Below are positions 1 to 64,000 of a stretch of DNA of 64,000 nt, piece by piece (position 1 is the stretch's first letter; every line of letters starts with the position of its first letter). The translations under genes were made by a program, and so were the position numbers. Origin of the DNA: Stenotrophomonas sp. SAU14A_NAIMI4_5 (lineage in GTDB: Bacteria > Pseudomonadota > Gammaproteobacteria > Xanthomonadales > Xanthomonadaceae); NCBI RefSeq assembly GCF_003086795.1, contig NZ_CP026003.1, positions 578,503 through 642,502 of the forward strand. The letters are read 5' to 3'. Below the pieces are notes generated by a model, which searched no databases, was not told the origin of the DNA, and saw only the letters and a list, made by a program, of their open reading frames with translations.

Positions 1-948
1 CAGGGTTGGCATGAAGTGGTCGGCACGCTGGGCGAAGTGCGCGGCACCTTTACCGGCGAGAGTCGCCACCACCTGCACGCCGGCTTCGATGTGCGCGGCG
101 ACGTGGGGCAGACCGTGCTGGCCATCGCCGACGGCAAGATCAGCAGCCCGATTGCGGCCTGGAGTCTGGGCGGCCAGGCCGAAGGGCTGGCCGTGGGGCG
201 CCTGAACTACATCCACATGCGGGTGGGCCGCACCCCGGCCGGTGAGCCGTTCGATGCGCGCTGGCAGCCGCTGTACGGCGAGGACGGCAAGCTGGAGCGC
301 ATCCGCGTGCGGCGCGGCACGCGCATCCACGTTGGCGACCGTCTGGGCAGCATCAACAGCCAGGCGCACGTGCACTTGCAGGTGGGCACCAGCGGTTTCG
401 AGACCAATGCGGTGGCACTGGGCTTCACCGGCTACGCCGACCACTTCGCGCCGCGCATCACAGATGTCGGCCTGCTGGATGACAACGACCAGCCGCTGTC
501 CGCAGGCAGCGATGGCGTGGTGATGCTGGCCCGGCAGGGGCGTGGCGTGCAGATCGTGGTGGAGGCGTGGGACCAGGTGGACAACAACCTGCCGCGCCGC
601 CGGTTGGGGCCCTACCAGGTGGGTTACCAGATCCTCGACGCGGCCGGGCAGCCGCTGCAGGGTTACGAACAGCCACGCTGGAACATCGTGTTCAACCGCA
701 TGCCGCCGCAGAAGCAGGCAGTGAAGGTGGCCTATGCGCCGGACAGCGGCATCACCGTACATGGCAGTGCGGTGACCCGCTTCCGCTACCTGGCGACCAA
801 CACCGTGCGCGATGGCCTGATGGAAACCGGGCGCTGGCAGCCGGCGGCGCTGCCGCCGGGCGAGTACATCATCCGCGGCAGTGCACGCGATTACAGCGGC
901 AATGAAGGCATCGGCAAGCGCGAGATCAGGGTACGGCTGCTGCCATAG
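1..948 (+). CDS. M23 family peptidase (LytM-like), 5' truncated by the window
   Basis: The reading frame is open from base 1 and the true start lies upstream. The visible 315 residues contain the two metal-binding signatures of M23 peptidoglycan endopeptidases: HAGFD near residues 26-30 (HxxxD) and AHVHLQV near 122-128 (HxH). These ligands normally hold one zinc and cleave peptide cross-links in murein. About 190 residues of beta-rich sequence follow the second motif, so the protein is longer at the C-terminus than a minimal LytM domain. That tail has no recognised domain. The family normally acts in the periplasm, but the signal region is outside the window. The 3' end overlaps the end of the convergent DGPF gene by 23 bp. 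Confidence 0.85.
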   Translation, partial: QGWHEVVGTLGEVRGTFTGESRHHLHAGFDVRGDVGQTVLAIADGKISSPIAAWSLGGQAEGLAVGRLNYIHMRVGRTPAGEPFDARWQPLYGEDGKLERIRVRRGTRIHVGDRLGSINSQAHVHLQVGTSGFETNAVALGFTGYADHFAPRITDVGLLDDNDQPLSAGSDGVVMLARQGRGVQIVVEAWDQVDNNLPRRRLGPYQVGYQILDAAGQPLQGYEQPRWNIVFNRMPPQKQAVKVAYAPDSGITVHGSAVTRFRYLATNTVRDGLMETGRWQPAALPPGEYIIRGSARDYSGNEGIGKREIRVRLLP

Positions 949-1333
949 CCGCGGCCGGCGCACCGCAGCGCACGCGCTCGGCGTCCATGTCTTCCAGCGG
1001 CCGCACTTCGATGCTGCCAAAGCGCGCCCAGGGGAATTCGCGGGCGATGCGCATGGCTTCGTCGCGGTCGCGTGCGCGGATGAGGTTGAAGCCGGCCAGC
1101 AGTTCGCGGGTTTCAGCGAAGGGGCCATCAAGCACGCGGCTGTGGCCATCGCGCACGCGCAGGGTCTGCGCGGTGTCGACCGGCTGCAGTTTTTGTGCGG
1201 CCAGCAGGGTGCCTTCGGCCTGCAGTTGATCGGCGTGGGCGAGGCAGTCGCGCATCAGTGCATTGAACGCGTCGCTGGGCAGGGCCTGCAGCAGGGCGGG
1301 TTCGATGTAGATGAGGAGCAGGTACTGCTGCAT
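926..1333 (-). CDS. YCII/DGPF-domain protein
   Basis: This 135-residue protein is of the YCII-related (DGPF) family, small dimeric ferredoxin-like proteins of unknown activity. The family motif DGPF is seen at residues 69-72, in the context LDGPFAETRELLAGF. I chose the ATG at 1333 (MQQYLLLIYI) because the homologous fold begins there. The open frame extends 79 codons further upstream but runs through palindromic repeat DNA. DGPF genes are the hallmark companions of ECF42 sigma factors, and one lies 2 kb away, so common control is plausible. I see no TGTCGA-type promoter directly upstream of this gene. Confidence 0.85.
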   Translation of the reverse strand: MQQYLLLIYIEPALLQALPSDAFNALMRDCLAHADQLQAEGTLLAAQKLQPVDTAQTLRVRDGHSRVLDGPFAETRELLAGFNLIRARDRDEAMRIAREFPWARFGSIEVRPLEDMDAERVRCGAPAAAMAAAVP

Positions 1334-1476
1334 GGCACGGTCCTGGCGGGGGCGGGGTTCCATGATGGCGCAGGTTTGCGTGGTGGCATGTTGCAGCGCG
1401 AAAGGCCGCCTGCGGCGGGGGATCGGCGAACGGCGGAGCCCCTCCGTGGTGTGCCATCTGCTGGGATTACTGGGGT

Positions 1477-1582
1477 GGGCCGGTCGGGGTGGGGGCGCGG
1501 GACACGCCGTGAACCCATCCATGGGGGCTCGTAGGCGCCATCCATGGCGCCTGCGGTCCCGCGCCCCCACCCCGACCGGCCC
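1477..1582. repeat. Long palindrome with 26-bp perfect arms
   Basis: Arms 1477-1502 and 1557-1582 are perfectly complementary. The 54-nt loop carries GAACCCATCCATGG and a second small hairpin, GGCGCCATCCATGGCGCC, at 1534-1551. It belongs to the same class as 1744-1847 and the palindrome split by the IS110 element. Confidence 0.9.
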
Positions 1583-1743
1583 CGGACACGTTCACGCGGC
1601 TGACCCACCACGGAAGATCAACAGCAAAAACAAAAAGCGGGTCGCTTCGCTCGCACAGCCGAGCCCGCCAGCCAACCGCTCTTGCCTTTGCTTTTGCCTT
1701 CTTCTCTTGATCTTCCGGGGTGGGCGCGCGGGAACGTGTCCGT

Positions 1744-1847
1744 GGCCGGGAGGGTGGGTTGGCTGGGGGCGTGAGCCGCATGGATGCGGCGACCGAGCTT
1801 ACATGGACGTACTTGCAGCGTCCCCCAGCCAACCCACCCTCCCGGCC
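1744..1847. repeat. Long palindrome with 26-bp perfect arms
   Basis: Arms 1744-1769 and 1822-1847 are perfectly complementary but differ in sequence from the 1477-1582 arms. The loop begins CGTGAGCCGCATGG and contains the hairpin GCCGCATGGATGCGGC (1774-1789). The bases before the right arm (CATGGACG...GCGT) resemble those flanking the right arm near 40205. Confidence 0.9.
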
Positions 1848-1956
1848 AACCCTCAATTACCAGGGCTTTAAGCCCCCACCACGGAGGGGCTCCGCCGTTC
1901 GCCGATCCCCCGCCGCAGGCGCGCCTTCCGCGCAGGAAAAAAAATTCCACCAGACC

Positions 1957-1983
1957 TGTCGATTCCCGTCCCCCCGGTTCGTC
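1957..1983 (+). promoter_or_regulatory. Candidate ECF42-type promoter
   Basis: TGTCGA (1957-1962) and CGTC (1980-1983) are separated by 17 bp and end 44 bp before the DGPF gene. This matches the TGTCGA / CG(A/T)C pattern I recall for ECF42 sigma factors. The operon that follows ends with an ECF42-type sigma gene, so autoregulation is inferred. Confidence 0.55.
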
Positions 1984-2027
1984 GTACCCATGAAGGGCAC
2001 GCAAACCGCCGCCCACGGGAGACCGAC

Positions 2028-2441
2028 ATGAAAGTCATGGTGATCGTCAAAGCCAACGCCGATTCCGAAGCCGGGCGCCTGCCCAGCGAAGCGGAACTGG
2101 CCGAAATGGGAGCCTACAACGAACAACTCGTCGCCGCCGGCATCATGCTCGCCGGTGAGGGCCTGCACGCCACTGCCCGTGGCCGCCGCATTCATTTTGG
2201 CGCCGCCGCGCCGCAGGTGCAGGCCGGACCGTTCGGCCCGCCCAGCGAGCAGATCGCCGGGTTCTGGCTGTGGAACGTGCGCTCGCTGGACGAGGCCATC
2301 GAATGGGCCAGCCGTGCCCCGTTCGGCGCTGGCGGCACCCTCGAGCTGCGTCCGCTGATCACCGCCGAGGATTTCGGCGAAGCCTTCACCCCCGAATTAC
2401 AGCAGCAGGAACAGCGTCTGCGGGAACAGCTGGAAAACTGA
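2028..2441 (+). CDS. YciI/DGPF-family protein, first gene of the ECF42 operon
   Basis: This is a 137-residue YCII-like protein. It begins MKVMVIVKAN and ends with an acidic/Gln-rich helix. The family motif appears in a variant form, AGPF (residues 66-69), followed by the typical PSEQIAGFWLW strand. In ECF42 clusters such proteins are co-transcribed with the sigma factor; their biochemical role is unknown. The gene is 62 bp upstream of a VOC gene on the same strand and directly follows a TGTCGA-N17-CGTC promoter candidate. The start is well supported because the upstream sequence is promoter and repeat DNA. Confidence 0.85.
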   Translation: MKVMVIVKANADSEAGRLPSEAELAEMGAYNEQLVAAGIMLAGEGLHATARGRRIHFGAAAPQVQAGPFGPPSEQIAGFWLWNVRSLDEAIEWASRAPFGAGGTLELRPLITAEDFGEAFTPELQQQEQRLREQLEN

Positions 2442-2502
2442 TCGATCTTCCCTGTCACATCCGCCGGTACGCCCCGGCACCACCACCCAACGGAGCATTG
2501 CC

Positions 2503-2925
2503 ATGAAACTGATTCCCTTCCTTGGCTTCAGCGGCCAGGCCCACGATGCGATGGCCTTCTATGCCAAGGCCCTCGGTGGCCAGGTCACCTCGGAGATGAA
2601 GTACCGCGACATGCCGCCGTCCGATGGTTCGCCGGGCTGCAACGAGATGCCTGCCGAAACCCTCGACCACGTGGCGCACAGCCAGCTGGAGATCGAGGGC
2701 GCGATCCTGATGGCCGCCGATGGCCCGGGCGGCGGCGAGGGCGGTTCGACCACCATCAATGTCGACGTCGACAGCATCGAGGAAGCCGAGCGCGTGTTCG
2801 CCGCGCTGGCCGAAGGCGGCCAGGTGCAGATGCCGATCGCCGAGACGTTCTGGGCGCATCGCTGGGGCATGTTGATCGACCGCTTCGGCAAGCCGTGGAT
2901 GGTCAACTGCATGAAGCAGCCCTGA
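2503..2925 (+). CDS. VOC-superfamily protein (PhnB-like)
   Basis: This 140-residue protein shows the PhnB-type vicinal-oxygen-chelate pattern: an N-terminal strand and helix (MKLIPFLGFSGQAHDAMAFY), a central VAHSQLEIEG strand, and a C-terminal FWAHRWGMLIDRFGKPWMVN segment. PhnB-like proteins have glyoxalase/bleomycin-resistance folds, but this subgroup has no assigned reaction, and metal binding cannot be judged from sequence alone. It is the second gene of the cluster, between DGPF and another VOC gene. This matches the known pairing of VOC and DGPF genes around ECF42 sigma factors. Confidence 0.82.
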   Translation: MKLIPFLGFSGQAHDAMAFYAKALGGQVTSEMKYRDMPPSDGSPGCNEMPAETLDHVAHSQLEIEGAILMAADGPGGGEGGSTTINVDVDSIEEAERVFAALAEGGQVQMPIAETFWAHRWGMLIDRFGKPWMVNCMKQP

Positions 2926-2979
2926 TCCAGCTCCCGCACCCGTCACCCATCACCCATCACCCGCACAGGAAACGCAACG

Positions 2980-3390
2980 ATGAGCGCACCGCAACCGCAG
3001 ATGATCTTCGTCAACCTGCCCGTGCAGGACCTGCAACAGTCCAAGGATTTCTTCAGCGCGCTGGGCTACAGCTTCAATCCGGCCTACACCAATGAAGACG
3101 CCGCCTGCATGGTCATCAGCGAGAGCATCTTCGTGATGCTGCTGGTCAAGCCGTTCTTCCAGCAGTTCACCAACAAGAACATTGCCGATGCGCACGCGGA
3201 GACCGAGGTGATCACCTGCCTTTCCGCGGCCAGCCGCAAGGCGGTGGACGTGATGGTGGACAAGGCGGTGGCCGCCGGTGGCAGCGAGCCGCAACCGGCG
3301 CGCGATTACGGTTTCATGTACCAGCGCGGCTTCCAGGACCTGGATGGCCACCTGTGGGAAATCGCACACATGGAAGGCGAGCCGGGCTGA
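2980..3390 (+). CDS. VOC-family (glyoxalase-like) protein
   Basis: This 136-residue protein begins with the VOC strand QMIFVNLPVQDLQQSKDFF and ends with the typical RGFQDLDGHLWEIAHM segment. The Glu of LWEIAHM occupies the position of the last metal ligand in many VOC proteins. It follows the PhnB-like gene by 54 bp and precedes the sigma factor gene by 58 bp, so all four genes probably form one transcript. An oxidative or electrophile-detoxifying role is often proposed for such clusters, but nothing in the sequence identifies a substrate. Confidence 0.82.
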   Translation: MSAPQPQMIFVNLPVQDLQQSKDFFSALGYSFNPAYTNEDAACMVISESIFVMLLVKPFFQQFTNKNIADAHAETEVITCLSAASRKAVDVMVDKAVAAGGSEPQPARDYGFMYQRGFQDLDGHLWEIAHMEGEPG

Positions 3391-3448
3391 TGGCCGACGC
3401 CGTTCGCTGGCGCTTGTGCGGGCACGGCCTGCGTGCTGTGATCGGCGC

Positions 3449-4735
3449 ATGACCGAGCCCGCCCTGAGCCAGCGACTGGAAACCCTCTGGCGGATGGAAT
3501 CGCCGGTGTTGATCGCGCGCCTGGCGCGGCTGCTCGGCGGTGATGTCGGCCGCGCCGAGGAGCTGGCCCAGGACACCTGGCTGGCCGCGCTGGAGCGCTG
3601 GCCGGCGCAGGGCATCCCGGACAACCCCGGAGCCTGGCTGATGACCACCGCGCGCAACCGTGCCATCGATGTGCTGCGCCAGCACCAGCGCGTGGCGCAG
3701 CAGCATGCGAAATGGGGCGAGGAACTGCACCCGGTGGCGCTGCCCGCACCCGATGACAGCCAGGCACTGGAGGACGACCTCGGCGATGACCTGCTGCGGC
3801 TGATGTTCGTGGCCTGCCATCCGGTGTTGCCGGCCGATGCACGGGTGGCGCTGACCCTGCGCCTGCTGGGCGGGCTGACCACCACCGAGATCGCCCGCGC
3901 CTTCCTGCAGCCGGAGCCGACCATCGCCCAGCGCATCGTGCGCGCCAAGCGCACCCTGGTGCAGAAGCAGGTGCCCTACGAAGTGCCGCGCGCCGAGGCG
4001 CTGCCCGAGCGGCTGGCCTCGGTGCTGGAGGCGATCTACCTGGTCTTCAACGAGGGCTATGCGGCCAGTGCCGGCGATGACTGGATGCGGCCGGCCTTGT
4101 GCGAGGAAGCGCTGCGGCTGGCCCGCATCCTCGCCCATCGCCTGCCCGCGCCGGCGGTGCTGGGCCTGCTGGCGCTGATGGAACTGCAGGCCTCGCGTGC
4201 CGCGGCGCGCGTCGATGCGCAGGGCCAGCCGGTATTGCTGGACGTGCAGAACCGCGCGCGCTGGGACTGGCTGCAGATTGAACGCGGGCAACAGGTGCTG
4301 CAGCGTGCGCTGGATGCCGGCGGCGGCAACGATGCCTACGTGCTGCAGGCACGCATCGCGGCCTGCCATGCCACCGCGCGCCGTGCCGAAGACACCGACT
4401 GGGCACGCATCGCCGCGCTGTATGCGCAGCTGCTGCAGGTGATGCCTTCGCCGGTGGTGGCCCTCAACCGGGTGGTGGCGGTGTCGCGCAGTGACGGTGC
4501 GTTCGCGGCCTGGGGGTTGTTGCAGCCGTTGCTGGTCGATGCGCGGTTGCAGGGCTATGCCCCGTTGCAGGTGGTGCGCGGCGAGCTGCTGCTGCAGCTG
4601 GGTCGGCGTGACGATGCCGCCACCGCCTTCCGCGAGGCGGCCGCGCTCACCGGCAATGCCCGCGAGCAGGCGCTGCTGCTCGCGCGCGCCCAGACATCTG
4701 GGTCAGAGCCCTTTTCCACCGGAAAAGGGATCTGA
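3449..4735 (+). CDS. ECF42-type RNA polymerase sigma factor with C-terminal TPR-like extension
   Basis: The protein has 428 residues, twice the size of a simple ECF factor. Sigma region 2 is seen at about 1-85 (AQDTWLAALERWP, NPGAWLMTTARNRAIDVLR) and region 4 at about 125-185 (LTLRLLGGLTTTEIARAF). A long alpha-helical extension follows, of the kind ECF42 factors carry instead of a separate anti-sigma factor. The ATG at 3449 is chosen because the frame upstream overlaps the VOC gene and encodes no sigma sequence. The last codons and the TGA stop lie inside a GGGTCAGAGCCC hairpin, so the tail PFSTGKGI is repeat-encoded. Confidence 0.88.
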   Translation: MTEPALSQRLETLWRMESPVLIARLARLLGGDVGRAEELAQDTWLAALERWPAQGIPDNPGAWLMTTARNRAIDVLRQHQRVAQQHAKWGEELHPVALPAPDDSQALEDDLGDDLLRLMFVACHPVLPADARVALTLRLLGGLTTTEIARAFLQPEPTIAQRIVRAKRTLVQKQVPYEVPRAEALPERLASVLEAIYLVFNEGYAASAGDDWMRPALCEEALRLARILAHRLPAPAVLGLLALMELQASRAAARVDAQGQPVLLDVQNRARWDWLQIERGQQVLQRALDAGGGNDAYVLQARIAACHATARRAEDTDWARIAALYAQLLQVMPSPVVALNRVVAVSRSDGAFAAWGLLQPLLVDARLQGYAPLQVVRGELLLQLGRRDDAATAFREAAALTGNAREQALLLARAQTSGSEPFSTGKGI

Positions 4736-4739
4736 CCCC
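4700..4739 (+). terminator. GGGTCAGAGCCC-class hairpin supplying the sigma gene's stop codon
   Basis: GGGTCAGAGCCCTTTTCC pairs with GGAAAAGGGATCTGACCCC around a short loop. TGA at 4733-4735 is the stop codon of the ECF42 gene. It is one of five copies of this hairpin class in the window, all at gene ends. It lacks a strong T-tract, so a terminator or mRNA 3'-end stabiliser role is inferred. Confidence 0.6.
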
Positions 4740-4749
4740 TTCTTGTTGA

Positions 4750-4836
4750 GTGCCGACCAACGGTCGGCACCCACCCCGCCATCCCACGCAATGCAGGCTT
4801 TTGCTTTTGGAGTTGCCGGCCAGCGGCCGGCACTAC
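4750..4836. repeat. Two REP/SMAG-type palindromes
   Basis: TGCCGACCAACGGTCGGCA (4751-4769) and TGCCGGCCAGCGGCCGGCA ending in CTAC (4812-4836) lie between the sigma gene and the M28 peptidase gene. Confidence 0.75.
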
Positions 4837-4905
4837 CGCAGGTGCAGGGCGCAGCCCTGCCGAATCCCATTACACTCCGGAAGGATTTTCCTGCTGGAGA
4901 GAGCA

Positions 4906-6555
4906 ATGAAACGAGCAGTACTGGGCATCCTGGCCCTGTCGGTGTCGAGCGCACTGATGGCCGCCACGCCGAAATTCGATGGCGCGCGGATCTCCGCCGA
5001 CGTCAAGGAACTGGCCTCCGACGCCTACGAGGGCCGCTCGCCGGCCACCGCAGGCGAAGAAAAGACCATTGCCTATCTCAGCAAGCAGTTTGCCGCCGCC
5101 GGCCTGCAGCCGGGTGGCGACCTGCAGGATGGCAAGCGCCTGTGGACCCAGGCCGTGCCGCTGCGCAAAGGCGACATCGTCGGTACCCCGCAGCTGGCCC
5201 TGCACCAGGGCGGCAAGACCGTCACCCTCGACCAGGGCAAGCAGATCGCCGTGCGCGCCGCCATGAATGGCGCCACCACCGTCGACATCAGCAAGGCGCC
5301 GCTGGTCTTCCTCGGCTATGGGGTGAAGGCGCCGGAGCGCAACTGGGACGACTTCAAGGGCGTCGACCTGAAGGGCAAGATCGCCGTCGTGCTGATCAAC
5401 GACCCGGATTTCGAAACCGGCAAGGGCGACTTCGACGGCAAGGGCATGACCTGGTACGGGCGCTGGCCGTACAAGTACGAAGAAGGCGCACGCCAGGGCG
5501 CGCTCGGCGTGCTGATCGTGCACGAGACCGCACCGGCCTCGTACGGCTGGGCCACCGTGGCCGGCTCCAACACCAACACCATGTTCGACGTGGTGCGTGA
5601 CAACCCCGCCGAGACCCACCCGCTGCTGGAAGGCTGGATCCAGCGCGACCTCGCCGTCGAGCTGTTCCGCGCCGCCGGGCAGGATTTCGAGGCGCTGAAG
5701 AAGAAGGCGCAGCAGCGCGACTTCACCCCGGTGGCGCTGACCGGCGCCAGCCTGGATGCGAAGTACGCGGTGAAGACCGAAGTGATCACCTCGCACAACG
5801 TGGCCGCACGCCTGGAAGGCAGCAGCCACCCGGACGAGACCATCATCTACAGCGCGCACTGGGACCACATCGGCGTGGGCGAACCGGACGCGCGCGGCGA
5901 CCGCATCTTCAACGGCGCGCTGGACAACGCCAGCGGCACCGCCTCGCTGATCGAACTGGCCCGCGGCTTCGCCAAGGGCCCGCGTCCGCAGCGCTCGCTG
6001 CTGTTCCTGGCGGTCACCGCCGAGGAAAAGGGCCTGCTGGGTTCGGAGTACTACGCCACCCACCCGCTGTACCCGCTGGAAACCACCGTGGCGGCGATCA
6101 ACATGGACGGCATGTCGCCATTCGGTCCGTCGCGTGATTTCGGCATCTACGGCACCGCGCGCTTCGAACTGCTGGACCAGCTGAAGGACGTCGCCAAGGG
6201 TTGGGACATTCGCTACACCCCGGACCCGAAGCCGGAAGCGGGCCTGTTCTTCCGCTCCGATCACTTCTCGTTCGCCAAGCGCGGCGTGCCGGCGCTGTCC
6301 TGGTCGGCCGGCCAGGACTGGGTGGACGGTGGCGTTGCCGCCGGCAAGAAGGCCTCGGAGGATTACACCGCCAAGCGCTACCACCAGCAGGGCGACGAAT
6401 GGCAGCCGGACTGGGTGTTTGCCGGTGCCGCCCGCGACCTGGAAGTGCTCTACACGCTGGGCAACCAGCTGGCCAACTCGCGCAGCTGGCCGAACTGGAG
6501 CACCGACGAGTCGTTCCGCGCCGTGCGTGACAGCAGCGCCGACCAGCGCAAATAA
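4906..6555 (+). CDS. Secreted M28-family zinc aminopeptidase
   Basis: The protein has 549 residues with a Sec signal peptide (MKRAVLGILALSVSSALMAA), so it is periplasmic or secreted. The co-catalytic zinc site of M28 peptidases is complete in sequence: SAHWDH (His318, Asp320), LDNASGT (Asp340), TAEEKG (Glu373-Glu374), NMDGM and SDHFSF. A PA-like insert lies between the N-terminal region and the catalytic half (about residues 130-300), as in other bacterial M28 exopeptidases. It probably removes N-terminal residues from peptides. The ATG at 4906 follows GGAGAGAGCA, a good ribosome site. The gene is monocistronic and flanked by REP elements. Confidence 0.9.
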   Translation: MKRAVLGILALSVSSALMAATPKFDGARISADVKELASDAYEGRSPATAGEEKTIAYLSKQFAAAGLQPGGDLQDGKRLWTQAVPLRKGDIVGTPQLALHQGGKTVTLDQGKQIAVRAAMNGATTVDISKAPLVFLGYGVKAPERNWDDFKGVDLKGKIAVVLINDPDFETGKGDFDGKGMTWYGRWPYKYEEGARQGALGVLIVHETAPASYGWATVAGSNTNTMFDVVRDNPAETHPLLEGWIQRDLAVELFRAAGQDFEALKKKAQQRDFTPVALTGASLDAKYAVKTEVITSHNVAARLEGSSHPDETIIYSAHWDHIGVGEPDARGDRIFNGALDNASGTASLIELARGFAKGPRPQRSLLFLAVTAEEKGLLGSEYYATHPLYPLETTVAAINMDGMSPFGPSRDFGIYGTARFELLDQLKDVAKGWDIRYTPDPKPEAGLFFRSDHFSFAKRGVPALSWSAGQDWVDGGVAAGKKASEDYTAKRYHQQGDEWQPDWVFAGAARDLEVLYTLGNQLANSRSWPNWSTDESFRAVRDSSADQRK

Positions 6556-6564
6556 GAAGCACCG

Positions 6565-6587
6565 GTAGCGCCGGGCCATGCCCGGCG
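6565..6587. repeat. SMAG element
   Basis: GTAGCGCCGGGCCATGCCCG and the following GCG form a short GTAG-headed palindrome 9 bp after the M28 stop codon. It may protect or terminate that transcript. Confidence 0.8.
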
Positions 6588-6695
6588 TTCCCGTGACCGC
6601 TTCCATCCCCGGTTTCCGGGGCTTCGTCGCAGGCCGCTTGTTTGCCCGGTGGGCCGACCTATGCTCGGCTCACCCCCTTCCTCCAAGGCGCTGCC

Positions 6696-7955
6696 GTGAT
6701 CGCCAGCCTCACTCTCATTCTCCGTCACCTGTTGGCCTGGGCCGTGGCACTGCTGGTGGCCGGCATGGTCTGGAGCGGCATCTTCAGCGGCATGAACGAC
6801 GGCCCCGGCTGGATCTTCGGCCTGCTGGCGATGTTCCTGATGATCAGCGCGCTGGGCAGTGCCATCACCCACGTGCGCCGCGTGTGGCTGATCGCCGGGC
6901 GCCTCGACGGCAGCACCCTGTCCGGCCACCAGCGCCGCCAGATTGAAGTGCCGCTGGATGCCGGCCCTGCGTTCGCCCTGGTCGAGGCCGCCGTGGCCGA
7001 ACTGCCGCGGGTGGAAGACGTGGAAAGCGCCGCCGGCAGCCTGCAGGTGCGCGCCTACGTGCGCCGTGTCGATCCCTGGAATGGCCGCCAGCCATCGCGC
7101 TGGAATCTGCCGGCGCGGCTGGCCATCAAGCGCAACAGCGTGCAGGCCACGGTCACCCCGGGGCAGGGCACCAGCACCGTCACCCTGCTGTTCGAGCCCG
7201 ATGCCGGCTGGTGGGCCGACCTGCTGGCGCTGGATGAGGGCAGCAATTTCGAGAACGCCGAGGCCGTCACCCGCGCCATCACCCGCCGCGTGGCCGACCA
7301 GCGCCGCGACGAGCAGGCCGCCGCCGAACAGACCCAGGTGGAAAAGGAACTGTCGGTGGCCCGCCTGAACCTGCTGCACGCGCAGGTGGAACCGCACTTC
7401 CTCTACAACACCCTGGCCAATGCGCAGGTGCTTACCCGCACCGATCCCGGCCGTGCCGAACAGATGCTCGGCCACCTCATCCAGTACCTGCGCAGTTCGC
7501 TGCCGCAGGTGGATGAGTCGGTGTCCACGCTCGGTGTGGAGCTGGAGCGCACCCGCGCCTACCTGGAAATCCTGCGCATCCGCATGGGCGCGCGGCTGGC
7601 GGTGGAAGTGCAGGTGCCCAACGAGCTGCACGGCGTGCACATGCCGGCGATGGCCCTGCAGACGCTGGTGGAAAACGCGATCAAGCACGGCCTGGAACCC
7701 AAGCCCGGTGGCGGCACGATCTGGATCCTGGCGCGAGCGTTCGATGACCACGTGACGGTGACCGTGGCCGATGATGGACTGGGCTTCGGCCAGGGCACCA
7801 GCGGCACCGGCATCGGCCTGAAGAACCTGCGCGAGCGCCTGCGCCTGACCTGCGGCGAGCAGGCCGGTGTGGCCATCGTTGCCAATTTCCCCAGCGGCGT
7901 CGCCGCCACCATGACCCTGCCGCAGCCGGCCAAGGAACGCAGCCATGCCGCTTGA
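6696..7955 (+). CDS. LytS-type membrane sensor histidine kinase
   Basis: The protein has 419 residues, with two transmembrane helices in the first 65 residues, a linker with little similarity, then the His_kinase domain characteristic of LytS/YehU proteins. Phospho-acceptor His234 lies in VEPHFLYNTLANAQ. The ATP-binding lobe shows LVENAIKHGLEP and ADDGLGFGQGTSGTGIGLKN. The GTG at 6696 is preferred over an upstream TTG at 6642 because AAGG lies just upstream and the first helix begins there. The gene overlaps the response regulator by 11 bp, so the two form a two-component pair. The signal is unknown. Confidence 0.87.
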   Translation: MIASLTLILRHLLAWAVALLVAGMVWSGIFSGMNDGPGWIFGLLAMFLMISALGSAITHVRRVWLIAGRLDGSTLSGHQRRQIEVPLDAGPAFALVEAAVAELPRVEDVESAAGSLQVRAYVRRVDPWNGRQPSRWNLPARLAIKRNSVQATVTPGQGTSTVTLLFEPDAGWWADLLALDEGSNFENAEAVTRAITRRVADQRRDEQAAAEQTQVEKELSVARLNLLHAQVEPHFLYNTLANAQVLTRTDPGRAEQMLGHLIQYLRSSLPQVDESVSTLGVELERTRAYLEILRIRMGARLAVEVQVPNELHGVHMPAMALQTLVENAIKHGLEPKPGGGTIWILARAFDDHVTVTVADDGLGFGQGTSGTGIGLKNLRERLRLTCGEQAGVAIVANFPSGVAATMTLPQPAKERSHAA

Positions 7956-8715
7956 AGCCCTGATCGCCGAAGACGAGGAGCTGCTGCGGCAGTCGCTGGT
8001 GGAACAGCTGGGCCGGTTGTGGCCGGAACTGAAGCTGGTGGCCGAGTGCGAGGATGGCGCCAGTGCGCTGGAACAGCTGGCCGAAAAGCAGCCGGACATC
8101 GCCTTCCTCGATATCCGCATGCCCGGCATCAGTGGCATCGAGGTGGCACGCGCGCTGTCCGAACTGAGCCCGCGCACGCAGGTGGTGTTCGTCACCGCCT
8201 ACGACCAGTACGCCATCGATGCGTTCGAGCAGGGCGCGATGGATTACCTGCTGAAGCCGGTCAGCGACGAGCGTCTGCTGGCCACCCGCGAGCGCATCCT
8301 TTCGCGGCTGCCCAACACGCGCCAGGACGATGCGGTGCTGGAACGCCTGCTGCAGCGCCTGGGCCCGTCACAGGGCGCGGGTGATCGCCCGCCGCTGGCC
8401 TGGATCACCGCCAGCAACGGCCGCGACACGCAGCTGATCATGCTGGAGGACGTGGTCTATTTCCGCGCCGACAACAAGTACACGACGGTGGTCACCAGCG
8501 CCGGTGAAAGCCTGCTGCGCACGCCGCTGCGCGAACTGCTGGAAGTGCTCGACCCGCAGCACTTCCGCCAGGTGCACCGCTCGACCATCGTCAACATGAA
8601 GGCGGTGGCGGCGGTCAGCCGCGACGACACCGGCCGTGGCGTCCTGCGCCTGCGCCAGCGTCCGGAAACGCTGGTGGTCAGCCAGCCGTTCATGAGCCTG
8701 TTCCGCGGCATGTAG
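7945..8715 (+). CDS. LytTR-family response regulator
   Basis: This 256-residue protein has a receiver domain in residues 1-120 (EDEE acidic pocket, phospho-acceptor Asp56 in FLDIRMPG, Lys in LLKPVS). A C-terminal LytTR DNA-binding domain covers about 155-255 (VYFRADNKYTTVVT, FRQVHRSTIVN). Members of this LytR/AlgR class bind paired direct repeats upstream of their targets. It is translationally coupled to the LytS-like kinase by an 11-bp overlap. The targets cannot be read from this window. Confidence 0.9.
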   Translation: MPLEALIAEDEELLRQSLVEQLGRLWPELKLVAECEDGASALEQLAEKQPDIAFLDIRMPGISGIEVARALSELSPRTQVVFVTAYDQYAIDAFEQGAMDYLLKPVSDERLLATRERILSRLPNTRQDDAVLERLLQRLGPSQGAGDRPPLAWITASNGRDTQLIMLEDVVYFRADNKYTTVVTSAGESLLRTPLRELLEVLDPQHFRQVHRSTIVNMKAVAAVSRDDTGRGVLRLRQRPETLVVSQPFMSLFRGM

Positions 8716-8721
8716 AAAGAA

Positions 8722-8753
8722 CAATGCCACCGTGACAGTGCACGGTGGCATTG
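8722..8753. terminator. Bidirectional hairpin between convergent genes
   Basis: CAATGCCACCGTG (8722-8734) pairs perfectly with CACGGTGGCATTG (8741-8753) around ACAGTG. It lies between the stop codons of the response regulator (+) and the membrane protein (-). No T-tract follows, so termination strength is uncertain. Confidence 0.6.
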
Positions 8754-8788
8754 TGGCTCCCCCGCTTCCCTGGACCTGTTGGCCAGCC

Positions 8789-9403
8789 TCAGTAGGCCGG
8801 CTGCAGGGTCAGATCGTGGTGGTGTTCGGTTTCGCCGACATGGTTGAGCCGGCCGACCAGTTCCGAGTGCTGCCGCATGCGGCCGATCTCGGTCATGATG
8901 CGGATGTCCTCGTGGCGCAGCTCGCGCCGGGTGGTGACGGCCTGCTTGTAGTCCAGCACTTCCGGGTAGTGCTCGGCCAGGTCCAGTGCTTCGGCCACGC
9001 ATTCAACGCTGTCAGCCTTGGAGGTAATGCGGGCGCGGCTGTTGAATGCCTTCATCCAGCGCTCGAAACCGGCCTGCTGGTCGAACATGTTGGCCATGAA
9101 CCAGATCACGAACAGGATCGACACCCACGAACCGAACACCACGACCACGCGGGTGAAGGTGATGTGGTAATCGTCGCGCCAGAGGTAGTTGGCGATCAGG
9201 CCGAGGATGAGCAGGGACGCCGCCTGCCAGCCGATGATCGAGGCGATCAGCCATTGGCACTTGGCCTGGGCCAGCACCGCCACTTCTTCGCGGATCTGCT
9301 GCTCGCTGAGGTTGCGCCAGTGCGCGACCTGTTTGTCGAACGGGCTGTGGTAGAGCTCGTTGTCGCGAAGCAGTAGTCCCAAACCCTTGAACAAAGCAAT
9401 CAT
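8789..9403 (-). CDS. Uncharacterised two-helix inner-membrane protein
   Basis: This 204-residue protein is not recognised as a named family. An N-terminal cytoplasmic segment of about 50 residues is followed by two hydrophobic helices (about 52-74 and 85-107) and a roughly 95-residue charged, His-rich C-terminal region that is probably cytoplasmic. The ATG at 9403 is chosen because AGGGAG lies 8 bp upstream; the frame extends 28 codons further without a ribosome site. It is convergent with the LytTR gene and has no operon partner. Function is unknown. Confidence 0.7.
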   Translation of the reverse strand: MIALFKGLGLLLRDNELYHSPFDKQVAHWRNLSEQQIREEVAVLAQAKCQWLIASIIGWQAASLLILGLIANYLWRDDYHITFTRVVVVFGSWVSILFVIWFMANMFDQQAGFERWMKAFNSRARITSKADSVECVAEALDLAEHYPEVLDYKQAVTTRRELRHEDIRIMTEIGRMRQHSELVGRLNHVGETEHHHDLTLQPAY

Positions 9404-9712
9404 GGCTGGCTCCCTTGTGGAACGTGCGTCGATCAGCATTGGACGGTGTGGCGGGTTCAGTTCTAGCACTTCCAGCGGGCCGTGCAATGGGTGGAATGCC
9501 TAGCGCCATAAGGGTTTTGTCTGAATGGGTGAATGTTGATGCGGTGCAGCATCGCGCCGGAAGCCTGCGTCAAGATGTCGCAGGGTGAAATGTGCTGCGG
9601 CTGCACATGGAACCGTGGCTGAGCCGACGGGCTCGCTGCATCGGCCCGTATCGCCCAGAATCGAGGCTGACCGCGCAGACCGCGGCCGATTCCGCCACCG
9701 CCTGGACCGAAG
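9404..9712. other. Intergenic region without a recognised feature
   Basis: These 309 bases separate the divergent membrane-protein gene and the oxygenase gene and must hold both promoters. I see no convincing -35/-10 pair, repeat or conserved RNA. The nearest structure is a weak GCCGA...TCGGC inverted repeat near 9621-9645. Confidence 0.5.
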
Positions 9713-10639
9713 ATGCCGCCGCTGCTGCACCGCCTTTCCCGCCCCGTCACCGCGCCGATCCGGCGCTGGGTGCTTGATGCCTTCCCGCGCGGCCAGAGTG
9801 GCATCGATTATGACCATCCGCTGGGCGACCCCGGCTGGTTCGGGCCGGACAGCGTGACCTGGCGCATGCACGCCGAGCTGCCCTCGATGCTGGCCGGCGG
9901 CCTGTGTGCGCTGATGCTGCAGACCCTGCACCCGCGCGCGCTGGCCGGCGTGTACGACCACTCCAACTTCCGCCAGGACCTGGTCGGCCGCCTGCGCCGG
10001 ACCACCGCGTTCGTTGCCGGCACCAGCTACGCGCCGAGTGCCGAAGTGGAAAAGCTGGTGGCCAAGGTGCGCCGCATCCATGCGCAGATCCGCGGCCGCA
10101 CCGCGCAGGGCGAAGACTACGCGGCTGACGACCCGCAGCTGCTGACGTGGGTGCACGTGACCGAGGCATTCGGCTTCCTGCAGGGCTATCGCCGCTACGG
10201 CCGCGAGGTGCCGGTGGAGATTGCCGACCGCTACTACGACGAGTATCGCCGTGTGGCCGAAGCGCTGGGCGCGGTGGACGTGCCGCGCAGCGAGGCGGAA
10301 GTGGCGGCCTATTTCTGTGCGCGGCAGCCGGAGCTGCTGGCCGATGCGCGGTCGCGCGAGGTGCTGGAGGTGCTGTCGGCGGTCAACCTGCCGGTGCCGA
10401 TCCCGGGCCTGTCGCGCGCGGTGTTCCTCGGCGCCGGTGCCGCGCTGCTGCCCGACTGGGCCGAGGCGATGCTGGAACGCAGTGCCGGCCAGCGCACGCA
10501 GGCGGCCGCGTCGGCCAAGCTGATGCAGGGCATGGCACCGCTGTTCCGCCGCGCGTTGCCCGATGGCCTGGCCACGCGCGCGTGTGCACGCGTGGGCGTG
10601 CCGGTGGAGGTGTTGCGGGAGTGGCCGACCATGCGTTGA
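9713..10639 (+). CDS. MpaB-type oxygenase (DUF2236 family)
   Basis: This 308-residue protein matches the DUF2236/MpaB pattern: WRMHAELPSMLAGGLCALML, then LHPRALAGVYDHSNF with the conserved His-Pro, and a later LLTWVHVTEAFGF segment. Family members include the fungal ER oxygenase MpaB and the rubber oxygenase Lcp, which use a haem-type cofactor. The substrate of this bacterial branch is unknown. There is no signal peptide or obvious membrane helix. It is monocistronic, and the following intergenic region holds REP elements plus the terminator of the opposite gene. Confidence 0.8.
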   Translation: MPPLLHRLSRPVTAPIRRWVLDAFPRGQSGIDYDHPLGDPGWFGPDSVTWRMHAELPSMLAGGLCALMLQTLHPRALAGVYDHSNFRQDLVGRLRRTTAFVAGTSYAPSAEVEKLVAKVRRIHAQIRGRTAQGEDYAADDPQLLTWVHVTEAFGFLQGYRRYGREVPVEIADRYYDEYRRVAEALGAVDVPRSEAEVAAYFCARQPELLADARSREVLEVLSAVNLPVPIPGLSRAVFLGAGAALLPDWAEAMLERSAGQRTQAAASAKLMQGMAPLFRRALPDGLATRACARVGVPVEVLREWPTMR

Positions 10640-10673
10640 TCCATCGCGTGGATGGCGGAAAGCGCCAACCAAG

Positions 10674-10710
10674 GTTGGTCTCTACCGTAGATCCACGCCA
10701 CGCGTGGATG
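10674..10710. repeat. SMAG-type elements
   Basis: CCAACCAAGGTTGG ending in CTCTAC is followed by GTAGATCCACGCCACGCGTG and GATG, a GTAG-headed palindrome. Both lie between convergent genes. Confidence 0.7.
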
Positions 10711-10724
10711 GCACGGCATCCCAG

Positions 10725-10752
10725 AAAAAACGGGCGCCTTTCGGCGCCCGTT
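10725..10752 (-). terminator. Rho-independent terminator of the M13 peptidase gene
   Basis: On the minus strand, ACGGGCGCC with its complement forms a hairpin (10730-10751) followed by a run of six T (complement of 10725-10730). It ends 10 bp beyond the peptidase stop codon. Confidence 0.85.
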
Positions 10753-10761
10753 CGCATCACA

Positions 10762-12873
10762 TCACCACACCTTGACCCGCTTGTCCGGGGCCAGGTACAG
10801 CTTCTGGCCTTCCTTCACTTCAAACGCCGGGTACCAGGCGTCGATGTTGCGCACGGTCAGCGCACGGTACTGGCCCGGTGCGTGCACGTCGGTCAGCAGG
10901 CCGTTGCGCAGTGCCTGCTCGCGGCTCTTGCTGCGCCACGCCTGGGCGAAACCGAGGAAGAAGCGCTGGTCCGGCGTGAAGCCTTCCAGGGTCTGGCCCG
11001 GCTTGCCCTGCAGCGACAGCTGGTAGGCGTCGTAGGCGGTGCCCAGGCCAGCCACGTCGGCGATGTTCTCGCCCAGGGTCAGCTTGCCGTTGACGTGCAC
11101 GCCGGGGAACGGCTCATAGCTGCTGAACTGCGCGGCCAGTGCATCGCCGGCGGCGTTGAACTGCTTGAGGTCCTCGGCCGTCCACCAGTTGTGCAGCTTG
11201 CCCGTTTCATCGAACAGCGCGCCGGCATTGTCGAAGCCGTGGCTGATCTCGTGGCCGATCACCGCGCCGATGGCACCGTAGTTCACCGCGTCGTCGGCAG
11301 CGCCGTCGAAGAACGGCGGCTGCAGGATCGCGGCCGGGAACACCAGGCGGTTCTCCAGCGGCACGTTCATCGCGTTGATGGTCTGCGGCAGCATCGCCCA
11401 TTCGTTGTGGTCGACCGGCTTGCCCAGCTTGGCGACGTTGCGCGCGTACTCGAACTGCTCGGCGCGCTGCGCATTGCCCAGCGGATCGTCACGGCGGATC
11501 TCCAGGCCGGTGTAGTCGCGCCAGGTGTCCGGGTAGCCCATGCCCACGGTCAGGCCGGCCACCTTGGCCTTGGCGTGTGCCTTGGTCTGCGGCGACATCC
11601 AGGCCAGCGCGTCGATGCGCTTGGCGAAGGCGGCGATGATGTTCTTCGCCATCTCGTCCGCGCGTTCCTTGGTCTTGGCGTCGAAGTGCTTTTCCACGTA
11701 GCGCTTGCCGATGGCTTCACCGACGGCGTGGTTGGCATCGTCCACCGCACGCTTCCAGCGGTCGCTCTGCTGCGGGGTGCCGCTCAGCGCGGTGCCGTGG
11801 AAGGCGAAGCGGGCGTCGGCGAAGGTCTTCGGCAGGTAGGCCGCTGCGCGGTCCAGCGCGTGGAAGGTCATGTAGTCCTTCCACACATCCAGCGGCTCGG
11901 TGGCCACCAGCCTGGACAGGCCGGCGACGGCCTTCGGCTGCCACACGATGAAGTCCTGCTGCTGGCCCAGCTTGGCTGCGTCCAGGAACGCCGCCCAGTC
12001 CATGCCCGGCGCCTTGGCGTTGAAGTCCGCCTGCGTCCACGGGTTGGCACCCAGGGTCACGTTGTTGGTTTCTTCCTGGCTGGCGTGGGCCTGGGCGATC
12101 TTGGTTTCCAGCGCGAGGATGCGCTGCGCCTTGCCGGCCGGGTCGGCCACGCCGGCCAGCTGCAGCACCTGCGCGATGTAGGCCTGGTACTGCTTGCGCA
12201 GCTCGGCCATGCGGCCATCACCCAGGTAGAAATCGCGGTCGGGCATGCCCAGGCCGCCCTGCACCAGGTACGGCGCGTTGCGGTCCGGCTGCAGCATGTC
12301 CACCGACACCCACAGGCCGAACAGGCGGTCGGTGTAGAAGTTGGTGGCGTTGAGCAGGTCGACGTCGGCGCGCATGTCGCCGCCCAGCGCACGTGCCAGG
12401 CCTGCCTTGTCGGCGATGCCGCCGATCGCGGCCAGCTGCGGCTGCACCGGGGCCAGACCGCGCTTCTCGATGCCGGCCTCGTCCATGAACGCGGCGTAGT
12501 AGTCGCCGATCAGCTTGTCATCGCCGCTGGCCTGCGCATTGCCGGCCGCGCCTTCGAGGATCGCGCGGGTATCGGCCTGGGTCTTTTCGGCGATGACGTT
12601 GAAGCTGCCAAAGCGCGAACGGTCGGCCGGGATCTCGGTGTTCTTCACCCAGGTGCCGTTGGCGAAGCCGAAGAAGTCGTCGCCGGCGGCGATGCTGCGG
12701 TCCATGCCGCTGGCATCGAAGCCGAAGCTGCCCAGCATCGGCTTGGCCGGGGCAGGGGTGGCATCGGCCGGCGCGGCGGTGCCGGCGGCCGGTTCGGCCG
12801 GGCGGTCACAGGCGGCCAGGGACAGGCTGGCGACGATGGCCAGCGCCAGGGTGGGACGGCGCAGCTTGGACAT
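10762..12873 (-). CDS. M13-family metallopeptidase lipoprotein (PepO/neprilysin type)
   Basis: The protein has 703 residues. The N-terminus is a lipoprotein signal with lipobox SLAAC (Cys about 22), followed by an Ala/Pro linker, so it is probably anchored in the envelope. The zinc motif HEISH is at residues 541-545, and the third-ligand segment ENIADVAGLGTAY lies further down. NPxAF-like FVLPAAIL contexts of the family are represented by LVFPAAILQPPFF. Such enzymes cut short peptides. The start MSKLRRP at 12873 gives a proper lipoprotein signal; an in-frame start 33 codons upstream would destroy it. A strong terminator follows. Confidence 0.9.
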   Translation of the reverse strand: MSKLRRPTLALAIVASLSLAACDRPAEPAAGTAAPADATPAPAKPMLGSFGFDASGMDRSIAAGDDFFGFANGTWVKNTEIPADRSRFGSFNVIAEKTQADTRAILEGAAGNAQASGDDKLIGDYYAAFMDEAGIEKRGLAPVQPQLAAIGGIADKAGLARALGGDMRADVDLLNATNFYTDRLFGLWVSVDMLQPDRNAPYLVQGGLGMPDRDFYLGDGRMAELRKQYQAYIAQVLQLAGVADPAGKAQRILALETKIAQAHASQEETNNVTLGANPWTQADFNAKAPGMDWAAFLDAAKLGQQQDFIVWQPKAVAGLSRLVATEPLDVWKDYMTFHALDRAAAYLPKTFADARFAFHGTALSGTPQQSDRWKRAVDDANHAVGEAIGKRYVEKHFDAKTKERADEMAKNIIAAFAKRIDALAWMSPQTKAHAKAKVAGLTVGMGYPDTWRDYTGLEIRRDDPLGNAQRAEQFEYARNVAKLGKPVDHNEWAMLPQTINAMNVPLENRLVFPAAILQPPFFDGAADDAVNYGAIGAVIGHEISHGFDNAGALFDETGKLHNWWTAEDLKQFNAAGDALAAQFSSYEPFPGVHVNGKLTLGENIADVAGLGTAYDAYQLSLQGKPGQTLEGFTPDQRFFLGFAQAWRSKSREQALRNGLLTDVHAPGQYRALTVRNIDAWYPAFEVKEGQKLYLAPDKRVKVW

Positions 12874-13160
12874 GGACTTCTCTTGCAGCGGGAAAACCCC
12901 AAGTCTAATCCCCTGCGCGTGTGCTGGATGCTCCGCCACGGGGGCCGCGCTGTGCGCGATCTGGCTGAACACGCGCCGACGATCTTCACGCCGTCATCGA
13001 CGTGGTGCATGCTGGGGGCTGCATGCCGGTGCAGCCGCGGGGAGGTGGCGCACCGGACAGACCCAGGCGTCAAGAATGCTGATCTGCGGCCGCTCTGGTC
13101 GGGGATGTGGAGGAATCGTTCGCGCATGAAGCCAGTCGTCTGCACAGGGAACACCGACCG

Positions 13161-16112
13161 ATGCCAGCGTTGAAGCACGCGCTGGCCCGGCCGCTGCGCG
13201 CCATCACCTGGGGCGGCATCGCCGTAGGCGTCCTGCTGGCCGTGGTGCTGGCGGTGATGCTGGCCAACGACTACCAGCGTCGGCTGGAAGCCGCGCAGCG
13301 GCAGAGCCGTGCCATGGCCGTGGGCACCGAGCGGCTGCTGGCGATGGAACTGCGCAACCTGGAACGGGCCATGAGCGGTATTGCCGCCGATGCCGCGCAG
13401 CTGTTCCGCAGCGTGCCGGCGCAGGCCCCGGCGCTGCTGGATGCGTCCATCGACGGTGTGCTGGGCCGCCATGCGGAACTGCACAGCATCGTCGTGCTCG
13501 ATACCTACGGCCGCGCGCTGACCGCCGGCAAGGGCGACCTGCAGCTGCCGCTGTGGACCGACCCGCAGCGGCGCGGGCAGGGCAGCGCGCTGTACCTCGG
13601 CCCGCCGCAGCAGGTCATCGATGGCAGCTGGGTGGTGCCGCTGGCGCTGCCGATGGCGGGCGACCGCTGGCTGCTGGCACGCCTGCGCTGCGAGGAGCTG
13701 CAGCGCATTGTCAGTGGCTTGGACGTCGGCGCCCATGGACTGGTGTCGATCAGTGATCGCGATGGTGCCATGCTGGCACGGGTGCCGGACCCGCAGGCGA
13801 CGGTAGGACATCGCTATCTCCTGCCGGGACGCGACCTGCTGGGTCGTGCTGCCGTGGTGGAACTGGGCAGCATCCCCGGCGCGGTAGATGGCATTCCGCG
13901 TATTTCCACCATCAGCACGCTGCAGCACAGCCCGCTGGCGGTGCAGGTCGGGTTGGCCGACGAGGATGTGCTGGCGCCCTGGTGGCCCTACCTGCAGGCA
14001 GCAGTGGCCATTGTGCTGGCCTACATCGCCGTGCTGCTGGTGCTGCTGTACGCGGTGCGCCGCAGTACCCGCAGCCATCAGTCGATGGCCGAGGAACTGC
14101 GCACCGGCAGTGCCGAACTTGCGTTGGCCAACCAGGTCGGCCGGGTATGCACTTGGCACGTGGACGAAGATGCCGCGCAGTTGCACTGGTCGCCGCTGGC
14201 CCGCGAGATCTTTGACATTCCGGCAGACTCGCTGCCCCTGTCCGACTTCTTTACCCGCGTCCACCGCGAGGACAGTGAGCGACTGCAGCGTGCGTTCGAG
14301 CAGTCGTTCGCCGGCGACGCGGTACTGGACGAGGAATTCCGCCTGGTGCTGCCCGGTGGCCAGGTGCGCTGGGTGGCCGCGCGCGGCCAGCGGGTGGAAG
14401 TGGCCGACCGCCAGCGCCGCATGATCGGCGCGCTGACCGACCAGACCGAGCGCTACCGTGCGCGCGAACAGATGAGTCGTGCAGAGCGCCGCTTCCGCCT
14501 GCTGTTCGACCGCAACCCGGCACCGTTCTGGGTGTTCGATCCGAGCAGCCTGCGTTTCCTTGAAGTCAACGAAGCAGCTGTCGAGCAGTACGGCTACAGC
14601 CGCGAAGAATTCCTGCAGATGAGCATCCTCGACATCCGTCCGCGTGGCGGGTGGGACGAGGTGATGGGTGCCATTGCACGGGCGCGCGTGGATGGGCTGC
14701 CGGAGTCGACGGTGCGCATGCACCGGCGCCGCGATGGCAGCGAGTTCGAGGTGCGTGCGCACCTGTCCATGCTGGATTTCGACGGTCGCGCCGCCTGCCT
14801 GGTGCTGGCCGAGGATGTCAGCGAGCGCCTGGCCTACGAGCGCGACCTGGCCTACCGCGCGCGACACAACCCGGATACCGGCCTGCTGACCGTGCGCGCG
14901 CTGACCGAGCAGCTGGACGCACAGGAAGGCGCCTACACCATCGCCTACGTGCAGCTGCGCGGCCTGCAGCTGGTGGCCGATACGCTGGGCCGCGAGATCG
15001 GCGATGCGGTGCTGCAGTCGATGGCCCTGCGCCTGGGCGGGTTGGGCGCGCGCTTCGGCACGCTGGCCTTCCAGCCGGCGGAGGACTTCGTGCTGGCCAT
15101 CGGTGGCGAGCACACCGCGCAGCGGGCGCTGGATGACCTGCTGCAGATCGTCTCGGCGCCGATGCGCGGCAAGGATTCGCTGCACCAGTTCGAGCCGCGC
15201 ATCGGCGTGGCCGTGCATGCGGTGGGCGATGGCCACAGTGCCGAGCAGGTGATCGGCATGGCCGCGCAGGCTGCGCATGCCGCGCGCGCCGAAGGCAACG
15301 TGGTGGCCTGGTTCGATACTGCGGTGACCACCCGCCTGGCCGACCGCCTGCGCCTGGCCGCGCGCATCCATGCCGCCATCGACAACGAATTCCAGCTGTA
15401 TTTCCAGCCGATCCGCCATGCCAGCGATGGCAGCCCGGCGGCACTGGAGGCGCTGCTGCGCTGGCCGCAGGCCGATGGCAGTTTCATTCCGCCCAGCGAG
15501 TTCATCCAGCTGTGCGAGGACACCGGGCTGATCCTGGCGCTGGGGCGCTGGGTGATCCGCGCCGCCGCGCAGGCACAGCGACGCTTGGTGGATGCCGGTT
15601 GGGGCGAGCTGTCGATCGCGGTGAACGTGTCGGCGGTGCAGTTCTTCAACAGTGACCTGGTAGCCGAGTTCACCCGCGCACAGAAGGAGTTCGGCCTAGC
15701 CCGCGGCGCACTGCACGTGGAGCTGACCGAGAGCAGCCTGATGCGCAAGCCGGCGCAGGCGATGCAGACCATGCAGCGCCTGCACGAGCAGGGCATCTGC
15801 GTGTCGCTGGATGATTTCGGCACCGGCTATTCCAGCATGTCCTACCTGCAGCACCTGCCGCTGGACATCCTGAAGATCGACCGCAGCTTCGTGGCGGATG
15901 TGGAAACCAATCCGCGCAACGCCTCGATCTGCCGCGCACTGCTGTCGCTGGGCCACAGCATGGGGCTGACCATCATCGCCGAGGGCGTGGAAACGCCGGG
16001 CCAGCTGAACTGGCTGGCCGCGCATGGCTGCGACCAGGTGCAGGGTTACCTGCTGGGGAGGCCGGCGCCGCTGGAAAAGATCATCGATTCGCTGGATGAA
16101 GTGGTGGTGTGA
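13161..16112 (+). CDS. Membrane PAS-GGDEF(degenerate)-EAL cyclic-di-GMP phosphodiesterase
   Basis: The protein has 983 residues. A transmembrane helix (about 12-35), a periplasmic sensor region of about 240 residues and a second helix (about 273-297) are followed by two PAS-like modules (about 320-430 and 445-560), a GGDEF-like domain (about 570-720) and an EAL domain (about 735-980). The GGDEF signature is replaced by PAEDF, so cyclase activity is unlikely. The EAL site is intact: EALLRW (763-768), NVSAVQF, ELTESSL, DDFGTGYSS (884-892) and KIDRSF. It should hydrolyse c-di-GMP in response to a periplasmic cue. The ATG at 13161 follows AGGGA at 10 bp spacing. Confidence 0.9.
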   Translation: MPALKHALARPLRAITWGGIAVGVLLAVVLAVMLANDYQRRLEAAQRQSRAMAVGTERLLAMELRNLERAMSGIAADAAQLFRSVPAQAPALLDASIDGVLGRHAELHSIVVLDTYGRALTAGKGDLQLPLWTDPQRRGQGSALYLGPPQQVIDGSWVVPLALPMAGDRWLLARLRCEELQRIVSGLDVGAHGLVSISDRDGAMLARVPDPQATVGHRYLLPGRDLLGRAAVVELGSIPGAVDGIPRISTISTLQHSPLAVQVGLADEDVLAPWWPYLQAAVAIVLAYIAVLLVLLYAVRRSTRSHQSMAEELRTGSAELALANQVGRVCTWHVDEDAAQLHWSPLAREIFDIPADSLPLSDFFTRVHREDSERLQRAFEQSFAGDAVLDEEFRLVLPGGQVRWVAARGQRVEVADRQRRMIGALTDQTERYRAREQMSRAERRFRLLFDRNPAPFWVFDPSSLRFLEVNEAAVEQYGYSREEFLQMSILDIRPRGGWDEVMGAIARARVDGLPESTVRMHRRRDGSEFEVRAHLSMLDFDGRAACLVLAEDVSERLAYERDLAYRARHNPDTGLLTVRALTEQLDAQEGAYTIAYVQLRGLQLVADTLGREIGDAVLQSMALRLGGLGARFGTLAFQPAEDFVLAIGGEHTAQRALDDLLQIVSAPMRGKDSLHQFEPRIGVAVHAVGDGHSAEQVIGMAAQAAHAARAEGNVVAWFDTAVTTRLADRLRLAARIHAAIDNEFQLYFQPIRHASDGSPAALEALLRWPQADGSFIPPSEFIQLCEDTGLILALGRWVIRAAAQAQRRLVDAGWGELSIAVNVSAVQFFNSDLVAEFTRAQKEFGLARGALHVELTESSLMRKPAQAMQTMQRLHEQGICVSLDDFGTGYSSMSYLQHLPLDILKIDRSFVADVETNPRNASICRALLSLGHSMGLTIIAEGVETPGQLNWLAAHGCDQVQGYLLGRPAPLEKIIDSLDEVVV

Positions 16113-16126
16113 GCGGGTCTCGCATC

Positions 16127-16190
16127 TGCCGGCCAGCGGCCGGCACTACCGTTCTGCAGCCCGCCGGGTAGCGCCGGGCCATGCCCGGCG
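16127..16190. repeat. Two SMAG elements between convergent genes
   Basis: TGCCGGCCAGCGGCCGGCAC ending in CTAC (16127-16149) and GTAGCGCCGGGCCATGCCCG (from 16168) are oppositely oriented palindromes 15 bp downstream of the EAL gene. Confidence 0.8.
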
Positions 16191-16207
16191 AGCGCGAAGC
16201 GCGGGCG

Positions 16208-17089
16208 TCACACCCCCGCATCCACCAGGTAATCAATGAAGCTCCGCACCTTCGGTGCCAGGTGGCTGCGGCTGGTGTAGACGGCGAAGATGCCGATCGT
16301 GGGCACTTCCCATTCCGGCAGCACGCGCACCAGGCGGCCATCGGCCAGCGCGTCCTCCAGCAGGAAATCCGGCTGCAGGATCACGCCCATGCCGGCGATG
16401 GCCGCTTCGCGCAGCACGTCGCCGTTGTTGGCCTGCAGGATGCTGTTCACCGTCACCCCGGTTTCGCCCCCCGGCCCCTGCAGCGGCCACTGGTTGCCCG
16501 AAGCCCAGTAGCTGTAGCCGAGGCAGTCGTGCTGTTCCAGCTCCTGCGGCGTGTGCGGCGTGCCGCGCGCGGCCAGGTAGGACGGCGCCGCGCACAGGGT
16601 GATGCGGGCCTGGCCCAGCCGCCGCGCGATCAGCGCCGGGCTCGGCTCGCGGGTGATGCGGATGGCCACGTCGTAGCCTTCTTCCACCATGTCCACCAGC
16701 CGGTCGGACAGGGCCAGGTCCAGTTCCACCTGCGGGTAGCGCTGGCGGTAGCCGGCCAGCAGCGGGCCGAGGCGGGCGATGCCCCAGCTGACGGGTGCAT
16801 TGATGCGCAGCGTGCCCGAGGGCTCCAGCGCCTGCGCGCCGATGCTGGCTTCCAGTGCGTCGAACTCGGCCAGCAGGCGCACGCACTGCGCGTAGTAGGC
16901 CGCGCCGGCGCTGGTCGGGCTGACCCGCCGCGTGGTGCGGTGGAGCAGGCGGGTGGACAAGCGCTTTTCCAGCGCGGCGACCTGCCGGGTCACCCCGGCC
17001 GTGGACATGTCCAAGGCCTGCGCGGCGGCACTGAAGCCGTTGCGCTCGACCACCGCGACGAACACACGCATGGCGTCCAGGGTGTCCAT
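16208..17089 (-). CDS. LysR-family transcriptional regulator
   Basis: This 293-residue protein has an N-terminal winged HTH (MDTLDAMRVFVAVVERNGF, MSTAGVTRQVAALEKRLSTR, residues 1-60) and a LysR substrate-binding domain (about 90-290; SGTLRINAPVSWG). It is divergent from a DoxX-dioxygenase-esterase operon, and the 95-bp intergenic region holds a T-N11-A inverted repeat. Regulation of that operon by this protein is therefore the natural reading. The inducer is unknown; quinones or catechols would fit the neighbours but this is a guess. Confidence 0.9.
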   Translation of the reverse strand: MDTLDAMRVFVAVVERNGFSAAAQALDMSTAGVTRQVAALEKRLSTRLLHRTTRRVSPTSAGAAYYAQCVRLLAEFDALEASIGAQALEPSGTLRINAPVSWGIARLGPLLAGYRQRYPQVELDLALSDRLVDMVEEGYDVAIRITREPSPALIARRLGQARITLCAAPSYLAARGTPHTPQELEQHDCLGYSYWASGNQWPLQGPGGETGVTVNSILQANNGDVLREAAIAGMGVILQPDFLLEDALADGRLVRVLPEWEVPTIGIFAVYTSRSHLAPKVRSFIDYLVDAGV

Positions 17090-17107
17090 TATTTCGCCTT
17101 CTGCAAC

Positions 17108-17131
17108 AAATACGGTTAGATCATCGTATTT
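17108..17131. promoter_or_regulatory. LysR-type operator candidate (T-N11-A)
   Basis: AAATACG (17108-17114) and CGTATTT (17125-17131) form a perfect 7-bp inverted repeat. It contains the T-N11-A pattern typical of LysR sites and lies midway between the divergent LysR and DoxX genes. Confidence 0.7.
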
Positions 17132-17184
17132 ATCGGCTCTGGTGAGCGCAATAAGCTGTGCCCACTCCTTCCGAGGTGCCTGCC

Positions 17185-17595
17185 ATGTCTACCACGTCCC
17201 GTCCGCTGTCACCGCTCGCCCCCTACGCCGGCACTCTGCTGCGGCTGGCGCTGGGCGGCCTGTTCCTGGCCCATGGCCTGACCAAGCTGCTGGTGTTCAC
17301 CCCGGCCGGCACGGCGGCCTATTTCCAGTCGCTGGGCCTGCCCGGCGCACTGGGGTATTTCACGATCGTTGCCGAGCTCGGCATCGCCACCGCCCTGCTG
17401 CTGGGCGTCTATGCGCGCTGGATCGGCCTGCTCGGCGTGCCGCTGCTGCTGGGCACCATCGTCACCGTGCATGGCGCCAACGGTTTCAGCTTCGCCAACA
17501 GTGGCGGCGGTTGGGAATACCCGGCGTTCTGGGCCGTGGCCCTGGTCGTGCTGTTCCTGCTGGGCGATGGCCGCTGGACCCTGCGTTCGCGCTGA
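17185..17595 (+). CDS. DoxX-family inner-membrane protein
   Basis: This 136-residue protein has four hydrophobic helices and the DoxX-type start LLRLALGGLFLAHGLTKLLVF. DoxX proteins form small membrane redox modules, in some bacteria associated with thiosulfate:quinone chemistry or with thiol oxidation; the role here is not established. The ATG at 17185 is preferred because GAGGTGCC precedes it closely. It is the first gene of the LysR-controlled operon and is 31 bp upstream of the dioxygenase gene. Confidence 0.85.
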   Translation: MSTTSRPLSPLAPYAGTLLRLALGGLFLAHGLTKLLVFTPAGTAAYFQSLGLPGALGYFTIVAELGIATALLLGVYARWIGLLGVPLLLGTIVTVHGANGFSFANSGGGWEYPAFWAVALVVLFLLGDGRWTLRSR

Positions 17596-17626
17596 TCGCC
17601 CCCTGAAAGAATTCCTGGAGGTTCCC

Positions 17627-18433
17627 ATGTCCCGCCTGCCTTCGCTGTACATCTCCCATGGTTCGCCGATGACCGCCCTGCATCCGGGCCAGGTCGGCGT
17701 GCGCCTGGCCGAGCTGGCCCGCGACCTGCCGACGCCGCGCGCGATCGTCATCGCTTCGGCGCACTGGCTCGCCCGCCAGCCGCTGGTCGGCACGCACCCG
17801 CAGCCGCCGACCATCCATGATTTCGGTGGTTTCCCGCGCGAGCTGTTCGAACTGCAGTACCCGGCCCCGGGCGACCCGGCGCTGGCCGAAGAAGTGGCCG
17901 GCCGCATCGCCGCCGCCGGCCTGCCGGTGGCCATCGACCCGCAGCGTGGCCTCGACCACGGTGCGTGGGTGCCGCTGCGCATGCTGCGCCCGCAGGCCGA
18001 CATCCCGGTGGTGCCGGTGTCGATCCAGCCGATGCTGGGCCCGCAGCACCAGTACGCGCTGGGCCGCGCGCTGGCGCCGCTGCGCGAGCAGGGCGTGCTG
18101 CTGATCGGTTCGGGCAGCATCACCCACAACCTGCACGACTGGCGCGATTACCAGGACGGCAAGGAAGCGCCGTACGTGCGCCCCTTCATCGAATGGGTGG
18201 AGCAGCGCCTGGCCGCCAACGATCGCGATGCGCTGTTCGACTACCGCCGCCAGGCACCGTTTGCCGAGCGCGCGCATCCCACCGATGAGCACCTGCTGCC
18301 GCTGTACTTCGCGATGGGCGCGGCGGGCGAGGGCGGCTTCGGTGCGCAGCGCATCGATGCGGGCATCGACGCCGGCATGCTGGCGATGGATATCTACCGC
18401 TTCGATGGCAGCGCTGCGGCGGTGGCCGCATGA
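17627..18433 (+). CDS. Class III extradiol dioxygenase of the DODA/YgiD family
   Basis: This 268-residue protein has the 4,5-DOPA-dioxygenase/YgiD pattern: LYISHGSPMTAL (metal His near residue 11), IASAHWL (His near 46), LDHGAWVPLRML and SGSITHNLHDWR. These histidines bind one metal ion used for ring opening of catechols, although the natural substrate of bacterial YgiD is uncertain. The ATG at 17627 follows GGAGG. The stop codon overlaps the start of the esterase gene in ATGA, so translation is coupled. Confidence 0.88.
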   Translation: MSRLPSLYISHGSPMTALHPGQVGVRLAELARDLPTPRAIVIASAHWLARQPLVGTHPQPPTIHDFGGFPRELFELQYPAPGDPALAEEVAGRIAAAGLPVAIDPQRGLDHGAWVPLRMLRPQADIPVVPVSIQPMLGPQHQYALGRALAPLREQGVLLIGSGSITHNLHDWRDYQDGKEAPYVRPFIEWVEQRLAANDRDALFDYRRQAPFAERAHPTDEHLLPLYFAMGAAGEGGFGAQRIDAGIDAGMLAMDIYRFDGSAAAVAA

Positions 18434-19083
18434 GCGCGGAGCTGCCGATGCTGGAGCGCCCGGCGCAGGGCACCGCGCAGGGCCTGGTGGTGCTGCTGCA
18501 CGGCGTGGGCAGCAACGAGCAGTCGCTGGCCGGCCTGGCCCAGGCGCTCGACCCGCGCCTGCACGTGCTGCTGCCGCGCGGGCCGCTGGTGTTCGGGCCG
18601 CAGGCGTTCGGCTGGTTCACCGTGCGCTTCGGTGCGCAGGGGCCGGTGATCGACCCGGCGCAGGCCGAACAGTCGCGCCTGCTGCTGGGCGAGTGGCTGG
18701 CGGCGCAGCAGCAGCGGCTGGGCGTGGACGCACGGCAGACCGTGCTGGCCGGCTTCAGCCAGGGCGGCATCATGAGTGCCAGCGTCGCCCTGACCCAGCC
18801 GCAGCGGGTGAAGTCGTTCGGCGTGCTGTGCGGGCGCATCCTGCCGGAGATCGCCCCGCATGTGCCGGCCGACATTGCCGATGCCGGGCTGGACGGCCTG
18901 CTGGTGCACGGCCATGCCGACGACAAGCTGCCGTACACGCTGGCCGAATCCGCCGCCGCGCGCCTGCAGGCGCTGGGCGTGGCCCACCAGCTGCGTGGCT
19001 ACCCGGTTGGCCACACGCTGTCGGCGGACATGCAGCGGGACATCAGCGGCTGGATCCAGCAGCGTTTGCTGTCGCTGCCCTGA
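18430..19083 (+). CDS. Alpha/beta hydrolase (carboxylesterase/phospholipase type)
   Basis: This 217-residue protein begins with the oxyanion region VVLLHGVGSNE. The nucleophile motif is GFSQGG (Ser near residue 115), and the likely acid and base are in HGHADDKLP and PVGHTLS. The pattern is that of the small esterase family containing acyl-protein thioesterase-like and phospholipase/carboxylesterase enzymes. It is probably cytoplasmic, without a signal peptide. It is the third gene of the DoxX-dioxygenase operon and shares ATGA with the dioxygenase. A strong terminator follows. Confidence 0.88.
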   Translation: MSAELPMLERPAQGTAQGLVVLLHGVGSNEQSLAGLAQALDPRLHVLLPRGPLVFGPQAFGWFTVRFGAQGPVIDPAQAEQSRLLLGEWLAAQQQRLGVDARQTVLAGFSQGGIMSASVALTQPQRVKSFGVLCGRILPEIAPHVPADIADAGLDGLLVHGHADDKLPYTLAESAAARLQALGVAHQLRGYPVGHTLSADMQRDISGWIQQRLLSLP

Positions 19084-19092
19084 CGCGCATTC

Positions 19093-19135
19093 ACACAGCA
19101 GGCCGCAGCGACGGCCTGCTGTGTTAACTTTTTTT
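19093..19135 (+). terminator. Rho-independent terminator
   Basis: ACACAGCAGGCCG (19093-19105) pairs perfectly with CGGCCTGCTGTGT (19112-19124) around CAGCGA, and a T-tract follows at 19129-19135. It ends the DoxX-dioxygenase-esterase operon. Confidence 0.9.
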
Positions 19136-19194
19136 CCAGTCTCCGGCGCACACCGGTTTTTCCCGGGCCCCACGCGCCGCTTCCTGGAAGAAGC

Positions 19195-20844
19195 ATGCAC
19201 ACCATCGAAGTCGTCCTGGCGATGCTGGTAGCCGTTGTCGCCAGCGGTTACCTGGTTCGCGTCCTGCCATTCTCGTTGCCCCTGCCGCTGGTGCAGATCG
19301 CGCTGGGCGCGGTCATCGCCGGCGTGTTCAACCGCGGCCATGCGCTGGAACCGGAAGTGTTCTTCCTGCTGTTCCTGCCGCCGCTGCTGTTCCTCGATGG
19401 CTGGCGCATTCCCAAACAGGGCCTGTTCCGCGATAAAGGCGCGATCCTCGAACTGGCGTTCGGCCTGGTGGTGTTCACCGTCATCGGCGCCGGCCTGCTG
19501 ATCCACTGGATGATTCCGGTGATGCCACTGGCGGTGTGCTTCGCGTTGGCCGCCATCGTCTCGCCCACCGACCCGGTGGCCGTCGGTGCGATCGCCGCCA
19601 AGGCGCCCATTCCCAAGCGCCTGATGCACATCCTGGAAGGCGAATCGCTGCTCAACGATGCCTCCGGCCTGGTCTGCTTCCGCTTCGCCGTGGCGGCGGT
19701 GATGACCGGCAGCTTCTCGCTGGCCACCGCCTCGCTGACCTTCCTGTGGGTGGCCGTGGCCGGCCTGGCGGTGGGCGTGGCGGTCACCCTGGGTGTGTCC
19801 ACGTTCCAGCGCTGGCTGTGGCGCCGCTTCGGCGAAGAGCCCGGCGCGGCGATGCTGGTCAACCTGCTGATCCCGTTCGCGGCCTACCTGCTGGCCGAAG
19901 AAATCCACGCCTCGGGCATCCTCGCGGCAGTCGCCGCCGGCATCGCGATGAGCTACGTCGAGCTGACCGGCCGCGTGTCGGGCAGCATGCGCGTGCAGCG
20001 TGCGGGCGTCTGGAACATGCTGCAGTTCAGCTTCAACGGCATCATGTTCGTGCTGCTGGGCGAGCAGCTGCCGGGCATCGTCGAGCGCGCCACCACCACC
20101 ATGAACGAGACCGGCCACCAGAGCGCCTGGTGGCTGCTGGTGTACGTGCTGGTCATCAATGCCGCGCTGATCGCGCTGCGCCTGCTGTGGGTGTGGCTGT
20201 CGCTGCGCTGGAACCTGCTGCGCGCGCGCCGCCGTGGCCTGGAGCGGGGCGAGGCGCCGAACTGGCGCATCGTGGTGGCGACCTCGGTGGCCGGCGTGCG
20301 CGGTGCCATCACCCTGGCCGGCGTGCTGACCCTGCCGCTGTTCCTGCCCGATGGCAGCGCCTTCCCGGCGCGTGACCTGGTGATCTTCCTGGCCGCGGCG
20401 GTCATCCTGTTCTCGCTGGTCGGCGCCAGCGTGGCGCTGCCGCAGCTGCTGAAGGGCCTGCAGCTGCCGGCCGATTCGGGCGAACGCAAGGAGGAGGACC
20501 TGGCCCGCAAGCTGTCCTCCAAGGCCGCCCTGGCCGGGGTGGAGCGCATGCGCCAGCAGCTGGTGATGAACCAGAACACCGAAAACGTACAGCTGTACAA
20601 CGACGCGGCCTCGCGGGTCAGCCTGCTGTACCAGCGCCATCTGGAAAAGGACAGCGACGGCCCCGACGTGGACCCGGAGAAGGTGAACCGGATGGAGCAG
20701 GGCTACCGCCAGCTGCGCAGTGCCGGCCTGAACGCCGAGCGCGAGGAGCTGTTCCGCCTGACCCGGCGCGGGGTGATCTCCGACGAGATCTCGCGGCGCC
20801 TGATCCGCAACCTCGACCTGCTGGAATCGCGCAAGCGCGATTGA
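19195..20844 (+). CDS. CPA1-family Na+/H+ antiporter
   Basis: The protein has 549 residues, with about 12 hydrophobic segments in the first 430 and a charged cytoplasmic tail of about 110 residues. Family signatures are LLFLPPLLFLDGW, AIVSPTDPVAVG (the ion-binding Asp region), LEGESLLNDASGLV and GVRGAITLAGVLTLP. It should exchange cytoplasmic Na+ (or K+) for protons. The gene stands alone between a terminator and a long SMAG hairpin. No riboswitch or regulator is visible next to it. Confidence 0.9.
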   Translation: MHTIEVVLAMLVAVVASGYLVRVLPFSLPLPLVQIALGAVIAGVFNRGHALEPEVFFLLFLPPLLFLDGWRIPKQGLFRDKGAILELAFGLVVFTVIGAGLLIHWMIPVMPLAVCFALAAIVSPTDPVAVGAIAAKAPIPKRLMHILEGESLLNDASGLVCFRFAVAAVMTGSFSLATASLTFLWVAVAGLAVGVAVTLGVSTFQRWLWRRFGEEPGAAMLVNLLIPFAAYLLAEEIHASGILAAVAAGIAMSYVELTGRVSGSMRVQRAGVWNMLQFSFNGIMFVLLGEQLPGIVERATTTMNETGHQSAWWLLVYVLVINAALIALRLLWVWLSLRWNLLRARRRGLERGEAPNWRIVVATSVAGVRGAITLAGVLTLPLFLPDGSAFPARDLVIFLAAAVILFSLVGASVALPQLLKGLQLPADSGERKEEDLARKLSSKAALAGVERMRQQLVMNQNTENVQLYNDAASRVSLLYQRHLEKDSDGPDVDPEKVNRMEQGYRQLRSAGLNAEREELFRLTRRGVISDEISRRLIRNLDLLESRKRD

Positions 20845-20858
20845 CCCTGCCCTGAAAC

Positions 20859-20917
20859 GTAGAGTCGAGCTTGCTCGACTGCTCTTTCCCAAAGCAGTCG
20901 AGCAAGCTCGACTCTAC
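20859..20917. repeat. Dimeric SMAG hairpin
   Basis: GTAGAGTCGAGCTTGCTCG at the left is matched by CGAGCAAGCTCGACTCTAC at the right. Each half is itself self-complementary. It lies 15 bp after the antiporter stop codon and before the convergent DUF3297 gene, and a near-copy occurs at 52114-52170. Confidence 0.85.
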
Positions 20918-20934
20918 CGATCGCGCGGCGCGGA

Positions 20935-21183
20935 TTACTCCGGCTTCTGGTCCAGGAAGTACGCCTCGACCTTGCCATTGACCTTCATGGTCATCGGGTT
21001 GCCGCGGCGGTCGCGGGCCTTGCCGGCCTGGACGCGGATCCAGCCTTCGCTGATCGAGTATTCCTCGACGTTGTCGCGCTCGATGTCGTTGAAACGCACG
21101 CCAACGCCGCGCTCCAGCGCCTTGGCATCATGGAAGGGGCTGGCCGGGTTGATCGCCAGGTGGTCGGGAGGGGTATCGCTCAT
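20935..21183 (-). CDS. DUF3297-family protein
   Basis: This small protein of 82 residues matches the DUF3297 pattern as I remember it: HLAINPASPFHDA, GVGVRFNDIERDNVEEYSIS, RDRRGNPMTMKVNGKVEAYF. It has no signal or membrane segment, and its function is unknown. The ATG at 21183 (MSDTPPDH) is preferred over one 15 codons upstream that would overlap the divergent promoter region. It is divergent from the acidic protein gene at 21273. Confidence 0.8.
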   Translation of the reverse strand: MSDTPPDHLAINPASPFHDAKALERGVGVRFNDIERDNVEEYSISEGWIRVQAGKARDRRGNPMTMKVNGKVEAYFLDQKPE

Positions 21184-21272
21184 CGCTTCATTCACAGTGA
21201 CGGCCACCAAGGCCGGCTTCAGCGGCACAGGATAAACCGTAGAATGCCGGCCTGCCCCAAGGAGTGCCCGCC

Positions 21273-21815
21273 ATGCCCGACAACAGCGATTATTTCGACT
21301 TCGAAGAAGACGCCCACGATTTCGACGAAGACGACTTCGAGGCGCGGGTCTGGAACCTGCTGGTCCTGATCAATCCGGGCGACGAGGAGCTGGCGCTGCA
21401 GCAGTTCAACCGCTGGCGCGAGCACCTGGCCGAGGACGGGCAGCCGCTGGAAGCGGACAGTGACTGGGTGCCGGCGCTGTTCACGGCCATCGCCTGGCAG
21501 TCGGGCTTCGAGGTGGAGCGTGATGACCTGGAATCGCTGCAGTCGGCGGTGAACGAGCTGTCGGCGCGCTTCAACCTGCAGCTGGACTGGGGCGGCGACC
21601 TGGACGACGAGGATTTCGCTGCCGACCTGGACGGCGTGCAGCTGATGTCCACCGCCTTCGACCGCCTGCGCGAGCACAACTACACGCTGTGGAGCGTGGA
21701 TGCGGGCAGCGACGGCTTCACCGGCTGGATGGCGCTGACCCGCGACGACGACGCGCTGCTGGCGCTGTGCTCGCTGCTGAATCTGGAAGTGCGGCTGGGC
21801 AGCGACCCGTTCTGA
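21273..21815 (+). CDS. Acidic conserved hypothetical protein (DUF6630-like)
   Basis: This 180-residue, strongly acidic protein has an Asp/Glu-rich N-terminus (DFEEDAHDFDEDDFEARV). A compact domain follows (VWNLLVLINPGDEELALQQF, DWVPALFTAIAW, TGWMALTRDDDALLALCSLL). It may belong to DUF6630, but I am not sure of that assignment, and no function is known. The ATG at 21273 follows AAGGA at 9 bp. A TAGAAT -10-like box lies at 21240-21245. The last seven codons and the stop are duplicated 128 bp downstream. Confidence 0.75.
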   Translation: MPDNSDYFDFEEDAHDFDEDDFEARVWNLLVLINPGDEELALQQFNRWREHLAEDGQPLEADSDWVPALFTAIAWQSGFEVERDDLESLQSAVNELSARFNLQLDWGGDLDDEDFAADLDGVQLMSTAFDRLREHNYTLWSVDAGSDGFTGWMALTRDDDALLALCSLLNLEVRLGSDPF

Positions 21816-22046
21816 TCGGTAGCGCCGGGCCCAAACCCCATCCACGCATGGCGTGGATCTACTGGATGCATCCGACCATGCACCACCGGTAGCGCCGGGC
21901 CATGCCCGGCGGCTTCTCGCCGCTGGGCAGCGACCCGTTCTGATCGGTAGCGCCGGGCCCAAACCCCATCCACGCATGGCGTGGATCTACTGGATGCATC
22001 CGACCATGCACCACCGGTAGCGCCGGGCCATGCCCGGCGGCTTCTC
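21794..22046. repeat. 125-bp tandem duplication including a gene's 3' end
   Basis: Bases 21794-21918 recur identically at 21922-22046. Each unit holds the last seven codons and TGA of the acidic protein gene, a truncated GTAGCGCCGGGCCC, the palindrome CATCCACGCATGGCGTGGAT and a complete SMAG element. The second copy of the coding end is orphaned. Confidence 0.95.
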
Positions 22047-22092
22047 ACCGCGCTGCGCTCGCCGGGCATGGCCCGGCGCTGCCCGTACCGGC

Positions 22093-22368
22093 CTACGGCT
22101 GGTACTGCGCCCGTGCGTTGGCGATCACGGCCTTCACCAGCTCGCGGTCGGTATGCCGGGAAATGGCGCGTGCGCCGAGTGCGATCGCCTGCGCGCGCAG
22201 GTCCGCGTTGACATCGTAGTGGGCGCCGCTGGCCTTGTTCTGGAAGGCCCGCGGCGGAATGCCGAGCTGCGCCGCCATCGCGTGCAGCTCGGCCAGGGTG
22301 TCGGCCATCAGGTGCGCCCAGCGCTGTCCGCGCCAGGGATGCACCGCGTCATCGACGTAGACCGCCAC
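22093..22368 (-). CDS. DUF4031-family protein
   Basis: This 91-residue protein begins VAVYVDDAVHPWRGQRWAHL and continues with LGIPPRAFQNKASGAHYDV, the DUF4031 pattern. Members are small proteins of unknown function. I chose the GTG at 22368 because the family start is close to MxVYVDD and this places the gene just beyond the stop of its upstream neighbour. A longer frame from 22452 would overlap that gene by 71 bp and encode only Pro/Thr-rich sequence. It is probably co-transcribed with the 22382-22873 gene. Confidence 0.75.
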   Translation of the reverse strand: MAVYVDDAVHPWRGQRWAHLMADTLAELHAMAAQLGIPPRAFQNKASGAHYDVNADLRAQAIALGARAISRHTDRELVKAVIANARAQYQP

Positions 22369-22381
22369 CGCCGCGGCCGGT

Positions 22382-22873
22382 TCAGGCCTGCGGCTTGCCG
22401 TCGGTGTCGGCGGCGTCGGCCGGAGCGGCCTCGGCGTCGGCAGCGGCTTCAACCACGTCGCCTTCAGCGGCGTCTTCGCCTTCTTCGGCCTGCTCGGTTT
22501 CGAACTCGGCCACCAGCTTGTCCAGGTACTCGTCAGCGGTCTGGCCGGCTTCGGCAGCCAGCGTGTCCAGCAGCTTCTGCATCAGCTCGGAATATTCCAG
22601 GTTGACCGTGCGGCCTTCCTTTTCCTGCACGTTGGACAGGTGCTTGAGCATGGCCAGCATCGGCACCGGGTTGTCGGCGTTGCCCATGGTCTGGCCGCCG
22701 ATGGCCAGCAGCCACTCGCGGCCCTGCAGGCCGATGGCAGCCACGGCCTGGCCGTCTTCGTTGGTCAGCACCGCGTGGTTCTGCACCTGCTGCTGGGCAT
22801 TCAGGCGCAGGAACGGACGCTTGGCCTGCTGCTTCTTGCGCTTGTCGCGCTTGGCCTTGGAGTTCTGGGACAT
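22382..22873 (-). CDS. Conserved hypothetical protein with basic N-terminus and acidic C-terminus
   Basis: This 163-residue protein is not a family I can name. Residues 1-20 are very basic (SKAKRDKRKKQQAKRPFLRL). A folded core of about 90 residues follows (VLTNEDGQAVAAIGLQGREW, PVPMLAMLKHLSNVQ). The last 45 residues are almost entirely Ala, Asp and Glu. The basic end suggests nucleic-acid or ribosome contact, but this is inference. It is followed 13 bp later by the DUF4031 gene, probably in one operon. Confidence 0.7.
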   Translation of the reverse strand: MSQNSKAKRDKRKKQQAKRPFLRLNAQQQVQNHAVLTNEDGQAVAAIGLQGREWLLAIGGQTMGNADNPVPMLAMLKHLSNVQEKEGRTVNLEYSELMQKLLDTLAAEAGQTADEYLDKLVAEFETEQAEEGEDAAEGDVVEAAADAEAAPADAADTDGKPQA

Positions 22874-22933
22874 GGGGTGGGGTCACCTGGAAAGGGAAAG
22901 ACCGCCATTGTACTGGGTGCCGCGCTGCGCGCT

Positions 22934-22998
22934 CGCCGGGCATGGCCCGGCGCTACCGGATCGCAGCGCGCCAGGGTAGCGCCCGGCCATGCCCGGCG
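22934..22998. repeat. Pair of SMAG elements
   Basis: CGCCGGGCATGGCCCGGCG ending in CTAC (22934-22956) and GTAGCGCCCGGCCATGCCCG (from 22976) face each other upstream of the 22382-22873 gene. Confidence 0.8.
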
Positions 22999-23009
22999 GA
23001 GGCCGGTCA

Positions 23010-23048
23010 GGGGTCAGAGCCCTTTCCGGGGGAAAGGGATCCGACCCC
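23010..23048 (-). terminator. GGGTCAGAGCCC-class hairpin after motB
   Basis: GGGGTCAGAGCCCTTTCC (23010-23027) pairs with GGAAAGGGATCCGACCCC, leaving a tiny loop. It begins 4 bp after the motB stop codon, as expected of a terminator or 3'-end hairpin. Confidence 0.6.
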
Positions 23049-23051
23049 GGC

Positions 23052-24008
23052 TCAGGGTGCTACCGCCGGCGGCGCGGCCTCACCCTGCGCGGCCTGCACA
23101 TCCGGGTCGGCCACGGCGGCCGACAACCCCACCTGCGGGCCGGCGCCGGCCAGGGCGGCTTCTTCGGCGGCCTTGGTCATCACCACGATGCTGATGCGGC
23201 GGTTGATCGGGTTCTGCGGATCGGCCTTGTCGAACAGCACCGAGGAGGACAGGCCGACCACGCGGGTGATCTTGCTGTCGTCCATGCCGCCATCGACCAG
23301 CGCACGGCGCGCGGCGTTGGCGCGGTCGGCGCTCAGTTCCCAGTTGCCATAGCCGCGCGCGGCCGAATAGGCGGTGATATCGGTGTGGCCGGTCAGGCTG
23401 ATCCGGTTCGGCACGTGGTTCAGGTACTCGGCCAGCTCGTGCAGGATCTGCTGGGTATAGGGCTTCAGCGTGGCGCTGCCGAGGTCGAACATCGGCCGGT
23501 TCTGCTTGTCCACGATCTGGATGCGCAGGCCTTCCGGGGTCAGGTCCAGCAGCAGCTGGTCCTTGAACGGTTCCAGCGCCTGGCTCTTGCTGATCGCTTC
23601 CTGCAGCTCCTTCATCAGCTGCTCCAGCTGCTGCTTGTCGCGCTGCTGCTGGTCCACCGGCTGCGGCACCGCTTCCTTCTGGTTCTGGAAGGGGTCGTTG
23701 CTGTTGCCGCGGGACACATCGGTGGCGCCGCCCAGCTTGATCATCGAGGTACTGGCGCCGCCGGGGCCAGCCATGCCCGGTGCGGGCGTGGGGCTCTGCC
23801 CGGCCAGCGGGCTGGGGTTGCGGAAGTATTCGGAGATCGCCGCGCGCTCGGGCTTGCTGGTGCTGGCCATCAGCCACAGCACCAGGAAGAAGGCCATCAT
23901 CGCGGTCACGAAGTCGGCGTAGGCCACTTTCCACGAACCGCCGTGATGGGCGGCATGGCCGCCCTTCTTGACCCGGCGGACGATGACGGTGGGCTTGTTC
24001 TCGGCCAT
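23052..24008 (-). CDS. motB: Flagellar motor stator protein MotB
   Basis: This 318-residue protein has a basic cytoplasmic N-terminus, then the MotB transmembrane helix WKVAYADFVTAMMAFFLVL containing the ion-carrying Asp32. A plug-like linker follows. The OmpA-type peptidoglycan-binding domain is at about 165-290 (LTGHTDITAYS, NWELSADRANAARRALV). It assembles with MotA to drive flagellar rotation by ion flow. The two genes are separated by 3 bp and co-transcribed, with motB second. The C-terminal tail after the OmpA domain is Ala/Pro-rich. Confidence 0.93.
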   Translation of the reverse strand: MAENKPTVIVRRVKKGGHAAHHGGSWKVAYADFVTAMMAFFLVLWLMASTSKPERAAISEYFRNPSPLAGQSPTPAPGMAGPGGASTSMIKLGGATDVSRGNSNDPFQNQKEAVPQPVDQQQRDKQQLEQLMKELQEAISKSQALEPFKDQLLLDLTPEGLRIQIVDKQNRPMFDLGSATLKPYTQQILHELAEYLNHVPNRISLTGHTDITAYSAARGYGNWELSADRANAARRALVDGGMDDSKITRVVGLSSSVLFDKADPQNPINRRISIVVMTKAAEEAALAGAGPQVGLSAAVADPDVQAAQGEAAPPAVAP

Positions 24009-24011
24009 GGC

Positions 24012-24866
24012 TTACTTGACCGTCTTCAGGTGCTGCTCGAAATCGGAGAACGCCGGGCGCACGTTCGACGGCAGGGTCTTGCGGGCGAATTCCAGGGCGA
24101 TCTTCGGGTTGTAGCCGCGCAGGCAGGCCAGCAGGGCGGTCTTGACCGATTCGTAGATGCGGCTGTCCTGCTCGGCGCGCGCTTCCATCGCCGAGGCCAT
24201 CGGGCCGATGAAACCGTAGCCCAGCAGGATGCCGAGGAAGGTACCGACCAGGGCGCCTGCCACGTGGCCACCCACTTCGACGATGTCGCCGCCGATCGAG
24301 CCCATGGTGATGACGATGCCCAGCACCGCCGCCACGATGCCGAAACCGGGCAGGCCGTCGGCCACCTTGTTCATCACCTGCGAGGGCGCCATCGCTTCGG
24401 CGTGGTGCTTCTCCAGCTCCAGCTCCAGCAGCGGCTCCAGTTCGTGCGGCTCGATGTTGCTGCCGATCATCAGGCGCAGGCAGTCGGTGATGAAGTCGAT
24501 CAGGTGGTGGTCGGCCTGCACCTTCGGGTAGTTGGCGAACAGGGCGCTCTCGGCCGGGCGTTCGACGTGGTCTTCCAGCGACATGAAGCCTTCGCGGCGG
24601 GCCTTGTTCAGCAGTTCATAGAGCAGGCTGAGGACGTCGATGTAGTCCTGCTGCTTGTAGCGCGGGCCCTTGAACACGCCGATCGCCGCCTGCAGCGTCT
24701 GCTTGACCGTCTTGGCCGGGGTGCCGACCAGGAACGCACCGACGGCCGCGCCGCCGATGATGACCAGTTCGTAAGGTTGCCAGAGGGCACCCAGGCGGCC
24801 GTGGGCGCCCAGGTAGCCGCCGAGGACGCTGATGATGACGACCAGGAATCCAACGATGATGAGCAT
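24012..24866 (-). CDS. motA: Flagellar motor stator protein MotA
   Basis: This 284-residue protein begins MLIIVGFLVVIISVLGGYL and contains the family segments VADGLPGFGIVAAVLGIVIT and LVGTFLGILLGYGFIGP. Four membrane helices flank a large cytoplasmic loop. With MotB it forms the stator. The ATG at 24866 aligns with the usual MotA start, although a TTG four codons upstream is closer to the AGGAG in this leader. GCCGACAA in the leader (24896-24903, minus strand) resembles a sigma-28 -10 element, but I see no well-spaced -35. Confidence 0.93.
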   Translation of the reverse strand: MLIIVGFLVVIISVLGGYLGAHGRLGALWQPYELVIIGGAAVGAFLVGTPAKTVKQTLQAAIGVFKGPRYKQQDYIDVLSLLYELLNKARREGFMSLEDHVERPAESALFANYPKVQADHHLIDFITDCLRLMIGSNIEPHELEPLLELELEKHHAEAMAPSQVMNKVADGLPGFGIVAAVLGIVITMGSIGGDIVEVGGHVAGALVGTFLGILLGYGFIGPMASAMEARAEQDSRIYESVKTALLACLRGYNPKIALEFARKTLPSNVRPAFSDFEQHLKTVK

Positions 24867-24957
24867 GGCGCGACGCAAGGAGAGGGGATATCTCCTTGTC
24901 GGCCTGACACCGGTGTTTCTGAAGAAGGAATTCTGTGAAGTCGGTCAGCGGGGGTGA

Positions 24958-25425
24958 TCAGCCCGCCGTTCCGGCCTCGGCGCCTTCACGCTGCAGGGGA
25001 TTGGGCCACGGCTCGCCGTTGCCGACGAAGGAAAGTGAGACCGAGTTCAGGCAGTGGCGCTCGAAGGTGGGCGGCGGGCCGTCCGGGAACACGTGGCCCA
25101 GATGGCTGCCGCAGCGGGCGCAGGTGATCTCGGTGCGGACCATGCCGTGGCTGGTGTCGCGGATCTCGGTCACGTGCGCCGGGTCGTAGGGCGCGAAGAA
25201 GCTGGGCCAGCCGGTGCCCGAATCGAACTTGGTGCTGGAGCGGAACAGCGGCAGCGCGCACAGGCGGCAGCAGTAGACGCCCTCGCGCTTGTTGTCGAGG
25301 AACACGCCGCAGAACGGGGCCTCGGTGCCGTGCTGCAGCAGCACGCGGCGTTCCTCGGCGCTCAGGCCGGCCACCAGGGCGTCGGTCTGGGTGGCGGTGG
25401 GGGGCGTCAGGTCGAAAGCGCTCAT
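24958..25425 (-). CDS. msrB: Peptide-methionine (R)-S-oxide reductase MsrB (cytoplasmic)
   Basis: This 155-residue protein contains the zinc-binding pairs CRLC and CARC, the [11 protein letters not shown] motif and the catalytic RHCLNSVSL (Cys near 128). It reduces the R-form of methionine sulfoxide in proteins. No signal peptide is visible, so it is cytoplasmic, unlike the second MsrB at 54706. The ATG at 25425 is chosen; upstream sequence in this frame has no MsrB character. It precedes motA on the same strand by 91 bp but is probably a separate transcript. Confidence 0.92.
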
Positions 25426-25562
25426 GCCGGCTCCGTGGGGGTGTGGCCTGGGGATGCCGGCAAACGTGGGGGTGCGCGGCGGCCGTTGCAAGTGTGATGG
25501 CCATTCATGGCCGGCACACAGGCCCCGGCGCAAAGTCGAGTTCTCACACGAAGGAGCGTGCC

Positions 25563-25952
25563 ATGACACCGCGTCTTGCCCTGTTGTTGACCGCCCTGCT
25601 GCCGCTGGCTGCCCAGGCCCAGGTGCCCACGTCCTCCAGCCCGACGGCCACGCGCAGCACGAACAGCGTGAACCCGCCCCCGGTTGCGCCGCATGCGCCG
25701 CCGCAGCCCGCCAACCCGGCACTGCCGGTGCAGGTGCCGCGCCAGCCGGCGCAGCCGATCCGCTCGACCGGACCGGCGCAGGTGGCGCCGGCACCGACGC
25801 CGGCCACGCGGGCACCAGACAAGGTGTACGACCGCAACGGCCGCATCGTGCCGGGGGTGAAGCCGGCGGGCCCCAACCGCGTGTTCGATTCGCGCACCGG
25901 CCGTTACTACGACAGCGTGCCGGCGGGCGACGGGCAGCAGATCAAACCGTGA
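25563..25952 (+). CDS. Exported proline-rich hypothetical protein
   Basis: This 129-residue protein has a clear Sec signal peptide ([20 protein letters not shown]). A Pro/Ala-rich region of about 60 residues follows (many APxP and NPP runs). The C-terminus is compact: [15 protein letters not shown] and [15 protein letters not shown]. No domain is recognised. The paired DRNGRI and [10 protein letters not shown] strands look like a short beta-structure that could bind the cell wall, but this is inference. AAGGAG lies 9 bp before the ATG. It is divergent from msrB. Confidence 0.7.
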
Positions 25953-26094
25953 TCTTCGCCGTGGCGGGCCTGAACCCACGAAAACGACGTCCTGCCGATC
26001 ACTGTTTTTTCGCCTGCGATTAACCGCGCCGGGACCACCGTGACCCTGCACCGGCAACCGCCGATGCATGTCCTTCGTCCACTGGATCGCGATC

Positions 26095-26256
26095 ATGAAA
26101 AACCAGCAGAACCGTCATCCCGGCAAGGAGCAGCAGGGCCAGAGCCGCAGCCCGCAGCAGCAACAGCAGCAGATGGATGCGCAGCAGCCGCAGAAGGGCG
26201 GCAAGCAGCAGGAGCAGCGCCAGCAGGGGTCGCAGAAGCACCCGCAGCAGCGCTGA
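26095..26256 (+). CDS. Small glutamine-rich protein
   Basis: This 53-residue ORF begins MKNQQNRHPGKEQQGQS; more than a third of its residues are Gln, with scattered Lys, His and Pro. There is no hydrophobic segment. Low complexity makes homology unreliable. The bounded position between a signal-peptide gene and a terminator hairpin, plus codon use similar to neighbours, supports it modestly. The upstream ribosome site is weak. It may be a stress-type disordered protein, but no function can be assigned. Confidence 0.45.
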   Translation: MKNQQNRHPGKEQQGQSRSPQQQQQQMDAQQPQKGGKQQEQRQQGSQKHPQQR

Positions 26257-26265
26257 CCGACGCCA

Positions 26266-26342
26266 GGGGTCGGATCCCGCGCAGCGGGCTCTGACCCTCA
26301 CTTACACCAGGGGTCGGATCCCGCAACGCGGGCTCTGACCCC
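26266..26342. terminator. Two tandem GGGTCGGATCCC-class hairpins between convergent genes
   Basis: GGGGTCGGATCCCGC...GCGGGCTCTGACCC occurs at 26266-26298 and again at 26310-26342 with a different loop. They separate the Gln-rich ORF (+) from the Lrp-type regulator (-), so they probably serve both transcripts. Confidence 0.65.
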
Positions 26343-26359
26343 AAACCCGGCCCAGCCGC

Positions 26360-26839
26360 TCAGTCCGCGATCGGCAGCGCCCAGGTTTCCTTCACTTCTT
26401 CCATCACGATGTAGCTCTTCGATTCGCGCACATGCGGCAGGGTCAGCAGGGTGCTGCCCAGCAGCTTGCGGTAGCTGGCCATCTCGCTGATGCGCGCCTT
26501 CAGCAGGTAATCGAAGTCGCCCGAGACCAGGTGGCACTCCAGCACGTTGGGCAGCTTCAACGCCGCGCGGCGGAACTCCTCGAAGATGTCGCCGGACTTG
26601 TAGGCCAGGCTGATCTCCACGAACACCAGCAGGCTGGCCTTCAGTGCCGCCGGGTCGAGGTGCGCGTGGTAGCCGGTGATGACCCCTTCGCGCTCCAGCC
26701 GGCGCACGCGCTCGGTGCAGGGGGTGGTCGACAGGCCGACCCGTTCACCCAGCTCGGTGAAGGAAATACGGCCCTCGGCCTGCAGGATGCGCAGGATCTT
26801 GCGGTCGATCTTGTCCAGCTCGCGCGGGCGTGTGGCCAT
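26360..26839 (-). CDS. dadR: Lrp/AsnC-family regulator (probable DadR)
   Basis: This 159-residue protein has an N-terminal HTH ([40 protein letters not shown]; about residues 8-60) and a C-terminal RAM/ligand domain (about 70-150). It is divergent from dadA-dadX, the arrangement of DadR/BkdR-type activators that respond to alanine, so it is probably the local regulator. The ATG at 26839 is chosen because the HTH begins shortly after; nine upstream codons lack family similarity. Two inverted repeats lie in the shared intergenic region. Confidence 0.85.
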
Positions 26840-26878
26840 GGCCGTCAACCTCCGGGGGTGAATCACAGGAAAACATCC

Positions 26879-26932
26879 TGCCTGTGATAGCTAAATCAGG
26901 CAAATCGTCTAGGAACGGAAGAATATACTTCC
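26879..26932. promoter_or_regulatory. Candidate Lrp-type operators in the dadR-dadA region
   Basis: TGCCTG (26879-26884) and CAGGCA (26897-26902) form an inverted repeat, and GGAAGAATATACTTCC (26917-26932) forms a second near-palindrome in a locally AT-rich stretch. Their centres are about 34 bp apart, roughly three helical turns, which suits cooperative Lrp binding. This is inference. Confidence 0.5.
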
Positions 26933-26988
26933 CCGATTATGCTCCCGGCGTGCTCAAACGCAGGGAATCATCGGGTTGGAGAGTTCCC

Positions 26989-28293
26989 ATGCGAGTCCTC
27001 GTTCTCGGCAGCGGCGTGATCGGCACCACCAGTGCCTGGTACCTGCGGCAGGCCGGCTTTGAAGTCACGGTCATCGACCGCCAGCCCGGCCCCGCGCTGG
27101 AGACCAGTTTTGCCAACGCCGGCCAGCTGTCGTTCGGCTACACCTCGCCGTGGGCCGCCCCGGGCGTGCCGAAGAAGGCGATCGGCTGGCTGTTCGAAAA
27201 GCATGCGCCGCTGGCGATCAAGCCGGGCATGGACCTGGCCCAGTACCGCTGGCTGTGGCAGATGCTGCGCAACTGCACCCACGAGCGCTACGCCATCAAC
27301 AAGGCGCGCATGGTGCGCATGTCCGAATACAGCCGCGACTGCCTGAACGAGCTGCGCGCGCAGATCGGCATCGAGTTCGAAGGCCGCGATCTCGGCACCA
27401 CCCAGCTGTTCCGTACCCAGCAGCAGCTGGACGCCTCGGCGCAGGACATCGAGATCCTGGCCCAGTACGGCGTGCCGTACGAAGTGCTGGACCGCGCCGG
27501 CATCGTCCAGGCCGAACCGGCCCTGGCCCATGTCGATGGCCTGGTGGGCGCGTTGCGCCTGCCGCGTGACCAGACCGGCGACTGCCAGCTGTTCACCCGC
27601 CGCCTGGCGCAGATGGCGGCCGACGCCGGCGTCGAGTTCCGCTACGACCAGGACATCAGCGGCCTGGAGTTCGATGGCGACCGCATCACCGGCGTGCGCA
27701 TCGGCGGCCGGCTGGAAACCGCCGACCGCTTCGTGGTCGCGCTGGGCAGCTATTCGCCGCAGATGGTGGCGCCGCTGGGCATGCGCCTGCCGGTGTACCC
27801 GCTGAAGGGCTATTCGCTGACCCTGCCGATCACCGACCCGGCGATGGCGCCGACCTCGACCATCCTGGACGAGAGCTACAAGGTGGCCGTGACCCGCTTC
27901 GACAACCGCATCCGCGTGGGCGGCATGGCCGAAGTGGCCGGTTTCGACCTGTCGCTGTCGCAGCGCCGCCGCGAAACCCTGGAACGGGTGGTGCGCGACC
28001 TGTACCCGAAGGGCGGCGACCTGGCCAAGGCCGATTTCTGGACCGGCCTGCGCCCGGCCACCCCGGACGGTACGCCGGTCATCGGCGCCACCCCGTTCCG
28101 CAACCTGTACCTCAACACCGGCCACGGCACCCTGGGCTGGACCATGGCCTGCGGCTCGGGCCGCTACCTGGCCGACCTGATGAGCGCGCGCCAGCCGCAG
28201 ATCAGCACCGAGGGCCTGGATATCTTCCGCTACGGCCAGTACGGCCAGGCCCCGCAGCAGGAGAGTCGCGCATGCGTCCTGCCCGCGCGCTGA
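26989..28293 (+). CDS. dadA: D-amino-acid dehydrogenase small subunit
   Basis: This 434-residue flavoprotein begins [19 protein letters not shown] (dinucleotide-binding motif for FAD). It contains the family segments [33 protein letters not shown] and [16 protein letters not shown]. DadA oxidises D-alanine and other D-amino acids to 2-oxo acids, feeding electrons to the respiratory chain at the inner membrane. The ATG at 26989 follows GGAGAG. The gene overlaps dadX by 22 bp, giving a two-step L-alanine to D-alanine to pyruvate route. Confidence 0.93.
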
Positions 28294-29342
28294 TCGACCT
28301 GGGCGCGCTGCGCAGCAACTACCGGCTGGCCCGCGAACTGGGCGGCGGCAAGGCGCTGGCGGTGGTCAAGGCCGATGCCTATGGCCACGGCGCGGTGCGC
28401 TGCGCGCAGGCGCTGGAAGGCGAGGCCGATGGCTTTGCGGTGGCCACCATTGAAGAGGCGCTGGAACTGCGCCAGGCCGGCATCCGCGCGCCGATCCTGC
28501 TGCTGGAAGGCATCTTCGAGGCCAGCGAGCTGCCCCTGGTGGCCGAGCATGACCTGTGGTTCTCGGTGGGTTCGGCGTGGCAGCTGGAGGCGCTGGCCGC
28601 CTTCGACAGCCCGCGCCCGCTGACGGTGTGGCTGAAGCTGGACAGCGGCATGCACCGGCTGGGCCTGGACGTGGCCGGCTTCCGCGCCGCGCACGCGCGC
28701 CTGTCGGCGCTGCCGCAGGTGGAGCGCATCGTGATGATGACCCACCTGGCGCGTGCCGATGAGCTGGACAGCGAACGCACCCACGAACAGGCCGCTACCT
28801 TCAAGGCCGCCATCGACGGCCTGCAGGGCGAGACCAGCGTGTGCAACTCGCCGGCCCTGCTGGGCTGGCCGGACGTGCGCAGCGACTGGGTGCGGCCGGG
28901 CCTGATGCTGTACGGGGCCAACCCGCTGCCGGACGACACCACGCTGACCGCGCGCCTGCGCCCGGTGATGACCATGCAGTCGAAGGTGATCGCCGAGCGC
29001 TGGATCGATGCCGGTGAGCCGGTGGGCTATGGCGCCCGCTTCGTGGCCAAGGCCCGCACCCGCGTGGGCGTGGTCGCGCTGGGCTATGCCGACGGCTACC
29101 CGCAGTTCGCCCCGAACGGTACCCCGGTGCTGATCGATGGCCAGCCCGGCGGGCTGATCGGCCGCGTGTCGATGGACATGCTGACCGTGGACCTGACCGC
29201 GCATGCGCAGGCCGGCATCGGCAGCGTGGTGGAACTGTGGGGCACGGCGCCGACCCTGGCCGAACTGGCCCCGCGCTGCGGTGTCAGTGCCTACCAGCTG
29301 CCGTGCGCGGTCAAGCGCGTGGCCCGGGTTTACCAGGAGTGA
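28272..29342 (+). CDS. dadX: Catabolic alanine racemase
   Basis: This 356-residue PLP enzyme carries the catalytic lysine in [13 protein letters not shown] (near residue 34) and the opposing catalytic tyrosine in [14 protein letters not shown] (near residue 255). [12 protein letters not shown] completes the signature. It interconverts L- and D-alanine. Its position overlapping dadA argues for the catabolic DadX role rather than the cell-wall Alr, although a single enzyme could do both. Its start lies inside dadA, consistent with translational coupling. Confidence 0.92.
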
Positions 29343-29347
29343 GGCGA

Positions 29348-29457
29348 TGCCGGCCAGCGGCCGGCACTGCCGGAATGCACGTCGTACGACCGCCGGGCAT
29401 GGCCCGGCGTTACCGGGATCTGCGGTGCCAGCGGTAGCGCCGGGCCATGCCCGGCGG
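29348..29457. repeat. Cluster of three SMAG/REP elements
   Basis: TGCCGGCCAGCGGCCGGCAC (29348), CGCCGGGCATGGCCCGGCG with a TTAC end (29391-29413) and GTAGCGCCGGGCCATGCCCG (29433) fill the 122-bp gap between dadX and the convergent DUF3016 gene. Confidence 0.8.
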
Positions 29458-29464
29458 CCTTTGA

Positions 29465-30031
29465 TCAACGCGCCGCGGTTGCCTGCGTGGTCAACTGGCG
29501 CTTCACCCAGTCATCGATCAGGCGCTTCTCGAAGCGCAGCGGGTCGCTGTCGCTGCGCAGCCCGATGTTGTGCAGGTAGCCGCTGTCGCTCAGCTTGGCC
29601 TCGCCTTCGTCGACGATGCGGCCGCTGGCGTCCTTCAGCGTGTATTGCAGGGTGATGCGCGGCGGGTAGATGTCGCGCATGATCCGGATGCCGTCGGCAC
29701 GCGGGCCGTGCCACGGCTCGTAGTCGCCGGCGCGCTTGATGTCCACCAGGGTCACGTCGAGGGTCTGCCCCGGCTGCAGCGGCTTGGCTGCCGCAGTCCG
29801 CACGTAGCGGGCCAGCTGCTGCACCCAGTCGCCGCGCTGTGCTTCGAAGCGGTTGGTGCTGCGGCGGATCTCGGTGAAGGTGGCCGGATCGTCCCATTTC
29901 ACGCTGACCGGGCCATCGGCCTGCAGCGCCCGCGGTGCCTGCGGATCGGTGACAGTGCGTGGCGCAGCGGTGGCGCTGCCCACGACCAGGACGCCTGCCA
30001 GCAGCAGGGCGGCGGAAAGGGAGCGGTTCAT
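29465..30031 (-). CDS. DUF3016-family exported protein
   Basis: This 188-residue protein has a signal peptide (MNRSLSAALLLAGVLVVGSA, cleavage near ATAA). The DUF3016 pattern is seen: VSVKWDDPATFTEIRR, LDVTLVDIKRAGDYEPWHG, DIYPPRITLQYTLKDASGRI. It is probably periplasmic and of unknown function. The ATG at 30031 gives a complete signal peptide; the longer frame upstream does not. It is divergent from the hybrid kinase, leaving a 208-bp intergenic region for both promoters. Confidence 0.82.
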   Translation of the reverse strand: MNRSLSAALLLAGVLVVGSATAAPRTVTDPQAPRALQADGPVSVKWDDPATFTEIRRSTNRFEAQRGDWVQQLARYVRTAAAKPLQPGQTLDVTLVDIKRAGDYEPWHGPRADGIRIMRDIYPPRITLQYTLKDASGRIVDEGEAKLSDSGYLHNIGLRSDSDPLRFEKRLIDDWVKRQLTTQATAAR

Positions 30032-30239
30032 GGTGGTCTCCTGCGTCCCGTGATCGGGGCGGTGTCGGTGTACAGGTCGAGTGTGATCCTGCGGCCGGGC
30101 GCCAGCAATGGCCGATTGCGTCATATACGACAGCAGTTGTCGCGAATTCACGGTCGTCAAGCCTGACTGACGGCGCTTGACGCTGTGAATACGCGCTCTG
30201 GAAGATGCTGTCCCTCCACCCGGTCCGTCCTCCACGCCC

Positions 30240-32264
30240 TTGTCCACACTGCCGCCCCTCGCGGAGCGCGCGCCCACGAAGGCGCCGGCGCCCGAATCCG
30301 ACCTGCATCACGGCGTGCTCAAGCACATCCATGCCGGCTTCTGTGTGATCCAGGTGCTGTTCGAAGGCGAGCAGGCCGTGGACTACCGCTTCATCGAGGT
30401 CAACGACGCCTTCGAGCAGCAGACTGGCCTGAAAGACGTGCAGGGCAAGCGGATGAGCGCGCTGGAGCCGCACCACGAACGTGACTGGTTCCGCATCTAC
30501 GGCGAAGTGGCGCGTACGGGGCAGCCGGCGCAGTTCGAGATGGAAGCACGCGCACTCGGCCGCTCGTTCGCAGTGGACGCCGTGCGCGTGGGCGAGCCGG
30601 GCGAGGACAAGGTCGGCATCCTGTTCTTCGACGTGACCGCGCGCAAGCAGATCGAAGTGGAGCTGGGCGAGAGCGAGGCGCGTTTCAGCGCGCTGGCCGA
30701 TGGCCTGCCGATGCCGGTCTGGGTGCTGGACGAGCGCGGCCATGCCCGTTTCGTCAACAGCGCCTTCAGCGAATTCTTCGGTGGCGACGAAACCCGCGTG
30801 CCGGAAGATGTCTGGCGTGGCCTGGTGCATCCGGATGACGCCTCGGTATTTGAGTACGAGCTGCAGGAAGCGTTGACAGTGCAGCGCTCGATGCATGCGC
30901 TGGTGCGCGCGCGGCGGGCCGATGGTCAGTGGCGCTGGCTGGAAATGAACGCGCGGCCGCGCTTCTCACGCATGGGCCGCTTCATCGGCCTGGCTGGCAG
31001 CAGTCCGGACGTGACCGAGCGGCGCGAGATCGAACTGGCGCGCGAGGAGCTGCTGCAGTCCGAGCGTGCCGCGCGCAGCGCCGCGGAAAACATGGCGCGG
31101 CTGAAGGACGAGTTCCTGGCTACGCTGTCGCACGAGCTGCGTACGCCGCTGACCACCATCCTCGGCTGGAGCGAACTGCTGCTGCAGCGGGTGGACAACA
31201 CCAGCCCGCTGTTCAAGGGCCTGAACGTGATCGCCAGCAGCGCCACGGCGCAGAAGCGCCTGATCTCGGACATGCTGGACCTGAGCAGCATGCTGCTGGG
31301 CAAGGTGCAGCTGGAAGTGGAAGTGCTGGACCTGCGCACGCAGCTGGGCGAAGCCATCGGTGCCCAGGAGCTGGTAGCCGAGGGCAAGGCGCTGGATGTC
31401 AGTCTGCAGCTGCCTGATCAGCCCTGCCTGGTGCTGGGCGATGCCACGCGCCTGCAGCAGGTGTTCTGGAACCTGCTGTCCAACGCCATCAAGTTCACCC
31501 CGGCCGAAGGCCGCATCGAGGCGCAGGTGCGTGCCGATGGCGGCTACTGGACGATCACCCTGCGCGACACCGGCGACGGCATCGCGCCCGAGTTCCTGCA
31601 CCATCTGTTCAGCCGCTTCCGCCAGGCCGATGGCACCACCACCCGCCGCCATGGCGGCCTGGGCCTGGGCCTGGCCATCGTGCAGCAGCTGGTGGAGCTG
31701 CACGGCGGCACGATCAGCGCAGCCAGCGACGGCCATGGCCATGGCTCGACGTTCACCGTGCGCCTGCCGCAGTACCTGCCCGATGCTGATCGCCGGCCGC
31801 TGCGCGAAGTGTTCAGCGGCCCGATCCTCGACCCGACCGTGGTCGAGCCGTATCCGCTGCGCGGCCTGCATGTGCTGGCCGTGGACGACCAGCCGGAAGT
31901 GCTGGAATACCTGCGGCGCATGCTGGAAGAGCAGGGCGCCAGTGTCTCGGCGGTCAGTTCGGCCGGTGAAGCGCTGGCCCTGCTGGCCGACAGCGGCCAC
32001 CTGCAGTACCAGGTGATGCTGACTGACATCGGCATGCCGGGCATGGATGGCTATGGCCTGGTGCGCACGTTGCGCGAGGACATGGGCGTGGCGGCGACCG
32101 ACCTTCCCGCCGTGGCGGTGACCGCGCTGGCACGTGCCGACGACCGCCGCCGCGCGCTGGCCTCGGGCTTCCAGGAACACGTCGCCAAGCCGTACTCGGT
32201 GGCGCAGCTGGTTTCGGCCGTGCGCAGCGTGCAGCCGGAACGCCGTGGCGACGCCTTGCACTGA
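30240..32264 (+). CDS. Soluble PAS-PAS hybrid histidine kinase with C-terminal receiver
   Basis: This 674-residue protein has no membrane helix. Two PAS modules (about 22-135 and 145-265) precede a HisKA domain with His298 in ATLSHELRTPLTTILGW. An HATPase domain follows (NLLSNAIKFTP, DTGDGIAPEF, GGLGLGLAIV; about 400-515). A receiver domain covers about 540-665 with phospho-acceptor Asp596 in LTDIGMPGMDGYG. With no output domain it should pass phosphate to a separate partner, or the receiver may modulate the kinase. The start is uncertain: TTG at 30240 is the most upstream option, and a GTG lies about 24 codons later. Confidence 0.85.
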   Translation: MSTLPPLAERAPTKAPAPESDLHHGVLKHIHAGFCVIQVLFEGEQAVDYRFIEVNDAFEQQTGLKDVQGKRMSALEPHHERDWFRIYGEVARTGQPAQFEMEARALGRSFAVDAVRVGEPGEDKVGILFFDVTARKQIEVELGESEARFSALADGLPMPVWVLDERGHARFVNSAFSEFFGGDETRVPEDVWRGLVHPDDASVFEYELQEALTVQRSMHALVRARRADGQWRWLEMNARPRFSRMGRFIGLAGSSPDVTERREIELAREELLQSERAARSAAENMARLKDEFLATLSHELRTPLTTILGWSELLLQRVDNTSPLFKGLNVIASSATAQKRLISDMLDLSSMLLGKVQLEVEVLDLRTQLGEAIGAQELVAEGKALDVSLQLPDQPCLVLGDATRLQQVFWNLLSNAIKFTPAEGRIEAQVRADGGYWTITLRDTGDGIAPEFLHHLFSRFRQADGTTTRRHGGLGLGLAIVQQLVELHGGTISAASDGHGHGSTFTVRLPQYLPDADRRPLREVFSGPILDPTVVEPYPLRGLHVLAVDDQPEVLEYLRRMLEEQGASVSAVSSAGEALALLADSGHLQYQVMLTDIGMPGMDGYGLVRTLREDMGVAATDLPAVAVTALARADDRRRALASGFQEHVAKPYSVAQLVSAVRSVQPERRGDALH

Positions 32265-32283
32265 GCACCCAGGAGGTTCACCG

Positions 32284-32586
32284 ATGTCCCGTATTGCGCC
32301 CCGCATCCACACCGATCCAGCGCAGATCGCCCATCTGGAAGCCCTGTTGCCGCAACTGGGTGGCGAATGGCAGGTGCAGCTGACCCTGCATGATGGCCGC
32401 CGCCTGCTGGGCACCGTGGCCGTGCGCCCGACGCTGCAGCAGTACCGCAATGAAGCGGGTGATGAAGGCAGCAACGGCCAGCTGCGCCTGGACGACTACG
32501 ACAACCCGGTGCAGCAGCACCACGTCTGGCTGGACGAGATCGCCAGCGTCAGCCGGTTGCCGCCGAAGGCGCCGTCACAGGCGTGA
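32284..32586 (+). CDS. DUF3247-family protein
   Basis: This 100-residue protein contains the DUF3247 pattern (WQVQLTLHDGRRLLGTVAVR, DNPVQQHHVWLDEIASVSRL), a small beta-barrel-like domain largely restricted to xanthomonads. Its function is unknown. GGAGG lies 9 bp before the ATG. It follows the hybrid kinase by 19 bp on the same strand, so the two are probably co-transcribed. Confidence 0.82.
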   Translation: MSRIAPRIHTDPAQIAHLEALLPQLGGEWQVQLTLHDGRRLLGTVAVRPTLQQYRNEAGDEGSNGQLRLDDYDNPVQQHHVWLDEIASVSRLPPKAPSQA

Positions 32587-32589
32587 AAC

Positions 32590-32618
32590 GGTGGCGCCGG
32601 GCCATGCCCGGTGCCACC
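32590..32618. repeat. SMAG-like palindrome
   Basis: GGTGGCGCCGGGCCATGCCC followed by GGTGCCACC forms a hairpin 4 bp after the DUF3247 stop codon, between convergent genes. Confidence 0.7.
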
Positions 32619-32625
32619 CCGCATC

Positions 32626-32889
32626 TCAATGTTCGAACACGGTCGGCGTTGCCTCGAACCGGCGCGCATAGGCGCGCTCGTCGGCCACGCGGGCCACTTC
32701 GTCGTCGGCGAGGTCCGGTGCCCCATAGACCGCATAGGCCACGCTGCCATCGGCACCATGACCGACCTGGTGCAGGCGGTAGCGCGAATGCCCACCACCG
32801 GTGTCCTCGGGGTAATGCACGGGCGGATGGCTGCCTTCCAGGTCCATCTCACTGTTGTCGACCACTCCACCGACGAACAAGGCGCGCAT
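32626..32889 (-). CDS. Small hypothetical protein
   Basis: This 87-residue protein is not recognised. It is rich in His, Gly and Asp, with a central ADGSVAYAVYGAPDLADDEV segment, and has no hydrophobic helix. CAGGAG lies 8 bp before the ATG, which supports expression. It sits between a SMAG hairpin and the divergent rsmC promoter region. The position between genuine genes and normal codon use argue for a real gene. Confidence 0.6.
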   Translation of the reverse strand: MRALFVGGVVDNSEMDLEGSHPPVHYPEDTGGGHSRYRLHQVGHGADGSVAYAVYGAPDLADDEVARVADERAYARRFEATPTVFEH

Positions 32890-33010
32890 GCAGGTTCTCC
32901 TGGGGTTTGCTGGGGGAGCCCTTACCCTGAACGCTTCGATGTTGTCGGCGCATCAACAGCCCGTTGAACTTTCGCAAAGCGGCCGCCCGGGGCCGGCCCG
33001 GCGAGGGCGG

Positions 33011-33025
33011 TACAATGGACGGCCC
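33011..33025 (+). promoter_or_regulatory. Candidate -10 region before rsmC
   Basis: TACAATGGACGGCCC carries a near-consensus -10 hexamer. The identical 15 bases, with the preceding G, recur at 43821 upstream of the phosphoglycolate phosphatase gene. No good -35 is seen at 17 bp. Confidence 0.4.
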
Positions 33026-33047
33026 TACGCTTGAAGTACCCGCGCCG

Positions 33048-34112
33048 ATGGCCTCCAGCAACGACGCCCCCCTGCAGACCCTGCTCCTGCCGTTCAGCAA
33101 CGGCACCCTGCACTGGCCCGACGGCCCGGTCGCCTTCCTCCGTGCCCGCGATGGCTGGCCGCTGCGCGAGATCGCCGGCAACCGCGAAGTGCACTGCGAG
33201 CAGAGCTTCGCCCCGTTTGCCGAGCCGCTGCAGCAGGCCGCCGGCTGGACCGTCAGCGGCCAGATCGACGATGCCGCCGGCAAGGGCCGCTACCCGCTGG
33301 TGCTGGTGCTGCCGCCGCGCCAGCGTGAGGAAGCCCGCGCGCTGTTCGCCCGCGCCCTGGCCCTGGTGGCCGAGGGTGGCCGGATCGTCGCCTGCCAGTC
33401 CAACAATGAGGGCGCCCGCTCCGGCGAAGGCGACCTCAAGCAGCTGACCGGCCTCGGCGGCTGCCTGACCAAGAACCACTGCCGCGTGTACTGGACCGCG
33501 CCGCTGCAGGGCCAGCACGATGCCGACCTGGCCAAGCGCTGGAGCGCGCTGGACGCCGTGCGTCCGATCGTCGGCGGCCGCTTCCTCAGCCGCCCGGGCG
33601 TGTTTGCCTGGGACCGCATCGACCCGGCCTCGGCGCTGCTGGCCGAGCACCTGCCCGCCGACCTGGCCGGCCGTGCCGCCGATCTCGGTGCCGGCTACGG
33701 CTACCTGTCGCGCGAGCTGCTGGAGCGCTGCCCGAAGATCACCGCGCTGGACCTGTATGAAGCCGAGCAGCGTGCGCTGGCCCTGGCCGAACTGAACCTG
33801 GCACCGCCGCCGCGCGCATTGCCGCTGCGCTTCCTGTGGCGCGATGTCACCGCCGGCGTCGAGCCGGGCTACGACGTCATCATCAGCAACCCGCCGTTCC
33901 ACACGCCGTCGCGCGCCGACCGTCCGGACATCGGCCAGCGCTTCATCGCCGTGGCCGCGCAGGCGCTGCGCCCGGGTGGCCGCCTGTACGTAGTGGCCAA
34001 CCGCCACCTGCCCTACGAATACACGCTCAACGAGAGCTTCGGCGCCGTGCGTGTCATCGCCGAGCGCGATGGCTTCAAGCTGGTCGAGGCAGTGAAGGGG
34101 AAGGGCAAGTGA
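33048..34112 (+). CDS. rsmC: 16S rRNA (guanine1207-N2)-methyltransferase RsmC
   Basis: This 354-residue class I SAM methyltransferase has a degenerate N-terminal half and a catalytic C-terminal half. The SAM motif is ADLGAGYGYLSREL (about residue 208), and the base-methylation motif is IISNPPFHTPSRADR (near 280). This two-domain layout is that of RsmC. The ATG at 33048 is preferred; an in-frame ATG at 33015 is part of a TACAAT promoter-like element. The last four bases overlap the GTG of rsuA. Confidence 0.85.
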   Translation: MASSNDAPLQTLLLPFSNGTLHWPDGPVAFLRARDGWPLREIAGNREVHCEQSFAPFAEPLQQAAGWTVSGQIDDAAGKGRYPLVLVLPPRQREEARALFARALALVAEGGRIVACQSNNEGARSGEGDLKQLTGLGGCLTKNHCRVYWTAPLQGQHDADLAKRWSALDAVRPIVGGRFLSRPGVFAWDRIDPASALLAEHLPADLAGRAADLGAGYGYLSRELLERCPKITALDLYEAEQRALALAELNLAPPPRALPLRFLWRDVTAGVEPGYDVIISNPPFHTPSRADRPDIGQRFIAVAAQALRPGGRLYVVANRHLPYEYTLNESFGAVRVIAERDGFKLVEAVKGKGK

Positions 34113-34810
34113 AGCTGGTCAAGCTGATCGCCAACCTGGGGTACGGCAGCCGCAAGCAGGTGCAGTGGATGTTCCGCGAGGGCCGCGTCACCGATGCCGA
34201 CGGCGAGGTGCTGTACGCCGATGACCAGGTGCCGCACGAGGCGATCCGGGTTGATGGCGAGCCGCTGGACCCGCCGGTGGGCCTGTCGCTGGCGTTGTAC
34301 AAGCCGGCCGGCTACACCTGTTCGACCAAGGACACCGGCCGCCTGATCTACGACCTGCTGCCGCCGCGCTTCCGCGACCGCGACCCGGTGCTGTCCACCG
34401 TCGGCCGCCTGGACCGCGAGACCAGCGGCCTGCTGCTGCTGACCGACGACGGTGGCCTGCTGCACCGGATCATCTCGCCGAAGTCGAAGCTGCCCAAGGT
34501 CTACGAAGTGGAACTGGCCGAGGACCTGCGTGGCGACGAAGTGGCGCAGTTCGCCAGCGGTACGCTGATGCTGGAAGCGGAGAAGACGCCCCTGCTGCCC
34601 GCTGAACTCGAGGTGCTGGGCCCGCGCAAGGCGCGCCTGGTGCTGCACGAAGGCCGCTACCATCAGGTACGCCGCATGTTCGCCGCCGTCGGCAACCACG
34701 TGCAGGCCCTGCACCGCAGCCGCGTTGGCGGCCTGGACCTGCAGGGGCTGGACGAAGGCCAATGGCGGATGCTGACCTCAACCGACCTGGACACCCTGTT
34801 CGCTCCATGA
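34109..34810 (+). CDS. rsuA: 16S rRNA pseudouridine synthase (RsuA type)
   Basis: This 233-residue protein has an N-terminal S4-like RNA-binding region (KLIANLGYGSRKQVQWMFRE) and a catalytic core with Asp in GRLDRETSGLLLLT (near residue 98). It ends with the family segment GRYHQVRRMFAAVGNHVQAL. RsuA converts U516 of 16S rRNA to pseudouridine; assignment to RsuA rather than RluE/RluF relies on the small size and the rsmC neighbour. The GTG start overlaps the rsmC stop, and the gene overlaps the HAD gene by ATGA. Confidence 0.82.
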   Translation: MKLVKLIANLGYGSRKQVQWMFREGRVTDADGEVLYADDQVPHEAIRVDGEPLDPPVGLSLALYKPAGYTCSTKDTGRLIYDLLPPRFRDRDPVLSTVGRLDRETSGLLLLTDDGGLLHRIISPKSKLPKVYEVELAEDLRGDEVAQFASGTLMLEAEKTPLLPAELEVLGPRKARLVLHEGRYHQVRRMFAAVGNHVQALHRSRVGGLDLQGLDEGQWRMLTSTDLDTLFAP

Positions 34811-35490
34811 CCTCCCTCGCTGCGCTGTCGTTCCTCCCGGATGCCGTCATCTTCGACATGGACGGCCTGATGATCGACAGCGAGCGGGTGTCGATCGCGT
34901 GCTGGAGCGAGGCGGCCGCCGAACTCGGGTTGCCGCTGGACGCGACGTTCTTCGTGCGCATGGTCGGCCTGGGTGACCGTGACAGCCAGGCGCTGCTGCG
35001 CGGGCAGGGCGTGTCGGACGCGATGATCGAGACGATGGCGGCACGCTGCCACGACCTCTACGAGGCGCGCACGCAGACCGGCCTGCCCTTGCGGCCGGGC
35101 ATCCTGGAGCTGCTGGAACTGCTGAAGGCGCACGCCATTCCGCGTGCCGTGGCGACCACCACGCGGCAGCCGCGGGCCAACCGCAAGCTGGCTGCGGCCG
35201 GCCTGCTGCCGTACTTCGATGCGGTCATCACCAGTGGCGACGTGGCCCACCCGAAGCCGGCGCCGGACATCTACCTGCTGGCCGCACAGCGGCTGGGCAA
35301 GGCACCGGAACGCTGCCTGGCGCTGGAGGATTCACCGGCCGGCACGCGCGCCGCCGTGGCCGCGGGCATGACCGTGATCCAGGTACCGGACCTGGTGCAT
35401 CCGGATGATGAACTGCGCGCGCTGGGCCACCGCATCGTCGGCTCGCTGGTGGATGCCCACGCCCTGCTGGTGCCGCTGCTGCCGAGGTAA
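34807..35490 (+). CDS. HAD-superfamily phosphatase / phosphoglucomutase-like protein
   Basis: This 227-residue protein shows HAD motif I (VIFDMDGLMIDSE; nucleophile Asp and acid Asp), a helical cap domain, motif II (AVATTTRQ) and motifs III/IV (HPKPAPDIYLLA, LALEDSPAGTRAA). The arrangement is that of beta-phosphoglucomutase-like subfamily IA phosphatases. The substrate is unknown; a sugar phosphate is likely. It is the third gene of the rsmC-rsuA operon through an ATGA overlap, and a REP array follows. Confidence 0.85.
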   Translation: MTSLAALSFLPDAVIFDMDGLMIDSERVSIACWSEAAAELGLPLDATFFVRMVGLGDRDSQALLRGQGVSDAMIETMAARCHDLYEARTQTGLPLRPGILELLELLKAHAIPRAVATTTRQPRANRKLAAAGLLPYFDAVITSGDVAHPKPAPDIYLLAAQRLGKAPERCLALEDSPAGTRAAVAAGMTVIQVPDLVHPDDELRALGHRIVGSLVDAHALLVPLLPR

Positions 35491-35491
35491 C

Positions 35492-35694
35492 GGTAGGTGC
35501 CGACCACCGCCCTGGTGGGTGCCGACCACGCCCTGGTGGGTGCCGACCGTTGGTCGGCATGCTTCACCGCTCTCGCCGGGCATGGCCCGGCGCTACCGCC
35601 CTGGTGGGTGCCGACCGTTGGTCGGCACGCTTCACCGCGCCCGCCGGGCATGGCCCGGCGCTACCGTGGGTGCCGACCGTTGGTCGGCACGCCT
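35492..35694. repeat. REP/SMAG array of seven partial or complete units
   Basis: The 200-bp gap holds alternating GGTGCCGACC...GGTCGGCA units and CGCCGGGCATGGCCCGGCG-CTAC units, with GCCCTGGTGGGTGCCGACC repeated three times near the left end. It separates the HAD gene from the convergent fabB gene. Confidence 0.85.
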
Positions 35695-35699
35695 GCCAA

Positions 35700-36908
35700 T
35701 CAAACGCGGCCGAACACCAGCGCTGCGTTCGTACCACCGAAACCGAAGCTGTTGGACATCACCGTGTCCAGCTTCTGCTCGCGGCTCTCGCGCAGGATCG
35801 GGAAGCCTTCCACCGCCGGGTCCAGCTCGGTGATGTTGGCCGAACCGGCCACGAAACCATCGCGCATCATCAGCAGGCAGTAGATCGCCTCGTGCACGCT
35901 GGCCGCGCCGAGCGAGTGGCCCGACAGCGCCTTGGTCGACGACAGCGGCGGCACCGCATCGCCGAACACTTCGCGGATCGCACCCAGCTCGGTCACGTCG
36001 CCCAGCGGCGTCGAGGTGCCGTGGGTATTGAGGTAATCCAGCGGACGGTCGACGTTTTGCAGCGCCATCTTCATGCAGCGCACCGCGCCCTCACCGGACG
36101 GGGCGACCATGTCGGCACCGTCGGAGGTCACGCCATAGCCGATCAGCTCGGCATGGATGCGCGCACCGCGGGCCACGGCGTGGTCGTAGTCTTCCAGCAC
36201 CAGCATGCCGCCGCCACCGGCGATGACGAAGCCGTCGCGGTCCTTGTCGTACGGACGCGAGGCGTTGGCCGGGGTGTCGTTGAAGCTGGTCGACAGCGCG
36301 CCCATCGCATCGAACATCACGCTCATCGACCAGTGCAGGTCTTCGCCGCCGCCGGCGAACATGATGTCCTGCGCGCCGTGGCGGATCATGTCCGCGGCCG
36401 CGCCGATGCAGTGCGCCGAGGTCGCGCAGGCGGCCGACAGCGAGTAGCTGACGCCCTTGATCTGGTAGGCAGTGGCCAGGCAGGCCGACACGGTGGAGCA
36501 CATCGTGCGCGGCACCATGTACGGGCCGACCTTGCGCACGCCACGGGCGCGCAGCAGGTCGACGGCACCCACCTGCCATTCGCTGGAGCCACCGCCGGAA
36601 CCGGCGATCAGGCCGGTGCGCAGCGCGCTCACCTGTTCCGGCGACAGGCCGGCATCGGCGATCGCATCGCGCATGGCGATGTAGGCGAAGGCGGCCGCAT
36701 CGCTCATGAAGCGCTTCTGCTTGCGGTCGATCTGCGCATCCAGGTCCAGGTCCACGCGGCCACCGATCTGGCTGCGCAGGCCGGCTTCGGCGTGGTCGGG
36801 CAGCGCGGTGATGCCGGCGCGGCCTTCGCGCAGCGCCGAGGAAACGGTATCCAGATCATTGCCCAGGCACGAGGTGATGCCCATGCCGGTGATGACGACG
36901 CGACGCAT
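35700..36908 (-). CDS. fabB: 3-oxoacyl-ACP synthase I
   Basis: This 402-residue condensing enzyme begins [20 protein letters not shown]. The Cys-His-His triad is visible: [12 protein letters not shown] (Cys near 162), [11 protein letters not shown], and [12 protein letters not shown] with the conserved Lys. It elongates acyl chains on acyl-carrier protein. Next to fabA, the FabB type, which elongates cis-3-decenoyl-ACP, is indicated. The fabA stop and fabB start overlap by one base (TGATG), so the two are co-translated for unsaturated fatty acid synthesis. Confidence 0.93.
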
Positions 36909-37423
36909 CAGAAGCTCCCGGTTTCAGTGAACAGGCCCACGCGCAGGTCGCGGGCGTTGTAGATCTCGCGGTCGTCCACGTACATGCGGGCATCGGCCTG
37001 GGCCATCACCAGCTTGCGGTTGATGACGCGGGTGATGTCGATCTCGTAGCGCACCAGCTTGGCTTCCGGCAGCACCTGGCCGGTGAACTTCACCTCGCCG
37101 CAGCCCAGGGCGCGGCCCTTGCCGGGCGCACCCAGCCAGGTAAGGTAGAAGCCGGTCAGCTGCCACATGGCATCCAGGCCCAGGCAGCCGGGCATCACCG
37201 GGTCGCCGATGAAGTGGCAGCCGAAGAACCACAGGTCCGGGCGGATATCCAGTTCGGCACGAACCATGCCCTTGCCATGCGGTCCGCCGTCCTCGCGGAT
37301 TTCGGTGATGCGGTCGAACATCAGCATCGGGTCGTTGGGCAGACGGCCGGCGGCGGCGCCGAACAGTTCACCGCGGGCGCTGGCCAGCAGCTGGTCACGG
37401 TTGAACGCGTGGAGACGAGTCAT
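36908..37423 (-). CDS. fabA: 3-hydroxydecanoyl-ACP dehydratase/isomerase
   Basis: This 171-residue hot-dog enzyme has the catalytic His in [20 protein letters not shown] (His near 70) and Asp in the same segment. FabA dehydrates 3-hydroxydecanoyl-ACP and isomerises the trans-2 double bond to cis-3, the branch point to unsaturated fatty acids. The ATG at 37423 gives the usual length; the open frame upstream lacks similarity. It is first in the fabA-fabB operon and divergent from dinB with 191 bp between. No clear FabR- or FadR-type site is seen. Confidence 0.93.
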
Positions 37424-37614
37424 GGAAAGCGCATTCCTGGAAGCGAAAACAAGGCAACAAGTCCCCGAGGATGCACGACGGTTGCAACGGGAATCAAACC
37501 GCCGCACCGTACGCGTGCGTAGTGTTTTCCCCGGGAATCACGCATCCCGTTGATGCACAACGACCATACTTCGCCGTCTGGGCCGGTACGGTGCGGTTAT
37601 CATGTCAGCCAACC

Positions 37615-38709
37615 ATGAACGCACTGCGCAAGATCATCCACGTCGACATGGACGCCTTCTACGCGTCGGTGGAGCAGCGTGACGACCCGTCACTGCGCGG
37701 CAAGCCGGTTGTCGTGGCCTGGCGCGGCGCGCGTTCGGTGGTGTGCGCGGCCTCGTACGAAGCGCGGGTATTCGGCGTGCGCTCGGCGATGCCGGCCCTG
37801 CGTGCCGAGCGCCTGTGCCCGGATGCGATCTTCGTGCCGCCGGATTTCGCGCGTTACAAAGCCGTGTCACGCCAGGTGCGCGAGATCTTCCTGCGCCATA
37901 CCGACCTGGTCGAACCGCTGTCGCTGGACGAGGCCTACCTGGACGTGACCGTGCCGAAGAGCGGCATCGAACTGGCCACCGAGATCGCCCGCACCATCCG
38001 CGCGCAGATCCGTGAAGAAACCAACCTGACTGCTTCAGCCGGCATCGCGCCGAACAAGTTCCTGGCCAAGATCGCCTCGGACTGGCGCAAGCCTGACGGC
38101 CAGTTCGTCATTCCGCCGCAGCGCGTGGACGCGTTCCTGCTGACCCTGCCGGTGAAGAGCGTGCCGGGCGTGGGCAAGGTGATGGAAGGCAAGCTGGCCG
38201 AGCGCGGCATCATCACCTGTGGTGACCTGCGCAACTGGACGCTGCCGGACCTGGAAGAAAATTTCGGCAGCTTCGGCCGCAGCCTGTACAACCGCGCCCG
38301 CGGCATCGACGAACGCCCGGTGGAACCGGACCAGCAGGTGCAGTCGATCTCGTCGGAGGACACCTTCGCCGAAGACCTGCTGCTGGAAGACCTGGGGGAG
38401 GCCATCGTGCAGCTGGCCGAGAAGACCTGGAACGCCACGCGGAAGACCGAACGCATCGGCCACACCGTGGTGCTGAAACTGAAGACCGCCCAGTTCCGCA
38501 TCCTCACCCGCAGCTACACCCCCGACCGCCCACCGGAATCGCTGCAGGAACTGCGCGACATCGCCCTGTCCCTGCGCGCCCGCGTCGACCTGCCCGCCGA
38601 CACCCGCTACCGCCTGGTCGGCGTCGGCCTCGGCGGATTCCGCGATAAAGAACCGGTCGTGCAGGGCGAACTGTTTGGGCACGACCCAAACAATCCAACA
38701 GATATCTAG
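37615..38709 (+). CDS. dinB: DNA polymerase IV (Y family)
   Basis: This 364-residue polymerase carries the catalytic acidic residues in IHVDMDAFYASVEQ (Asp near 10) and PLSLDEAYLDVT (Asp-Glu near 105). It also has the Y-family fingers segment AASYEARVFGVRSAMP and the helix-hairpin-helix VPGVGKVMEGKLAERGI. It performs translesion synthesis. The ATG at 37615 is chosen from homology; the in-frame extension upstream is not conserved sequence. No LexA box is obvious upstream. A GGGTCAGAGCCC-class hairpin follows 12 bp after the stop. Confidence 0.93.
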   Translation: MNALRKIIHVDMDAFYASVEQRDDPSLRGKPVVVAWRGARSVVCAASYEARVFGVRSAMPALRAERLCPDAIFVPPDFARYKAVSRQVREIFLRHTDLVEPLSLDEAYLDVTVPKSGIELATEIARTIRAQIREETNLTASAGIAPNKFLAKIASDWRKPDGQFVIPPQRVDAFLLTLPVKSVPGVGKVMEGKLAERGIITCGDLRNWTLPDLEENFGSFGRSLYNRARGIDERPVEPDQQVQSISSEDTFAEDLLLEDLGEAIVQLAEKTWNATRKTERIGHTVVLKLKTAQFRILTRSYTPDRPPESLQELRDIALSLRARVDLPADTRYRLVGVGLGGFRDKEPVVQGELFGHDPNNPTDI

Positions 38710-38721
38710 TCATCCAACACT

Positions 38722-38781
38722 GGGGTCAGAGCCCGTTGCGTCGCAACGGGATCCGACCCCGTGCCGACCAACGGTCGGCAC
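38722..38781 (+). terminator. GGGTCAGAGCCC-class hairpin plus REP after dinB
   Basis: GGGGTCAGAGCCCGTTGCG (38722-38740) pairs with CGCAACGGGATCCGACCCC (38742-38760). The palindrome TGCCGACCAACGGTCGGCA follows directly. This matches the order of the two elements after the ECF42 sigma gene (4700-4770). Confidence 0.65.
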
Positions 38782-38826
38782 CCACCATCAGCAGCAGGTT
38801 CCCACAGCTCGCGGGAAACTATCGAA

Positions 38827-38851
38827 GGCGGGGTGGGTCCGGTTGCGGGGG
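38827..38851. repeat. Left arm of a long palindrome interrupted by IS110
   Basis: These 25 bases (GGCGGGGTGGGTCCGGTTGC and GGGGG) are the exact reverse complement of 40205-40229. The following CGTGAGCGCCATGG resembles the loop start of the 1744-1847 palindrome (CGTGAGCCGCATGG). Confidence 0.9.
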
Positions 38852-38960
38852 CGTGAGCGCCATGGGCCCGAGGCATGCCTCGGGCGGGTTGGGCAGGACG
38901 CCCAACCCCGGTCTTGCCGTGTGCGCAGGACAGCGCACACGAGCAAGCGCGACCGAGCCT

Positions 38961-39167
38961 TATCTGATCGGAATCTGGCAGCGTAGGTGTCGAGAGCCGG
39001 CGTGGGCCGCCGTGCGAGCCTGGATCTCGACGATCGCCATGGAGCTTGGCGCCCACGCCGGAATCTCCCTTGATCCGCCCGAACAGTTGCTGGAGCAGAC
39101 ACTCGCAGTGATAAGACTGGGCAAGCGGGGGAGCTCTCGACCCTTCCAGACTATACGGAGTCCGGTG
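38961..39167 (+). ncRNA. Candidate IS110 bridge RNA region
   Basis: The left end before the transposase gene is noncoding and structured. CCGGCGTGGGC (38997-39007) pairs perfectly with GCCCACGCCGG (39051-39061), enclosing an internal loop, and about 105 bp remain before the ATG. In IS110-group elements the left end encodes a bridge RNA with target- and donor-binding loops. Assignment here rests on position and one strong stem only. Confidence 0.45.
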
Positions 39168-40082
39168 ATGAACGGGATCGGGATTGATGTCAGCAAGCGC
39201 CAGCTGGATGTCGGCACGACGGACGGAGAGACCCTGCAGGTCAGCAATCACCTCACCGGGTTTTCTGAATTGGATGTTTGGCTGAGAAAACATCCGGCCG
39301 CCCAGATCGTGCTGGAGGCTACCGGCGGCTATGAACAGCCCGTGCTGGATTTCCTGCACAAGGCTGGCCATCCGGTGGTCCGTGCCAATGCCCTGCGGGC
39401 CCGCAGGCTGGCCCAGGGGATGGGCCATATCGCCAAGACGGACCGCTTGGATGCCTACGCGCTGGCGCAGATGGCTGCGCTGGTGAAACTGCCTCCCTAT
39501 CAGCCGCTAGAGCTTTGGCAGCAGAAGATGCGGGAGTTCGTGCGAGCGCGTCGTCAGGCGATGGAAATGTTGACCATCGCGCGGCAGCAGCAGGAAATGG
39601 TCGGTGATCGTGAATTGCGCCGGCTGCTGCAGGCCAACATCAACCGCCAGCAGGCGCTGGTTGAACGCCTGGGGAAGCAGATTGCCGAGCAGGTCGCCCA
39701 GCAGCCTCAACTGGCTGTCCTGAAGTCGATGAAAGGCGTGGGACCAGCGCTGCAGGCCGTACTGGCAAGTTATCTGCCAGAGCTTGGCAGGATCAGTGGC
39801 AAGCGCATCGCCAGCCTGGTCGGTGTGGCGCCCATGTCCCACGACAGCGGCACCATGCGCGGGAAACGAAGCATCCAAGGTGGCAGGGCTGAGATCCGCC
39901 AGGTGCTCTACATGGCGGCGATGTCGGCCATGCGGCATGAACCTCGATTGCGCGACTTTTACCAGTCGCTGCGAGCCCGCGGCAAGGAGGGCAAGGTGGC
40001 CATCGTGGCGGTGATGCGGAAGATGCTGGTGATCCTCAACGCCCGCGTGCGCGACGCTGAAAGCGGACCGATCCCCGCTTAA
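39168..40082 (+). CDS. IS110-family transposase (DEDD recombinase)
   Basis: This 304-residue protein has the N-terminal RuvC-like DEDD domain, IGIDVSKRQLDVG (Asp7 region), IVLEATGGYEQPV (Glu) and KTDRLDAYALAQMA (paired Asp). A coiled-coil linker and the C-terminal Tnp20 domain follow (LKSMKGVGPALQAVLASYLP, SGKRIASLVGVAPMSHDSG) with the conserved Ser. All key motifs are present and the frame is intact, so the enzyme looks functional. The ATG at 39168 begins MNGIGIDVSK. Codon use differs a little from neighbours (more CAG-rich helices), as expected for a mobile gene. Confidence 0.92.
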   Translation: MNGIGIDVSKRQLDVGTTDGETLQVSNHLTGFSELDVWLRKHPAAQIVLEATGGYEQPVLDFLHKAGHPVVRANALRARRLAQGMGHIAKTDRLDAYALAQMAALVKLPPYQPLELWQQKMREFVRARRQAMEMLTIARQQQEMVGDRELRRLLQANINRQQALVERLGKQIAEQVAQQPQLAVLKSMKGVGPALQAVLASYLPELGRISGKRIASLVGVAPMSHDSGTMRGKRSIQGGRAEIRQVLYMAAMSAMRHEPRLRDFYQSLRARGKEGKVAIVAVMRKMLVILNARVRDAESGPIPA

Positions 40083-40111
40083 CAGGCGCGTATCTGGGCA
40101 TCCTCAGAGGC

Positions 40112-40134
40112 TGCCGGCCAGCGGCCGGCACTAC
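40112..40134. repeat. SMAG element
   Basis: TGCCGGCCAGCGGCCGGCAC ending in CTAC lies just outside the tentative right end of the IS110 element. Confidence 0.75.
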
Positions 40135-40204
40135 CGTGCGCGTCTGCTGGGAGGGCCTGAGCCCCTCCAACAACACAGTTGCTCCATGGACGGATTCACG
40201 GCGT

Positions 40205-40229
40205 CCCCCGCAACCGGACCCACCCCGCC
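40205..40229. repeat. Right arm of the IS110-interrupted palindrome
   Basis: This is the exact complement of 38827-38851. The preceding CCATGGACGGATTCACGGCG resembles the sequence before the right arm of the 1744-1847 palindrome (CATGGACG...GCGT). The 230-bp gap between the transposase gene and the next gene otherwise holds only a GGAGGG-type hairpin near 40150 and one SMAG element. Confidence 0.9.
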
Positions 40230-40312
40230 AACCCAAAGATGCCCAGCTGTTGCCGTTGCCGTTGCATTGAGCAGGTGCAGGGCGCAGCCCTGCAAAAAAG
40301 AAACCACCTACC

Positions 40313-41224
40313 TCAAGGCCACTGCATCTCGCCCTTGGCCACCTTCGCACTCAGCTCCAGCGACTCCACGCCCGCCAGCGTCGGATAACGCGCCTGCATC
40401 GCCTTCACCAGCGCCGCACTGTCCTTCGCCTTCGCCGTTTCCACATCGAACGCGCGGATGTAATCGGCAGTAAAACGCAGCGCGCTCGCATCCAGCGCCG
40501 CACCCGGCGCGTAATGACCCGGCACCACCACCTTCGGCTTCAGCGCCTGCAGCCGCTGCAGCGTCTGCAGCCAATCGGCATGCGACTGCGGCGTCTGCGT
40601 ATCGGCCATCCACACATGCTCACCGGCCACCACCGGAATGCCACCCACGATCGCGCGCAGCGACGGCACCCACAGCACCGTGCGGTCCGGCGTCGGCCCA
40701 TCCAGCCCGATCAGCGGCAGGCGCTGGCCTTCCAGCTGCAGCGCATCGCCGTCCAGCACCTGCGGCACGACGATGCGCGCGGGCGCGTCAGCACCCATCT
40801 TCGGGCCCCAGTACGCCAGCTTGCCGGCCTGGGTCTGTTTGATGTGGGCGACGGTCTGCGCGGTGGCGACGATGCGTGCCTGCGGGAACGCATCCTGCAG
40901 CGTGGCCAGGCCGAAGTAGTAATCCGGATCGCCGTGGCTGATGTAGATCGTGGTCAGCTGCTTGTCGCTGGCGCGGATCTTTTCGACCAGTGCGCGCGCA
41001 TCGCTGGCCGCGAACTGCGCATCGACCAGGATCACCTCATGGCGGCCTTCGATCAGCACCGAGGACACCGAGAACATCGCCTGCGGGCCGGGATGGAAGG
41101 TCTGCAGGTGCAGCTGTGATTGCTTCGCCGCGGTGGCTGCGGGCGTGGCCGGTGCGGCCAGCAGCGGTGCACTGGCGAAACCGGCAGCCAGTGCGAGGGG
41201 AAGCAGTAGGGCAGCAGTACGCAT
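40313..41224 (-). CDS. Exported metallo-beta-lactamase-fold protein with degenerate metal site
   Basis: This 303-residue protein has a signal peptide (MRTAALLLPLALAAGFASAP, about 24 residues). The fold is visible in SSVLIEGRHEVILVDAQFA, TIYISHGDPDYYFGLATL, VVAGEHVWMAD and VVVPGHYAPG. The HxHxDH signature is reduced to HGDPDY: the first His and the Asp remain, but two histidines are replaced. Normal two-metal hydrolase activity is therefore doubtful. It may bind a single metal or use another chemistry. The ATG at 41224 restores a clean signal peptide. It is monocistronic and convergent with the IS element. Confidence 0.8.
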   Translation of the reverse strand: MRTAALLLPLALAAGFASAPLLAAPATPAATAAKQSQLHLQTFHPGPQAMFSVSSVLIEGRHEVILVDAQFAASDARALVEKIRASDKQLTTIYISHGDPDYYFGLATLQDAFPQARIVATAQTVAHIKQTQAGKLAYWGPKMGADAPARIVVPQVLDGDALQLEGQRLPLIGLDGPTPDRTVLWVPSLRAIVGGIPVVAGEHVWMADTQTPQSHADWLQTLQRLQALKPKVVVPGHYAPGAALDASALRFTADYIRAFDVETAKAKDSAALVKAMQARYPTLAGVESLELSAKVAKGEMQWP

Positions 41225-41237
41225 CAACGATTCCTCG

Positions 41238-41301
41238 TGTAGAGCCGAGCCCATGCTCGGCTGCAGTGGTTGCCTCGAGCCGAGCGCAGGATCGGCTCTA
41301 C
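41238..41301. repeat. Dimeric SMAG hairpin
   Basis: GTAGAGCCGAGCCCATGCTC at 41238 is matched by GAGCCGAGCGCAGGATCGGC-TCTAC ending at 41301. It lies in the promoter side of the degenerate MBL gene and downstream of the reductase gene. Confidence 0.8.
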
Positions 41302-41317
41302 CGGGGGAACGTATCGA

Positions 41318-41956
41318 TCAATACGCCGCAGTGATGATCTGCTTCGGGTACTTGGCCGCTTCCAGCTCGGCCACGAATGCCGCACCGTAATCGGCGTAGC
41401 TGATGCGGCTGTGGCCGCTGGCATCGGCGAGGAAGGTCTTCGCCTGCACGCGGTACTGGCCGCGCTCGTCGCCCGGGCCGATTTCCGCCGCGGGCGAGAA
41501 GAAGGTCCAGTCCAGGTCGTCCACGGCCTGCAGGCGCTTCAGTGCTTCGCGCGCGGCCAGTGCGTAGGGCTTGTAGGCGGCCGGGAAATCCGGGGTGTCG
41601 ACCAGCTGCACGCCCGGCGCGATCTCCAGGCTGCCGGCACCACCGACCACCACCACGCGCGGCACCTTGGCCTGGCGTGCGGCGGCGACCAGCTGGTCGG
41701 CCACGGTGGCGATCTGGGCGATGTCATCACCCGGGCGCGGGCCGTAGGCGCTGGCCAGCACGTCGTGGCCGGCAATCACCGCAGCCAGGGCGTCGGTGTC
41801 ATCCAGCGCAGCGATGGCGAGCTGGGCACCGGCCAGTTCGGCCGGCAGGTCCTTTTCACTGCGGACCACGGCCGTGACCTGGTGGCCGTTGGCCAGCGCG
41901 TGGCGGGCGATCTGGCGGCCGATGTTGCCGGTGGCACCGACGAGGGCGATCTTCAT
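41318..41956 (-). CDS. NAD(P)-binding oxidoreductase (atypical SDR, NmrA/YwnB-like)
   Basis: This 212-residue protein begins MKIALVGATGNIGRQIARHA, an atypical-SDR dinucleotide-binding motif. It also contains PRVVVVGGAGSLEIAPG and LDWTFFSPAAEIGPG. There is no classical YxxxK pair, as usual for this subgroup, which includes NAD(P)H-sensing and quinone/flavin reductase-like proteins. It is divergent from a LysR gene with 107 bp between, so it is the probable target of that regulator. Cytoplasmic. Confidence 0.87.
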   Translation of the reverse strand: MKIALVGATGNIGRQIARHALANGHQVTAVVRSEKDLPAELAGAQLAIAALDDTDALAAVIAGHDVLASAYGPRPGDDIAQIATVADQLVAAARQAKVPRVVVVGGAGSLEIAPGVQLVDTPDFPAAYKPYALAAREALKRLQAVDDLDWTFFSPAAEIGPGDERGQYRVQAKTFLADASGHSRISYADYGAAFVAELEAAKYPKQIITAAY

Positions 41957-42063
41957 GGCGGAACTCCTTGGGGCGGAATGGGGGGGAACGAGGCCACTGT
42001 AGGCCGCTGCAGTTGCTCGAAAAACAGCGTATAACGCGCTTGTTTGTTGCATGGATCGAGCAG

Positions 42064-42993
42064 ATGGACCGATTGACCGCCATGACCGTGTTCGTCGAAG
42101 TGGCCGAGCGCGGCAGCCTGACCGCCGCCGCCGAGGTGCTGGACATGTCCCGCGCGATGGTCACCCGCTACCTGGCCGAGGTGGAGGGCTGGCTGGGCGC
42201 ACGCCTGCTGCACCGGACCACGCGGCGGATCAGCCTGACCGGCGCCGGTGAAGCCGCGCTGGCGCGCTTCCGGCAGATGCTGGCCATCGGCGAGGAGCTG
42301 CAGGGCGAACTGGCCAGCGACGATCCCGAGCCGCACGGCACCCTGCGCATCACCGCCAGCGTGTCGTTCGGGCAGAGCCATCTGGCCCGCGCGGTGGCTG
42401 CCTTCGTGCAGCGCCATCCGGCGGCGCGCATCGAGCTGCTGCTGGTCGACCGCATGGTCAACCTGGTGGAGGAGCGCGTGGACCTAGCGGTGCGCATCGC
42501 GCGCCAGATCGACCCGAGCCTGATCGCGCGACGGCTGGCCACATGCCGCTCGGTGCTGTGCGCAACGCCCGCCTACCTGCAGGCGCACGGCACGCCCAGC
42601 GCACCGGAACAGCTGCCCGCGCACAACTGCCTCACCCATCATTACGTAGGAAAGAGCCTGTGGCAGCTGCACCGCGATGGCCGCGCGCTGTCGGTGGCGG
42701 TGGGCGGCAACATCAGTGCCAACGAAGCCTCGCTGCTGCTGGAAGCGGTGCGCGCCGGTGCCGGCATCGCCATGCTGCCGACCTACCAGGTAGCACCGCT
42801 GCTGCGTTCGGGCGAACTGGTGCAGCTGCTGCCGGCCTACGAACTGGACGAGCTGGGCATTCATGCCGTGTACGCATCGCGTCGACAGCAGCCCGCTATC
42901 ATGCGGCGGTTCCTGGATTTCCTGGCCGAGTGTTTTGCCAGCCCGGCCTTCCAGGATCTGGATTGGCGCCCAGCGATCAAGGAGGACACATGA
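42064..42993 (+). CDS. LysR-family transcriptional regulator
   Basis: This 309-residue protein has an N-terminal HTH (MDRLTAMTVFVEVAERGSLT, MSRAMVTRYLAEVEGWLGAR) and a substrate domain (HGTLRITASVSFGQSH). It is divergent from the atypical SDR gene, the classical LysR-target arrangement. The intergenic region contains AACAGCGTATAACGCGCTTG, an imperfect inverted repeat near 42025 that could be the operator. The ATG at 42064 fits the family start; 32 upstream in-frame codons cross the promoter. Its stop overlaps the methyltransferase start (ATGA). Confidence 0.88.
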   Translation: MDRLTAMTVFVEVAERGSLTAAAEVLDMSRAMVTRYLAEVEGWLGARLLHRTTRRISLTGAGEAALARFRQMLAIGEELQGELASDDPEPHGTLRITASVSFGQSHLARAVAAFVQRHPAARIELLLVDRMVNLVEERVDLAVRIARQIDPSLIARRLATCRSVLCATPAYLQAHGTPSAPEQLPAHNCLTHHYVGKSLWQLHRDGRALSVAVGGNISANEASLLLEAVRAGAGIAMLPTYQVAPLLRSGELVQLLPAYELDELGIHAVYASRRQQPAIMRRFLDFLAECFASPAFQDLDWRPAIKEDT

Positions 42994-43781
42994 ACCATGG
43001 ACAGGCATTGCTCGACCACAACCGCGCGGCGTGGGACCGGCAGGCACGCGAGGTCCGCGACTGGTCTCGCCCCGTTGATGCGGACACCATCGCCGCTGCC
43101 CGCCAGGGCCGCTGGCAGGTACACCTGACGCCACGCGCGTTGCCGCTGGACTGGCTGGGCGATGTGCGCGGCCGCCGCATCCTCTGCCTGGCCTCGGCCG
43201 GTGGCCAGCAGGCGCCGGTACTGGCCGCCGCCGGCGCTATCGTCACGGTGTTCGATCTGTCCGACGGGCAGCTGGCGCAGGACCGCAGCGTGGCCCAGCG
43301 CGACGGCCTGACGTTGCGCACCGTGCAGGGCGACATGCGTGACCTGCACGCCTTCCCCGATGGCAGCTTCGATGTGGTGTTCCACCCCATTTCCAATCTG
43401 TACGTGCCCGACGTGCGCCCGGTGTGGGCCGAGTGCCAGCGCGTGCTGGCCCGGGATGGCCTGCTGCTGGCCAGCTTCTACAACCCGGTGGTGTTCGTGG
43501 GCGCGCGCGATCCGCAGCTGCAGGAACAGGGCCTGATCCGCCCGCGGTTTGCCATTCCGTATTCGGACCTGGAAGACCTGCCCGCCGACGAGCGCGAGGC
43601 CAAGCTGGCGCGTGGCGAAGCGCTGACCTTTGGCCACAGCCTGGGTGAACTGATCGGTGGCCAGCTCGATGCCGGCTTCGTGGTCGAGCGCTTCATGGAA
43701 GACTGGCAGCCGCAGCCGCGCTTCCTGATCGATCGCTACCTGCCCACCTTCCTGGCCACCCGCGCGCGCCGGATCGGCTGA
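42990..43781 (+). CDS. Class I SAM-dependent methyltransferase
   Basis: This 263-residue protein has the motif ILCLASAGGQQAPVLAAAGA (SAM-binding loop, near residue 68), then VTVFDLSDGQL and GDMRDLHAFPDGSFDVVFHP. The pattern is that of small-molecule methyltransferases related to UbiE-type enzymes, but the substrate is unknown. GGAGG lies 5 bp before the ATG, inside the upstream LysR gene, and the ATGA overlap shows translational coupling. Confidence 0.85.
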   Translation: MNHGQALLDHNRAAWDRQAREVRDWSRPVDADTIAAARQGRWQVHLTPRALPLDWLGDVRGRRILCLASAGGQQAPVLAAAGAIVTVFDLSDGQLAQDRSVAQRDGLTLRTVQGDMRDLHAFPDGSFDVVFHPISNLYVPDVRPVWAECQRVLARDGLLLASFYNPVVFVGARDPQLQEQGLIRPRFAIPYSDLEDLPADEREAKLARGEALTFGHSLGELIGGQLDAGFVVERFMEDWQPQPRFLIDRYLPTFLATRARRIG

Positions 43782-43820
43782 GGCGGACCTGCCCGGTCTG
43801 CTCGGGAAAAGAGCGGGGCG

Positions 43821-43835
43821 TACAATGGACGGCCC
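43821..43835 (+). promoter_or_regulatory. Candidate -10 region before gph
   Basis: TACAATGGACGGCCC is identical to bases 33011-33025 upstream of rsmC, including the near-consensus TACAAT. The -35 region is not convincing. Confidence 0.4.
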
Positions 43836-43856
43836 ACGTCGTACAGGTGCCGTCCC

Positions 43857-44513
43857 TTGTCGTATCCCTATCCGTTGGTTGTGTTTGATCTGGACGGCAC
43901 GCTGGTGGACAGCGCGGCCGATATCGCCGAAGCGCTGAACCGCACGCTGGAAGACATCGGCCTGGCGCGCGTGCCTGAAGCCACCGTGCTGGGCTGGATC
44001 GGCGATGGCGTGCGGCGGCTGGTGGAGCAGGCCGTGCATGCCGCCGGTCGTGACATCGATCTGGCCGAGGTGATGCCGACCTTCATGGTGCATTACCGCG
44101 AGTGCCTGCTGCGCAGCCCGCGCCTGTTCGACGGCGTGCCCGAAGCGCTGGCCCTGCTGCGCGCGCGTGGCGTGCCGCTGGCCATCTGCACCAACAAGCC
44201 GGCGGCGCTGGTGCCGCCGCTGCTGCAGCACCTGGGCATCGGCGATGCGTTTTCGCTGGTGCTGGGCGGTGATTCGCTGCCGCAGCGCAAGCCCAGTGGT
44301 GAACCGCTGCGGCATATCGCTGCGCACTTCGGGCTGGAGGTGGACGCCTGCCTGATGGTCGGTGACTCGCTCACCGACTACCGTGCTGCCGAAGACGCGG
44401 GCATGCCGATCGCGCTGGTGCGCTACGGCTACCCGCGTGGCCTGGACCTGGAAACGGCGCATGCCGTGGCGGTCATCGACGACCTGCGTGACCTTCCCGG
44501 CCTGCAGCGCTGA
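43857..44513 (+). CDS. gph: Phosphoglycolate phosphatase
   Basis: This 218-residue HAD enzyme has motif I VVFDLDGTLVDSAADIAEAL (nucleophile Asp), cap-domain sequence GDGVRRLVEQAV, motif II CTNKP and motif III/IV GGDSLPQRKPSGEPL, MVGDSLTDYRAA. The combination of GWIGDG and CTNKP is typical of Gph, which removes 2-phosphoglycolate formed during DNA repair. No ATG is available in frame near the start, so TTG at 43857 (MSYPYPLVVF) is assigned. The TACAAT element lies 36 bp upstream. Confidence 0.88.
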   Translation: MSYPYPLVVFDLDGTLVDSAADIAEALNRTLEDIGLARVPEATVLGWIGDGVRRLVEQAVHAAGRDIDLAEVMPTFMVHYRECLLRSPRLFDGVPEALALLRARGVPLAICTNKPAALVPPLLQHLGIGDAFSLVLGGDSLPQRKPSGEPLRHIAAHFGLEVDACLMVGDSLTDYRAAEDAGMPIALVRYGYPRGLDLETAHAVAVIDDLRDLPGLQR

Positions 44514-44521
44514 AGCACCGG

Positions 44522-44598
44522 GTAGTGCCGGCCGCTGGCCGGCAACCCGTTGCACGCTGCCGAAGACCATGATGTTGCCGGCCAGCGGCCGGCACTAC
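44522..44598. repeat. Paired SMAG elements forming a 25-bp-arm inverted repeat
   Basis: GTAGTGCCGGCCGCTGGCCG (from 44522) and its complement ending CGGCACTAC at 44598 form perfect 25-bp arms 27 bp apart. Each arm is also self-complementary. It sits between the convergent gph and btuB genes. Confidence 0.85.
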
Positions 44599-44612
44599 CA
44601 TGGCGAACACGC

Positions 44613-46460
44613 TTACTTCGGCTGGTAACGCACGCTCAGCTGATACTCGCGGCCCGGCTGGTTGAACCACGCCACGGTCTCGTAGCGGCGGTCGAACACG
44701 TTGGCCGCGCGCGCCAGCAGCGACCACGACGGCGTCAGCGCATATTCCGCGCGCAGGTCCAGGATGCCGTAGCCGCCCACCTTCACCGCGTTGCTGGCGT
44801 CGTCGTAACGCTTGCCCGCACCCTGCACGGTCAGCCCGGCGCGGAAATCTCCGAAGCGGCGGTCCACGTCCAGGCGCGCGGTCTGCTGCGCGCGGCGAGC
44901 CAGCCAGTTGTCGAACTGGGCACTGCCCGCGGTGCGGTTGCGCGGGTCGGTGTAGCTCAGCTGGCCATTGATGTCGAAGCCGGCCAGCACCACGCCAGCG
45001 GTCAGTTCGGCACCGCGGATACGCGCCTTCTCGACCTGCTGCATCATGAAGGTCGCCGCATCGTAGGTGATCAGGTCATCGATGCGCGTCTCGTACACGT
45101 CCACACCCCAGTGCCAGCCCTGGCCATGCTGCGACAGGCCGAGGTTGGCGCTCTTCGACTTCTCCGGGTCCAGCGTCGGCACGCCGCTCCACGGGTCGTA
45201 CAGGTCGCTGAAGGTCGGTGCCTTGAACGCGGTGCCGTAGCTGGCATTCACGCGCAGGCCGTGGCCCAGGTCCATCGCCCAGCCGAGGCTGCCGGTGGCG
45301 TGGTTGCCGAACTGCGCGTTGTCATCGTTGCGCGCGCTCACCTGCAGCTGGTGGCGGCCGAAACGGCCCTGGTACTGCACGAACACGCCGGTGTTGCGGC
45401 GGCTGTCGACCAGGTAGCCAGCGCTGCTGCCATCGAGGTTGTCCTCGCTCCAGTCCACGCCGGTGCTCAGCAGCTGGCCCTCGGCCAGGCCGATGTCGGC
45501 CTGCAGCGATGCACTGTCGCGGTGCGTCTGCGCGCTGCCGAACACACCGAAGTCGCCGTAGTTGTCCGATTCGTTGTCGCTGCGGCCGACGCTGGCGGTG
45601 AAGGCCAGGCGCTCGGTCGGGGTGTAGCGCACTTTGCCGGACATCACCTGCTGCAGCGTTTCCGAATAGTTGTAGTAACCGTCGTAGTGGTTCTCGCCTT
45701 CGGCACGCAGCGCGCTGCCTTCCACGCTCCACTGGTCGTTGAAGGTGTAGCCACCGCGCAGGCTCTTGGACAGGTTGCGGTAGCCATCGCGGTCGGGCTC
45801 ATCGGCGAAGCAGCCGGTGAACAGCGTGGCCGAGCCACGGCAGGCGTTGATGCCATCGGTGTGCTGGTAGGCGATGTCCGCGCCGAACCAGCCGTGCTCG
45901 CCGCTGCCACCGATGCCGCCGCTGGCTTCGCGCAGGCCGTTGCTGCCGCCGCCGAGCTGGAAGTGTGGCGCGAATTCGCCCTGGTTGCGACGGGTGAAGA
46001 TCTGGATGACGCCACCGATGGCATCGGCGCCGTACAGGCTCGACTGCGGCCCGCGCACGATTTCCACGCGTTCGATCTGCGCCAGCGGCAGGTCCTGGTA
46101 CATCGCCAGGCCGAGGTCGGCGCTGTTGATGCGCACGCCATCGACCAGCACCACGGTGTGCGAGGAATTGGTACCGCGCAGGAACAGCGAGCTCTGCTTG
46201 CCGAGGCCACCGCTGTTGGTCAGGTTGATGCCGGCGCGGCCCGCCAGCAGCTCCTGCAGCGAGGTGGCCTGGCTGGATTCGATCTGCGCACGGTCGATCA
46301 CCTGCGCCGGCGCGATGCTGTCCTGCAGGGCGATGGGGGTACGCGTGGCGGTGACCAGCACCTGGTCCAGCGCCGCGGTGTCATCGTTGGCCTGCGCATG
46401 GGCCAGGGCGGGCAGGGCGGCCAGCACGGCCAGGGACAGCATTCGGGACTGCAGCTTCAT
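44613..46460 (-). CDS. btuB: TonB-dependent vitamin B12 receptor
   Basis: This 615-residue outer-membrane receptor has a signal peptide (about 23 residues, ending ALAHA), a TonB-box-like stretch (ALDQVLVTATRTP), a plug domain (about 40-160; LVDGVRINSADLG, IERVEIVRGPQSSLYGADAI) and a C-terminal 22-strand barrel ending in YQLSVRYQPK. The size and AxxRxP-type plug match BtuB, which imports cobalamin. A cobalamin riboswitch immediately upstream confirms the substrate class. The ATG at 46460 gives a proper signal peptide. Confidence 0.93.
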   Translation of the reverse strand: MKLQSRMLSLAVLAALPALAHAQANDDTAALDQVLVTATRTPIALQDSIAPAQVIDRAQIESSQATSLQELLAGRAGINLTNSGGLGKQSSLFLRGTNSSHTVVLVDGVRINSADLGLAMYQDLPLAQIERVEIVRGPQSSLYGADAIGGVIQIFTRRNQGEFAPHFQLGGGSNGLREASGGIGGSGEHGWFGADIAYQHTDGINACRGSATLFTGCFADEPDRDGYRNLSKSLRGGYTFNDQWSVEGSALRAEGENHYDGYYNYSETLQQVMSGKVRYTPTERLAFTASVGRSDNESDNYGDFGVFGSAQTHRDSASLQADIGLAEGQLLSTGVDWSEDNLDGSSAGYLVDSRRNTGVFVQYQGRFGRHQLQVSARNDDNAQFGNHATGSLGWAMDLGHGLRVNASYGTAFKAPTFSDLYDPWSGVPTLDPEKSKSANLGLSQHGQGWHWGVDVYETRIDDLITYDAATFMMQQVEKARIRGAELTAGVVLAGFDINGQLSYTDPRNRTAGSAQFDNWLARRAQQTARLDVDRRFGDFRAGLTVQGAGKRYDDASNAVKVGGYGILDLRAEYALTPSWSLLARAANVFDRRYETVAWFNQPGREYQLSVRYQPK

Positions 46461-46574
46461 CGGGGGGACTCCAGGTGCCACGCACGCCCGCGTGGCGAAG
46501 GGGAGGAACCGCGAAGGCAGGCAGGCGCCGAAGCCGCGGCAGCGCCACGGTCATCCAGCGCCATGCCCACCGCA

Positions 46575-46765
46575 TCGCGACCTGAGGCTTCCGGGCCGGT
46601 CTCCGGGCTTGCCGCCAGGTGGCGCGAGGCCACCGTCCAGGCGCCTTCCCATGCCAGAGGCACAGTGGCGATGTTGCCTGGAACAGACGTGCTTACCGTT
46701 GCGGGGGCAGCGCCGGCCTGGCGTGTTGCCACGCGTCACCGGCTTCCCGTTTCAACCTGCCGGCC
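46575..46765 (-). promoter_or_regulatory. Cobalamin riboswitch
   Basis: On the minus strand the order of conserved blocks is complete: ACGGGAAGCCGGTG (46744-46757 region), CCCCGCAACGGTAAGCA, GCCACTG, CATGGGAAGGCG, then the B12 box AAGCCCGGAGACCGGCC at 46594-46610. This matches the adenosylcobalamin riboswitch consensus. It ends about 115 bp before btuB and should repress it when cobalamin is abundant. Outer boundaries are approximate. Confidence 0.92.
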
Positions 46766-46857
46766 ATGGCCGCAGGTCACCTGGAAGTGGGCGCAGTCTA
46801 CGGCATCGTCCATCAGGGCGTTAGAGTAGCGGCCCTGCTTTGTTTCAAGGACGCTCC

Positions 46858-47982
46858 ATGGTTGCGAAGGATCGGCTGCAGTTCCTCGATGCGCTGCGCG
46901 GGTTGGCTGCGGTGTATGTCGTGCTGTTCCATGTGCAGTCGATGCCCTCGCCGGCACTGCCGCTGGGCAGCGCATGGCTGCCGGTGGTGCAGATGGGGGG
47001 AAGTGGCGTTGCCCTTTTCTTTGTGATCAGCGCGTTTTCCCTGTGCTACACCATGCCCCGGCACCAGGCCAGCGGCACGCCGCTGCTCAGTTTCTACCTG
47101 CACCGGTTCCTGCGCATCGCACCGTTGTTCTATGTCCTGTTGGCCTTCTCGCTGTTCCGCGATGGCCGCGGCGCGCATGCAGGCCATGCCTGGAGCGAGA
47201 TCGCGGCGAACGTGTCGTTCACGTTCAATCTGTTCCCCGGCTGGGAAGCAGGCATCGTATGGGCCAGTTGGGCGGTGGGCGTGGAGATGCTGTTCTACGC
47301 CATTTTCCCCGCGCTCTACGTGCTGGCAGGCAGCGCAAGGCGGGCGTGGATGCTCCTGCTGGGCCTGCTGGGGCTGGTTGTGATGGCCTGGGCAGGGTGG
47401 CTGGGGCCACGCGCGGCGGCGTCACTGGGTGATTACGGATGGCTGCGCCATGCACCAGTGTTCGTGATGGGGCTTGTCGGTTTCCACGCCTTCGGCGCTC
47501 TGGCGGGATTGCCACGCCAGCGCGCACGGCGTTGGGGGCACGGCTTGAACGTGGCAGGTGCCGCGCTGCTGGTGCTGGCGGCCGTGGCGCCGTGGTGGAC
47601 CGGTGCCGGCCCCTGGCAATGGCAGCTGGCAGGGTTGGGCTATCTGTCCCTGCTGCTGGGCTTCTCGCAGTGCCCGCCGCGAGGTTTGGTCAACCGTGCA
47701 ACCGCCTGGCTGGGCACGGTCAGCTACTCGTTGTACCTGGGGCACCCGATCATCATTGCCCTGCTTGGCCCGGTGTTCGCGCGGGTGCTTGCCCAGATGG
47801 ATGGCAGCGCCGGTTACCTGGCATGTGCGGTCATCACCCTGGTGGTGGCGTTGCCGCTGGCCGCACTGGGCCATCGTGTCATCGAAGCGCCCATGATCCG
47901 GCTGGGAAAACGCCTGATGGGCCGCTCCGCGCCGGCCCGCGCGGCGGCCATGGCTGGGCAGCAGGGTGGACGCGCACGTTAG
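46858..47982 (+). CDS. Acyltransferase family 3 membrane protein (OafA/YrhL type)
   Basis: This 374-residue protein has about ten hydrophobic helices. It begins with the family motif RLQFLDALRGLAAVYVVLFH (catalytic-type His near residue 25). FYLHRFLRIAPLFYVLLAFS and SYSLYLGHPIIIALLG are also typical. Such enzymes O-acetylate surface sugars or peptidoglycan at the inner membrane. The ATG at 46858 has AAGG 8 bp upstream. It is divergent from btuB across the riboswitch region. The stop codon overlaps a TAGAAT -10-like box for the next unit. Confidence 0.87.
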   Translation: MVAKDRLQFLDALRGLAAVYVVLFHVQSMPSPALPLGSAWLPVVQMGGSGVALFFVISAFSLCYTMPRHQASGTPLLSFYLHRFLRIAPLFYVLLAFSLFRDGRGAHAGHAWSEIAANVSFTFNLFPGWEAGIVWASWAVGVEMLFYAIFPALYVLAGSARRAWMLLLGLLGLVVMAWAGWLGPRAAASLGDYGWLRHAPVFVMGLVGFHAFGALAGLPRQRARRWGHGLNVAGAALLVLAAVAPWWTGAGPWQWQLAGLGYLSLLLGFSQCPPRGLVNRATAWLGTVSYSLYLGHPIIIALLGPVFARVLAQMDGSAGYLACAVITLVVALPLAALGHRVIEAPMIRLGKRLMGRSAPARAAAMAGQQGGRAR

Positions 47983-48024
47983 AATGAGCCGCCCGGTCGC
48001 GGGAAGTTCGTTCTGGAAGTGCCC

Positions 48025-48114
48025 ATGATGCTGATTCAATCGCCCCAGGTTGCCGCACGCGGTAGGTTGCCGCTGCAGTCCTGCCGTCGGATGTGCATGG
48101 GCCGGCAACGATGA
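48025..48114 (+). CDS. 29-codon ORF overlapping the phosphatase start (possible leader)
   Basis: ATGATGCTGATTCAATCGCC begins a 29-residue ORF (MMLIQSPQVAARGRLPLQSC...) that ends in a TGA overlapping the ATG of the next gene. GGAAG lies 6 bp upstream and TAGAAT (47980-47985) lies 40 bp upstream. The overlap suggests translational coupling. No regulatory codon run is obvious, so attenuation is not indicated. It may also be fortuitous. Confidence 0.4.
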   Translation: MMLIQSPQVAARGRLPLQSCRRMCMGRQR

Positions 48115-48689
48115 TCCTCGACCTGGTCCGCCATGCCGGCAACGGCCGCGATGAGTTCCTCGATGGCCGCAGCGATCCGCCGCAGCTGGCCCGCCTGCCG
48201 CAGGAACTGGTCGACGCCTATGCCGGGCAGGACTGGCAGCGGGTGATCAGTTCGCCGCGCCTGCGCTCACTGCATACGGCGATGGCCCTGGCCACCCCGC
48301 GCGGGCTGGACGTTGAGGCGGACGAGGAGTGGGAAGAACTGGATTTCGGTGATTGGGACGGGCAGTCGTTGTTCGACCTGCCGGAGGACGCGCTGGCGGC
48401 CTTCCATGCCGATCCGCATGCGTTCCCGCCGCCCAACGGCGAAAGCTGGGGCCATTTCGAACGGCGCATCGCACGCGCGCTGGATCGCCTGCTGGACGAT
48501 GAGGATCCGCTGCCGACCGTGGTGGTCAGCCATGGCGGCCCGCTGCGCATGGTGCTGTCGCAGGTCTGCGGGCTGCCGCTGTCGCTGTGCTGGGCACTGC
48601 GCATCGACCACGGCACGCGCCTGCGGGTGTGGCTGGAACGCGGCGAAGTGGGCCTGGTGGGCGAGCTGCTGGAACTGCAGCAGCCGTAA
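48111..48689 (+). CDS. Histidine phosphatase, CobC-like (alpha-ribazole phosphatase candidate)
   Basis: This 192-residue protein has the phosphohistidine motif in altered form, LVRHAGNGRDE (His8), with SSPRLRSLHTA, EELDFGDWDG and VVSHGGPLRMVL completing the active site. The ELDFGDWDG segment is characteristic of alpha-ribazole phosphatase and phosphoglycerate-mutase relatives. Location within 2 kb of a B12 riboswitch and btuB favours CobC, which dephosphorylates alpha-ribazole-5'-phosphate late in cobalamin assembly. No other cob gene is visible. The ATG at 48111 is preferred over GTG at 48093. Confidence 0.72.
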   Translation: MILDLVRHAGNGRDEFLDGRSDPPQLARLPQELVDAYAGQDWQRVISSPRLRSLHTAMALATPRGLDVEADEEWEELDFGDWDGQSLFDLPEDALAAFHADPHAFPPPNGESWGHFERRIARALDRLLDDEDPLPTVVVSHGGPLRMVLSQVCGLPLSLCWALRIDHGTRLRVWLERGEVGLVGELLELQQP

Positions 48690-48696
48690 ACGCGAC

Positions 48697-48768
48697 CGCC
48701 GGGCATGGCCCGGCGCTACCGATCCCGCATGACCGCCGCACCGTGGTAGCGCCGGGCCATGCCCGGCG
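48697..48768. repeat. Two SMAG elements between convergent genes
   Basis: CGCCGGGCATGGCCCGGCG-CTAC (48697-48719) and GTAGCGCCGGGCCATGCCCG (from 48746) face each other between the phosphatase gene and the TfoX-like gene. Confidence 0.8.
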
Positions 48769-48787
48769 AGCGCGAAGCGCGGACGCT

Positions 48788-49150
48788 CTAATCCTCGTCC
48801 GCGTTCTCGGCAAAACTGTCTTCGCCGTCATCCCCGGTGTCGAAGCGCTGCTCATGCACCGGACCCGATGCCGGGCCGGCCGCCTTCAGCGGGTGCGCGG
48901 CGATACGTGCCTCGTAATCCTGCACCAGCGCCTCGCGCTGGGCTTCGCCCAGCTCCTGCCAGTGGCAGTCCAGCAGCGCGCCTTCCAGCGAATAAAGCAG
49001 ATTCAGGCTCGGCTTGAAGCCGGCGCGCTTGACCTTGACGAAGGCCCCGACCGCGCCGAGCGCGGCCAGGTCCTCGCGGCTGCGCAGGCCGACCTGGCGC
49101 AGCCACGCCGCGCTCTTCGGGCCGATGTTGCGCAGCTTCGGTGCGCTCAT
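48788..49150 (-). CDS. TfoX/Sxy C-terminal-domain protein
   Basis: This 120-residue protein consists of the TfoX C-terminal helical domain (LRNIGPKSAAWLRQVGLRSR, LGAVGAFVKVKRAGFKPSLN, NLLYSLEGALLDCHW) plus an acidic tail of about 25 residues. Full-length TfoX/Sxy regulates competence, but this form lacks the N-terminal domain. Standalone TfoX-C proteins have a helix-hairpin-helix-like fold and no proven role. It overlaps the upstream msrC gene by four bases, so the two are co-translated. Confidence 0.85.
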   Translation of the reverse strand: MSAPKLRNIGPKSAAWLRQVGLRSREDLAALGAVGAFVKVKRAGFKPSLNLLYSLEGALLDCHWQELGEAQREALVQDYEARIAAHPLKAAGPASGPVHEQRFDTGDDGEDSFAENADED

Positions 49151-49629
49151 CCCAGGGCCTCGACGAACACGCGGGCGATGGCTTCCAGACCGGCCTGGTC
49201 CTCGGCATCGAAGCGGCCCACCTTCGGGCTGTCGATGTCGAACACGCCGATCAGTTCATCACCGCGCAGCAGCGGCACCACCAGTTCCGAGCGCGAGGCC
49301 GAATCGCAGGCGATGTGGCCGGGGAAGGCATCGACATCGTCCACGCGCTGGGTGACGCGCTGGCTGGCGGCGGCACCGCACACGCCCTTGTCCAGCGGGA
49401 TGCGCACGCAGGCCGGCAGGCCCTGGAACGGGCCGACCACCAGCTCCTTGCCGTCGTAAAGGTAGAAGCCCACCCAGTTCAGGTCGGGCAGGGCGTGGTA
49501 GACCAGTGCGGAGAGGTTGGCCGCATTGGCGATGCGGTCGGACTCGGCGTAGACCAGGCCGCGGGCCTGTTCCAGCAGCTGGGCGTATTGTTCCGGCTTG
49601 CTGCCGGTGAGCGAGGCATTGGCGAACAT
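49147..49629 (-). CDS. msrC: Free methionine-(R)-sulfoxide reductase (GAF domain)
   Basis: This 160-residue single-GAF-domain enzyme has the three fRMsr cysteines in the expected spacing: Cys74 in LPACVRIPLDKGVC, Cys84, and catalytic-type Cys108 in GHIACDSASRSE. NWVGFYLYDGKELVVGPFQG and GVFDIDSPKVGRF are family segments. It reduces free, not protein-bound, methionine-R-sulfoxide using thioredoxin. It is one of four methionine sulfoxide reductases in this window. It is divergent from bioD. Confidence 0.92.
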   Translation of the reverse strand: MFANASLTGSKPEQYAQLLEQARGLVYAESDRIANAANLSALVYHALPDLNWVGFYLYDGKELVVGPFQGLPACVRIPLDKGVCGAAASQRVTQRVDDVDAFPGHIACDSASRSELVVPLLRGDELIGVFDIDSPKVGRFDAEDQAGLEAIARVFVEALG

Positions 49630-49696
49630 GCCTGCAGTCTAGCAAGCGTACGGGACCAGCGATAATGCACGCTCTGTTGCATGCCTGGAGCCGTTG

Positions 49697-50389
49697 ATGC
49701 CCCTGCCTACCACGTTGCCGCCGGCGCTGTTCGTCACCGGGACCGATACCGAGATCGGCAAGACCGCCAGCAGCACCGCGCTGCTGCATGCGCTGCGCCG
49801 GCGCGGGCTGCGTGCGGTGGGCATGAAGCCGGTGGCCAGTGGCAGCCAGGACCTCGGCCACGGCCTGCGCAACGAGGATGCCCTGGCGCTGCAGGCGGCC
49901 AGCTGGCCGGTGCCGGACTACGCCGACCTGAATCCCTATGCGCTGCGGCAGCCGCTGGCGCCGGAACTGGCCGCCGCCGAGGACGGCGTGCAGGTGCAGC
50001 TGGCGCCGATCGTGGCCGCGTTCGAGCGCCTACGTGCGCAGGCCGACGTGGTGGTGGTGGAAGGCGTGGGCGGCTGGCTGGCGCCGGTATCGGCCACCCT
50101 GGACCAGCTGGATCTGGTGCGCGCGCTGCGCCTGCCGGTGCTGCTGGTGGTGGGCATGCGCCTGGGCTGCGTGAACCACGCACGGCTGACCGCGCAGTCG
50201 CTGCAGGCCAGCGGCGTGGCGTGCCTGGGCTGGATCGGCAACCACATCGATCCGACCATGCAGCGCCAGGACGAGAACATCGCCACCCTGCAGCAGCGCC
50301 TGCCGATGCCGTGCTGGGGCCGCCTGCCGTACCTGCCGGGCGCGGATGGCCAAACCCTGGGCGCACACCTGGGAGCAGAGCAGCAGTAG
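49697..50389 (+). CDS. bioD: Dethiobiotin synthetase
   Basis: This 230-residue enzyme begins with the P-loop FVTGTDTEIGKTASSTAL and contains VGMKPVASGS, VVVEGVGGWLAPV and LGWIGNHIDP. BioD forms the ureido ring of dethiobiotin from 7,8-diaminopelargonate, CO2 and ATP in the penultimate step of biotin synthesis. No other bio genes are in the window. The ATG at 49697 has GGAG 6 bp upstream; an overlapping TTG at 49694 is less likely. The TAG stop is formed by the GTAG head of a SMAG element. Confidence 0.92.
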   Translation: MPLPTTLPPALFVTGTDTEIGKTASSTALLHALRRRGLRAVGMKPVASGSQDLGHGLRNEDALALQAASWPVPDYADLNPYALRQPLAPELAAAEDGVQVQLAPIVAAFERLRAQADVVVVEGVGGWLAPVSATLDQLDLVRALRLPVLLVVGMRLGCVNHARLTAQSLQASGVACLGWIGNHIDPTMQRQDENIATLQQRLPMPCWGRLPYLPGADGQTLGAHLGAEQQ

Positions 50390-50515
50390 AGTCGACTGTC
50401 AGTCGACTATCGCGCGCAGCGCGGGGTCTGATCAGGAGCAGTCGACCAACGGTCGACTCTACCCGGCAACCCGATACGAACGGCACCGCGATTGCCGGCC
50501 AGCGGCCGGCACTAC
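50386..50515. repeat. SMAG dimer overlapping the bioD stop, plus a REP element
   Basis: GTAGAGTCGACTGTCAGTCG starts at 50386 so that its TAG is the bioD stop codon. The partner half ends GGTCGACTCTAC at 50462. A separate TGCCGGCCAGCGGCCGGCAC element ends at 50515, inside the last codons of the convergent MocR gene. Confidence 0.85.
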
Positions 50516-51954
50516 CGTGCAGACAATTCCCGCGCGATCGCACCCAGCCGTTCCACCGCGCTGATGAAGCGCGCATCCAGCGCCTGGCAGCACGACAGCC
50601 GCAGGCAATGCCGGTAGCGCGCACCGCGCGAATACACCTGGCCGGGCATGAACACGATGTCCTCCGCCAGCGCCCGCTCGAACAGTTCGCGGGTATCCAC
50701 GCCGGGCAGCTCCAGCCACAGCAGGAAGCCACCCTGCGGCTCGGTGGCACGGGTGCCGGCGGGGAAGTGCTCGGCCACCAGCTGGCGCAGGCGCCCGACC
50801 TGTTCGCGGTACAGCCGGCGCATGCGGTGCAGGTGGTGCTCGTAACTGCCTGCTTCCAGGTAAGCGGCCACCGCATCACCGAGCAGCTGCGGTTCACCGC
50901 CGGTCGACTGGAATTTCAGCAGGGCGATGCGCTCGGCGAAACGGCCGCCATCGAGCCAGCCGATGCGGTAATCCGGCGCCAGCGTCTTGGAAAAGCCGCC
51001 GACCACCATCACCCAGCCATCGCGATCAAACGCCTTCAGCAGTGGCGCCGGTGGCTCGCAGAACTGCAGTTCGGCATACACCGCATCTTCGATCAGCGGC
51101 AGCTGGCGTGCATTGACCAGCTCGGCCAGGCGCTGCTTGGCGGCCGTCGGCATGGTGCAGCCCAGTGGGTTGTGCACGGTGGGCATCACCACCAGCGCGG
51201 CCAGCGGCGTGTGTTTCAGCAGCGCCTCCAGCGCATCCACGTCCAGCCCGTGCTGCGGGTGGGTAGGCAGTTCGATGGCCTGCAGGCCGAGGTTGGCCAG
51301 CAGCGGGTACAGGTTGAAATAGGACGGCGCTTCAATGCCGACGGCCGCGCCCGGTTCGGTCACCGCGCGCAGGGCCAGCTGCAGTGCTTCCATCGCGCCA
51401 TGGGTCAACAGCAGGCGGTCGGCATGCGTGTGCAAACCCATCCTCGGGCCACGCCGTACGATCTGTGCCAGCAGGCGCGGCGATCCGTTCGGGCGCGCGT
51501 AGGTTTCCACCGTCTGCTGGCCGTGGCGCAGCACCTGTGCGGTGTGCCGGGCCAGCTGCGCGCCGGGATAGAACTGCCGCCCACGTGGCCCGGCGAACGC
51601 CAGATCGATCACCCCGGGGCGTCGCTGCGCCTCGAGCACGCGGGCCATCAACGCCTGCTGCAGCGGTGCGGTGGGCGCGGAGGGTGCATCGCGCAGCGAA
51701 CGCTGCGGCACCGACAGGCGCGGCGCCACCTCGAAACCCGCCTTCGGCCGCGGCACCACCAGCCCTGCATCTTCCAGCTGCCGGTAGGCCGCGATGACGG
51801 TGTTCAGGCTGAGCTGGCGCTGCGCGGCCATCTGCCGCAGCGAGGGTAGGCGGCTGCCGACCGGCAGCCGACCGCCGTGGATGGCCTCGGCCAGTTCATC
51901 GGACAGGCGCTGGTAGCGCGGCGGGGCCGGGGTGGTGCGCGGATCTGTATCCAT
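50512..51954 (-). CDS. MocR/GntR-type regulator with aminotransferase domain
   Basis: This 480-residue fusion has a GntR winged helix in residues 1-75 (YQRLSDELAEAIHGGRLPVG, LSLNTVIAAYRQLEDAGLVV) and a fold-type I PLP aminotransferase-like domain over the rest. The PLP lysine is in VVGGFSKTLAPDYRIGW. MocR proteins sense PLP or an amino compound and usually activate a neighbouring gene. No divergent target is annotated here: the upstream DNA holds only an orphan terminator and a SMAG hairpin. The ATG at 51954 (MDTDPRTT) is chosen by homology. Confidence 0.9.
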   Translation of the reverse strand: MDTDPRTTPAPPRYQRLSDELAEAIHGGRLPVGSRLPSLRQMAAQRQLSLNTVIAAYRQLEDAGLVVPRPKAGFEVAPRLSVPQRSLRDAPSAPTAPLQQALMARVLEAQRRPGVIDLAFAGPRGRQFYPGAQLARHTAQVLRHGQQTVETYARPNGSPRLLAQIVRRGPRMGLHTHADRLLLTHGAMEALQLALRAVTEPGAAVGIEAPSYFNLYPLLANLGLQAIELPTHPQHGLDVDALEALLKHTPLAALVVMPTVHNPLGCTMPTAAKQRLAELVNARQLPLIEDAVYAELQFCEPPAPLLKAFDRDGWVMVVGGFSKTLAPDYRIGWLDGGRFAERIALLKFQSTGGEPQLLGDAVAAYLEAGSYEHHLHRMRRLYREQVGRLRQLVAEHFPAGTRATEPQGGFLLWLELPGVDTRELFERALAEDIVFMPGQVYSRGARYRHCLRLSCCQALDARFISAVERLGAIARELSAR

Positions 51955-52051
51955 TGTTCTGGCCTGCATCTGGAGCTGCACCCATGATGCCGCCGAGCCT
52001 AGCATGGTGCTGTCGGTGGGGCCTGATCGGGGCCTGGCCGATCCATTGCAA

Positions 52052-52083
52052 ACGCACGGCCGCAGGGCCGTGCGTCTTTTTTT
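52052..52083 (+). terminator. Orphan Rho-independent terminator
   Basis: ACGCACGGCC (52052-52061) pairs perfectly with GGCCGTGCGT (52066-52075) around GCAG, followed by seven T (52077-52083). It points in the plus direction, but the nearest plus-strand gene ends 1.7 kb upstream. It could end a small RNA transcribed from about 51955-52000. Confidence 0.85.
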
Positions 52084-52113
52084 ATGGGCCGCGTCAACAA
52101 TCGCTGGCGCTTC

Positions 52114-52170
52114 GTAGAGTCGAGCTTGCTCGACTGCTTTGCCGGGACAGTCGAGCAAGCTCGACTCTAC
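52114..52170. repeat. Dimeric SMAG hairpin
   Basis: GTAGAGTCGAGCTTGCTCG is followed by CGAGCAAGCTCGACTCTAC, nearly identical to the element at 20859-20917 but with a different loop. It lies 10 bp beyond the msrA stop codon. Confidence 0.85.
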
Positions 52171-52180
52171 AGAAGCGCGG

Positions 52181-52918
52181 TCAGCGCATCGGCACCAGCG
52201 ACGCCTGGCGCCGGTACAGCGCAGGGAACTGCTTGCCCAGCGCGGCCAGCTTCGGTGCGTCGTAGTAGCGGATGTAGGCCGCCTGCGGGTAGTTGTTCAT
52301 GTAGTTCTGGTGGTAGCTCTCGGCCGGGTAGAAACGCTGGCCGCTGGCCACCTGGGTCACGATCGGGCCGCGGTAGCTGCCAGCCTTGCCCAGCTGGTCG
52401 ATGTAGGCGCGGCTGGCAGCCAGCTGCCTGGCGTCATCGCTGAAGATCGCCGAGCGGTACTGGCTGCCGTGGTCGGGGCCCTGGTAGTTCAGCTGGGTGG
52501 GATCGTGCGCCACCGAGAAGAACACCTGCAGCAGCTGCCCATAGCTGACCTGGCGCGGATCGTAGTCGACCTTCACCGCTTCGGCGTGGCCGGTGCGGCC
52601 ACTGCTGACGCGCTCGTAGCGAGCATCGGCGGCACTGCCTCCGGCATAGCCGGCCACTGCATTGCTCACACCTTTCACGTGCTGGAACACGCCCTGCACG
52701 CCCCAGAAGCAGCCACCGGCAAACACCACGCTGGCCTGGGTGGCGCCATCGGTGAAGGCGGCATCGCCGGTGGGTGCCGGCAGTGCCTGTACCTGCGCGG
52801 TGGCGCCAGCCGGTGCGGCCATCGCGCCGCGATCCACCAGCAGCACGCCGGCCACCAGTGCCGTGGCGACCAGCCCGGCCACACCCACTGCAATGCCTTG
52901 TTCGAAGGAGAATTTCAT
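52181..52918 (-). CDS. msrA: Exported peptide-methionine (S)-S-oxide reductase MsrA
   Basis: This 245-residue protein carries the catalytic [12 protein letters not shown] (Cys near 70) and the MsrA segments [20 protein letters not shown] and [21 protein letters not shown] near the C-terminus is also typical. A hydrophobic N-terminal segment ([19 protein letters not shown], about 10-28) and an Ala-rich linker indicate membrane anchoring with the enzyme outside the cytoplasm. It is the last gene of the msrB-dipZ-msrA operon, 15 bp after dipZ, with AGGAGG as ribosome site. Confidence 0.92.
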
Positions 52919-52933
52919 CGTGCCCTCCTGTTC

Positions 52934-54706
52934 TCAACCAAAGGTGAAGGCATAGCCCTGCACGCCCGCATCGAGGAATTCGATCTCGAAGCGGTGCGGG
53001 CCGACCGTGCCGCGCTGGCGCACCAGCTGGTACAGACGGTTCTCGTTGACCACGCCGCTGCCATCGGCGCCGACATCGCTGCCGGCATCGGCGGCAGGCA
53101 GCGGCTTGCCATCCATCCACACGCGGAAGCGCACCGGCGTGCCGTCCTGTTTTGGTGCCAGCACCAGGTGCAGGTCGCGGGCATGGAACTGGAAGGCGAT
53201 GCGCCCGCCCGCCTGCTGCAGCTGCGCGGCTTCATCGGTGATGGTCCAGCGGCCGGACAGGCCCCACTGGTTCAGCGCGAGGCTGGCCGGCAGCGTGTAG
53301 TCGAAGGCCGCATCGGTGCGCTGCCCGCCGGGCGAGGCGAAGTGCTCGGCGCGTGCATGGCCCAGGTAGGTTTCCGGCGAGCGCAGGTTGCCCATGTCGG
53401 CCTGCGTGGCCACGCCCTGCAGGTCGGCGGCGGTCGGATCGGCCGGGGGCGGCAGGTCGGTCTGGCCGGCCTCGGTCAGCAGGCGGCGGATCACCTGTTC
53501 CGAATGTGCGTAGTTGCCTTCACCGAACTGATGGGCGCGGATGTTGCCCTGCGCATCGACGAAGTACTGCGCCGGCCAATACTGGTTGTTGAACGCGCGC
53601 CAGATCGAATACTGGTTGTCCAGCGCCACCGGGTATTCCACCTTCAGCTGCTGTACTGCCTTCATCACGTTGCGCGGGTCACGCTCGAAGGCGAACTCGG
53701 GCGTGTGCACGCCGACCACCACCAGGCCATGGTCGCGGTAGCGGCGTTCCCATTCGTGCACAAAGGGCATGGCGCGCAGGCAGTTGATGCAGGAATAGGT
53801 CCAGAAATCGATCAGCACGACCTTGCCGCGCAGCTGCTCGGCTTTCAGCGGCGGGCTGTTGAGCCAGCCGGTGGCGCCATCCAGGGCGGGCAGGGTGCCT
53901 TCCACCGGCAGCGGCGCGTCGGCACCGGCATTGGCGCCGGCCATCATCATCATCGGCGGCGCCGCCGGCTGTGCACCGGGCACGGCATCGAGCAGGCCCT
54001 GTTCGATGCGCGCGGTGCTCACCGTGGACAGGCGGGTCAGCAGGCCGGTATCCCAGCCCAGGCCGATCGCCACCACCGCCAGCAGCGCGGCCACGCCCAG
54101 CACCTTGCGCAGCACATCGCCCAGGCCAAGGCGCGCCTGCAGGGCGTTGAACACGCGGCCGCCGATCCACACCGCCAGCGCGAGCGCGGTGGCGGCACCC
54201 AGTGCGTAAGCCAGCAGCAATGCGCTGGTGCCGACGCTGGCGCCATGCAGGGCGGCACCGGTCAGCACCAGGCCGAGGATCGGCCCCGCGCACGGCGCCC
54301 ACAGCAGGCCGGTGGCGATGCCGATCAGCAGCGAGGTCCACGCACCACCCCGGCCGGCATCATCGGCGGCATCGGCGCGTGCACTCAGCCGTGCACCCAC
54401 GCGCTGGAACGGCGCCAGCAGATGGTCAGCCAGGCGCGGCCACAGCAGCGCCAGGGCGAACACCGCCATCAGCACCAGGGCCACCCAGCGGCCGATCTGG
54501 TTGGCCTGCGCCACCCATTGGCTGCCCACGGCGGCCAGGCTGGCGACCGCGGCGAAGGTCAACGCCATGCCCAGCAGCAGCGGCAGCGTGCTGCGCACGA
54601 AGGAGCGGTTGGCCCGCGCGAACACGAAGGGCAGCACCGGCAGGATGCACGGGCTGAGCAGGGTCAGTACACCGCCCAGGTAGGCCAGCAGCAACAGCAG
54701 CATCAT
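52934..54706 (-). CDS. dipZ: Cytochrome c biogenesis/thioredoxin fusion protein (DipZ type)
   Basis: This 590-residue protein has a CcdA/DsbD-like membrane domain (residues 1-250, with Cys pairs in [10 protein letters not shown] and APCAGPILG), a thioredoxin-like domain (about 275-420, with [15 protein letters not shown]) and a C-terminal beta domain (about 460-590) of carbohydrate-binding appearance. The membrane domain carries electrons from cytoplasmic thioredoxin to the outward thioredoxin domain. Placed between msrB and msrA, it should supply reductant to both. Its start overlaps the msrB stop by one base. Confidence 0.9.
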
Positions 54707-55281
54707 CAGGCTCCAGAAGTAGGGGAAGAACCGAGCGGCACGCGCCAGCCACCGTTGCTGTCCTGCTGTGCCGCACCGGGCTGGAACAGCAGGGCGGCAC
54801 CGTTCATGCAGTAGCGCAGGCCGGTGGGGCGCGGGCCATCGTTGAAGACATGGCCGAGGTGGCCGCCGCAGCGGCTGCAGTGCGCTTCCACCCGCAGCAT
54901 GCCGAAGGTGGTGTCGCGGTCCTCGCCGACGGCGCCATGCAGCGGTGCCCAGAAGCTGGGCCAGCCGGTGCCGCTTTCAAACTTGGTGGACGAGGAGAAC
55001 AGCGGCTGCTGGCAGCCGGCGCAGGTAAAGGTGCCCTGCCGGTGTTCGCGGTCCAGCGGGCTGCTGCCGGCGCGTTCGGTGGCCTGCTGGCGCAGCACCG
55101 CGTACTGCGCCGGGGTCAGCAGCCGGCGCCATTCGGCGTCGGTGCGCATCAGCGGGAACTGTCGAGCCGGGCGGTTCTCGGCGGCGGCCGTGGCAGCGCG
55201 GCTGCACGCGCCCAGGCCGAGCACGCCAGCGGCGGTGGCAAGACCACCCAGGCCCAGCAGGTGGCGGCGGGTGAGGGGCAT
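54706..55281 (-). CDS. msrB: Exported MsrB with Tat-like/lipoprotein signal
   Basis: This 191-residue protein begins MPLTRRHLLGLGGLATAAGV and has GLGACS, combining a twin-arginine-like motif with a lipobox, so it is exported and probably lipid-anchored. The catalytic part has the zinc pairs CAGC and [13 protein letters not shown] and RYCMNGAAL (catalytic Cys). It reduces methionine-R-sulfoxide in envelope proteins, complementing MsrA. It is the first gene of the operon and is divergent from the two-component system. A second, cytoplasmic MsrB is at 24958. Confidence 0.9.
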   Translation of the reverse strand: MPLTRRHLLGLGGLATAAGVLGLGACSRAATAAAENRPARQFPLMRTDAEWRRLLTPAQYAVLRQQATERAGSSPLDREHRQGTFTCAGCQQPLFSSSTKFESGTGWPSFWAPLHGAVGEDRDTTFGMLRVEAHCSRCGGHLGHVFNDGPRPTGLRYCMNGAALLFQPGAAQQDSNGGWRVPLGSSPTSGA

Positions 55282-55334
55282 GGCGGACTCCGGGAAGGGG
55301 CGACGGGGCCATGCTGCGCCTGCCCGGGTCAACG

Positions 55335-55366
55335 AATCCTCACGCAGGATTCAATTTTTCGTGAGG
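55335..55366. promoter_or_regulatory. Overlapping inverted repeats in the msrB2/response-regulator intergenic region
   Basis: AATCCT (55335-55340) with AGGATT (55346-55351), and CCTCACG (55338-55344) with CGTGAGG (55360-55366), overlap in the 144-bp gap between the divergent operons. They are candidate operators for the adjacent OmpR-type regulator. This is inference. Confidence 0.5.
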
Positions 55367-55425
55367 TATCGGTGGCCGTCCCGCGCCACAATGCGGGCAG
55401 CCTCCCCACTGGCCCCGAGCTGCCG

Positions 55426-56145
55426 ATGTCCGCCAAACGCGTCCTGATCGTCGAAGACGATGCCCATATCGCCGACCTGCTGCGCATGCACCTGGCCGAC
55501 GAAGGCTACGACGTCGCCCACGCCGCCACCGGCGATGCCGGCCTGCGCCTGCTGGAGCAGGACGGCCCGTGGGACGCGCTGGTGCTGGACGTGATGCTGC
55601 CCGGCGTAGATGGCCTGCAGATCTGCCAGCGTGCCCGTGCGATGGCGCGCTACGTGCCGATCATCATCATCAGCGCACGTGGCAGCGAAACCCAACGCAT
55701 CGTCGGCCTGGAACTGGGCGCGGACGATTACCTGGCCAAGCCCTTCTCGATGCCCGAACTGGTGGCGCGCGTGCGCGCGCTGCTGCGCCGTGCCGAAGCG
55801 ATGGCACAGAACGCGCGCATCGATGCCGGCGCGGTCGAAGTTGGTGGCCTGCAGCTGGACCCGGTGGCGCGTACCGCCTCGGTCGATGGCAGCACCTTGG
55901 AACTGACCCCGCGTGAGTTCGACCTGCTGCTGTTCTTCGCCCGCCACCGTGACCAGGTGTTCGCACGGATGGAACTGCTCAACCAGGTCTGGGGCTACCA
56001 GCACGATGGTTACGAGCACACGGTGAACACCCACATCAATCGCCTGCGCAGCAAGATCGAGCTCGACCCGGCCACGCCGCGGCGCCTGCTGACGGTGTGG
56101 GGGCGCGGCTACAAGCTGGTTGACCCGGCCGGGGCGGCGGCATGA
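55426..56145 (+). CDS. OmpR/PhoB-family response regulator
   Basis: This 239-residue protein has a receiver domain (RVLIVEDDAHIADLLRMHL; phospho-acceptor in LVLDVMLPGVDG, near Asp54; Lys in YLAKPF) and a C-terminal winged helix (about 135-235; LTPREFDLLLFFARHRDQVF, VNTHINRLRSKIE). It is divergent from the msrB-dipZ-msrA operon and overlaps the kinase gene by ATGA. Control of the repair operon by this pair is inferred from position. The ATG at 55426 is chosen by homology. Confidence 0.9.
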   Translation: MSAKRVLIVEDDAHIADLLRMHLADEGYDVAHAATGDAGLRLLEQDGPWDALVLDVMLPGVDGLQICQRARAMARYVPIIIISARGSETQRIVGLELGADDYLAKPFSMPELVARVRALLRRAEAMAQNARIDAGAVEVGGLQLDPVARTASVDGSTLELTPREFDLLLFFARHRDQVFARMELLNQVWGYQHDGYEHTVNTHINRLRSKIELDPATPRRLLTVWGRGYKLVDPAGAAA

Positions 56146-57614
56146 TCACGCCCAACCTGTGGCAGAAGCTGGCGGCGGTGATCGCCGCGCTGATGCTGAT
56201 GTGCTGCATGGCCCTGCTGGCCCTGCAGATGCGCGCGAGCACCCGCCACGAACAGGAAGTGGTGCAGCGGCTGTCGCTGGGCCTGGCCGAACACATCGCC
56301 CAGCGCAGCGAACTGATGGACACCAGCGGCATGCGCGATACCGCAGTGCGCGCGCTGTTCGGCCAGCTGATGGCGGTCAATCCCAGCGTGGAGGTGTACC
56401 TGCTGGACGACCAGGGCCGCATCCTCGGCCACGATGCGCCCAGCGGCCACCTGCTGCGCAACCGCGTCGACCTGGCGCCGCTGCGTCGCCTGCTGGCCGG
56501 TGCACCGCTGCCGATCCTCGGCGACGACCCGCGCAGTACCGGCGGACGCAAGGTGTTCAGCGTGGCCCCGCTGGTGGTGCAGGGGCGCCAGGCCGGTTAT
56601 GTGTACGTGGTGCTGGTGGGCGAGCACCGGCAGATGCTGGCCGACGACCTGGCCGCCAGCAACCAGTGGAACACCACGCTGTGGTCGGTGCTGCTGGTGG
56701 GCGGGCTGGGCCTGCTGGCCGGGCTGGTGGCGTTCTACTGGGTCACCCGGCCGCTGCGCCGGCTGACGCGGCGCATCCAGGCCTTCGACATCGATGCGCC
56801 CACGCCATTGCCGGCCCCGGTGCCGCTGCGCAGCGGTGAGCGTGACGAACTGAAGATCCTCGAACATGCCCACGCGCAGATGGCGCAGCGGCTGGGCGAA
56901 CAGTGGCAGCAGCTGCGCCAGCAGGACCTGCAGCGCCGCGAACTGGTGGCCAACATCTCGCACGACCTGCGTACGCCGCTGTCCTCGCTGCATGGCTACC
57001 TGGAAACGATGGCGCTGAAGGAAGCCACGCTGTCGCCGGACGAACGCCGTCGCTATCTCGGCATCGCCTTGGCGCAGAGCGCCAAGGTCGGCCGCCTGGC
57101 GCGCGCGCTGTTCGAACTGGCGCGGCTGGAACATGGCGAAGTGCGCCTGGAGTGGGAGGTGTTTGCGCTGCCGGAACTGCTGCAGGACGTGCTGCAGAAG
57201 TTCGAACTGGCCGCACAGGCGCGCGGCCAGCACCTGCATGCGGACTTCCCGCCGGGCCTGCCGCTGGTGCGTGCCGACCTCGGCCTGGTCGAGCGGGTGC
57301 TGACCAACCTGCTCGACAACGCGCTGCGGCATGCGCCCGAGGGCGGCGAGGTGCGGGTGCAGCTGCGCGCCATCGACGGCAGCGTGGAAGTGAGCGTGGC
57401 CGACGATGGCCCGGGCGTGGCGCCGGCGCTGCGTGCGCAGCTGTTCCAGGCACCGGCAGCGCTGGGTGCGCGGCGTGGCGAGAACGGCGGGCTCGGCCTG
57501 CTGATCGTGCAGCGCATCGTGCAGCTGCACGGCCGCCGCATCGAACTGCGGGAAAGCGCGACCGGCGCGCTGTTCGTGTTTGCGTTGCCGCGCGCGGAGA
57601 GCGCGGGGCCCTGA
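56142..57614 (+). CDS. Membrane sensor histidine kinase
   Basis: This 490-residue kinase has transmembrane helices at about 10-30 and 180-205, enclosing a periplasmic sensor of about 150 residues. A HAMP-like linker, a HisKA domain (ELVANISHDLRTPLSSLHGY, His near 275) and an HATPase domain follow (LTNLLDNALRHAPEGGEV, ADDGPGVAPAL, GGLGLLIVQRIV). The sensor has no Cys, so the signal is not a simple thiol switch; methionines could be involved. It is translationally coupled to the response regulator. Confidence 0.88.
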   Translation: MITPNLWQKLAAVIAALMLMCCMALLALQMRASTRHEQEVVQRLSLGLAEHIAQRSELMDTSGMRDTAVRALFGQLMAVNPSVEVYLLDDQGRILGHDAPSGHLLRNRVDLAPLRRLLAGAPLPILGDDPRSTGGRKVFSVAPLVVQGRQAGYVYVVLVGEHRQMLADDLAASNQWNTTLWSVLLVGGLGLLAGLVAFYWVTRPLRRLTRRIQAFDIDAPTPLPAPVPLRSGERDELKILEHAHAQMAQRLGEQWQQLRQQDLQRRELVANISHDLRTPLSSLHGYLETMALKEATLSPDERRRYLGIALAQSAKVGRLARALFELARLEHGEVRLEWEVFALPELLQDVLQKFELAAQARGQHLHADFPPGLPLVRADLGLVERVLTNLLDNALRHAPEGGEVRVQLRAIDGSVEVSVADDGPGVAPALRAQLFQAPAALGARRGENGGLGLLIVQRIVQLHGRRIELRESATGALFVFALPRAESAGP

Positions 57615-57629
57615 CTGCGCCGCTGCGCT

Positions 57630-57732
57630 CGCCGGGCGTGGCCCGGCGCTACCGGTGTGCGGGGCCACCGCGGCGCTCGTGACACGTCCGCTTCATCGGA
57701 ATCGCACCCGTAGATCCACGCCATGCGTGGAT
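57630..57732. repeat. Two SMAG elements
   Basis: CGCCGGGCGTGGCCCGGCG-CTAC (57630-57652) and GTAGATCCACGCCATGCGTG (from 57710) lie between the kinase gene and the phasin terminator. Confidence 0.75.
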
Positions 57733-57754
57733 GCATTTCCCCGGAATCGCAGGC

Positions 57755-57791
57755 AAAAAAAGACCCGGCAGAGGGAGGGATCTGCCGGGTC
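57755..57791 (-). terminator. Rho-independent terminator of the phasin gene
   Basis: GACCCGGCAGA (57762-57772) pairs with TCTGCCGGGTC (57781-57791). On the minus strand the stem is followed by seven T (complement of 57755-57761). Confidence 0.9.
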
Positions 57792-57838
57792 CGGATTGCA
57801 TGGGGGGAGGGACCCATGCAATGAGCGTGGGCGTGACG

Positions 57839-58192
57839 TCAGTGGCTGTTGCCGGTGGCGTCCGCCGTTGTATTTGTCTGGCCCTGCACCAGGTCGGACC
57901 AGGCGCGACCGGCCTGCAGGCCAAGATCGACCACGTCCTGCTGGGCCTGGCCCAGCCGCTGCAGGTTGTCCTGCCACAGCTGTGCGCCCTTGGGCAGCAA
58001 CCCGGCCGGATCCTCGCTGCGGGCCAGTTCGCCCAGCCAGCCGCCGGTTGCGGTCAGGTTGCGTTCCATCGCCTTCAGCTGCACGCCGAACATGCTCTCG
58101 GCGTTTTCCAGCGCCAATCGGTTTGCACGCGTTGCCGCAGCCGCCAGCTGGCGGGTGGCATCACTGAAACGATCGGCGAAGGCGTTGGCCAT
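57839..58192 (-). CDS. Phasin-family protein
   Basis: This 117-residue, mostly helical amphipathic protein has the phasin pattern (FADRFSDATRQLAAAATRAN, NLQRLGQAQQDVVDLGLQAG). Phasins coat polyhydroxyalkanoate granules, but many xanthomonad members occur without PHA genes nearby and may act as granule-like chaperones. The ATG at 58192 is chosen, since the 20 upstream codons overlap the promoter. It is monocistronic, with its own terminator. Confidence 0.82.
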   Translation of the reverse strand: MANAFADRFSDATRQLAAAATRANRLALENAESMFGVQLKAMERNLTATGGWLGELARSEDPAGLLPKGAQLWQDNLQRLGQAQQDVVDLGLQAGRAWSDLVQGQTNTTADATGNSH

Positions 58193-58249
58193 GGCGGCAT
58201 CGAAAGCGGTTGATGCAATGCAGCATACGCCGATCATGCCGCAATGCAA

Positions 58250-58281
58250 CAAAAAAGAAGAAGGCGCTCAAGGCGCCTTCA
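58250..58281 (-). terminator. Rho-independent terminator of queD
   Basis: On the minus strand GAAGGCGCC-TTGA-GCGCCTTC forms a hairpin followed by TTCTTTTTTG. It lies 27 bp beyond the queD stop codon. Confidence 0.85.
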
Positions 58282-58307
58282 GAAACCCTTGAGTATCAAT
58301 GGCTTGA

Positions 58308-58670
58308 TCAGGCGGCCGGGCCGCGGTACCGGCAGCCGGAGGTGCAGGTTTCATGCACGGTGATCTCGCTCAGCGCGGGCAGCAGCGGCTTCAGCTCCTT
58401 CCAGATCCACACCGCCAGGTTCTCGCTGGTCGGGTTTTCCAGGCCGGGGATGTCGTTGAGGTAGTGGTGGTCCAGGCGGTCGTAGATCGGCTGGAAGGCG
58501 GCTTTGACGTCGCCGAAATCCATGATCCAGCCGGTCTGCGCACCCGGCTCGCCTTCCACCTTCAGTTCCACCCGGAACGAGTGGCCGTGCAGGCGCGCGC
58601 ATTTGTGGCCCGGCGGCACGTTGGGCAGGCGGTGGGCCGCCTCGAGCATGAAGACTTTGAAGATTTCCAT
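58308..58670 (-). CDS. queD: 6-carboxy-5,6,7,8-tetrahydropterin synthase
   Basis: This 120-residue enzyme carries the zinc histidines in [20 protein letters not shown] (one upstream and two in HGH) with the catalytic Cys in [10 protein letters not shown]. It also has [20 protein letters not shown] and [14 protein letters not shown]. QueD makes the pterin precursor of queuosine and archaeosine from dihydroneopterin triphosphate. The ATG at 58670 is fixed by homology. It is divergent from the TonB receptor gene; no PreQ1 riboswitch was recognised. Confidence 0.93.
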
Positions 58671-58741
58671 GGCGCGATTGTACGCCGGCCCCGCCGCCGC
58701 GGCCGTCCCGGTTGTTGGCTTTCCGTAAAGCAATTCTTTCC

Positions 58742-58792
58742 ATCCGGATGAAGAGATGTTAGCTTCTCTTATATCCGTATGAAGAGATGTTA
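58742..58792. promoter_or_regulatory. Tandem 20-bp direct repeat upstream of the TonB receptor gene
   Basis: ATCCGGATGAAGAGATGTTA (58742-58761) and ATCCGTATGAAGAGATGTTA (58773-58792) differ by one base and start 31 bp apart, three helical turns. AAGAGA (58751-58756) and TCTCTT (58765-58770) also form an inverted repeat. The stretch is AT-rich compared with its surroundings. It is probably an operator or promoter for the receptor gene. Confidence 0.7.
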
Positions 58793-58860
58793 TTGGTCCC
58801 GCCAGACCTGGCATGGATTACTGCGGAACTTCCGTCGTCCACTACCACCCCCACATCGTC

Positions 58861-61500
58861 ATGCCCCAGCACACCCTGCTCGTGGCGGCCCTGGCCGTCG
58901 CTCTGGCCGCGCCTTTGTCTGCCGCCGCCGAAACCTCCGCCGACGCCAGTGGCGAAGCCAGCACCCTGACCGCCGTGCGCGTCACCGGTTCCAACATCAA
59001 GCGCACCGATACCGAGGCGTCCAACCCGGTGCAGGTGATCGGCCGCCAGCAGCTGGAACAGACCGGCAAGGCCACCGTCGCCGACGTGCTGCGTTCGATC
59101 TCGGCCAACACCGGCAACGCCGCCAACGAAACCACCAACAACGGCTGGGCGTCCGGCTCGGCAGGCATCGGCCTGCGCGGCCTTTCGCAGAAGAACACGC
59201 TGGTGCTGCTCAACGGCCGCCGCCTGGCCAACTACGGCTTCCCGGCCGGCGGCCTGTCCGACACCTTCGTCGACCTCAACGCGTTGCCGCTGGTCGCCGT
59301 CGAGCGCATCGAAGTGCTCAAGGACGGCGCATCGGCCGTGTACGGTTCCGATGCGGTGGCCGGGGTGGTCAACATCATCACCCGGCAGAACTTCGAAGGC
59401 GCCGAACTCGGCGGCAGCTTCGGCGGTGCCGACCAGGGCGGCCTGCACGAGCAGAACCTGAAGTTCGTCGGTGGCCTCGGTGACCTGGATACCGATGGCT
59501 ACAACATCCTCTTCAGCCTGCAGGGCTACAACCGCGAGCGCCTGGACCAGGACGAGCGCAACCTGACCAAGAGCGGCATCTACAGCGACCAGCCCGGCGG
59601 CCGCTGGAACGGCTGGTCGGCCAAGGGCGCGCGCTATCTGATCAACGGCGTCTCGGTGCCGATGCTCGATGCCGACGGCAACTGCCCCACCGGCACCACC
59701 CGCGTCGCCAGCGCGCCCATCGACGGCCTCGCCGGTGATACCTGCGGCTTCAACCAGGCGCCGTACACCACCCTGATTCCCTCGACCAAGCGCTACCAGG
59801 CGTATGCCAACGGCACCTTCCGCCTCGGCGAGAACGTCGAAGCCTTCGGCGAAGTGCTGTACAGCCAGATCAAAAGCGCCGCGTGGTTCGGCAGCAGCCC
59901 GTTCTTCACCCTGGAAAGCGGCCGCTTCGCCCTGAACGCGGAAACCGGCCTTGCCGAACCGGTCTCGTCCAACCTGCCGGCCAGCAGCCCGTACAACCCG
60001 TATGGCCGCGCCGTGCCGATCGAATACACCTTCTTCGACCTCGGCGGCACCATCAAGACCAACCGCTCCACCGCCTACCGCGGCGTGGTCGGCCTGCGCG
60101 GCAGCACCGCCGCCTGGGATTGGGAAGTGGCCGCGTTCGGCGCCCGCAGCAGCGAGCGCGAGACCGTGTCGGGCGGCTTCGCCAACCGCTGGGCGCTGGC
60201 CGATGCGCTGGCCAGCGGCAGCTACAACCTGCTCAACCCGTCGGCCACCCCGCAGTCGGTGATCGATGCGATCAACATCTCCACCCTGCGCCCGGCCGAA
60301 TCGGTGCTGCAGGGCGTAGACGCCAAGATCTCCGGCACCCTGGGCCGCACCTGGGCCGGTGACATCGGCTTTGCTGCCGGTGCCGAATGGCGCCGCGAGA
60401 AGCTCGATTCCAACAACCCCTGGCAGATCGATGCCGGCCTGCAGGTACGCCCGGCCATCGCCGAGGTGCACGGCGAGCGCAAGGTCAGCGCCGCCTATGC
60501 CGAAGTGAACGTGCCGCTGGCCACGGGCCTGGAACTGTCCGCCGCCGCACGTGCCGATCACTACGACGACTTCGGCGACGCGTTCTCGCCCAAGCTCGGC
60601 CTGCGCTGGCAGCCGCTGGATTTCCTGCTGGTGCGCGCCTCGGCGTCGAAGGGCTTCCGTGCGCCGTCGCTGTCGGAGAACTCCAACAGCACCAGCATCG
60701 CCTACGGCAGCGTGGTCGACCCGCGTGATCCGGACGTGCCGGGCTCGCGCCAGAACCCCACCTTCTTCACCGTCGGCAACAGCGAGCTGAAGCCCGAGCG
60801 CACCAAGAGCGTGAACTTCGGCGTGGTGCTCTCGCCGTGGGCCAACACCAACCTGAGCGTGGACTACTACCGCATCCAGCTGGACAACCTGGTCGGCACC
60901 AACAACACCCAGACCCTGGTCAACGACAACGTGGCCGGTGCCGTGCAGCGCGACGAACGCGGCAAGCTGCTGGCCGTGTTCAACCGCTACCAGAACCTGA
61001 GCGAGCTGAAGACCTCGGGCATCGACGTCGAACTGCGCCAGCGCATCCCGACCGCCGCGCTGGGCGATTTCACCCTGTCCTCGGCCTACACCCACGTGCG
61101 TGACTACCGTCGCCCGACCGTGGTCGGTGGCCCGCTGGTGGACTACGCCGGCAGCAACCTCGGCGCAACGCTGCCGAAGAACAAGGCGACCACCACGCTG
61201 GACTGGACCTACCGCGATTTCACCGCGGCCGTCACCTGGTACTACACCAGCGGTTACGACCAGAAGGCCAGCACCGCCGCCGCGGCCGTGCAGGACCGCA
61301 TCGATGCGTACAACCAGTTCGACCTGTACCTGGCCTATGCCGGCATCGACAAGCTGACCGTGTACGCCAAGGTGCAGAACCTGGCTGACAAGACGCCGCC
61401 GTACGACGCTTCGTTCCCGGGCATCCGCGCGCCGTACGACTTCAGCCAGTACGACCTGCGTGGCCGCTACTTCACCCTCGGCTTCGATTACCGCTTCTGA
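58861..61500 (+). CDS. TonB-dependent receptor
   Basis: This 879-residue outer-membrane receptor has a signal peptide (MPQHTLLVAALAVALAAPLS), a TonB-box-like LTAVRVTGSNIKR, a plug (about 45-165; GLRGLSQKNTLVLLNGRRLA, ERIEVLKDGASAVYGSDAV) and a barrel ending YFTLGFDYRF. The TGSNIKR-type plug is common in xanthomonad receptors for peptides or plant carbohydrates. The next gene is an exported M14 carboxypeptidase, so a peptide or amino-acid-conjugate substrate is inferred. The ATG at 58861 is preferred over upstream in-frame starts. Confidence 0.9.
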   Translation: MPQHTLLVAALAVALAAPLSAAAETSADASGEASTLTAVRVTGSNIKRTDTEASNPVQVIGRQQLEQTGKATVADVLRSISANTGNAANETTNNGWASGSAGIGLRGLSQKNTLVLLNGRRLANYGFPAGGLSDTFVDLNALPLVAVERIEVLKDGASAVYGSDAVAGVVNIITRQNFEGAELGGSFGGADQGGLHEQNLKFVGGLGDLDTDGYNILFSLQGYNRERLDQDERNLTKSGIYSDQPGGRWNGWSAKGARYLINGVSVPMLDADGNCPTGTTRVASAPIDGLAGDTCGFNQAPYTTLIPSTKRYQAYANGTFRLGENVEAFGEVLYSQIKSAAWFGSSPFFTLESGRFALNAETGLAEPVSSNLPASSPYNPYGRAVPIEYTFFDLGGTIKTNRSTAYRGVVGLRGSTAAWDWEVAAFGARSSERETVSGGFANRWALADALASGSYNLLNPSATPQSVIDAINISTLRPAESVLQGVDAKISGTLGRTWAGDIGFAAGAEWRREKLDSNNPWQIDAGLQVRPAIAEVHGERKVSAAYAEVNVPLATGLELSAAARADHYDDFGDAFSPKLGLRWQPLDFLLVRASASKGFRAPSLSENSNSTSIAYGSVVDPRDPDVPGSRQNPTFFTVGNSELKPERTKSVNFGVVLSPWANTNLSVDYYRIQLDNLVGTNNTQTLVNDNVAGAVQRDERGKLLAVFNRYQNLSELKTSGIDVELRQRIPTAALGDFTLSSAYTHVRDYRRPTVVGGPLVDYAGSNLGATLPKNKATTTLDWTYRDFTAAVTWYYTSGYDQKASTAAAAVQDRIDAYNQFDLYLAYAGIDKLTVYAKVQNLADKTPPYDASFPGIRAPYDFSQYDLRGRYFTLGFDYRF

Positions 61501-61571
61501 TGCCATCGCCGCGGCCGGCCACACCCTGTGGCCGGCCGCGTTGCCGCTGTCCTGTTTCCTGGGGAGTCACC

Positions 61572-64000
61572 GTGTCCTTCCACCGCCGTGCCGTTCTTCC
61601 GCTGCTGCTTGCCGCCGCCACCGTCCTGTCCTCGCCGCTGCCGGCGCAGGCCCAGAGTGCGTACTTCTTCCCGCAGGCCACCGACGCTGCCGCGTTCGAT
61701 GCCGCCATTCCCAGCCCCGAGCAGTTCCTTGGCTACCCGATCGGCAGCCGCTACACCCGCCATGACCAGCTGGTGGCCTATTTCCAGGAACTGGCGAAGC
61801 ACTCGGACAAGATCCGCGTGCAGGAGATCGGCCGCAGCTACGAAGGCCGGCCGCTGCTGATCGCCACCGTCACCGCCGCCGACAACCAGGCGCGCATCGA
61901 ACAGATCCGCCAGCAGCACGCCACCCTGGTCGACCCGGCGCAACCGCGCAGCGCGGCCGGTGACAGCCCCGTTGTGGTCTGGCTGGGCTACAGCGTGCAT
62001 GGCAACGAAACCTCCAGCGGCGAAGCGGCGATGCTGACCGCCTATTACCTGGTGGCCAACCGCAGCGCCGAAACCCAGCAGTGGCTGCAGCAGTCGGTGG
62101 TCCTGTTCGATCCGGCGCAGAATCCCGACGGCCGCGACCGCGCCGCGAACTGGCACAACGCCTGGGCCTCGGACCCGGCTTCGTCCGACCCGGCCGACAA
62201 GGAGCATGTCGAACCGTTCCCGCAGGGCCGCACCAACCATTACTTCACCGATCTCAACCGCGACTGGCTGGCCCTGACCCAGCAGGATTCGCGGCCCAAG
62301 CTGGCCGTGTTCCACCAGTGGTACCCGAATGTGCAGATCGACTTCCACGAGATGGGCAAGGACAGCACGTACTACTTCGAGCCCTCGCCGAAGAGCATGC
62401 ACAGCCCGCTGATTCCGGCGGCGTCGTACGAGTTCAACAAGACCCTGGCCAAGTACCACGCGCAGTCGCTGGATGCGCTGGGCTCGCTGTACTACACCGG
62501 CGAGAACTACGACAACTTCTCGCCGGTGTATGGCTCGACCTATCCGGATTTCCACGGCGCGGTCGGTGTCACCGTCGAGCAGGCCAGCTCGCGTGGGCGC
62601 GTGCAGGAATCGGTGAACGGCCTGCTGACCTTTCCCTTCACCATCCGCAACCAGGTCGCCACCGGCCTGGGCACGGTGCGCGGCGCGGTGACCGAGCGCA
62701 GTGGCCTGTTCGACCTGCAGAAGGACTTCTTCCAGAGCGCGCTGAAGCAGGCAGCGCAGCAACCGGTGAAGAGCTTCGTGTTCGGTGATGCGCACGACCC
62801 GGCACTGACCCGGCGCCTGCTGGAGCTGTTGCTGCTGCACCGCATTGACGTGCGTGCACTGGATCGCACGGTCACCGTCGACGGGCAGCGCTTCGAGGCC
62901 GGCAGTGCCTACGTGGTGCCGGTGCAGCAGGCGCAGTTCCGCCTGGTCCATTCGATCTTCGCCGAGACGCCGTCGATCAAGGGCGACGTGTTCTACGGCA
63001 GCACCAGCTATGCGATCGCACCGGCCTATGGCGTGGCCTTTGCCGGCAGCCGCAGCCGTATCGACGGTGGTGCCCGCGTGGCGGAACTGCCGCCGGTGCA
63101 GGGTGCGGTCAACGGCGGCCAGGCCGGCTTCGCCTACGCCATCGACTGGCGCGACTACAACGCCGGCCGCGCGCTGGCCGCGCTGCAGGCCAAGGGGCTG
63201 AGCGCACGCGCCGCGTTCAAGCCGTTCAGCAGCGCCACCGCGCAGGGCCAGGTCGACTTCGCCGCGGGCAGCCTGGTCATCCCGGTGGCCGGCCAGCCGC
63301 TGCAGGGCGCGGCCCTGCTCGAGGCGGTAGCCGCCGCCGCACGCGACGCCGGCGTGCAGGTGCATGCGCTGTCCAGCGGCCGCAGCAGTGAGGGCATCGA
63401 TCTCGGCAGCGACGGCGTCAAGGCACTGCGCAAGCCGGCCGTGGCGCTGGTGATGGGCGAGGGCGTGGCTGCGACCGAGATTGGTTCGGCCTGGTTCCTG
63501 CTCGACCAGCAGCTGCACCTCCCGGCCAGCAAGCTGGATCCGCAGCAGCTGGGCAAAGTCGCGCTGGACCGCTACACCACCATCGTGCTGTCCGGCGGCA
63601 CCTACACCGGCATCGACGCCACCGCCGTGGCCGCGCTGAAGCGCTGGGTGCAGGCCGGCGGCTCGCTGGTGACCTATGGCAGCGCGTCGAAGTGGGCGGT
63701 GGAACAGAAGCTGGCCGAGGGCGAATCGCTGGGCAAGGACGAAGAGGCGGGCGATGCCGACCGCCGCGCGTTCGGCGACCAGCGTGACATCGCCGCGATC
63801 GAGCGGGTGAGCGGCAACATCCTCAGCGCCGACGTCGATACCACCCATCCGCTGGCGTTCGGCGTGCCGCGCCGGCAGCTGGCGATCAACAAGGAAAACA
63901 CGGTGACGCTGCAGCCGAGTGCGAATCCGTTCTCGACGGTGGTGCGCATCGATGCGACGCCACGGGTGAATGGTTACCTGTCCGAGCGCAACCGTGCGCG
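61572..64000 (+). CDS. Exported M14-family zinc carboxypeptidase, 3' truncated by the window
   Basis: The frame stays open from GTG at 61572 to the last base, at least 809 residues. A signal peptide (MSFHRRAVLPLLLAAATVLS...PAQAQ) is followed by the M14 domain with HGNETSSGE (His and Glu zinc ligands near 144-147), NPDGRDRAAN, QIDFHEMG (third ligand) and VTVEQASS. A long C-terminal extension is still open at the window edge. It follows the TonB receptor by 71 bp on the same strand, so the two are probably one operon: extracellular peptide trimming plus uptake. Confidence 0.88.
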   Translation, partial: MSFHRRAVLPLLLAAATVLSSPLPAQAQSAYFFPQATDAAAFDAAIPSPEQFLGYPIGSRYTRHDQLVAYFQELAKHSDKIRVQEIGRSYEGRPLLIATVTAADNQARIEQIRQQHATLVDPAQPRSAAGDSPVVVWLGYSVHGNETSSGEAAMLTAYYLVANRSAETQQWLQQSVVLFDPAQNPDGRDRAANWHNAWASDPASSDPADKEHVEPFPQGRTNHYFTDLNRDWLALTQQDSRPKLAVFHQWYPNVQIDFHEMGKDSTYYFEPSPKSMHSPLIPAASYEFNKTLAKYHAQSLDALGSLYYTGENYDNFSPVYGSTYPDFHGAVGVTVEQASSRGRVQESVNGLLTFPFTIRNQVATGLGTVRGAVTERSGLFDLQKDFFQSALKQAAQQPVKSFVFGDAHDPALTRRLLELLLLHRIDVRALDRTVTVDGQRFEAGSAYVVPVQQAQFRLVHSIFAETPSIKGDVFYGSTSYAIAPAYGVAFAGSRSRIDGGARVAELPPVQGAVNGGQAGFAYAIDWRDYNAGRALAALQAKGLSARAAFKPFSSATAQGQVDFAAGSLVIPVAGQPLQGAALLEAVAAAARDAGVQVHALSSGRSSEGIDLGSDGVKALRKPAVALVMGEGVAATEIGSAWFLLDQQLHLPASKLDPQQLGKVALDRYTTIVLSGGTYTGIDATAVAALKRWVQAGGSLVTYGSASKWAVEQKLAEGESLGKDEEAGDADRRAFGDQRDIAAIERVSGNILSADVDTTHPLAFGVPRRQLAINKENTVTLQPSANPFSTVVRIDATPRVNGYLSERNRA

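Follow-up and report, generated by a model that had tools for sequence, protein, structure and literature searches.

A Stenotrophomonas IS110-Group Element in the Loop of a Dispersed Palindrome, and a Predicted Bridge RNA Region Coinciding with Rfam sX15

The locus and the element

The window analyzed here is a stretch of 64,000 nucleotides from Stenotrophomonas sp. SAU14A_NAIMI4_5, whose genome is 4.57 Mb in size. The locus is bounded on one side by a Y-family polymerase gene (Pfam IMS, 37471-38709), presumably dinB, at its 3' end, and on the other by a metallo-beta-lactamase-fold gene on the opposite strand (40313-41254). Between them, a 304-codon gene is bracketed by exact 25-bp inverted arms, with the lactamase-fold gene on their far side. 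The arm sequence has no third place in the window at up to three mismatches, and gave 0 matches in 100 shuffles. The following features are recognized at the locus:

38827-38851, no strand, left arm of the palindrome (exact 25-bp inverted repeat; host repeat, outside the IS)
38852-38960, no strand, left loop part of the palindrome (long variant), ending in the core CT (38959-38960)
38961-40181, plus strand, IS110-group element, delimited by edges common to copies at other loci and by uninterrupted sites at the same locus
39168-40082, plus strand, IS110 recombinase of 304 aa (Pfam DEDD_Tnp_IS110 and Transposase_20)
40109-40135, no strand, REP-like hairpin within the right IS end (repeat family; also in Stenotrophomonas copies)
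40182-40204, no strand, core CT (40182-40183) and right loop part of the palindrome
40205-40229, no strand, right arm of the target palindrome (exact inverted repeat)

The recombinase has both the DEDD RuvC-like domain and the Tnp domain with the catalytic serine, and the first-pass annotation, made from the sequence letters, was right to see in it a transposase with IS110 motifs between exact inverted arms. It aligns with IS621 (PDB 8wt6, E 4.8e-30) and with ISCro4. In the printed alignment D7, E50, D92, D95, and S227 face D11, E60, D102, D105, and S241 of IS621, residue names being those of the IS621 paper (the 8wt6 chain numbering is two higher).

The element is the sole full copy in its genome, which also holds two partial relatives (34-37% identity). 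Copies elsewhere have 84-90% protein identity within the genus and about 61% in Xanthomonas. Such copies, located at different loci, have common edges, GAGC-CT/TATCTG on the left and CAACACAGTTG/CT on the right (the slash marks the edge). With related copies collected, the left end proposed earlier at 38961 stands, and the right end proposed at 40096 is ruled out by the common right edge at 40181; the REP-like hairpin at 40109-40135 therefore lies inside the element. CT adjoins 38961-40181 on either side. The noncoding ends comprise 207 bp on the left (38961-39167) and 99 bp on the right (40083-40181), so that the noncoding sequence is long to the left, upstream of the recombinase, and short to the right, the layout of the IS110 group. 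With the REP-like hairpin, the IS itself carries a repeat of host type.

The target palindrome and its uninterrupted sites

The degenerate target loop, RAGCYYMCAYGGAYG, has 82 copies in the genome (reversed-pattern control, 0), two of them within the window at about 1516-1530 and about 1795-1809, in agreement with the earlier remark that the loop around the element resembles other palindromes. Arms and loops were inspected at 30 of the 82 sites, those that come first on the chromosome. Of these palindromes, 27 have a loop of 52 nt, one has a loop of 54 nt, and two have loops of 130-131 nt; the interrupted palindrome in the window is the long variant, and 14 or more further genome places contain bases 31-132, or more, of its left half (40 of 101 candidates scored).

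It is extremely unlikely that the 25-bp arms are part of the element, whether as its terminal repeats or as the boundaries of a Piv-like invertible segment. They do bracket the element and are perfectly complementary, but arms of 23-28 bp (88-100% complementary, 21 distinct sequences) occur in 30 of 30 unoccupied palindromes, relatives hold the palindrome without the IS at the same locus, and other IS copies have other flanks. These observations rule out the arms as a part of the IS, and since arms vary among unoccupied copies, the 25-bp arms are host sequence.

A survey of the same locus in 61 genomes gave 29 loci other than the window's own, 22 with the right-hand gene as anchor and 18 with a readable target. 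The palindrome is found without the IS in these 18 relatives, with the empty-site core CT in nine, TT in six, and CC in three. Eight of the nine CT sites read CT-CCATGGACGG, and seven of those eight are preceded by GAGC. Relatives with the uninterrupted site provide exact before/after pairs. Across elements, 119 of 122 left junctions have CT as core (two TT, one GT), as do 72 of the 72 right ends found, in a search that itself required C; a dinucleotide core is present at both junctions and in the empty target. The inner hairpin of the palindrome is found in the left flank of 46 of 48 elements with the window's guide type. Insertion sites are thus related to palindromes, and the earlier proposal that this palindrome family is the target holds. 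In the window's own genome CT occurs in one of 82 unoccupied loops, yet the occupied loop has CT, so the occupied site is of a type that is rare here.

Several minor features of the repeat family were observed. The long variant contains an extra multi-hairpin stretch (38872-38950), common to 14 other genome places. In the dinB-lactamase interval (records L202-L230) loop types differ by strain (CT-CCATGG, TT-ACATGG, CC-CCATGG) and some arms differ, as if loop cassettes were exchanged between palindromes. Thirteen neighboring loop pairs among the 82 are 279-399 bp apart, all minus then plus; such pairs are divergent doublets, each perhaps a single composite repeat. The loop pair in the window lies within a 52-nt inverted repeat (1400-1451 / 1877-1928).

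The predicted bridge RNA and its guides

The noncoding left end has the following features, all on the plus strand:

38989-39141, predicted bridge RNA region (closing stem 38989-38997 / 39133-39141; structure counted on 42 sequences)
38997-39007 / 39051-39061, inner stem within this region, 11-bp, perfect
39014-39021, left target guide and core, GCGAGC-CT (best scan window against left flanks; flank CGAGC-CT)
39037-39044, right target guide and core, CCATGG-AG (best scan window against right flanks; reverse complement of CT-CCATGG)
39083-39091, left donor guide, ACAGTTG-CT (equals the right IS end plus core)
39110-39115, right donor guide, GATA-AG (reverse complement of CT-TATC at the left IS end)

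A left-end profile built from 11 sequences recovered 174 loci in 136 distinct contexts. Fourteen of these were dropped (short, N, no left flank, or N in the flank), leaving 122 rows (94 unique); right ends were located for 72 of the 122, and the right-flank scan used 50 unique rows. Each 6-nt flank was compared, in both senses, with every 6-column window of the aligned left end. Left flanks match best in the same sense, at the window before CCT (4.78 versus 2.62 expected, z 16.6, 94 unique rows; excess 2.15, next best window 0.68). Right flanks match best as the reverse complement, at the window before AG (4.90 versus 2.72 expected, z 10.1; excess 2.18, next best window 0.77). Read from the plus strand, this guide polarity equals that quoted for IS621.

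The signal persists when one random member is taken per cluster. At 90% identity it is reached by 0 of 9000 permutations on the left (19 clusters) and by a fraction of 0.0003 on the right (nine clusters); at 85% and 80% identity the fractions are 0.0002-0.008. Within clusters, guides follow flanks significantly in the window's own cluster (0.014 left, 0.003 right) and on the right in the REP cluster (0.006). Marginal values are seen for left guides in the REP cluster (0.05) and for right guides in the Xanthomonas cluster (0.055), and the left-guide signal is absent from the attC cluster (p 0.74) and from one Xanthomonas cluster (p 1.0). Guide and flank match over only about 6 nt plus the core, with frequent mismatches, and some guide cores are not CT.

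The donor loop contains ACAGTTGCT and GATAAG, matching the two ends of the element. ACAGTTG is found in 37 of 42 left-end sequences, and GATA-AG varies across the 42. Both kinds of guide known from the IS110 group are thus present, those for the target covarying with flanks and those for the donor matching the ends.

A four-helix structure pairs 95.7% of 1175 cells in the 42 left ends, a value reached by 0 of 500 shuffles, the structure having been set from these same sequences, which favors it. Twelve pairs are changed on both sides and the covariation score is 0.208 (each 0 of 500 shuffles); the count of further pair types, 25, is reached by 37 of 500 shuffles. Sliding the helix partners lowers pairing to 35-43%. 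The first-pass annotation had described a noncoding left end of about 200 bp with an 11-bp perfect stem as a probable bridge RNA, and had suggested a search for complementarity between its target loop and the palindrome. Stem and length were read correctly, the helices covary and the structure is conserved, and of the two target guides one fits the left flank directly and the other fits the right flank as its reverse complement. Covariation of guides with flanks, beside that of the helices, is the strongest in silico test of a bridge RNA available, and the predicted RNA passes it.

One backbone, several targets

At the sequence level, the guides borne by a single predicted RNA backbone address at least five kinds of target (the window palindrome, REP-like hairpins, attC-like sites, a Xanthomonas repeat, and a further GATCC type), and flank types accompany guide types across the aligned contexts. 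REP-like hairpin targets go with GTGGAT, GTGGCT, TCGGCT, or CTCCGCT. The attC-like targets go with TAACGC, and their right flanks resemble integron cassette ends; the attC and REP assignments follow the consensus sequences of these elements. The Xanthomonas repeat target reads CACCCCAACCC-CT-CTCCCG. The GATCC-CT guide and flank type is represented by L094 and L142-L144, four copies in one genome whose contigs end before the transposase.

In all of the palindrome, REP-like, attC-like, and Xanthomonas-repeat types the sites adjoin palindromic hairpins, and the recombinase or host chromatin could pick hairpins (cruciforms) directly, guide matches being a by-product. Direct choice of hairpins predicts neither the covariation of guides with flanks nor the CT core, which the occupied loop has and 81 of the 82 unoccupied loops lack, and it is considered very unlikely.

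RNA-guided insertion is the explanation preferred here, with high confidence. The element is an IS110-group member whose left end encodes a predicted bridge RNA with target guides fitting a CT-centered site in a loop that is conserved across a dispersed hairpin family, and with a donor loop fitting the element's own two ends. In the target loop, one short guide matches the left half of this site and the other is complementary to its right half. By analogy with IS621, recombinase and RNA would then join a circular donor (right end-CT-left end) to the target CT. Sister elements have the same RNA backbone with other guides and are inserted in other repeats.

Rfam sX15 on the opposite strand

Two features of the left end are on the minus strand:

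38984-39141, minus strand, match to Rfam RF02234 sX15, full length (1-159 of 159), 179.3 bits versus a gathering score of 55
39150-39155, minus strand, -10-like motif TATAGT, 8 nt upstream of the annotated sX15 5' end

The Rfam model is on the strand opposite to the transposase, and its region coincides with the predicted bridge RNA. Matches to sX15 are found in 89 of 395 family genomes (71 above the cut-off) and, with stricter filters, in 0 of 14 control genomes. Among 130 records checked, sX15 is antisense to the recombinase in 103, with the transposase downstream in the IS sense (other sense, 0). The remaining 27 have no transposase match, 18 of them with less than 500 bases of contig past the left end and nine with room. 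In one of the 27 (L137), the bases past the left end begin an IS110-like frame, and no match therefore does not mean absence. In three records (L131, L183, L184; the last two are the same locus in two genomes) the left end with the RNA region is followed directly by the palindrome, with no transposase; these are solo RNA remnants.

In 35 of 38 sequences a TANNNT stops 5-8 nt short of the sX15 5' end on its upstream side, compared with a mean of 1.5 and a maximum of 5 under shuffling; this spacing was chosen post hoc, an initial 7-9 nt having given 3 of 38 and most spacings being 6 nt, and four of the 42 sequences, which have no stem anchor, were left out of both counts. Over the aligned region no other TANNNT column, on whichever strand, is as frequent (36 of 42; next, 28). 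A scan of 38850-39350 for consensus promoters found none.

Wobble pairs were compared between strands. Read from the minus strand, the pairs set by hand would contain 26 G-U cells distributed over seven pairs, 17 of them on a single pair; read from the plus strand, they would contain 15 such cells over 10 pairs. RNAalifold counts 81 G-U versus 10 A-C cells for the plus structure on the plus strand and 22 G-U versus 16 A-C cells for the minus structure on the minus strand. Since its structures favor the strand of computation, only common or hand-set pairs were weighed; pairs common to both structures give 14 versus 9.

These data bear on whether the working guide RNA is read from the minus strand and is sX15 itself, as an antisense RNA would pair equally with the opposite DNA strands. 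The strand of the Rfam model, the conserved -10-like motif, and the larger minus-strand G-U count favor such a reading. Against it, most of those G-U cells sit on one pair, guide polarity equals that of IS621 when read from the plus strand, and transcription of the IS621 bridge RNA is driven by a promoter that arises where the right and left ends are joined, according to the available text of PMC11208160 and PMC11208158. Guidance by the minus strand is regarded as unlikely.

The preferred reading keeps a plus-strand bridge RNA, proposed by analogy with IS621, beside a minus-strand sX15 RNA, predicted from the Rfam model and the -10-like motif. A promoter lying immediately upstream of the transposase start may give rise to this minus-strand RNA, which may regulate expression of the guide or the transposase. 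As a tentative proposal, held with slightly less than even confidence, sX15 could be the antisense RNA of a bridge-RNA transposon family in which both guide strands are transcribed and a conserved promoter that overlaps the start of the transposase drives the minus strand; this RNA would tune bridge RNA or transposase, and the backbone would have been re-aimed among several unrelated palindromic repeats. Open-access full-text searches found in print neither a tie of sX15 to IS110 nor the window palindrome as an IS target; in the open-access text available, sX15 is a single table entry, with the strand unstated there.

Relation to known systems

The RNA-guided mechanism is already known from IS621, and the principle of guide/target covariation is not new. 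In the available text (PMC11208160, PMC11208158), Durrant et al. describe such covariation over thousands of IS110 pairs, with motifs for 16 guides. According to the same text, IS621 resembles the element described here in having a recombinase with DEDD and serine residues, an extended noncoding region at the left end, split guides of equal polarity in its target and donor loops, a CT core, and a palindromic repeat target. Unlike IS621, the present element has as its target the loop of a long palindrome with variable arms and has an annotated opposite-strand RNA (sX15); its expression and activity are predicted.

Elements of IS1111 type have a short left end and a long right end (PMC11208160, PMC11208158, available text); the present element does not fit that group, its noncoding RNA region being upstream, its left end long, and its right end short. 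The seekRNA elements, which are of IS1111 type, include ISPa11 (REP) and ISKpn4 and ISPst6 (attC), as given in the accessible parts of PMC11187229. RNA-guided choice of REP or attC sites is a likeness, sister elements here being also found in REP-like and attC-like sites; the upstream noncoding region is a difference.

In ISPpu9, an element that targets REP, the antisense RNA Asr9, whose promoter is near the start codon, covers the 5' region of the transposase and raises its expression (PMC8450116, available text). sX15 is likewise a predicted small RNA antisense to the transposase 5' region, with a putative promoter near the start codon; Asr9, by contrast, is a measured RNA. Earlier work on IS elements in REPs concerns members of the IS110 family that insert specifically into extragenic palindromes and have 2-bp repeats; the palindrome there is a different one, and Xanthomonas and Stenotrophomonas have 0 occurrences in the available text (PMC1525189).

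The Rfam family sX15, annotated merely as a Xanthomonadaceae sRNA, gains an identity by coinciding with the bridge RNA region, and its matches can mark IS110 left ends, which is a warning for annotation. A single backbone that has at least five natural kinds of guide and whose flanks are known amounts to a natural experiment in re-aiming, and whether bridge RNA elements carry an antisense RNA becomes testable.

Elsewhere in the window, a cobalamin riboswitch (RF00174, 94 bits) is found on the minus strand at 46577-46799, and a direct tandem duplication of 128 bp, 99% identical, at 21791-22046.
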